Virus record (IMG/VR): IMGVR_UViG_3300028374_000070
Coordinates: 1 to 22,126 of that record
Strand: one strand, 5' to 3'
From: a virus
Length of the DNA stretch: 22,126 nt
The position numbers were made by a program, and so were the translations under genes. Numbering within the stretch: position 1 is the stretch's first letter; the number at the start of each line of letters is the position of its first letter. Below, piece by piece: positions 1 through 22,126 of the stretch. Below the pieces are notes generated by a model. That model saw only the letters and a program-made list of their open reading frames with translations, had not been told where the DNA came from and made no database searches.

Positions 1-215
1 ATGATAATGAGTATAAAAAACTGATGGATTCAATTTCATACAATCCCCCATTTTTAATGCGTATGTTTAAGTGGGTGCCTTCAGTTAAAAATATCATATC
101 ATATAATAATGATAAAACCTTTTATACAAATTATAATAACCTTGGACAAATAGATAAACAAAAAATCATCCATTATCAAATGGTTGAATCTTTAGAATGG
201 GGAAACAATGATTAG
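1..215 (+). CDS. 3' end of an unrecognised gene (5' end outside window)
   Basis: An open frame runs from the first bases of the window (codons in phase with base 3) to a TAG at 213-215. The first in-frame ATG is at 24, but the frame stays open upstream of it, so this is most likely the C-terminal part of a longer protein. The visible part is about 70 residues, rich in Asn, Tyr, Ile and Lys, with no motif I recognise. Its stop overlaps the ATG of the next gene at 208 by 8 nt, which suggests translational coupling in one operon. The function is unknown. Confidence 0.6.
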   Translation, partial: DNEYKKLMDSISYNPPFLMRMFKWVPSVKNIISYNNDKTFYTNYNNLGQIDKQKIIHYQMVESLEWGNND

Positions 216-684
216 TGAAAAAATAATTAAAAAAATAGTCGGGCAAACTGATGTTGAAGTTATCGAAGATATTCTTCGTGGTAATGACATTGAAGCACCA
301 GTTGCCAAGATTGTAAATAATGGATTAGAGCTATCTTATGGGGTTTTACAGCGAAAAAAGATTTATATTGAGTCTGATGGTAATGATGTATTTATTCAAT
401 CTGAAATAGGGTTAGAACATCATGTCCCAAAGGGTATTATTAAGACGGATAAGTTTACTGACGGTGATTCGACGGAGCTATATGGTAATGAATACATCAA
501 AGATAAAGATGGCAATATGGTGAATGACGATTACACTGGTAAAAATATTATGGAGTCATTTACGAATACACATGGTCAACGCATTATGGATGCTATGTTT
601 GATGCATTACAAAATGAAGACGCCGATGAATTTATTAATTTATCGGAAGAAGATGTTAAAAAATTAGAACGGGGGCTTGGATAA
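208..684 (+). CDS. Hypothetical phage protein, 158 aa
   Basis: The ATG at 208 overlaps the end of the preceding gene and follows a purine-rich GGGGAAAC that can act as a ribosome-binding site. The product is acidic and soluble, with no signal peptide or membrane segment. The middle (roughly residues 40-95) alternates hydrophobic and polar residues as beta-rich folds do, and the last 30 residues look helical and acidic. I recognise no family motif. It is followed after 1 nt by the ATG of the next gene, so the two are probably co-expressed. A role in the virion or in replication cannot be assigned. Confidence 0.75.
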   Translation: MISEKIIKKIVGQTDVEVIEDILRGNDIEAPVAKIVNNGLELSYGVLQRKKIYIESDGNDVFIQSEIGLEHHVPKGIIKTDKFTDGDSTELYGNEYIKDKDGNMVNDDYTGKNIMESFTNTHGQRIMDAMFDALQNEDADEFINLSEEDVKKLERGLG

Positions 685-685
685 T

Positions 686-1165
686 ATGGATATATTTGAA
701 GAAGATATTAAAAAACAGTTTAAAAAACGGTCTGATCTTGAAAAACACGTTGATGGTGAATTTGAACGGCAAGAGTTATCCGAAGCCCAACGGGTAAAAA
801 AAGAACTAGATGAATATCAAGATGTGTTTAGACAATTAGAAGATCACGCAGATAGTTCTATTGATGAAAAGACGAAAACTATGGCAGAATTATTTGCTAA
901 TCAACGCAAAGCTACCGAATTATGTTCACAACTACTTCAAGTAGATGAAAAAGGCCGCGATGAGGAAACAATTGATAAGCTTTCTCAATACATTAGTTAC
1001 ATTGGACGAAAGATTGCCGATAGTTTTTCCGAAGTAGCGAATGATTATAGAGATAGTGGAGCAGAAGTTACTGAGGCGGTGATGGATTATGGTGAAATTA
1101 TGCAAGGGCATGATAATTACCTAGCAGATATTGACAATTATGGAAAAGGATTGAAGAAATTATGA
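686..1165 (+). CDS. Hypothetical helical, coiled-coil-like protein, 159 aa
   Basis: I start the gene at the ATG at 686, just after the previous stop. A TTG at 677 is in frame but would overlap the upstream gene without any better ribosome-binding site. The protein is highly charged, almost entirely helical by composition, and shows heptad-like spacing of Leu, Ile and Val over about residues 10-130, so a coiled coil is likely. It ends in NYGKGLKKL. The same ending is repeated, with one substitution, about 800 bp downstream at 1939-1968, which points to a duplication. The stop overlaps the next ATG (ATGA). No function is recognised. Confidence 0.75.
   Translation: MDIFEEDIKKQFKKRSDLEKHVDGEFERQELSEAQRVKKELDEYQDVFRQLEDHADSSIDEKTKTMAELFANQRKATELCSQLLQVDEKGRDEETIDKLSQYISYIGRKIADSFSEVANDYRDSGAEVTEAVMDYGEIMQGHDNYLADIDNYGKGLKKL
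1135..1165 (+). repeat. Direct repeat copy 1 (gene 3' end plus ATGA junction)
   Basis: These 31 bp encode the end NYGKGLKKL of the 686-1165 gene and the ATGA overlap with the next start. Their first 18 bp are identical to 1938-1955, and by hand alignment 27 of 31 bp match overall. See copy 2. Confidence 0.75.
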
Positions 1166-1509
1166 GTTATAAAGAGGCACAAGACGAAATTAGACAAAGT
1201 GATTGGGTATATTTTGAATTTGATTTATATCAAGTCCGTTCTGTAGATGATAATACTATAACCTTATGTCACCATATTGGAGATATAATTACAACTCCTG
1301 ATAGATGTGTTCACTTAAATCATACAACTAAATGGATATCTGATCAAATTCAGGAATATTATCGCATGACAGGTGAATATTCTACGTTAATTTGGACGCA
1401 TGGGCAAGTAATTAAAGAATATTTTGTTTCTGTATGGGAACGGGCTATGATATTATCAATGAAACATGCCAATACGGAGATTGCAGATGTTAGATTTTTT
1501 GGGGTATGA
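1162..1509 (+). CDS. Hypothetical protein, 115 aa
   Basis: The ATG at 1162 overlaps the stop of the upstream gene (ATGA) and lies behind GAAGAAA, a weak ribosome-binding site. The product has a beta-rich N-terminal half (about residues 15-50) with Trp and aromatic residues, then a helical C-terminal part. There is no membrane segment or recognised motif. Its stop (TGA 1507-1509) overlaps the ATG of a 46-codon ORF at 1506. The gene lies in the segment bounded by two imperfect 31-bp direct repeats (1135-1165 and 1938-1968), so it may have been added by the event that duplicated that junction. Confidence 0.7.
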   Translation: MSYKEAQDEIRQSDWVYFEFDLYQVRSVDDNTITLCHHIGDIITTPDRCVHLNHTTKWISDQIQEYYRMTGEYSTLIWTHGQVIKEYFVSVWERAMILSMKHANTEIADVRFFGV

Positions 1510-1646
1510 TATCTAAAATTGCCGAAGAATATAATAATACTAGTATAAATGGAGTATTTCCATTTAGATTGCGTGATAGTGATAAGCAAGTAAGTAAAGA
1601 AATAACATACGATAGCCATCTGAGGGAATTAACTAAACATGATTAA
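1506..1646 (+). CDS. Small ORF, 46 aa, translationally coupled
   Basis: The ATG at 1506 shares ATGA with the stop of the gene ending at 1509, and its TAA (1644-1646) overlaps the ATG at 1639 of the next reading frame. This stepwise overlap is the style used throughout the window and is the main reason to believe the ORF is translated. The 46-residue product begins MISKIAEEYNN and has no recognisable motif. It could be a genuine small accessory protein or the remnant of a larger gene, because the next gene looks frameshifted. Confidence 0.45.
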   Translation: MISKIAEEYNNTSINGVFPFRLRDSDKQVSKEITYDSHLRELTKHD

Positions 1647-1931
1647 TATAGAAGAAACTATAGTAGGTTCATATAATGAGATTAAATCGCACCTCGGAGC
1701 AATATTTAGTAATAATGAATTAGAGGATGTATTAAAGTTAAATATAAAACTACCTCAACGAGCACCTTAGATATACAATTAAAAAATATTCTCGACAACA
1801 ATTTCGACAAAAGAACTAAAAGTGCGTCTGGTGTAATAATAGGGTTGTATGCTATAAATAAATCAGATGATGATATCGTTCAAATATCAATCACACTTAA
1901 ACAATTCAACATAAAAATAACAAATGATTAA
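1639..1931 (+). pseudogene. Apparently frameshifted small gene (about 97 codons across two frames)
   Basis: From the ATG at 1639 a frame runs 43 codons to a TAG at 1768-1770. A second frame, shifted by -1, is open from 1719 to the TAA at 1929-1931 and reads like real phage protein (for example LDIQLKNILDNNFDKRTK), but it contains no ATG. Joining the frames in the A-rich stretch around 1741-1750 gives one continuous protein of about 96 residues. I therefore read this as one gene with a single-base indel. A sequencing error or a programmed -1 slip are the alternatives. The A-run there (A AAA CTA) is not a classical slippery heptamer, which favours mutation or error. The product family is unknown. 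Confidence 0.5.
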
Positions 1932-1937
1932 ATCAAT

Positions 1938-1968
1938 CAATTATGGAAAAGGATTAAGAAAACTATGA
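1938..1968 (+). repeat. Direct repeat copy 2 (orphan NYGKGLRKL gene end)
   Basis: This second copy of the 31-bp junction reads NYGKGLRKL then stop in one frame, although no gene body precedes it: the frame upstream closes at 1929-1931. Its terminal ATGA supplies the start codon of the 112-aa gene at 1965, as copy 1 does for the gene at 1162. It looks like the scar of a tandem duplication or of an insertion bounded by homologous ends. Confidence 0.7.
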
Positions 1969-2303
1969 AAGAAAATAAAGAGCAAAGGCAAATAATTGAC
2001 GAATATGAAAGAAAATACCATATCACATATGATATGCGCGATTTATATAATATAGAAACATATTACGACGAATATAGTAGGGAAATTAAGGAATATTATG
2101 AACGCATTAGAGTCGAAATTGACGAATTGGATTACACCCTATTGAATACTCAATTTAGTGGACGTGAATTAATTTTACGGCGTCGGTTAAAATTACAATT
2201 AATTTTATGGGTTGAATATTATTTAAATAGAAAGTGTTTTATGAATGAAATTAAAAAAACTATGGATGAAATTAAACAAATAGACGACTCGACTGGAAAA
2301 TAA
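1965..2303 (+). CDS. Hypothetical Tyr/Glu-rich protein, 112 aa
   Basis: The ATG at 1965 lies in the duplicated ATGA junction, behind AAGAAAA. The product is charged, unusually rich in Tyr and Glu, and strongly helical, with an amphipathic stretch over about residues 60-90. There is no signal peptide, membrane segment or catalytic motif. By eye it does not resemble the protein at 1162 that occupies the equivalent position behind the first repeat copy. The ABC-type ATPase gene starts 4 bp after its stop, so it may be a partner of that ATPase, but this is only context. Confidence 0.7.
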   Translation: MKENKEQRQIIDEYERKYHITYDMRDLYNIETYYDEYSREIKEYYERIRVEIDELDYTLLNTQFSGRELILRRRLKLQLILWVEYYLNRKCFMNEIKKTMDEIKQIDDSTGK

Positions 2304-2306
2304 AAC

Positions 2307-3074
2307 ATGATTAAATCAATTAAATTCGTAGAAGGATTTACCGTAAATGAAATTTATAAGAACGCAGATAAAGAACACCACTTCACAAGTGGCCTAAATG
2401 CGTATTGGGGGCCTAATGGTTGCGGCAAGTCAATAGCATTAAAATTCCTTAAGTCTTACTGTTCAATTCCACTTGGAGGTTGGACACAAGTTGTTGATCC
2501 AAAGACACTTGCACCCGATCCATTTCCACATTGTTATCGCGCATTCACACCTGAAAAGGATAGAGTGGTTATTGATTGGGATGGAACGCCTGTATTTTAT
2601 AATGCTGGTGATATTTCAGATAATAATGCGTGGTTTTTCCAAGCCGCTGGTAATAATTCAGAGGATGGGTTGTCCACAGAGGCTGAACGCTTTGACACAA
2701 TGACTGAAAAGCCATCGTCTGGCCAATATCGATTGAAACAAATCAATAAAATTCTTAATGTTGTTAAGAACCCACCTAATTATAATAATGCTAATCCAAA
2801 ACTGGGTGATGTTAGTGAACAGTTAGAGTATCTTAACAGTCTTCCAAAGGATGGTAAGATAACTATGCTACTTGATGAGCCAGAACGCTCTCTATCACTT
2901 CCTAAACAGAAGAAATTGCTGGAAGTATTGCTGGAGCTGTCAAAAGATTATCAAATTATCATGGCATGTCACTCGCCATTTATTCTTGATTTACCAAGAG
3001 AACAAGTTAACATTATTGAGATCGAAAAGGGTTACACAAATGAGTGTGATCAATTGTTTAATTTTAGAAAATAA
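2307..3074 (+). CDS. Stand-alone ABC/AAA_21-type ATPase, 255 aa
   Basis: This is a complete minimal ABC-type ATPase. It has a Walker A GPNGCGKS at residues 35-42, a signature SSGQ at 137-140, a Walker B MLLDEPE at 187-193 and an H-loop His at 222 (CHSPFIL). The order and spacing match the soluble ATPases of the AAA_21/RecF-like group rather than transporters: there is no membrane partner, and the DEPERSL plus HSPF signatures are typical of that group. No TOPRIM or nuclease domain follows, so it is not a full OLD nuclease. It should bind and hydrolyse ATP as a dimer. The substrate is unknown, and DNA handling is the usual guess for phage members. The neighbouring small genes give no clearer clue. 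Confidence 0.85.
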   Translation: MIKSIKFVEGFTVNEIYKNADKEHHFTSGLNAYWGPNGCGKSIALKFLKSYCSIPLGGWTQVVDPKTLAPDPFPHCYRAFTPEKDRVVIDWDGTPVFYNAGDISDNNAWFFQAAGNNSEDGLSTEAERFDTMTEKPSSGQYRLKQINKILNVVKNPPNYNNANPKLGDVSEQLEYLNSLPKDGKITMLLDEPERSLSLPKQKKLLEVLLELSKDYQIIMACHSPFILDLPREQVNIIEIEKGYTNECDQLFNFRK

Positions 3075-3076
3075 TT

Positions 3077-3208
3077 ATGGAAAATATGAAAACACAAATA
3101 GAAGCACAAACAGATATAGATTACTTAGAAAATCGAGCTAAAAATGAACTTCAGCGCGGAAATATGCTGGCATACAATAAGTATTGTTTTCTTTTAATTA
3201 AAATATAG
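3077..3208 (+). CDS. Small ORF, 43 aa
   Basis: The ORF starts 2 bp after the ATPase stop, at an ATG preceded by AAAATAATT, the A+T-rich start context used by many genes in this window. It encodes a charged 43-residue peptide whose first 30 residues look helical (MENMKTQIEAQTDIDYLEN). It has no recognised motif. The ATPase stop and this start are tightly packed, which supports translation. The TATAAATA late-promoter box at 3210 begins 2 bp after its stop, so it closes this operon. Confidence 0.45.
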   Translation: MENMKTQIEAQTDIDYLENRAKNELQRGNMLAYNKYCFLLIKI

Positions 3209-3209
3209 T

Positions 3210-3217
3210 TATAAATA
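3210..3217 (+). promoter_or_regulatory. T4-type late promoter box TATAAATA (upstream copy)
   Basis: This is an exact match to the T4 late promoter octamer. If the box occupies -13 to -6 as in T4, transcription would start near 3223. No gene begins near this point: the transcript would run through the non-coding 3209-3469 region into gp41. Confidence 0.45.
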
Positions 3218-3235
3218 GAAAAATATTGCCAAAAG

Positions 3236-3243
3236 TATAAATA
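3236..3243 (+). promoter_or_regulatory. T4-type late promoter box TATAAATA before a structured RNA
   Basis: This is an exact octamer followed by ATTATAT, the same 15 bp as the promoter in front of the gp13-like gene at 17545. Here the position where the other copies have ATG holds ATA, so the predicted start site (3249) opens a non-coding transcript. Only 6 nt later begins the first stem of the RNA fold at 3255. Confidence 0.6.
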
Positions 3244-3248
3244 ATTAT

Positions 3249-3329
3249 ATAAGACAACGAAAATAGGGTTGAGTTCACCCGAATTAACGCTTGGGAAGAT
3301 TAGTCCGTTAGGACAGTCGTTGAACCAAG
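3249..3329 (+). ncRNA. Candidate structured RNA with pseudoknot, 5' of gp41
   Basis: Four helices can form together: CAACGA 3255-3260 with TCGTTG 3317-3322; GGGT 3266-3269 with ACCC 3277-3280 (7-nt loop); GTCC 3303-3306 with GGAC 3311-3314 (GTTA tetraloop); and CTTGG 3290-3294 with CCAAG 3325-3329, which crosses the first helix and makes a pseudoknot. The G+C-rich stems stand out in an A+T-rich non-coding stretch directly behind a late promoter. An alternative fold pairs GTTCA 3273-3277 with TGAAC 3321-3325 around CCC/GGG and TCC/GGA helices. That topology loosely recalls the glutamine riboswitch, but its conserved core is not matched. It could be a riboswitch, a ribozyme-like element or a free small RNA. 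The 3' end is unknown. Confidence 0.45.
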
Positions 3330-3341
3330 AAAAGAATGTAA

Positions 3342-3378
3342 TTTCATATTTTTCATGATTTTACAGAACTATATGAAA
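3342..3378 (+). promoter_or_regulatory. Inverted repeat in the gp41 leader
   Basis: TTTCATAT (3342-3349) and ATATGAAA (3371-3378) are perfect complements around a 21-nt loop. The 3' arm contains the ATG of a 16-codon leader ORF (3373). There is no U-tract after it, so it is not a typical terminator. Its meaning is uncertain. Confidence 0.3.
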
Positions 3379-3423
3379 CAAATCGCAGTATTTAAGGATA
3401 CGCTTCGCATTACTGGAAAATAA
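3373..3423 (+). other. Upstream mini-ORF 1 (16 aa) in the gp41 leader
   Basis: The frame reads MKQIAVFKDTLRITGK then TAA. It looks protein-like in composition but is very short. It could be a leader peptide or the remains of a lost gene. It ends 1 nt before the ATG of mini-ORF 2. No other evidence supports it. Confidence 0.3.
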
Positions 3424-3424
3424 T

Positions 3425-3460
3425 ATGTTTTTGATTGACGCATCCTACGTTTTATGGTAG
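3425..3460 (+). other. Upstream mini-ORF 2 (11 aa) reaching into the gp41 RBS hairpin
   Basis: The frame reads MFLIDASYVLW then TAG at 3458-3460. It follows GGAAAA and runs through the 5' arm of the hairpin at 3442-3463, stopping inside the gp41 ribosome-binding site. A ribosome translating it would have to open that hairpin, so it could act as a coupling leader peptide. This is inferred from geometry only. Confidence 0.35.
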
Positions 3461-3463
3461 GAT
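3442..3463 (+). promoter_or_regulatory. Hairpin sequestering the gp41 ribosome-binding site
   Basis: ATCCTAC (3442-3448) pairs perfectly with GTAGGAT (3457-3463) around an 8-nt loop. The 3' arm contains AGGA (3459-3462), which is the Shine-Dalgarno sequence for the gp41 ATG at 3470 at normal spacing. A 7-bp stem over the site should reduce initiation unless the stem is opened by a protein or a ribosome. Confidence 0.55.
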
Positions 3464-3469
3464 CATACT

Positions 3470-4816
3470 ATGAACATTGATTCAAAAACCTTTGAACATA
3501 GTATCCTCTATCAATCAATTAAAAGCCCATATTTTATGGGGTCAATCATTGAACATGTTGATATAAAGTTTTTTAATGATAAAGACGTTAAAAATATATT
3601 TCGTCAAATACTATCTTTCTATAAAAGTTACTCAAAATACCCAAATCTTACAGAAATAAAGACTATTTTATCGGATGAAGCCACAAAATCGGCATTTATC
3701 AATGTTGTAGAAACATTTAAGGGGTTAGAAACCGATATTGATATTGACGTTCTTCTACAGCAAACAGAACAATATTTCAGAGAAAAATCAATTGTCAATA
3801 CTATCCTTGATATTGGTGAAAATTTTAGAGATTTGACTCATACAGAGATTGCAGAGAAAGTGACTACTGCATGTGGCCTTACGATCATTACAGATATTGG
3901 ATTTGACTATTTCAAGAGCATCGAAGAGCATATTTTATGGCTTCAAAGTGGTCAAAATAAAATATCCACTGGATTTCCGTTCTTAGATAAAAAATTAAAG
4001 GGCGGTTTTAATGCTGATGGTAGAGCACTTTATGTTATTATGGGTGGCACTAACTCAGGTAAGAGTATTGTGCTCGGTAATCTTGCTGCAAACGTAATTA
4101 GGCAGAATAAATGTATCCCAATTATCTCTTTGGAGATGGATGAGCAGCTTTATTCTCAGCGAATGTCTGCAAATTTTGCGGAAATCGAAATGGACGAGAT
4201 TAAAAACGAAATTGATGAGTTTAGATCGACTATCAACACATTTAAAGAGAATAATCCCGATGCAAAACTAATTTTAAAAGAGTTTCCCCCAGGTAAATTA
4301 ACTGTTGCGGGGTTAGATGCCTATCTTGCTAAACTAAAAAAGAGGGGATATGATTTTGGGGCAGTATTTCTTGATTATATCACCCTAATGCGGGTCGAGG
4401 TATCAAATGGTATGTATGAGAACGGTAAACAGCTTGCAGAGGACGTTAGAGCACTATCATATAAGTATGCAGTATCATTTATTACCCCAATTCAGGCAAA
4501 TCGTGGCGGTGTTGATGGTGGACAGCCAAAATTGGATAATGTTAGTGAATCTATGGGTATTGCCCATACTGCCGACTTTATTGTTAGTATATGGAGAGAA
4601 GAAGATGATGTTGAGACAGGAACGATGCGTATAGGAGTCATCAAAAACCGTATTGGAGAAAACTTTGGTGTCCAGATGTTTGAATTAAATAAATATCTGA
4701 AATTGAAGGAGGTTGATGAAGTATTTGAAGAAGACAAAGAATCGATGGGTGCTCAGTTGAAAGAACAAATGAGTGCATTAAGCATTTTTGAAGAATTGAA
4801 TTTGGATGTGAAATAA
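3470..4816 (+). CDS. 41: Replicative DNA helicase, T4 gp41 / DnaB family
   Basis: This is the hexameric 5'-3' helicase of the T4-type replisome; in T4 it unwinds the fork and works with the primase. At 448 aa it is close to T4 gp41 (475). An N-terminal helical domain (about 1-150) precedes a RecA-like core. Walker A GGTNSGKS is at about residues 192-199, followed by the ISLEM segment typical of DnaB-type helicases. Walker B FLDYITLM is at about 299-306, then ITPIQANRGG (motif H3) and a C-terminal IGVIKNRIGENFG motif that would hold the arginine finger. The start follows AGGA at 3459-3462, which is buried in a hairpin, so translation may be regulated. The gp59-like loader gene lies two genes downstream. 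Confidence 0.93.
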   Translation: MNIDSKTFEHSILYQSIKSPYFMGSIIEHVDIKFFNDKDVKNIFRQILSFYKSYSKYPNLTEIKTILSDEATKSAFINVVETFKGLETDIDIDVLLQQTEQYFREKSIVNTILDIGENFRDLTHTEIAEKVTTACGLTIITDIGFDYFKSIEEHILWLQSGQNKISTGFPFLDKKLKGGFNADGRALYVIMGGTNSGKSIVLGNLAANVIRQNKCIPIISLEMDEQLYSQRMSANFAEIEMDEIKNEIDEFRSTINTFKENNPDAKLILKEFPPGKLTVAGLDAYLAKLKKRGYDFGAVFLDYITLMRVEVSNGMYENGKQLAEDVRALSYKYAVSFITPIQANRGGVDGGQPKLDNVSESMGIAHTADFIVSIWREEDDVETGTMRIGVIKNRIGENFGVQMFELNKYLKLKEVDEVFEEDKESMGAQLKEQMSALSIFEELNLDVK

Positions 4817-4841
4817 TTCAAGTTGACAAAACCAAGTTCAT

Positions 4842-4849
4842 TATAAATA
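4842..4849 (+). promoter_or_regulatory. T4-type late promoter box TATAAATA before the 4855 gene
   Basis: This exact octamer is placed 5 nt before the ATG at 4855, the same spacing as at 9243, 17545 and 19986. A TTGACA at 4823-4828 lies 13-17 nt upstream, so a sigma70-like promoter (TTGACA with AATAAT at 4846-4851, spacer 17) could overlap it. Confidence 0.45.
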
Positions 4850-4854
4850 ATAGC

Positions 4855-5670
4855 ATGTCATCTAAAAAAATATTTTTTGTTTCTAATTATGGGCTGATGT
4901 ATGCCGCATCACAAATTTTATTAGAATACGCTGGGATAGTTCCAGAAAGGGTTCTTCACACTAAGTATTCTGAGGTTATTGATGATTTGGATACGTTTCT
5001 ATTTGAACATACTAACCATGGGGATACAATCATATTTATCGGGTTCAATTCAGATATTGAAAAGGGCGTCCGTAAAGTGTATAGTAAACATACGGGGTTC
5101 AAATTTTTAAATAATACCGATACTACCAATTCATTACATCAATCCATTGATATTTTCAAGAAATCTAATGTATCAAAGACATGCGATATCATAAATTTTG
5201 CAAGATATGCTAAAGATTGGGTATCAATGGACTTTAAGTATAAAGAATCATATATTTTAAACGTGTTGTTCAGGGTATTAGATTTTAACCAATTTTATTC
5301 TATATTTAATAAAGGGTATGACACTGAATGGGCTTCGAGTTGTATCCCATATGTTGTTGAACACATTAAAACGTTCAAAGCTCAGTCCCAAAATGTATAT
5401 GTGTTAAAGGGTTTCTACTTCGTTAACTCAAATATTCAATATTTAGATGATTATATGTATTATTATATACCCAAACTTGGCAACCTAAGCGTTATTGATA
5501 CAAAGAAGGGTAGGTTGTATCTAAGAAAGCATCCAGACTGCGAGAAAGACATTCTCACGTTCGCAAACAAGGTATGCGACGATACAGTTGGATATAAAAA
5601 TTTATGTTCAGCAAATATCTCAAAAACATTTCTAGAATTAACCAAACAAATTAAAAAATATGATCTATAA
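4855..5670 (+). CDS. Hypothetical protein between gp41 and the gp33-like gene, 271 aa
   Basis: The ATG at 4855 lies 5 nt behind a TATAAATA box, and the stop overlaps the next ATG by 11 nt. The N-terminal half has alternating beta strands and helices (KIFFVSNYGLMYAASQILLE, then TIIFIGFNSD), like a Rossmann-type or DHH-type phosphoesterase fold. The C-terminal region (LSVIDTKKGRLYLRKHPD) slightly recalls the end of DHH/DHHA1 proteins. The DHH signature itself is absent, so any such link would be to a divergent or inactive member. Its position between helicase and late-transcription/loader genes suggests a DNA-metabolism role. I do not recognise the family with confidence. Confidence 0.85.
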   Translation: MSSKKIFFVSNYGLMYAASQILLEYAGIVPERVLHTKYSEVIDDLDTFLFEHTNHGDTIIFIGFNSDIEKGVRKVYSKHTGFKFLNNTDTTNSLHQSIDIFKKSNVSKTCDIINFARYAKDWVSMDFKYKESYILNVLFRVLDFNQFYSIFNKGYDTEWASSCIPYVVEHIKTFKAQSQNVYVLKGFYFVNSNIQYLDDYMYYYIPKLGNLSVIDTKKGRLYLRKHPDCEKDILTFANKVCDDTVGYKNLCSANISKTFLELTKQIKKYDL

Positions 5671-5950
5671 TAACTTATTCGAAAAATCACCATTAGAAGA
5701 GCTTGAATTTAACGAATTTCATGAAATGATCTTGAAGTTTTGCACATATGTGTGTATGTTGAAGAATAAAAAGTTAAATTACCCTTCGATTTTTGTTGCA
5801 ATTGTTGAAGATAAGGGTTTACTAGAACTATATACAGAATTTTGTGGATTTGATAACACCAGAGACTCAATTTTAGAGTTTTTAAAGTTTGATGAAAGCA
5901 TAACCAAGAGTAAGTTTATTAAAAAAGTAATCAATAATGGAAGAATTTGA
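5660..5950 (+). CDS. gp33-like late transcription co-activator (by synteny)
   Basis: The gene encodes 96 aa, acidic and helical, and overlaps both neighbours (11 nt upstream, 14 nt downstream). In T4 the order is 33-59-32, with gp33 of 112 aa and gp59 of 217 aa. Here a 96-aa gene, a 212-aa gene and gp32 follow each other in the same order. gp33 joins gp55 on RNA polymerase and links it to the gp45 clamp at late promoters. The helical segment at about residues 14-50 (FHEMILKFCTYV, then KLNYPSIFVAIVEDKG) fits the general pattern I remember for distant gp33 proteins, but I see no diagnostic motif. Function is inferred mainly from position, size and the many T4-type late boxes. Confidence 0.5.
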   Translation: MIYNNLFEKSPLEELEFNEFHEMILKFCTYVCMLKNKKLNYPSIFVAIVEDKGLLELYTEFCGFDNTRDSILEFLKFDESITKSKFIKKVINNGRI

Positions 5951-6575
5951 GAAAGTTATTTATAATACCTATTTAAAGGTTATTGCAGCTAAACAGCAAC
6001 GGGCATTTAGTTATCGAAAAAACTTTGACGATCTGGATGTTGAAAAACGGGGCGATTTAATCAAATTGTCAAATTTTCTAAAAAGATATCCACATATCCA
6101 AGTAGAAAAATTTCTAGAATCACCTTATAAACTTTTTGAAGACACAAAATTTTTCCCATTGAAGTTTTATACTAAGCGCAGAGCACTATCGGCATACATT
6201 ACATACAAAAAGCAGTTGATTAATCTACCGCCAGATAATGAATACCAGATTAATACAGTAGTAACCAGCCTAAAATTCATTTTAAAGTTTTGCATAGCCG
6301 AAAAGATCAAAGTGGTTGATTATATTGAACATATAGATGGAATTAACTCATGTCTCACGCACCTTAAAGAAGATAATGTTAGCATTTATACATTATTTGG
6401 GTTTGACAACTTCAAATCAATACTGTATAATACCGATTCAGAATTGAAAACATTGTTATTCGGAAGTAATTATATAGATTACGATATTATGCATAGAAAA
6501 TATATTCATAGTAAAAAATGTCGAGAACTTGTAGAAAAGGGCTTGAAAAAGATCAAAGACTATGGTATAATATAA
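5937..6575 (+). CDS. 59: gp59-like helicase loader (by synteny and length)
   Basis: The 212-aa product is basic and helical throughout, close in length to T4 gp59 (217 aa), and its gene lies directly before gp32 as in T4. gp59 loads the gp41 helicase onto gp32-coated forked DNA. Shared pattern with gp59, judged from memory: a KR..D segment followed by a helix (KRGDLIKLSNFLKRYP), a short FLESP segment, and an AL..Y..Y+..L helix (ALSAYITYKKQL) where T4 has ALVFYREYIGRL. No metal or nucleotide site is expected or seen. The start ATG at 5937 overlaps the gp33-like gene. Without an alignment the family call stays moderate. Confidence 0.6.
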   Translation: MEEFEKVIYNTYLKVIAAKQQRAFSYRKNFDDLDVEKRGDLIKLSNFLKRYPHIQVEKFLESPYKLFEDTKFFPLKFYTKRRALSAYITYKKQLINLPPDNEYQINTVVTSLKFILKFCIAEKIKVVDYIEHIDGINSCLTHLKEDNVSIYTLFGFDNFKSILYNTDSELKTLLFGSNYIDYDIMHRKYIHSKKCRELVEKGLKKIKDYGII

Positions 6576-6590
6576 AGATCAAATAAATTT

Positions 6591-6606
6591 GTTCACATAA
6601 TTGAAC
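6591..6606 (+). promoter_or_regulatory. Leader hairpin 1 of gp32 (loop CATAAT)
   Basis: GTTCA (6591-6595) pairs with TGAAC (6602-6606) around the loop CATAAT. It lies about 50 nt before the gp32 start and 7 nt from a second hairpin with the identical loop. The two are candidates for a translational operator, because T4 gp32 represses its own translation by binding a structured leader. Confidence 0.5.
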
Positions 6607-6613
6607 ACTAAAC

Positions 6614-6627
6614 GGCACATAATTGCC
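6614..6627 (+). promoter_or_regulatory. Leader hairpin 2 of gp32 (same loop CATAAT)
   Basis: GGCA (6614-6617) pairs with TGCC (6624-6627) around CATAAT. The stem differs from hairpin 1 but the loop and its flanking A and T are the same, so the pairing looks conserved while the bases vary. The Shine-Dalgarno AAAGGA follows at 6641-6646, before the ATG at 6653. Confidence 0.5.
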
Positions 6628-6652
6628 ACAACATAAACATAAAGGAAATAAA

Positions 6653-7684
6653 ATGACAGATACACTAGATATGGACAGCCTGTTCGATGAAATTAGCTCA
6701 GGTTTTAAGAAGGAAAGTAGCACTGGGGGTAGTTCTTTTTATAAGGATATTCTTAAGTTTGAAAAAGATAAGGATTATATCGTAAGGTTGCTTCCTAATC
6801 GTAAGGATGCGGAGCATACAATTTATCCAATTGAATATCATGGTTGGAAGAGTTGTTCGACTGGTAAATACATGGAGGTAGTTGATCCTTCTCGTCTTGA
6901 CCTACCAAATCCAATTAAACAATATTCCTATGAACTGGGTGCTAAGTTGAAAGCATTGAAATTGGATGTGACAGACCCTCGTATGATCCGTGGTCGGTCT
7001 ATTTGGACAAATGAGACATGGCTACTTAATTGCTATGTTATTTCTGATCCAACAAATCCCGAAAACGAAGGAAAGGTTAAAATCATTCGTGCAGGTTCGG
7101 TATTATTCAATGATGTGATCCATGACCACTGGAAGGGAGAACGTGCTGATGAATACGGCAATCGCATTTTTGACCCATCATCAAACGGGTGTAATTTAAA
7201 AATCCGATGCACTGATAAGGGTGGTAACAGCACTAGTAAGATGAACGTTGAATACAATAAGTCATACTTTATGTCAGCGTCGGCAATTGAAGGCGTGTCG
7301 GATAGTCTTGAAAAGATGATTGAAACACTTGATAGTTGTCACGATCTTACATCAGTTTACCCAATTAAGACCGAGGAAGAGCTTAAGGAAATCCTTAATA
7401 CTCACTTCATTGGTGGTAAAGACCTTACTGTATTGCAAGATGACGAGGAAGGGACGCCAAAGGGTGAGGCTGCACCTAAGATGAATGATGTTAGTGATAT
7501 GTTCAATACAGCTTTTCCAACTCCAAAGGTTGAATCAACTCCAAAGGTTGAATCAACTCCAAAGGTTGAATCAACTCCAAAGGTTGAATCAACTCCAAAG
7601 GTTGAATCAACTCCAAAGGTTGAATCAACTCCAAAGAAGGATACATCAACTCCAACTATTGATGACCTATTAGCTGACATATAA
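6653..7684 (+). CDS. 32: Single-stranded DNA-binding protein, T4 gp32 family
   Basis: gp32 coats single-stranded DNA at the fork and organises the replisome. I choose the ATG at 6653 behind AAAGGAAATAAA. A TTG at 6623 is in frame but lies in the leader hairpin. The product is 343 aa (T4: 301). Matches to T4 include IVRLLPNRKD near residue 43, NPENEGKV at about 134-141, and the acidic end DDLLADI (T4 DDLLNDL), the C-terminal segment that contacts partner proteins. Two features are odd. The zinc-binding CPVC of T4 is replaced by LPNP near residue 83, leaving only HGW and one Cys of the site. The linker before the C-terminal tail consists of six TPKVES repeats. Confidence 0.93.
   Translation: MTDTLDMDSLFDEISSGFKKESSTGGSSFYKDILKFEKDKDYIVRLLPNRKDAEHTIYPIEYHGWKSCSTGKYMEVVDPSRLDLPNPIKQYSYELGAKLKALKLDVTDPRMIRGRSIWTNETWLLNCYVISDPTNPENEGKVKIIRAGSVLFNDVIHDHWKGERADEYGNRIFDPSSNGCNLKIRCTDKGGNSTSKMNVEYNKSYFMSASAIEGVSDSLEKMIETLDSCHDLTSVYPIKTEEELKEILNTHFIGGKDLTVLQDDEEGTPKGEAAPKMNDVSDMFNTAFPTPKVESTPKVESTPKVESTPKVESTPKVESTPKVESTPKKDTSTPTIDDLLADI
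7520..7636 (+). repeat. 18-bp tandem repeat, six copies plus a half, in gp32
   Basis: The unit ACTCCAAAGGTTGAATCA repeats identically six times from 7520 to 7627 and continues for 9 bp. It encodes TPKVES hexapeptides, a Pro/Lys/Glu linker between the DNA-binding core and the acidic C-terminal tail of gp32. Identity at the DNA level, including third positions, indicates recent expansion by slippage or unequal recombination, so the copy number may vary between relatives. Confidence 0.95.
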
Positions 7685-7685
7685 T

Positions 7686-8225
7686 ATGAGTGATCGCCTT
7701 GACCCAGTTGAAGAAGCAATGTTTAGAAGCACTGCTAGTGGTATGCATAGATTAACTAGTTCTGTCACCAGTGGTGGTAGAGACAGTGGCTTACGCAATA
7801 ACTCAATCGAACATCTGGCAAGGGAAATTGTGGGGCGCGGTGGGGATAATAGAAATCCCACTGCGCCACCTACTAATCAACCATACCAACACCCAGATAT
7901 TTCTGATAATATATTACCATCTAAAATAGACGGCGATATGTTGATTGATATTAATCAAGAAATGAGATCGGCTGGTGTAGACATTAAAGATAATTTAAAC
8001 ATGGACGTTATTGATCGTCAAAATAAACCTATGGATTTGCCGTATTATAAATCTAATAAAAATAATCAACCACATCAACAATTACCCCAAGAGGATAAGA
8101 ATCAGATGATGTTTGATCTAGACAGTCATGTAAAAGCCGAAGATGTATTTAATATGTTATCAGATATTCGTGATGAACTGAAAGCTATAAAGAAGAAACT
8201 AAATGAGCAAAATAAAGATAAGTAA
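7686..8225 (+). CDS. Hypothetical, largely disordered protein between gp32 and gp45, 179 aa
   Basis: The ATG at 7686 follows 1 nt after the gp32 stop, and the end overlaps the gp45 start by 23 nt. Residues 1-140 are polar, rich in Asn, Asp, Gln, Pro and Gly, and look unstructured. The last 40 (FDLDSHVKAEDVFNMLSDIR and the lysine-rich end) form a clear charged helix. I recognise no family. Its place between two replication proteins and its shape (long flexible region, helical end) would suit an adaptor, but this is speculation. Confidence 0.8.
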   Translation: MSDRLDPVEEAMFRSTASGMHRLTSSVTSGGRDSGLRNNSIEHLAREIVGRGGDNRNPTAPPTNQPYQHPDISDNILPSKIDGDMLIDINQEMRSAGVDIKDNLNMDVIDRQNKPMDLPYYKSNKNNQPHQQLPQEDKNQMMFDLDSHVKAEDVFNMLSDIRDELKAIKKKLNEQNKDK

Positions 8226-8934
8226 ATCATTTATTCATAATTTTTTGATACCTGTTGCAAATGTTGTCGATAAAGCCACCTTAACCATTAAGGATGGAAG
8301 GATATCAACAGTTGCTGCATCTAAATCTACTGGCATAATTTTATCAATATCCCAAGACATTGATACAGATATCGATGAAATGGATATTGGTATTGGTAAT
8401 ATCAAAAAATTCAAAATATATCTTGATACAGTGACCGATTTGGATAATAGTGATGAACTTATAGTAAACAATAATACAATTAAATACAAATCTGATAAAT
8501 ATAGGTTTACATTTCATCTGTTAGATAGTTCGATTACTGGCAAGGCGAAGATTTCTAAGGATTTGATTACAAATTGGAGTGTAGATAACTCATTCGTTGT
8601 ATCGCATGAAAGCATTAGAGAAATCATTCGTATTAAGGCTGCAAATAAAGAAGCTGATAAGGTGTATTTCAAATTTGTTGAAGATGGTGTATATGCAGAT
8701 GTAACAGATTATGCGATTACAAATATGGACACGACTGGATATAAGATTGCTGATAGTTTTGTTGGCAATCCTAATGCAACAGGGTGTCCAGTATCATTCG
8801 ATATCATTAAGTGTTTATCATATCATAAAAATACCCCATTTAAATTCAAATACACAAATCGTGGTGGGTTTTTGATCCAAAGTATTATAGATGATACGTT
8901 AATTTCGTATGTTATCTCTGAAATTAAAAACTAA
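8203..8934 (+). CDS. 45: Sliding clamp, T4 gp45 family
   Basis: gp45 is the trimeric ring that tethers the DNA polymerase and also activates late promoters. The product is 243 aa (T4: 228) and shows the repeated beta-strand pattern of a clamp: KATLTIKDGRISTVAASKST near residue 25, a matching second half with YFKFVEDGVYADVTDYAITN, and a strand-rich end (GGFLIQSIIDDTLISYVISE). The start at 8203 overlaps the preceding gene by 23 nt, and no later in-frame ATG would keep the first strand. The next gene begins inside its stop codon (TAATG). Clamp-loader genes are not in this window. The identity rests on fold pattern and on the location next to gp32. Confidence 0.8.
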   Translation: MSKIKISKSFIHNFLIPVANVVDKATLTIKDGRISTVAASKSTGIILSISQDIDTDIDEMDIGIGNIKKFKIYLDTVTDLDNSDELIVNNNTIKYKSDKYRFTFHLLDSSITGKAKISKDLITNWSVDNSFVVSHESIREIIRIKAANKEADKVYFKFVEDGVYADVTDYAITNMDTTGYKIADSFVGNPNATGCPVSFDIIKCLSYHKNTPFKFKYTNRGGFLIQSIIDDTLISYVISEIKN

Positions 8935-9251
8935 TGAAAAATAATATAAAAACATTAGGTTATTTTATTAAAAGACTAAAGGATTCTGGATATGAGACAT
9001 GGATGATGTTTGATCGATACTCTGATGCAGACCCAAGAAAGTTTACAATTCTTATTGATCCATCTAATGCCGCAGTGTGGATAACATGCTATGAGAATTT
9101 AGAAGATGAAGGTGATGTGTATTTTGAATTACATGATGGTGGGCAATTTATCCCATTCAGACTTCGCATCAAAACTGATTCCTTTGAAATTATCGTGAAG
9201 CACTTAAATAATTATGGTATCGTGAAGAAATATGCAGAGGAAAATAAATAA
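8934..9251 (+). CDS. Conserved-looking hypothetical protein after the clamp, 105 aa
   Basis: The start codon shares the A of the gp45 stop (TAATG), so the two are translationally coupled. The 105-aa product has an N-terminal helix (LGYFIKRLKDSGYET) followed by strands and a GGQFIPFRLRIKTDSFEIIV segment. I recall similar small proteins in marine T4-like phages, but I know of no function. There is no signal peptide or membrane segment. Confidence 0.75.
   Translation: MKNNIKTLGYFIKRLKDSGYETWMMFDRYSDADPRKFTILIDPSNAAVWITCYENLEDEGDVYFELHDGGQFIPFRLRIKTDSFEIIVKHLNNYGIVKKYAEENK
9243..9250 (+). promoter_or_regulatory. Late promoter-like box AATAAATA before 9256
   Basis: The box has a one-base difference from TATAAATA and is followed by ATTAT and the ATG at 9256, the same layout as at 17545 and 19986. 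Confidence 0.35.
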
Positions 9252-9255
9252 TTAT

Positions 9256-9570
9256 ATGGATGAAGAAAATACAAACGATAAAATCAATTCCGAACGTGTT
9301 GAAAGACTTCTTAAAAAATTAGCCAATGTCCCACTAAGTGAAGCGCAAGAAAAAAGAGAACTTAATGCAGGCAATTTAGTTGCACATGTCGAAGAATACC
9401 TTGGCCCATTTATGATTTTTGGATATGACCTAAGTGGTAATGCAATTGCATTATCAACCGCTAAAAACCAAAAAGATATGGATGCATTAACGGTGTGTAT
9501 TGGTAGGTATATGGCACAAAATACCGCTGGTGGTGCTTATGGCGATGTGAGTGATTTTGAGGGCGAATAA
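9256..9570 (+). CDS. Hypothetical protein, 104 aa
   Basis: An earlier in-frame ATG exists at 9232, but it lies inside the preceding gene. The ATG at 9256 has the AATAAATAATTAT context shared by other starts in this window, so I prefer it. The product begins MDEENTNDKINSER and has an N-terminal charged helix. It continues with a small alpha/beta region (MIFGYDLSGNAIALSTAKNQ) and a Gly-rich acidic end. I recognise no family. Confidence 0.7.
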   Translation: MDEENTNDKINSERVERLLKKLANVPLSEAQEKRELNAGNLVAHVEEYLGPFMIFGYDLSGNAIALSTAKNQKDMDALTVCIGRYMAQNTAGGAYGDVSDFEGE

Positions 9571-9575
9571 TAATT

Positions 9576-9899
9576 ATGAAAATCGATTCACCTTTATCAG
9601 TAACTGTAATTGATGGTCAATTAGTAATCAGTATTGGCATTGATAGAGTGAATGGCCATAACGAACATCCGATTTTCCCTCACATGCACTTTGATGATCA
9701 AAGCGAGTGGATTTCTAATGTCATTTATGAGCTTGAGAGGGACGATGAGACAGGCGCGACAGCTATTTCATCACTACTTGATAACGTAATGAAAGCTGCG
9801 ATTGAAAACGGATCATGCGGCATCACAGAAAATTCACCAATTGGGTGGACATCTGATGGGGAACCAACCTGTGAACCGAACAAGATTCACTCTTGGTAG
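9576..9899 (+). CDS. Hypothetical protein, 107 aa
   Basis: The start at 9576 follows AATAATAATT, 5 bp after the previous stop. The protein has an N-terminal strand pair (LSVTVIDGQLVISIGIDRVN), several His residues (HNEHPIFPHMHF) that could bind a metal, and a C-terminal Cys-containing region. The His cluster is suggestive, but I cannot link it to a known fold. It ends the replication block. The 63-nt gap after it precedes the sugar cassette. Confidence 0.7.
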   Translation: MKIDSPLSVTVIDGQLVISIGIDRVNGHNEHPIFPHMHFDDQSEWISNVIYELERDDETGATAISSLLDNVMKAAIENGSCGITENSPIGWTSDGEPTCEPNKIHSW

Positions 9900-9927
9900 A
9901 GCGGTAGTATATTTTCCATTTTTTCGC

Positions 9928-9954
9928 TTGCTTTTTCTAATATTTCATGATAAC
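9928..9954 (+). promoter_or_regulatory. Possible middle-type promoter before the sugar cassette
   Basis: The T-rich gap 9900-9962 holds TTGCTTTTT (9928-9936), close to the T4 MotA box (core TGCTT), and GATAAC (9949-9954) 12 nt later as a weak -10. It could drive the nucleotide-sugar genes. The match is short and no MotA gene is visible, so this is tentative. Confidence 0.25.
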
Positions 9955-9962
9955 ATATCAAC

Positions 9963-10847
9963 ATGGATATAGTTATATTAGGAAGAGGGTATATATCGGG
10001 AAAAATTCAGAAGTTTTGGGAGTTGCCAGATGTAAATATTATTCAGGTTTCCCGATCTGAATACGATTATTTGAGTCCGTTCCAGTTTGATAATATGGTA
10101 AATAAATACAAGCCATCATACATTATCAATACATATGGATACACTGGTAAGCCAAATGTTGACGCATGTGAGGATAATGTGATGGAATGTTACAATAGAA
10201 ACTACTATGACCAAATATCAATTCACGAAAATTCAAAACATCATAACATCCCAGTAATTACAGTTTCGTCTGGTTGTATTTATAATGATGAGACTGGTGA
10301 ACGATCATTTACTGAGGATGACCCACACACATTTGGAGATACTAATCCAACTACATCTACATACTCTAAGACTAAGTCTAAATTTGATTCGTGGTTCGCA
10401 AATAGCGAATATAGCAAGAAAAATTACATTCTAAGAATTAGAATGCCATTTTGTGATCTTGATGATGATAAGGACTATTTAGGTAAAATTCTGAAATATG
10501 ATAAGTTAGTCAATTATAAAAATTCAGTAACCTATATTCCTGACCTTGTATTGTTTATAGAAGAAATAATTGATCGAAAAGATATTCCATATGGTATTTA
10601 TAATATTGTAAACACATATGGGATCAATTGTGAAGAGATTTATGCCATTGCTAAAAATTTTACAATGGTTAAATACCCTAAAAAATGGTATACGGGCGAT
10701 GAATTACTATCTATGGGGATAATGAAGTGTCGTAGAAGTAATTGTGTCTTAGATAACAATAAAGCATCACAATATTGTAGTTTTTTCGATGCGCGAACCG
10801 CTGTTAAAATAGCATTAGAGGAACATTTTGAACATAATGAAAAATAA
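9963..10847 (+). CDS. Bifunctional 3,5-epimerase/4-reductase of NDP-rhamnose synthesis (UER1/NRS-ER type)
   Basis: This is an extended short-chain dehydrogenase of 294 aa. A nucleotide-binding GRGYIS lies at residues 7-12, TGKPNVDACE matches the TGRPNVDWCE motif of plant UER1/RHM C-terminal domains, SSGCIYN matches their ATGCIF, and STYSKTKSK carries the catalytic YxxxK. LRIRMPF and the later RSNCVLDN also fit that family, which includes the mimivirus rhamnose enzyme. Such enzymes convert NDP-4-keto-6-deoxyglucose to NDP-L-rhamnose in one protein, replacing the separate bacterial RmlC and RmlD. The RmlA and RmlB genes that would supply its substrate follow directly, overlapping by about 11 nt. 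A plain RmlD-type reductase is the alternative, but no RmlC gene is visible. Confidence 0.8.
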   Translation: MDIVILGRGYISGKIQKFWELPDVNIIQVSRSEYDYLSPFQFDNMVNKYKPSYIINTYGYTGKPNVDACEDNVMECYNRNYYDQISIHENSKHHNIPVITVSSGCIYNDETGERSFTEDDPHTFGDTNPTTSTYSKTKSKFDSWFANSEYSKKNYILRIRMPFCDLDDDKDYLGKILKYDKLVNYKNSVTYIPDLVLFIEEIIDRKDIPYGIYNIVNTYGINCEEIYAIAKNFTMVKYPKKWYTGDELLSMGIMKCRRSNCVLDNNKASQYCSFFDARTAVKIALEEHFEHNEK

Positions 10848-11622
10848 AACTACATATGGGGTAATATTAGCTGGTGGGCACGGCTCAAGGTTAAAAAATT
10901 ACACAACAACAGTTGGAAATAAACATCTTGCTCCTGTATATTCAGGACATGGCGCAACGCCAATGATTGATTATCCAGTGTCTACCCTTATAGAGATGGG
11001 TATTACCAAGATTCTGATAATTACCTCACAAAAACATTGTGGGCAAATTGTAGAGCATCTTGGTGATGGGTTTGATAGGGGCGTGGAGTTCACATATAAG
11101 ATTCAAGAGATGAACGACCCCAATAGACCCGCTGGTATAGCATCTGCACTTAAATTAGCACAAGATTTTACTGGTGAACATAATTTTGTGGTTATTTTAG
11201 GGGATAATTATTTTGAGTGGGATGATTATTTCAAAATTTGGTTGGATGAGTTTAAAAAATCCAATGAGTTTAAGTGTGGTCTATTTTTATATAAAACTGA
11301 TAAATGGTCAGAATTTGGAGTAGCTCAGTTATCTAAAAATGTAGATAAACGTGGATATATAAACATAGAACAGATCGTCGAAAAGCCGAAAAAATATGTA
11401 TCAGATTTGGCCGTAACTGGCATGTATGTTTATACACCAGATGTTTATCAGTATTTAGATGAATTGAAGCCGTCTGAACGTGGGGAACTAGAAATATCCC
11501 ATATTAACGACATGTATGCAAAAGAAAACTTGACAATGTGGGTCAAGTTTGATACATTTTGGTCTGATATGGGACAAGTTGAATCAATGATATCAACTCA
11601 AAATTATATTAATGGAAAATAA
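10837..11622 (+). CDS. rmlA: Glucose-1-phosphate nucleotidylyltransferase (RmlA family)
   Basis: The enzyme makes NDP-glucose from glucose-1-phosphate and a nucleoside triphosphate (dTTP in classical RmlA), the first step towards dTDP-sugars. The 261-aa product, from the ATG at 10837, has the nucleotide-binding LAGGHGSRL near residue 10 and the PMIDYPVSTLIEMGI segment. Further on come PAGIASAL (for the usual PEGLAQA), the metal-binding ILGDNYF at about residue 120, EKPKKYVSDLAVTG and RGELEISHIND. It is slightly shorter than bacterial RmlA (about 290 aa), lacking part of the C-terminal helices. A TTG at 10828 is in frame but unnecessary. It overlaps both neighbours by 11 nt, in line with a single translational unit. 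Strict dTTP preference cannot be judged from sequence. Confidence 0.88.
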   Translation: MKNKTTYGVILAGGHGSRLKNYTTTVGNKHLAPVYSGHGATPMIDYPVSTLIEMGITKILIITSQKHCGQIVEHLGDGFDRGVEFTYKIQEMNDPNRPAGIASALKLAQDFTGEHNFVVILGDNYFEWDDYFKIWLDEFKKSNEFKCGLFLYKTDKWSEFGVAQLSKNVDKRGYINIEQIVEKPKKYVSDLAVTGMYVYTPDVYQYLDELKPSERGELEISHINDMYAKENLTMWVKFDTFWSDMGQVESMISTQNYINGK

Positions 11623-12586
11623 AAATATTATTGTCACAGGCGGCTACGGGTTTGTTGGTTCTAACTTTATTAATTATCTAATTGATAATTTCGATAGTTT
11701 TAATCTTATTAATCTTGATAAAGAGGGTGTGGGATCAAATAAAACATTTGTTAAACCAACTCGCCTTGATACACAAACTATCATTCATCTAAAATGGGAT
11801 ATTTCTCATGATCTACTTGCTAAACAGGACATTATTGATCTTCCGTTTGATTATCTATTCCATTTTGCCGCAGAGAGCCATGTAGATCGTTCAATTTCAT
11901 CCCCTAGAGGCTTTATTACATCTAATGTGATGGGAACTATGCAATTGCTTGAAAATGCCCATAAGATGGGTGTTAAGCGCATTATTAATGTTTCGACCGA
12001 CGAAATATACGGAAGTAAAAATAAAGGTTCTTCAAAAGAGACTGATAAATATAATCCATCATCAGTATATAGTGCATCAAAAGCATCAACAGAGTTATTA
12101 TGTAATGCATATATTGAAACATATAGTATGGATATTGTCACAACGCGGTGTTCTAATAATTATGGGACAAACCAATTCGAAGAAAAGTTAATTCCAAAAG
12201 TTATCAAGAATGCTTTAGCTGGTGAAAAAATTCCTATTTATGATGAAGGATTGCAGAGTAGAGAGTGGACACATGTCGATGATCATATCAAAGATTTATT
12301 ATTTGTTGCTGAACATGGTAAGAAAGGGCAAATTTATAATGTTGGAAAAGGATATGAAATCGCAAATATTGATTTAGTTAAGAAGATTTTAGAAATTCTT
12401 GATAAACCTGAAGATTTGATTGAGTTTATTCCAAATGGGCGTAAAGGACATGACTTTAGATATTCTATTAATACATCAAAGTTGAAGAAATTACGTCAAT
12501 CGGTTCTTAATAATCAACTTGACAAAAATGTAGCATATGACGTATTCACAGAACGGTTAGTAGAAGTTGTCGAGGGTTATCTATGA
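11612..12586 (+). CDS. rmlB: NDP-glucose 4,6-dehydratase (RmlB family)
   Basis: The enzyme converts NDP-glucose to NDP-4-keto-6-deoxyglucose with bound NAD. The 324-aa product is near the usual 330-360. It contains the NAD motif TGGYGFVGSN at residues 9-18, HFAAESHVDRS at about residue 86, the catalytic STDEIYGS at about 128, and YSASKAS with the catalytic Tyr and Lys at about 153. The later TRCSNNYGTNQ and YDEGLQSREW segments bind the nucleotide-sugar and are typical of RmlB. The ATG at 11612 overlaps rmlA by 11 nt, and the stop overlaps the next ATG by 4. Together with the first two genes it forms a complete three-protein route to an activated rhamnose or its 4-keto precursor. Confidence 0.92.
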   Translation: MENKNIIVTGGYGFVGSNFINYLIDNFDSFNLINLDKEGVGSNKTFVKPTRLDTQTIIHLKWDISHDLLAKQDIIDLPFDYLFHFAAESHVDRSISSPRGFITSNVMGTMQLLENAHKMGVKRIINVSTDEIYGSKNKGSSKETDKYNPSSVYSASKASTELLCNAYIETYSMDIVTTRCSNNYGTNQFEEKLIPKVIKNALAGEKIPIYDEGLQSREWTHVDDHIKDLLFVAEHGKKGQIYNVGKGYEIANIDLVKKILEILDKPEDLIEFIPNGRKGHDFRYSINTSKLKKLRQSVLNNQLDKNVAYDVFTERLVEVVEGYL

Positions 12587-12789
12587 AAAAATACTTACTA
12601 AGAATATATTGGAGGAGGCCCGTAGTTAATCCATCACTATGGCCATTTACGCATCATACAGGGGAATATATATTTCGAGTCGATTCTGAGGGAGAATTAA
12701 ATGAACATATAAAGCATATGAAAAATAAAGCTATAGTTGAGAATTACGGTAGGGAACTTATAACTATTGAAACATTTAAGAGCTTATAA
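12583..12789 (+). CDS. Small basic hypothetical protein, 68 aa
   Basis: The ATG at 12583 overlaps the rmlB stop (ATGA), and the exonuclease ATG follows 1 nt after its stop, so it is embedded in the operon. The 68-residue product is basic and aromatic at the N-terminus (MKKYLLRIYWRRP), then polar. It is too short for a glycosyltransferase and has no motif I recognise. Confidence 0.65.
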   Translation: MKKYLLRIYWRRPVVNPSLWPFTHHTGEYIFRVDSEGELNEHIKHMKNKAIVENYGRELITIETFKSL

Positions 12790-12790
12790 C

Positions 12791-13696
12791 ATGAAAAATT
12801 TATTTATAGATGGCGGTAATTTACTAATGCGGTCATATTACTCACCACAAAACAAACCATTTACAAACTCTGTCGGTAAAGAAGTTGGACATATACTATG
12901 TTATATGAAGAATCTGCTATCTTTACAAGAACGATTTGAGGCTGATAACATATTTATAGCATGGGATATTCGCGATACTGAGTTTATTAACTTTAGGCAG
13001 GATGCTGTTGGATATAAAGCAACACGCGACCGTTCTGATGAAGAAGACTCACATAGATGTGATAAGGTTATTTGGGCAATGTGTGAATATTTAGGTATTA
13101 GAAACATGCGAGCTAACAAATTAGAGGCAGATGACATCATTTCATGGTTATGCTCTGAATATCCTAATGATGATAATGTAATCGTATCAAATGATAAGGA
13201 TTTTCTACAATTAATCAATTACTATCCCTCAATTAAAATTTTTTCACCAATTAAACAAGAACTAATAAATGAAAGCAATCATAAGGAACATACAGATGGC
13301 GTCGATATTGATAAATACTTACTCTATAAGGCAATTATTGGTGATAAGTCTGATAACATTAGTGGATTATTTCGATATGGCCCTGTGAAGGCTAGAAAGA
13401 TCGTAGAAAATGTTTCTGAGGGATTATCAGCATTATCAGATGAAAATAAAGCAATTATCAAGCGCAATATGTGGATTATGGACTTGAGAAAGGGATTAGA
13501 TCAATATTCCGATGAAATTGAATTTTATTCAGACCAAATTGTTGATATAGACCCCAATTTAAGTATGTTCTTTGAAGTTACAGAAAAACTTGGGTTATTT
13601 AGTATTTACAATAATAAAAGTGTGTGGCGTGATAAGTTTGGTGGGTTTAAGGCGGGAGATATGTTGCAAAATATAATGAATTCAATAAATAATTAA
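12791..13696 (+). CDS. 5'-3' exonuclease / flap endonuclease (T4 RNase H role)
   Basis: This FEN-family nuclease probably removes RNA primers and 5' flaps from lagging-strand fragments. It is 301 aa, like T4 RNase H (305). Acidic metal-binding motifs appear in order: LFIDGGNLLMRSYY at residues 3-16, the Asp/Glu cluster LEADDIISWL near 113, SNDKDFLQL near 138, and the helix-hairpin-helix region GDKSDNISGL near 185. The AWDIRDTEF and YKATRD segments match the family's bridge region. I start at the ATG at 12791; an in-frame TTG at 12767 lies inside the preceding ORF. The sequence looks closer to the generic PolI/T5-type exonuclease pattern than to enteric T4 Rnh. Confidence 0.87.
   Translation: MKNLFIDGGNLLMRSYYSPQNKPFTNSVGKEVGHILCYMKNLLSLQERFEADNIFIAWDIRDTEFINFRQDAVGYKATRDRSDEEDSHRCDKVIWAMCEYLGIRNMRANKLEADDIISWLCSEYPNDDNVIVSNDKDFLQLINYYPSIKIFSPIKQELINESNHKEHTDGVDIDKYLLYKAIIGDKSDNISGLFRYGPVKARKIVENVSEGLSALSDENKAIIKRNMWIMDLRKGLDQYSDEIEFYSDQIVDIDPNLSMFFEVTEKLGLFSIYNNKSVWRDKFGGFKAGDMLQNIMNSINN
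13684..13691 (+). promoter_or_regulatory. Late promoter-like box AATAAATA before 13698
   Basis: The box lies in the last codons of the exonuclease gene, followed by ATTAAT and the ATG at 13698. It has a one-base difference from TATAAATA. Confidence 0.3.
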
Positions 13697-13697
13697 T

Positions 13698-13886
13698 ATG
13701 GATAACTACAATAACTATAATCATACACGCAAATGTAACAATTGCCCAGGTGCAGTGGCTCGCGCTCGTTGCAACGAAGTTCACGCATATAACGAAATTA
13801 TAGTGGAGGCAAAATATATTTGCCCACGATGTGGAACAATGTTCCATCGTGAGGAAGTTTCGCGCCGCCCTAAAGATCAGAAGTGA
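13698..13886 (+). CDS. Small zinc-ribbon protein, 62 aa
   Basis: The protein has two Cys pairs, CNNC (residues 13-16) and CPRC (43-46), with a further Cys between them. Such pairs typically bind one zinc ion in a ribbon fold. The rest is polar and basic, which suits contact with nucleic acid or RNA polymerase. The start at 13698 is 1 nt after the exonuclease stop. It lies just before the portal gene and its promoter hairpin. I do not recognise the exact family. Confidence 0.72.
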   Translation: MDNYNNYNHTRKCNNCPGAVARARCNEVHAYNEIIVEAKYICPRCGTMFHREEVSRRPKDQK

Positions 13887-13900
13887 TAAGTAATATTTGA

Positions 13901-13925
13901 TTATTTATGCCATATGCATAAATAA
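13901..13925 (+). promoter_or_regulatory. Perfect inverted repeat spanning the gp20 late promoter
   Basis: TTATTTATGC (13901-13910) and GCATAAATAA (13916-13925) are exact complements around CATAT. The right arm contains the promoter box CATAAATA (13917-13924), and the left arm carries the same box on the other strand. In RNA made from upstream the 10-bp stem would stand 5 nt before the gp20 ATG at 13931. RNA begun at the late promoter (predicted near 13930) would lack it. It may also act as a weak terminator or as an operator. Confidence 0.6.
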
Positions 13926-13930
13926 TTAAT

Positions 13931-15715
13931 ATGGCATTATTAGATTCATTAAGAGGCGGGTTTCGGAACGAAATGTTGTCCACACTCCAATCGATGGCTC
14001 CATATTCCAGTAGGAATATGGTTGACATGATTAGTGTGGACAATCCTAAATATAAAGATTTTCATACAAAAGGGACTAGACGAGAGGAATTACTATCCAA
14101 TCATAGTATATCTCAGGGTAATCCATTTGGCAACGCTAACCACCCAATGGGTGACTTTGGTAGTAATGGTGATTATCATACGTTCATGTATGCTAATATC
14201 GAACCAGATAAGGGTAAACGACTGAGCGAATATAGATTAATGTCGGGATATGATTTTATATCTACTGCACTTGATGAAATCTGTGATGAATTTATTGTTA
14301 TTGATGATAGAGAAGAAATTATTAATTTTAGAGTTGATGAAAGACTCGACAAAGCATCAAGAAAAACAATCAAGGAAGAGTTTACAAAATTTGTCCAACA
14401 TTTCGATCTAGAAAATAAAGGTTGGGAGTATTGCCGCAATCTTCTGGTTGACGGAGAACTGTTTTTTGAAAATGTTATTGCAGATGGTAAGGAAGATAAA
14501 GGTATTTTGGGGATTGTAAGTATCCCAAACGAAAGTATTGACCCAATTTTCAATAATGTTCAAAATTTAATTGTTCGTGGTTACTTGATGAGAAAACCCA
14601 TCTACGATGAAGCCCAAAAACAAGTGAAAGAGGTTGTCCCAATTGTTTTTGATACTAATCAGGTTACGTATTTTAATTCTAATGAGTGGAATGAGCAAAA
14701 AACATTCAGATTACCGCATGTCGAAAAGGCACGTAGAGCATACAAGCAATTAAATATGATCGAGGATAGTATTGTTATCCATAGACTTGTAAATGCCCCC
14801 GAAAAACTCGTTTTTAAGGTCGATGTAGGCAACATGTCTCAACCGCAAGCTGAGCGATACCTACAGCAATTAGCACAACGGTATTGGTCAAAGAAAACGT
14901 ATGATTCTAACCAAGGTGGTGTCAACATGTTTAACCCTCAGAGTATGTTGGACGCATTTTGGTTTCCAAAACGTGCGGGGAGTGAGGGGACAGATGTATC
15001 AAGATTGCAAAATAATGGCGGGAACCTTGGCGACTTACCCGATTTAGCATTCTTTACTAATAAATTATATAAATCACTAAGTGTCCCTGTAACAAGACTT
15101 ACAGAGTCAACTGGATATAGTGACGGAACGGATATGCTTCGCGAAGAGCTAAAATTTGCACGTTTTATTATTCGTTTGCAACGACAGTTCTCCGAAACTA
15201 TGAAACGCGCATTTATTACGCACTTGAAACTGCGCGGATGGTGGGAGGAATATAAACTTCGTCCAACTGACTTAAAAATTCATATGAATGAGCCAACTGC
15301 ATTCAATACTCTTCGCAAACAACAAATTTTTGAAATTGAGAGTAATAATTACGCAGGTATGGTTAGTAACGAGCTTATTTCCGAAACATATGGTCAAAAA
15401 TTATATCTTAGAATGACAGATGAAGAAATTCTTGCAAATAAAGAATGGCTACGTAAAGATATGGAATTTAAGTGGGAACTTCAAAATATTGGTCAATTTG
15501 GACCAGATTGGAGAAAACAGGCTGAAAACGCTGAAGGTCAAGCTGCTGAAGATTTTAATCCGGAGGGTGGAGATTTAGGTGGTGGTGGCGGTGGAATGGG
15601 CGGAGAAACCGAATTTGGAGGAGATGGGGGCAGTGTCCCACCTGAAGACTTTGGAGCCGCACCTGACGCTGGTGGAGATGCTGGTGGAGACGCTGGAACA
15701 GATGAAGAGGTTTAA
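13931..15715 (+). CDS. 20: Portal vertex protein, T4 gp20 family
   Basis: gp20 forms the dodecameric ring at one capsid vertex through which DNA is packaged and to which the neck attaches. The product is 594 aa (T4: 524). Characteristic segments include RLSEYRLMSGYDFISTALDE near residue 97, the core AYKQLNMIEDSIVIHRLVNA near 272-291, PEKLVFKVDVGN, DAFWFPKRAGSEGTDVSRL and FFTNKLYKSLSVPVTRL. The extra length is mainly a C-terminal Gly/Asp/Glu-rich tail (about residues 545-594), probably disordered. The start lies behind CATAAATAATTAAT with no Shine-Dalgarno sequence. The amidoligase-like gene begins 2 nt after the stop, so the two are likely co-transcribed late. Confidence 0.95.
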   Translation: MALLDSLRGGFRNEMLSTLQSMAPYSSRNMVDMISVDNPKYKDFHTKGTRREELLSNHSISQGNPFGNANHPMGDFGSNGDYHTFMYANIEPDKGKRLSEYRLMSGYDFISTALDEICDEFIVIDDREEIINFRVDERLDKASRKTIKEEFTKFVQHFDLENKGWEYCRNLLVDGELFFENVIADGKEDKGILGIVSIPNESIDPIFNNVQNLIVRGYLMRKPIYDEAQKQVKEVVPIVFDTNQVTYFNSNEWNEQKTFRLPHVEKARRAYKQLNMIEDSIVIHRLVNAPEKLVFKVDVGNMSQPQAERYLQQLAQRYWSKKTYDSNQGGVNMFNPQSMLDAFWFPKRAGSEGTDVSRLQNNGGNLGDLPDLAFFTNKLYKSLSVPVTRLTESTGYSDGTDMLREELKFARFIIRLQRQFSETMKRAFITHLKLRGWWEEYKLRPTDLKIHMNEPTAFNTLRKQQIFEIESNNYAGMVSNELISETYGQKLYLRMTDEEILANKEWLRKDMEFKWELQNIGQFGPDWRKQAENAEGQAAEDFNPEGGDLGGGGGGMGGETEFGGDGGSVPPEDFGAAPDAGGDAGGDAGTDEEV

Positions 15716-15717
15716 TT

Positions 15718-17490
15718 ATGAAAAACTTTTTAGAATTCTATATCGAATCAGCAGTTCCGTTTGATAAGCGTAGGGAAATACGTAAAGGTTTAAAAAAGAA
15801 ATACGGTAATAAACTTTTTAAACCATATACATTTGGTTTCGACATTGAGTTCACTATCACTCGCGATATGGACGAAGTTAGAGACCATCTTGACCATATA
15901 AATATAGAATATGACAATGATGATGATTATAAATTATATGTTAATGGTTTATATAAAAAACAAAAACAAGACCTAGATTATGATGACATTGATGATTGGG
16001 AAAGTGATCATCCTGAGCCAGATGAAGATGATTATTATGACGAAGATGATTGGACAACTGATTATAATACTTGGTATAGTCAAAAGGAGAGTTTGGAAGA
16101 GACGTTAGCTGAAAACAATAATTTGTTGGAAGATCTTAAAGAGACCAGCCAAGAAGAATATATTAAACAAATATTATCTAATGGAAAATGGGAGGAATAT
16201 TTTCCAAATAAAGGTGGACAAATTGAGGGGGATATCGAATATGTTTCTGAACAAATCGAAGAAATTCTTTCATCATATGATATTGACCCAGATGACTTCA
16301 CATGGGAAGTGCATGAAGATGAGACAAGAAATATAGAGATTGTGTCACCAATTTTAAGAACAAAAGACATCCCAATAGCAATGGAAGTATTAAATAATTT
16401 AAATATTGGCGAAGCGGGTGCGGGAACGTCTGCGCATGTTCATATCGGCTTACCTGAAACATTTGATTATTTTGACTTATTAGTGTTATATGATTTAGTT
16501 GATGAAGATACGATTAATAAAGTAGAGCCAGATAGAGCACGCGGTTATACCGAATTGAAAAATGTGATGTATAGACAGCTTGCAATATTTCTAAATACAT
16601 ATGAAATGGGTAGCGATATAGACGTTGGGGACTTCCGTAAAATACAAACTGAAAAACGCATGGGTGTAAATATTTCTAAGGTGAGTGGGGGGGTTGTAGA
16701 CAGTAATAAAAAGGGTGATAAATCAAAATCTGGAAAGGGTCGCACAATTGAGTTTAGATATCTTTCATCACGTATATTAGATGATACCGAGCAGTTTTTT
16801 GAGTGGATTGAATATTACATGACATTAGTCAAACTTGCCGAATCAAGGGGTAGATTTAAATTCCAACATTCTGATCAAACATATGTATTAACACGCATAT
16901 CAAAAAATAAAATTCATTATGATGACCACGAAACTGGTAGACCATATGAAAAACAAACTGACATCAAAGATACGATATCAAAGTCGGATAATAGAAAAGT
17001 CATGTTAAAAGAGTTGAGTGATATACACAAAGATCTCCCAAGTAATTTGAAAATTAAATATCCATTACCCGACATTAACAATATGTCAAACGCACAAATT
17101 GATAAATTTTTACTACAAAATAGTGAATTAGCACATTGGTATGTTTCGGGAAAGCGTTTCAATAATAAAGATTATGAAATACCAAAAGAATTTATCGAAA
17201 AGATTTCAGAAGATGTATTACAAGGTATAAAATTAGTAACGCAAACTAGAACTGGTTTACGTAGAAACTTCGTTGTTGAAAATAAGCTATTGAATACGCC
17301 AGAGTCACAGTTAGATGAAAACAATATAATAAGATATACTATAGCAATGGCATTATACTTACAGCATCTATATCGGCAAGATTATTTTAAACATTTCGAT
17401 GTTGAAATAACAAATAAAATTAGACAAACGGAGGACTTAGGTGAGGCCAGACGTTTATTTAAGGAAGTTTTAGACAATAACGATAAATAA
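15718..17490 (+). CDS. Amidoligase-like (GCS-type COOH-NH2 ligase) protein with a possible capsid-targeting N-terminus
   Basis: The 590-aa protein resembles the predicted Amidoligase_2 family, whose members join a carboxylate to an amine using ATP. Three motifs support this: FGFDIEFTI at about residues 39-47 (Glu for metal binding), HVHIGL at about 240-245, and RTIEFRYLSS at about 342-351. A very acidic insert (about residues 90-125, rich in Asp, Glu and Tyr) is unusual. The N-terminus MKNFLEFYIESAV closely follows MKTYQEFIAEASV of T4 internal head proteins, the peptide that directs them into the prohead and is then removed by gp21. The gene lies between portal and neck genes. Inference: a packaged enzyme, perhaps delivered with the DNA. 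The substrate is unknown. Confidence 0.75.
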   Translation: MKNFLEFYIESAVPFDKRREIRKGLKKKYGNKLFKPYTFGFDIEFTITRDMDEVRDHLDHINIEYDNDDDYKLYVNGLYKKQKQDLDYDDIDDWESDHPEPDEDDYYDEDDWTTDYNTWYSQKESLEETLAENNNLLEDLKETSQEEYIKQILSNGKWEEYFPNKGGQIEGDIEYVSEQIEEILSSYDIDPDDFTWEVHEDETRNIEIVSPILRTKDIPIAMEVLNNLNIGEAGAGTSAHVHIGLPETFDYFDLLVLYDLVDEDTINKVEPDRARGYTELKNVMYRQLAIFLNTYEMGSDIDVGDFRKIQTEKRMGVNISKVSGGVVDSNKKGDKSKSGKGRTIEFRYLSSRILDDTEQFFEWIEYYMTLVKLAESRGRFKFQHSDQTYVLTRISKNKIHYDDHETGRPYEKQTDIKDTISKSDNRKVMLKELSDIHKDLPSNLKIKYPLPDINNMSNAQIDKFLLQNSELAHWYVSGKRFNNKDYEIPKEFIEKISEDVLQGIKLVTQTRTGLRRNFVVENKLLNTPESQLDENNIIRYTIAMALYLQHLYRQDYFKHFDVEITNKIRQTEDLGEARRLFKEVLDNNDK

Positions 17491-17491
17491 T

Positions 17492-17520
17492 CATGTGATA
17501 GATGAAGATGACATCATATG
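17492..17520 (+). promoter_or_regulatory. Inverted repeat between the amidoligase-like gene and gp13
   Basis: CATGTGAT (17492-17499) can pair with ATCATATG (17513-17520) with one G-U pair and a 13-nt loop. There is no U-run after it. It may mark an RNA end or be processed. Its role is uncertain. Confidence 0.3.
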
Positions 17521-17544
17521 ATTACTTATATTATTCGCCAAGTT

Positions 17545-17552
17545 TATAAATA
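17545..17552 (+). promoter_or_regulatory. T4-type late promoter box TATAAATA before gp13
   Basis: This is an exact octamer, followed by ATTAT and the ATG at 17558. With T4 geometry (-13 to -6), +1 falls on the A of the start codon, giving a leaderless message. Confidence 0.6.
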
Positions 17553-17557
17553 ATTAT

Positions 17558-18469
17558 ATGCCAGAGCCACTTTCATCATTTTATTCCACACATTTAAATT
17601 CTAGAGTCAATTCCATTGAGACGTTAGCGTGTAGGAATCTGAGGTTCCTTGGTGGAAATTTAGCTTCGGTGGAGCTAAGTCAGGATATGGGCTTCGAATC
17701 TATCGCTAAGGCGGTTGAGTTATATACTCAATACACTGAGCCAAGTAGAGAATACCTTTTATTCGATTCTCAAATTTATACTCCAGGCGTTGGTATTAAA
17801 ATGGAAGCATTGTTTAATGCAACACCTGAACTATCTTCAGCATATGATTTAGCTGATCCAAATACTGTAGTTGGGAGAGATTATGATTTACAGGATTATA
17901 GGAAAGTTATTGATGTTCGTAATATGGAAGTTGGGGAGAACCAAGGCGCAAATATTCTATTTACTGTTCAATATGCAATGATTCAACAGATGGGTGCACT
18001 GATGCATTCAGGTGGTATGAATAAGGGATTTGATTTGGTGTCATGGTATAATATGAACGAATTCTTAGAGCTTCGTAACAAGATGCTAGCCCTCCATGTT
18101 GAATGTAGATTTGATCCACACACACAATTATTAAGATTGTTCCCAGAACCGACTGGTGCAGAGGCATATGGTAGTCAAAGTAGGGGGTTTGGTAAGTATT
18201 ATGGTCTTGTTGAATGTTATGTAGAACCTAGATTTCGGGATTGTTTAAAAAACCATTGGGTTCAAGAATATTCATTGGCTTTAATGAAAATTATGGTTGG
18301 AAATGTAAGAGGTAAGCTCAACGGAACTCAGTTATTAGGTGGTGGAACAATCAATTGGGATACATTTATGAGTCAAGGTAGAGAAGATAAATTACGCCTA
18401 GAAGAGCAATTACTAAATGGAACTGGTGGTTTTGCAAATGCAGCACCACCTCAAATGTTGATTTGGTAA
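17558..18469 (+). CDS. 13: Neck / head-completion protein, gp13 family
   Basis: In T4, gp13 joins gp14 to form the neck that closes the filled head and binds the tail. The 303-aa product is close to T4 gp13 (309). The best evidence is the C-terminal block (HWVQEYSLALMKIMVGNVRG followed by QLLGGGTINWDTF), which matches the ALAK..IG..RGK..G.QLLGGG pattern I know from gp13 of marine T4-like phages. The central LRLFPEPTGAEAYG also fits. N-terminal regions are only generally similar. No Shine-Dalgarno sequence is present. In T4 gene 13 is next to 14 and 15, whereas here it lies after gp20, so the head module is rearranged. Confidence 0.75.
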   Translation: MPEPLSSFYSTHLNSRVNSIETLACRNLRFLGGNLASVELSQDMGFESIAKAVELYTQYTEPSREYLLFDSQIYTPGVGIKMEALFNATPELSSAYDLADPNTVVGRDYDLQDYRKVIDVRNMEVGENQGANILFTVQYAMIQQMGALMHSGGMNKGFDLVSWYNMNEFLELRNKMLALHVECRFDPHTQLLRLFPEPTGAEAYGSQSRGFGKYYGLVECYVEPRFRDCLKNHWVQEYSLALMKIMVGNVRGKLNGTQLLGGGTINWDTFMSQGREDKLRLEEQLLNGTGGFANAAPPQMLIW

Positions 18470-18487
18470 TTTCTAAATAATGCCAAA
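18462..18487 (+). promoter_or_regulatory. Possible start-masking hairpin at 18480
   Basis: TTTGGTA (18462-18468) can pair with TGCCAAA (18481-18487), including one G-U pair, around a 12-nt loop that contains TCTAAATA. The 3' arm includes the last two bases of the ATG at 18480. It resembles the gp21 arrangement but is weaker, and the late-box geometry would place +1 inside the gene, so the promoter reading is doubtful. Confidence 0.25.
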
Positions 18488-19034
18488 ATTTAAACAGTTT
18501 ATCTTATTAGAGATGCCCCAACATTTTCATTCTGGTGATGATATAGCAGTAAACGATCCAAAGGCCAACTACGCTATTACGCAGTCATATAAACAGACTC
18601 ATATAAACATCGACACTATTCAATTTCAGAATGACGAAATCGATGTATATTATGATGGTAATAAAAGCGGTGGGGACTATGCATTCATCTCAGGTGACAA
18701 AACACTTGCAGAATATAGCTATGGCGCACATGATAGTGGGTTTATTCAAACTGATACAATTTGGCAAGATAAGGCATATCGCGGTATATTTAGATTTATT
18801 TTTGTAACATATTTATTACCAAAATATAAAACTATTATATCTGATCATAGATTAACTCAACTAGGATTTAATTTTTGGGTAAAGTTATTCAATGATTATA
18901 ATTCAAAATTTCAGTTTGGTATCTTCAACATGGATAGTAACGAAACAATTAAAATTGATTCGGGGGAAGAATTTAAAAAATATTATTCTGAATTGGAAGA
19001 GATGAAAAAGTGGCGATTCTACGTAATGTTATGA
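18480..19034 (+). CDS. Possible internal head protein, GNAT-like, 184 aa
   Basis: The N-terminus MPKFKQFILLEM resembles the capsid-targeting peptides of T4 internal proteins (M..[FY].[EQ]FI..E), so the product may be packed into the prohead and trimmed by gp21. The remainder has a strand-rich first half. It is followed by AYRGIFRFIFVTYLLPKY and ISDHRLTQLGFNFWVKLF, which recall the acceptor region of small N-acetyltransferase (GNAT) proteins. The acetyl-CoA loop (RGxGxG/A) is degenerate (YRGIFR), so activity is uncertain. It lies between gp13 and gp4 genes in the head module. The family call is tentative, but the gene itself is clear. Confidence 0.7.
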   Translation: MPKFKQFILLEMPQHFHSGDDIAVNDPKANYAITQSYKQTHINIDTIQFQNDEIDVYYDGNKSGGDYAFISGDKTLAEYSYGAHDSGFIQTDTIWQDKAYRGIFRFIFVTYLLPKYKTIISDHRLTQLGFNFWVKLFNDYNSKFQFGIFNMDSNETIKIDSGEEFKKYYSELEEMKKWRFYVML

Positions 19035-19037
19035 CTA

Positions 19038-19526
19038 ATGGCTCGATCAAGGAAGCAGTTTAAGTCAGGTGTATATAGACCATTCAATAGTCAAAAGTTT
19101 GGTGAGTCAAAATGTGTTTATAGGTCATCATTTGAGTTAGATTTCTTAAAATGGTGTGACCAAAACTCTAAAGTTATGGATGTTAAATATGAAAAGGTAA
19201 TCATTCCATATCTATGTAAAATAGACGGTAAAATGCATAGATATTATGTAGATTGTAAGATTGTCTTAAAGGAAACAAATGGGTTAAAGACATATCTGAT
19301 AGAAATCAAACCATTTAATCAAACGTTACCCCCAAAAGAGAGTAAACGTAAGAAAAAAACTACAATTATATATGAACATCTAGCATGGGCTAAAAATACA
19401 AGCAAATGGGATTATGCTAAACAGTTTTGTAAAAAACATAATTATCGTTGGTGTATATTAACCGAAAAGGGTATTTATATCGATGATAAATTTTTTGAAG
19501 GTAAAATGTTTGGAAAAACTAAATAA
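19038..19526 (+). CDS. 4: Head completion protein, T4 gp4 family (nuclease-like fold)
   Basis: T4 gp4 (also called 50/65) finishes the DNA-filled head so that the neck can attach; it resembles TnsA/restriction-type nucleases. The 162-aa product (T4: 150) matches well: KFGESKCVYRSSFELDFLKW followed by CDQNSKV, VIIPY, HRYYVDCKIV and YLIEIKPFNQTLPP, then basic residues. The Glu of SSFEL, the Asp of YVDC and the EIK triad fit a PD-(D/E)XK metal site, with Glu, Asp and E-x-K in order. It starts 3 nt after the previous stop. The assignment rests on several aligned blocks recalled from T4 gp4. Confidence 0.9.
   Translation: MARSRKQFKSGVYRPFNSQKFGESKCVYRSSFELDFLKWCDQNSKVMDVKYEKVIIPYLCKIDGKMHRYYVDCKIVLKETNGLKTYLIEIKPFNQTLPPKESKRKKKTTIIYEHLAWAKNTSKWDYAKQFCKKHNYRWCILTEKGIYIDDKFFEGKMFGKTK
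19518..19525 (+). promoter_or_regulatory. Late promoter-like box ACTAAATA before 19532
   Basis: The box ACTAAATA lies at the end of the gp4 gene, followed by ATTAAA and the ATG at 19532. CTAAATA-type boxes are used as late promoters in some cyanophages. The match to TATAAATA is weaker. Confidence 0.3.
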
Positions 19527-19531
19527 TTAAA

Positions 19532-19990
19532 ATGAATGCGTTCAACAATCAGTTTGAAAAATTAAAAAAAGTATACACAGAGTCCCCAGAGAGTTACAAG
19601 GGTTCGACTGTAGAATCTAAGGATGTAATAACGTTTGTTTACTTTATCCCAACGGGCGCAATTGCGTATGGTAATAAGGGCGAGGAATTATATCACACGA
19701 CGATTCTGCGTCACTTTAAAGGTAAGCATCATGAGAGTTTAAATGTTAAAGGCGATATAGATAAGAATAATATCGAAGCTGATACAGTTATAACAGGTAG
19801 AATATGGGTTGACTCAAAAAAATTAGCAATTTGGGACTATATTGGTAATTTCTATGAAGATATAGACTTCCAATCGTGCCTACATAATATTGGAGCATTT
19901 TTTGGAGCAAATTTACATCAATATCAGATCGAGGTGACGAAATTAACAGGTGACGATGTAAAAAATGCAAAAGAGATTAAATTTACATAA
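19532..19990 (+). CDS. Hypothetical protein in the head module, 152 aa
   Basis: The start at 19532 lies behind the ACTAAATAATTAAA context. The protein begins MNAFNNQFEKLKKVYTESPE, an amphipathic helix that could again be a targeting or attachment segment, followed by an alpha/beta domain (ITFVYFIPTGAIAYG, DTVITGRIWVDSKKLAIWDY). I recognise no family. Its position between gp4 and the lipoprotein gene, and the late-promoter context, suggest a structural or assembly role. Confidence 0.75.
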   Translation: MNAFNNQFEKLKKVYTESPESYKGSTVESKDVITFVYFIPTGAIAYGNKGEELYHTTILRHFKGKHHESLNVKGDIDKNNIEADTVITGRIWVDSKKLAIWDYIGNFYEDIDFQSCLHNIGAFFGANLHQYQIEVTKLTGDDVKNAKEIKFT

Positions 19991-19993
19991 ATA
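19986..19993 (+). promoter_or_regulatory. Late promoter-like box CATAAATA before 19999
   Basis: The box CATAAATA is followed by ATTAT and the ATG at 19999, with the same 5-nt spacing as the exact box at 17545. Predicted transcription would start at the ATG. Confidence 0.45.
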
Positions 19994-19998
19994 ATTAT

Positions 19999-20163
19999 AT
20001 GAAATGGTTAATTATACTAGCAATACTCTTCATAACTGGTTGTTCAACTCCACCTGTTCATAAATCCAAACCTATTGTTGTAGAAAAAATAGGTGGATCA
20101 TCAGTTGTAGTGGAAGTTCATGGTAATCTAACAAGGATATATTCATCTAAAGCAAAGGAATAA
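19999..20163 (+). CDS. Small lipoprotein, 54 aa
   Basis: The product starts with a lipoprotein signal: MKW, a hydrophobic run (LIILAILFI) and a lipobox ITGC with the acylated Cys at residue 15. The mature part, about 40 residues, begins STPPVHKSKP and is short and polar, like outer-membrane spanins or other phage lysis lipoproteins. It lies 1 nt before the membrane-protein gene at 20165. If it is an o-spanin, the partner would be a protein with one N-terminal membrane helix, which the next gene is not in classical form. An alternative is a lipoprotein that blocks superinfection at the host surface. Confidence 0.75.
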   Translation: MKWLIILAILFITGCSTPPVHKSKPIVVEKIGGSSVVVEVHGNLTRIYSSKAKE

Positions 20164-20164
20164 T

Positions 20165-20719
20165 ATGGGAACAATCGAAATTTTAAATTTTTTACTTAGT
20201 GGCGTAGGAGCCGCATTTTTAACTATATGGAAAAATAAGCAAGAGGATACACGCGCAGAACGTGAGTTTTATTTGCAGACAATATCTAAGCAAGCTGAGG
20301 CAACAAAAGACGCTCGTGAATATGAAGGCGTCCCAATTACTGAACAGTCTAGATTTATTAAGAAGAAAAAAACGTGGATGTTATTTGGAAAAGATTTCGG
20401 ATACGATTTTGAATCCAATGATAGTGGGACATATAAAGCATCTACAGGGTTTCATATGACACGTAGAATTATTGCGCTCTTATCTGTAATTTCATTAATT
20501 GTATTACCGATCATTTTACCAGTATTTTATGATGCAAGTGTTACATTTGGCTATGTTGAAAATAGTTGGACATTACTACCATGGGTAAGTGAAGTGCCTG
20601 TAGTTAAATGGATCACAGTTGGAGATGCAACTCGAAATGTAGTTATTACTCCGCTCATGTCTAACGTTTTAATCTCGGTTATATCTAGCTTTATGGGGAA
20701 TCAAATAACTAAAAGATAA
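20165..20719 (+). CDS. Membrane protein, holin-like or virion membrane protein, 184 aa
   Basis: There are three or four hydrophobic segments: residues 5-22 (ILNFLLSGVGAAFLTIW), about 102-121 (IIALLSVISLIVLPIILPVF), a weaker one about 130-150, and about 160-180. A charged helical region (residues 23-60, KNKQEDTRAEREFYLQTISK) lies between the first two. This general shape and its coupling to a small lipoprotein gene suggest a lysis role such as a holin with a cytoplasmic helix. No endolysin is nearby, and the gene is in the head module, so another membrane role is possible. The start is 1 nt after the previous stop. Confidence 0.75.
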   Translation: MGTIEILNFLLSGVGAAFLTIWKNKQEDTRAEREFYLQTISKQAEATKDAREYEGVPITEQSRFIKKKKTWMLFGKDFGYDFESNDSGTYKASTGFHMTRRIIALLSVISLIVLPIILPVFYDASVTFGYVENSWTLLPWVSEVPVVKWITVGDATRNVVITPLMSNVLISVISSFMGNQITKR

Positions 20720-20721
20720 TG

Positions 20722-20748
20722 CTCATTTTAATAAATAATTAAAATGAG
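20722..20748 (+). promoter_or_regulatory. Perfect 11-bp inverted repeat enclosing the gp21 late promoter and start codon
   Basis: CTCATTTTAAT (20722-20732) and ATTAAAATGAG (20738-20748) are exact complements around AAATA. The 3' arm contains the gp21 ATG (20744-20746). The box AATAAATA (20730-20737) sits at the tip. Transcripts from upstream can fold and hide the start codon. A transcript starting at the late promoter (near 20743) lacks the 5' arm. T4 gene e is known to be controlled in this manner. Confidence 0.65.
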
Positions 20749-21421
20749 TAATAATTTTAAATTAATTGTCGAGGATGTTGACCTAGATTCCTTTGAATAT
20801 ATTGTAGAAGAACAGAATAATAATTCTGATCGGAAGTATTATATTAAGGGGCCAATGATTCTTCTTGATGAGAAAAATCAGAACGGGCGTGTCTACGAAA
20901 GTTCTGAAATGATACCCGCTGTTGAAAAATATATTAAGGAATATGTTGAGACAAATAGAGCATTGGGTGAACTTGAACATCCAGAAAAACCCGATGTTAA
21001 TCTTAAACAAGCATGTGATAGAGTTGTATCGTTAGTCCGAGAAGGTAACATATACATAGGTAAATCAGTTTGTCTTTCAACACCCGTAGGTAAAATACAA
21101 GAGTCTCTTATACGAGATGGAGTAAAGTTAGGTAAGTCTACAAGATGTTTGGGACAATTAATTGAATCAAATGGCACAAACTATGTTAGATCACCAAATA
21201 TTAGAGCAATCGATACAGTTGCCAATCCATCTGGTCAAGGTAAAGATACAAGTTGTTTCATGAATGGTATTTTAGAAAATAAAGAATTTATAATTAACTA
21301 TAATCAAGGCAATGAAATTGTCTATGATGGGTTAGAAAAATCTATAAATTCTTTACCATCTAAAAAAATTGATGAATATCTTACTGAACAAATTTTAAAA
21401 TTTATCCGCAATATTCAATAA
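20744..21421 (+). CDS. 21: Prohead core protease, T4 gp21 family
   Basis: gp21 is the serine protease that cleaves scaffold, capsid and internal proteins after head assembly. The 225-aa product (T4: 212) keeps the main features: YYIKGPMILLDEKNQNGRVY near the N-terminus, the catalytic His at residue 79 in GELEHPEKP, GKIQESLIRDGVKLG, and the Ser nucleophile at residue 132 in GKSTRCLG, where other members have G[VI]SSRG.G. The ATG is inside the 3' arm of an 11-bp hairpin that also contains a late-promoter box. In T4 the scaffold and capsid genes follow; here an adhesin-like gene comes next. Confidence 0.92.
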   Translation: MSNNFKLIVEDVDLDSFEYIVEEQNNNSDRKYYIKGPMILLDEKNQNGRVYESSEMIPAVEKYIKEYVETNRALGELEHPEKPDVNLKQACDRVVSLVREGNIYIGKSVCLSTPVGKIQESLIRDGVKLGKSTRCLGQLIESNGTNYVRSPNIRAIDTVANPSGQGKDTSCFMNGILENKEFIINYNQGNEIVYDGLEKSINSLPSKKIDEYLTEQILKFIRNIQ

Positions 21422-21424
21422 CAT

Positions 21425-21469
21425 ATGCCAATCGTAACCCCATTTAATAGAGAAATAATTAATTTATGA
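21425..21469 (+). other. Mini-ORF (14 aa) before the adhesin gene
   Basis: The frame MPIVTPFNREIINL begins 3 bp after the gp21 stop and ends with TGA overlapping the ATG at 21466 (ATGA), as coupled genes do in this window. It may be a leader peptide or the stub of a gene replaced when the adhesin was inserted. It is too short to be certain. Confidence 0.25.
21450..21457 (+). promoter_or_regulatory. Weak late promoter-like box GAGAAATA before the adhesin
   Basis: The box GAGAAATA, followed by ATTAATTT and the ATG at 21466, repeats the AAATAATTAAT context of other starts but matches the octamer poorly. Confidence 0.2.
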
Positions 21470-22126
21470 ATGTGCAATTTAATGATTTAATCAAACAAGG
21501 TAGAGCAACTATTGAATTAGGTGTTTCTAATCCTAGTAGTTCAGGATATGCAGCAAGTATATCATCAATTGGAACATCAACTGATAATAAAACGTGGATT
21601 AAAGTTGGTGCAGGTGATACTGATTGGGAAAAACTTATTCAAGATAGTGATATAACAGCTGTTATTCCTGCTAGTCCTACTCTGATCGGCAACACAATCT
21701 TCGTAGCAAAAAACGGAACCAACACGCGCACAGGGCTTGACCCACACGACATCCGTAAACCGTTCCTGACTTGCGCAGCAGCACTTGCATCAGCAACTAG
21801 CGGAGACACGATACACGTATTTGCTGGCGACTACTCAGCAGAGGGAGCATTAGGTGGTAAAGATGGCGTGGACTGGACAATCGAGCAGGGTGCAATTAGC
21901 CCAAGCTTTGATGTCATAGGAGCATTTACGTTCACGATTGATGGTGATATTGGGGGGGTGTTTACTGTTAATAACGCAAGTGCAAATGTGGCATGTAAGG
22001 GGGATGTTGGGGGTGATATTCTTTGCGGTGGCGGAATTCAAACGGCAGGAAACGCGGGGACTTCTATTCAATGCTCTGGCGGAATTCAAATAGCAGGAAA
22101 CGCGGGAATTTACATTCAATGCTTTG
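21466..22126 (+). CDS. 5' part of a tail-fibre/adhesin-like protein with beta-helix repeats (continues past window)
   Basis: An open frame from the ATG at 21466 reaches the window end (220 codons seen). Residues 1-65 contain KTWIKVGAGDTDWEKL, a segment typical of phage fibre and structural proteins that anchors the molecule to the virion. From about residue 75 it changes to FVAKNGTNTRTGLDPHDI, then PFLTCAAALASA and SGDTIHVFAGDYS. This is the pattern of right-handed beta-helix (pectate-lyase-like) domains. The end shows 16-residue repeats (GGIQ.AGNAG). Base composition rises to about half G+C after roughly 21,665, unlike the rest of the window. I infer a mosaic host-recognition or polysaccharide-binding protein, placed where T4 has scaffold gene 22. 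Confidence 0.75.
   Translation, partial: MNVQFNDLIKQGRATIELGVSNPSSSGYAASISSIGTSTDNKTWIKVGAGDTDWEKLIQDSDITAVIPASPTLIGNTIFVAKNGTNTRTGLDPHDIRKPFLTCAAALASATSGDTIHVFAGDYSAEGALGGKDGVDWTIEQGAISPSFDVIGAFTFTIDGDIGGVFTVNNASANVACKGDVGGDILCGGGIQTAGNAGTSIQCSGGIQIAGNAGIYIQCF
22030..22126 (+). repeat. 48-bp tandem repeat (two copies, second cut by window end)
   Basis: A 48-bp unit starting GGCGGAATTCAAA begins at 22030 and again at 22078, and each copy encodes one 16-residue coil (GGIQ.AGNAG..IQC). Copies differ at several bases. More copies probably follow outside the window. Confidence 0.8.

Follow-up and report, generated by a model that had tools for sequence, protein, structure and literature searches.

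A hairpin enclosing the start codon and late promoter of a prohead protease gene, and predicted leaderless late mRNAs in a lineage of uncultured T4-like phages

Why should the start codon of a phage prohead protease gene be enclosed, together with its late promoter, in a perfect inverted repeat? The question is raised by a stretch of 22,126 b, here called the window, which is a fragment of an uncultured T4-like phage of bacteria. All its major genes lie on the + strand, among them those for the gp20 portal, the gp21 protease, gp13-like and gp4-like neck proteins, a DnaB-type helicase, a gp32-type SSB and a gp45-like clamp. The initial annotation had named gp21 a prohead protease, and profile matches support this label: the 225-aa ORF at 20744-21421 (+ strand) matches Pfam Peptidase_S77 (E 6e-19) and PHROG 207 (E 4e-46). 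Its start at 20744 is credible since the first residues are conserved, M1-S2 being invariant in the 67-68% relatives, and since there is no in-frame start upstream of the ATG.

The perfect 11-bp hairpin described at this start, with the late promoter inside it, was confirmed. Around the loop AAATA (20733-20737), every base of the 5' arm CTCATTTTAAT (20722-20732) finds its partner in the 3' arm ATTAAAATGAG (20738-20748), and the ATG (20744-20746) lies within the latter. With an outer G·U and an outer U-A the stem grows to 13 bp (20720-20750); its full 5' arm TGCTCATTTTAAT (20720-20732, + strand) stands directly 3' of the upstream stop codon and its full 3' arm ATTAAAATGAGTA occupies 20738-20750 of the same strand. 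The late box AATAAATA (20730-20737, + strand) runs across the tip, being made of three bases of the 5' arm and of the entire loop, which forms its 3' portion. The hairpin has an energy of -8.5 kcal/mol (z -8.1) and no match in an Rfam search. When the upstream 40 nt alone were shuffled, the 13-bp stem was regained in 0 of 3000 trials. Moreover, the window holds two perfect stems of at least 11 bp (loop 3-10), whereas its dinucleotide shuffles hold a mean of 0.15 per window; these two stems, at 20722-20748 (gp21) and at 13900-13926 (the gp20 start), both coincide with a late box adjoining an ATG. The gp21 hairpin is not due to chance.

Given that the hairpin begins one base past the upstream stop codon, it might serve as a terminator or 3'-end stabiliser of the gene that ends at 20719. 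However, there is no G+C-rich stem with a U run and the site was not called as a terminator, while the lineage has, at other places, many strong stems of a different form, AAACCC/GGGTTT. The hairpin also stays with gp21 in a relative, G026, in which the gene upstream of gp21 is a different one, which indicates that it travels with gp21. We regard a role at the end of the upstream gene as highly improbable.

The second stem supports the view that gp20, also a late gene of this phage, shares the hairpin design of gp21. The gp20-start hairpin, TTGATTATTTATGC / CATAT / GCATAAATAATTAA (13897-13929, + strand), has 14 bp with one G·U, and its helix reaches the A and the U of the ATG via a bulge. The late box CATAAATA (13917-13924, + strand) lies within its 3' arm, and the gene itself (13931-15715, + strand; 594 aa) is identified as the portal by profile matches and is located at the edge of the replication block. 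Shuffling the upstream 40 nt alone regained the stem in 5 of 3000 trials. In a 75% relative, G004, a related 12-bp stem, TTGATTATTTAT/ATAAATAATTAA, is found at the box preceding gp20; the 5' arm TTGATTATTTAT is common to both phages, but the loop is not, the ATG is farther off, and shuffles attain the G004 stem in 79 of 3000 trials. Between 13902 and 13924 the gp20 hairpin carries ATAAATA on both strands; with the inverted copy on the minus strand (13902-13908), late transcription could also initiate here in the opposite direction. This inverted copy in the 5' arm, and the retention of that arm in G004 in spite of the different loop, are what would be expected if the inverted repeats worked as DNA, either by serving a dimeric regulator as its operator or by forming two opposed late promoters. 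Yet the gp21 5' arm contains no inverted box, the palindromes of gp20, gp21 and the G026 gp21 have no common operator sequence beyond the promoter, and the recurring G·U pairs break a DNA palindrome, not an RNA helix. A function as DNA thus seems quite improbable.

As RNA, the hairpin has a marked effect on the start codon in thermodynamic predictions at 37 C. The gp21 AUG is paired in read-through RNA, with an unpaired probability of 0.001 where upstream shuffles average 0.43, and the RNA from 20700 to 20790 folds with an MFE of -16.8 kcal/mol. In RNA begun at 20743, the start inferred five bases past the box, the same AUG is unpaired with a probability of 0.893; such late RNA could not form the hairpin, because the 5' arm lies wholly upstream of this predicted start. 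Folding therefore supports both halves of the initial proposal, namely that read-through RNA would hide the gp21 start and that RNA from the late promoter, deprived of the 5' arm, would be free. In G026 the corresponding values are 0.002 for read-through RNA and 0.536 for late RNA (upstream shuffles average 0.36). The effect is weaker at gp20 than at gp21: the AUG is unpaired at 0.25 in read-through RNA versus 0.746 in late RNA, and its burial in read-through RNA is no better than in shuffles (frac 0.245).

The gp21 box AATAAATA is a close variant of the T4 octamer TATAAATA, which G026 carries; it is the T4-type variant with A at -13 (numbering per PMC2988020), which is present at nine T4 sites (PMC2988020). 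The reading as a late promoter is supported by a gp55-like late sigma factor encoded in the same phage. PHROG 234, a late sigma factor family, is matched in G001 (E 1.6e-8), a 60-kb contig whose gp20 is identical to that of the window and which was treated as the same phage, as well as in the relatives G005 (9e-26) and G017 (1e-20). Two paralogous late sigma factors of the gp55-like kind (148 and 114 aa) are found in a 206-kb relative, G031, at 177996-178322 (minus strand) and 24654-24977 (plus strand).

What the initial annotation missed is that the gp21 box abuts the ATG, so the predicted late RNA is leaderless, unlike that of T4 gene e. The T4 late box spans -13 to -6 (PMC2988020); a box 11 nt from the ATG therefore sets the A of the ATG exactly at +1. 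For gp21, T4 spacing (PMC2988020) together with the spacing cliff described below gives a predicted late transcription start at 20743 (+ strand), 1 base 5' of the ATG, and hence a predicted leader of 1 nt. The same arrangement recurs along the + strand of the window: TATAAATA at 4842-4849 abuts the ATG at 4855 of a 271-aa ORF of unknown function, AATAAATA at 13684-13691 that of a small cysteine-rich ORF (13698), TATAAATA at 17545-17552 that of the gp13-like neck protein (17558), the variant ACTAAATA at 19518-19525 the ATG at 19532, and CATAAATA at 19986-19993 that of a small lipoprotein-like ORF (19999). This last ORF (19999-20163, about 54 aa), which has a signal peptide and a lipobox-like LFITGC, has no PHROG match; followed by a membrane-protein ORF (20165-20719), it resembles a lysis (spanin-like) lipoprotein.

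The abutment extends across the lineage. Ten related contigs with 642 genes have a TAAATA-to-ATG distance of 10 nt at 1 gene, 11 nt at 68, 12 nt at 39 and 13 nt at 13, followed by a tail; among 585 genes of 77 further loci the counts are 4, 58, 23 and 16. Fourteen permutations of the hexamer, used as a control, average 3-6 at these distances; the highest count, 38, belongs to AATAAT, a hexamer that the element itself partly contains. Since 11 nt sets the A of the ATG at +1, the spacing cliff lies at the leaderless limit. The same scan of T4 and S-PM2 regions placed their boxes 19-46 nt from the ATG, with none at the 11-13 nt that dominate here, and in RM378, read by eye as a control, 0 of 7 gene starts had a box abutting the ATG. 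The abutting element is present at 33 of 58 recognisable late homologues versus 0 of 34 replication homologues (Fisher p 2e-9). From the spacing cliff and this late-gene specificity, the late mRNAs are predicted to be leaderless. Upstream of the box, no -35-like conservation was seen in the 11 bases tabulated.

An element at a fixed distance from the ATG, in a lineage with no Shine-Dalgarno enrichment, might be thought a signal for translation. According to this alternative, ATAAATAATTNNNATG would be the initiation signal of an SD-less host, of the Kozak-like A-rich kind described in Flavobacterium johnsoniae (PMC6847099), and the late-promoter part of our reading would be wrong. Replication genes also need translation, yet they lack the element altogether; the sequence is that of the gp55 octamer and gp55 homologues are present; and the spacings stop abruptly at their lower limit but trail off above it, the pattern predicted for a transcript obliged to contain the ATG. 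We thus give very little credence to a translation signal, and continue to read the element as a late promoter. Avoidance of Shine-Dalgarno sequences was also considered as proof of leaderless mRNAs and dropped: these sequences are weaker at box-abutting genes, but the lineage has no enrichment for them over the upstream control.

One late gene is an exception, as gp23 has no abutting box in any contig examined and is presumably made from longer RNAs. In close relatives (L013:10525, L004:7599 and others), a purine stretch of the AAGGAAA type, not an abutting promoter, stands near the gp23 ATG. In Pelagibacter phage HTVC008M (L051), the late box is found at the same short spacing at two gene starts, 4761 and 30831, with an SD-like AAGGA or GGGG adjoining.

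The hairpin itself is much less widespread than the box. Among other viral contigs the exact hairpin is found in L004 alone, whose gp21 is 100% identical to that of the window, and no relatives were found in bacterial genome contigs. The closest relatives by gp21 identity are G026 (70%), G017 (about 69%), G002 (68%) and G003 (67%). G026 has a hairpin at its gp21 start, TGCTTTGCATTTTA/TAAATAAT/TAAAATGCAAAGTA. Codon 2 of gp21 is CAA there versus AGT in the window, and each of the three pairs formed from that codon, beside the AUG, differs in both its partners (U-A to G-C, C-G to U-A and G·U to U-A). We considered and dropped a paired insertion of three bases in G026, because a gapless codon alignment accounts for the difference through substitutions together with a 5' arm displaced by one base. 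In G002 and G003, the box and spacer GATAAATAATTAAAATGAG are kept and the 5' arm is not, leaving arms that are non-complementary. Given that G026 clusters in the gp21 tree with these two hairpin-free phages (81% identical) and apart from the window (70%), the hairpin was either ancestral and then lost in G002 and G003, or arose twice. In G017 the geometry differs: the box, at a greater distance from the ATG, lies within the 5' arm, and burial of the AUG is partial (unpaired probability 0.166); the G017 gp21 is split by an apparent frameshift at 61795-61801 (L059), real or an assembly error.

Taken over 74 distinct gp21 contexts, an AUG unpaired probability below 0.01 occurs in only 2, those of the window and G026, and the low values of a few others are matched or nearly matched by their own shuffles. 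A perfect stem of at least 9 bp occurs at 0 of 109 box-ATG sites in the 77 further lineage loci. Conservation of the gp21 hairpin throughout the lineage was therefore rejected, and so was the idea that enclosure of late boxes in hairpins is the rule in the clade, since hairpins with p<0.01 occur at 3 of 56 box-ATG sites of the first contig set, all three in the window's phage. The expectation that relatives keep the pairing by compensatory changes was borne out in G026, with its three both-sided changes, and failed in G002, G003 and the wider lineage. Non-complementary arms in relatives were what the initial annotation had named as speaking against its proposal, and the idea of a conserved switch was given up on finding them in G002 and G003. 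Together with near-complete burial in only 2 of the 74 contexts, they make the gp21 hairpin a local elaboration.

This distribution brings forward the main alternative, in which the palindromes have no regulatory role and are mutational by-products, template switching having perfected imperfect palindromes in AT-rich promoter DNA. The 3' arm would be fixed by promoter and codons, the 5' arm would be a copy of it, and in G026 a single templated event would account for the change on both sides. It is the main alternative because the three neighbouring compensated pairs in G026 could indeed stem from a single event and because relatives manage without the hairpin. Such a process should, however, spread palindromes elsewhere as well, whereas in the window the only two perfect stems of at least 11 bp mark late start sites, and the same gene bears a palindrome in a sister phage. 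We consider a purely mutational origin unlikely, but less so than the other alternatives.

The explanation that we favour, and hold with moderate confidence, is that gp21 is expressed from a leaderless late mRNA while read-through RNA is silenced by the hairpin, with the same design at gp20. A gp55-type promoter, its box ending five bases before the start site, would drive gp21 late; the late mRNA would start at the AUG or 1 base earlier (5'-A-AUG-AGU...) and be leaderless; RNA reading in from upstream would carry the 5' arm, and its 13-bp hairpin would bury the AUG. Such RNA from upstream promoters would be silent for gp21, and perhaps for gp20 too, as burial of the AUG is proposed to prevent translation. 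The computed elements of this scheme are the hairpin and its non-random position, the both-sided changes in G026, the burial and release of the AUG in folding, the late-specificity and spacing of the box, and the gp55-like gene; from them we infer the start site, the read-through RNA, the translation loss and leaderless translation by the host. Early, replication and late genes all lie on one strand, and from 12500 to 22126 the strand never switches and a single weak + strand terminator was called; with this shared strand and so few terminators, it is possible that early RNA reads through into gp21. Against this counts that the genes immediately upstream of gp21 are themselves late and carry late boxes.

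The silencing logic is already known from T4 e, soc, 49 and I-TevI, in which inhibitory hairpins silence longer, upstream-initiated RNA (PMC3014915, PMC2988022). As proposed here, the initiation region is masked by a helix in RNA begun upstream, a late promoter within the 5' part gives rise to RNA free of the 5' arm, which is then translated, and a T4-type late box works with a late sigma factor. The T4 hairpins differ in that their late RNA keeps a leader with the Shine-Dalgarno, which is the sequestered part; here the late leader is predicted at 0-1 nt, burial affects the AUG itself, and structural genes (portal and prohead protease) are concerned. Silencing of the gene e or I-TevI type, as the initial annotation had suggested, is plausible here since the AUG is buried in read-through RNA and free in late-box RNA. 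The suggestion draws support from folding, the covariation in G026, the gp20 design and the gp55-like factor, and is weakened by the local occurrence of the hairpin and by the late neighbours.

The promoters likewise resemble T4 late promoters (gp55/gp33/gp45; PMC2988020, PMC7892883) in the octamer TATAAATA or its A(-13) variant with AT-rich DNA downstream, the lack of a conserved -35, the restriction to late genes and the presence of a gp55-like gene. As in leaderless mRNAs of bacteria and phages (e.g. PMC4633059), transcription would start at or beside the AUG, here by prediction, and the AR9 paper reported that phage transcripts are often leaderless (PMC5312081). In the open-access literature searched, which is limited evidence, we found no leaderless T4-type late promoters and none combined with a hairpin silencing the leadered version. 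What is predicted to be new here is that the late RNA has no leader, that the AUG is buried and not the SD, that structural genes are involved and that late promoter and start codon are fused across the lineage.

The lineage is probably that of the Far-T4 phages (Roux 2015, PMC4360716; marine, PMC7198788), which are likewise uncultured and T4-like, with gp20, gp23 and gp17 distant from those of T4 and cyanophages. Here gp20 and gp21 are at most about 33-39% identical to isolates, and the gp21 tree splits our set from S-PM2 and HTVC008M. The first Far-T4 paper mentioned no promoters and did not detect transcription-regulation core genes (PMC4360716), in contrast to the gp55-like genes found here. 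We put it at slightly better than even that the whole T4-like lineage fuses gp55-type late promoters to start codons, giving leaderless late mRNAs, and that in some members a promoter-AUG hairpin limits translation of portal and protease to those RNAs. If so, the timing of late proteins would be enforced twice, by the late sigma factor and by whether the RNA bears a leader, and hairpin gating, known for lysozyme and homing endonucleases, would extend to capsid assembly. Late 5' ends would be expected at the AUG throughout the lineage, which existing environmental transcript data could test, and the abutting box would offer a simple and strict signal for annotating late genes and true start codons in abundant uncultured phages.

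Three further features of the window may be mentioned. A 590-aa ORF at 15718-17490, between gp20 and the neck genes, weakly resembles Amidoligase_2, with an E of 5e-4 that does not reach the Pfam cut-off. The C-terminal tail of the gp32-like SSB (7480-7680) contains about seven VESTPK repeats. Finally, the replication block includes, at 9963-12586, three ORFs that resemble genes for dTDP-sugar synthesis (rmlD/rmlA/rmlB-like), as judged by eye from their translations.
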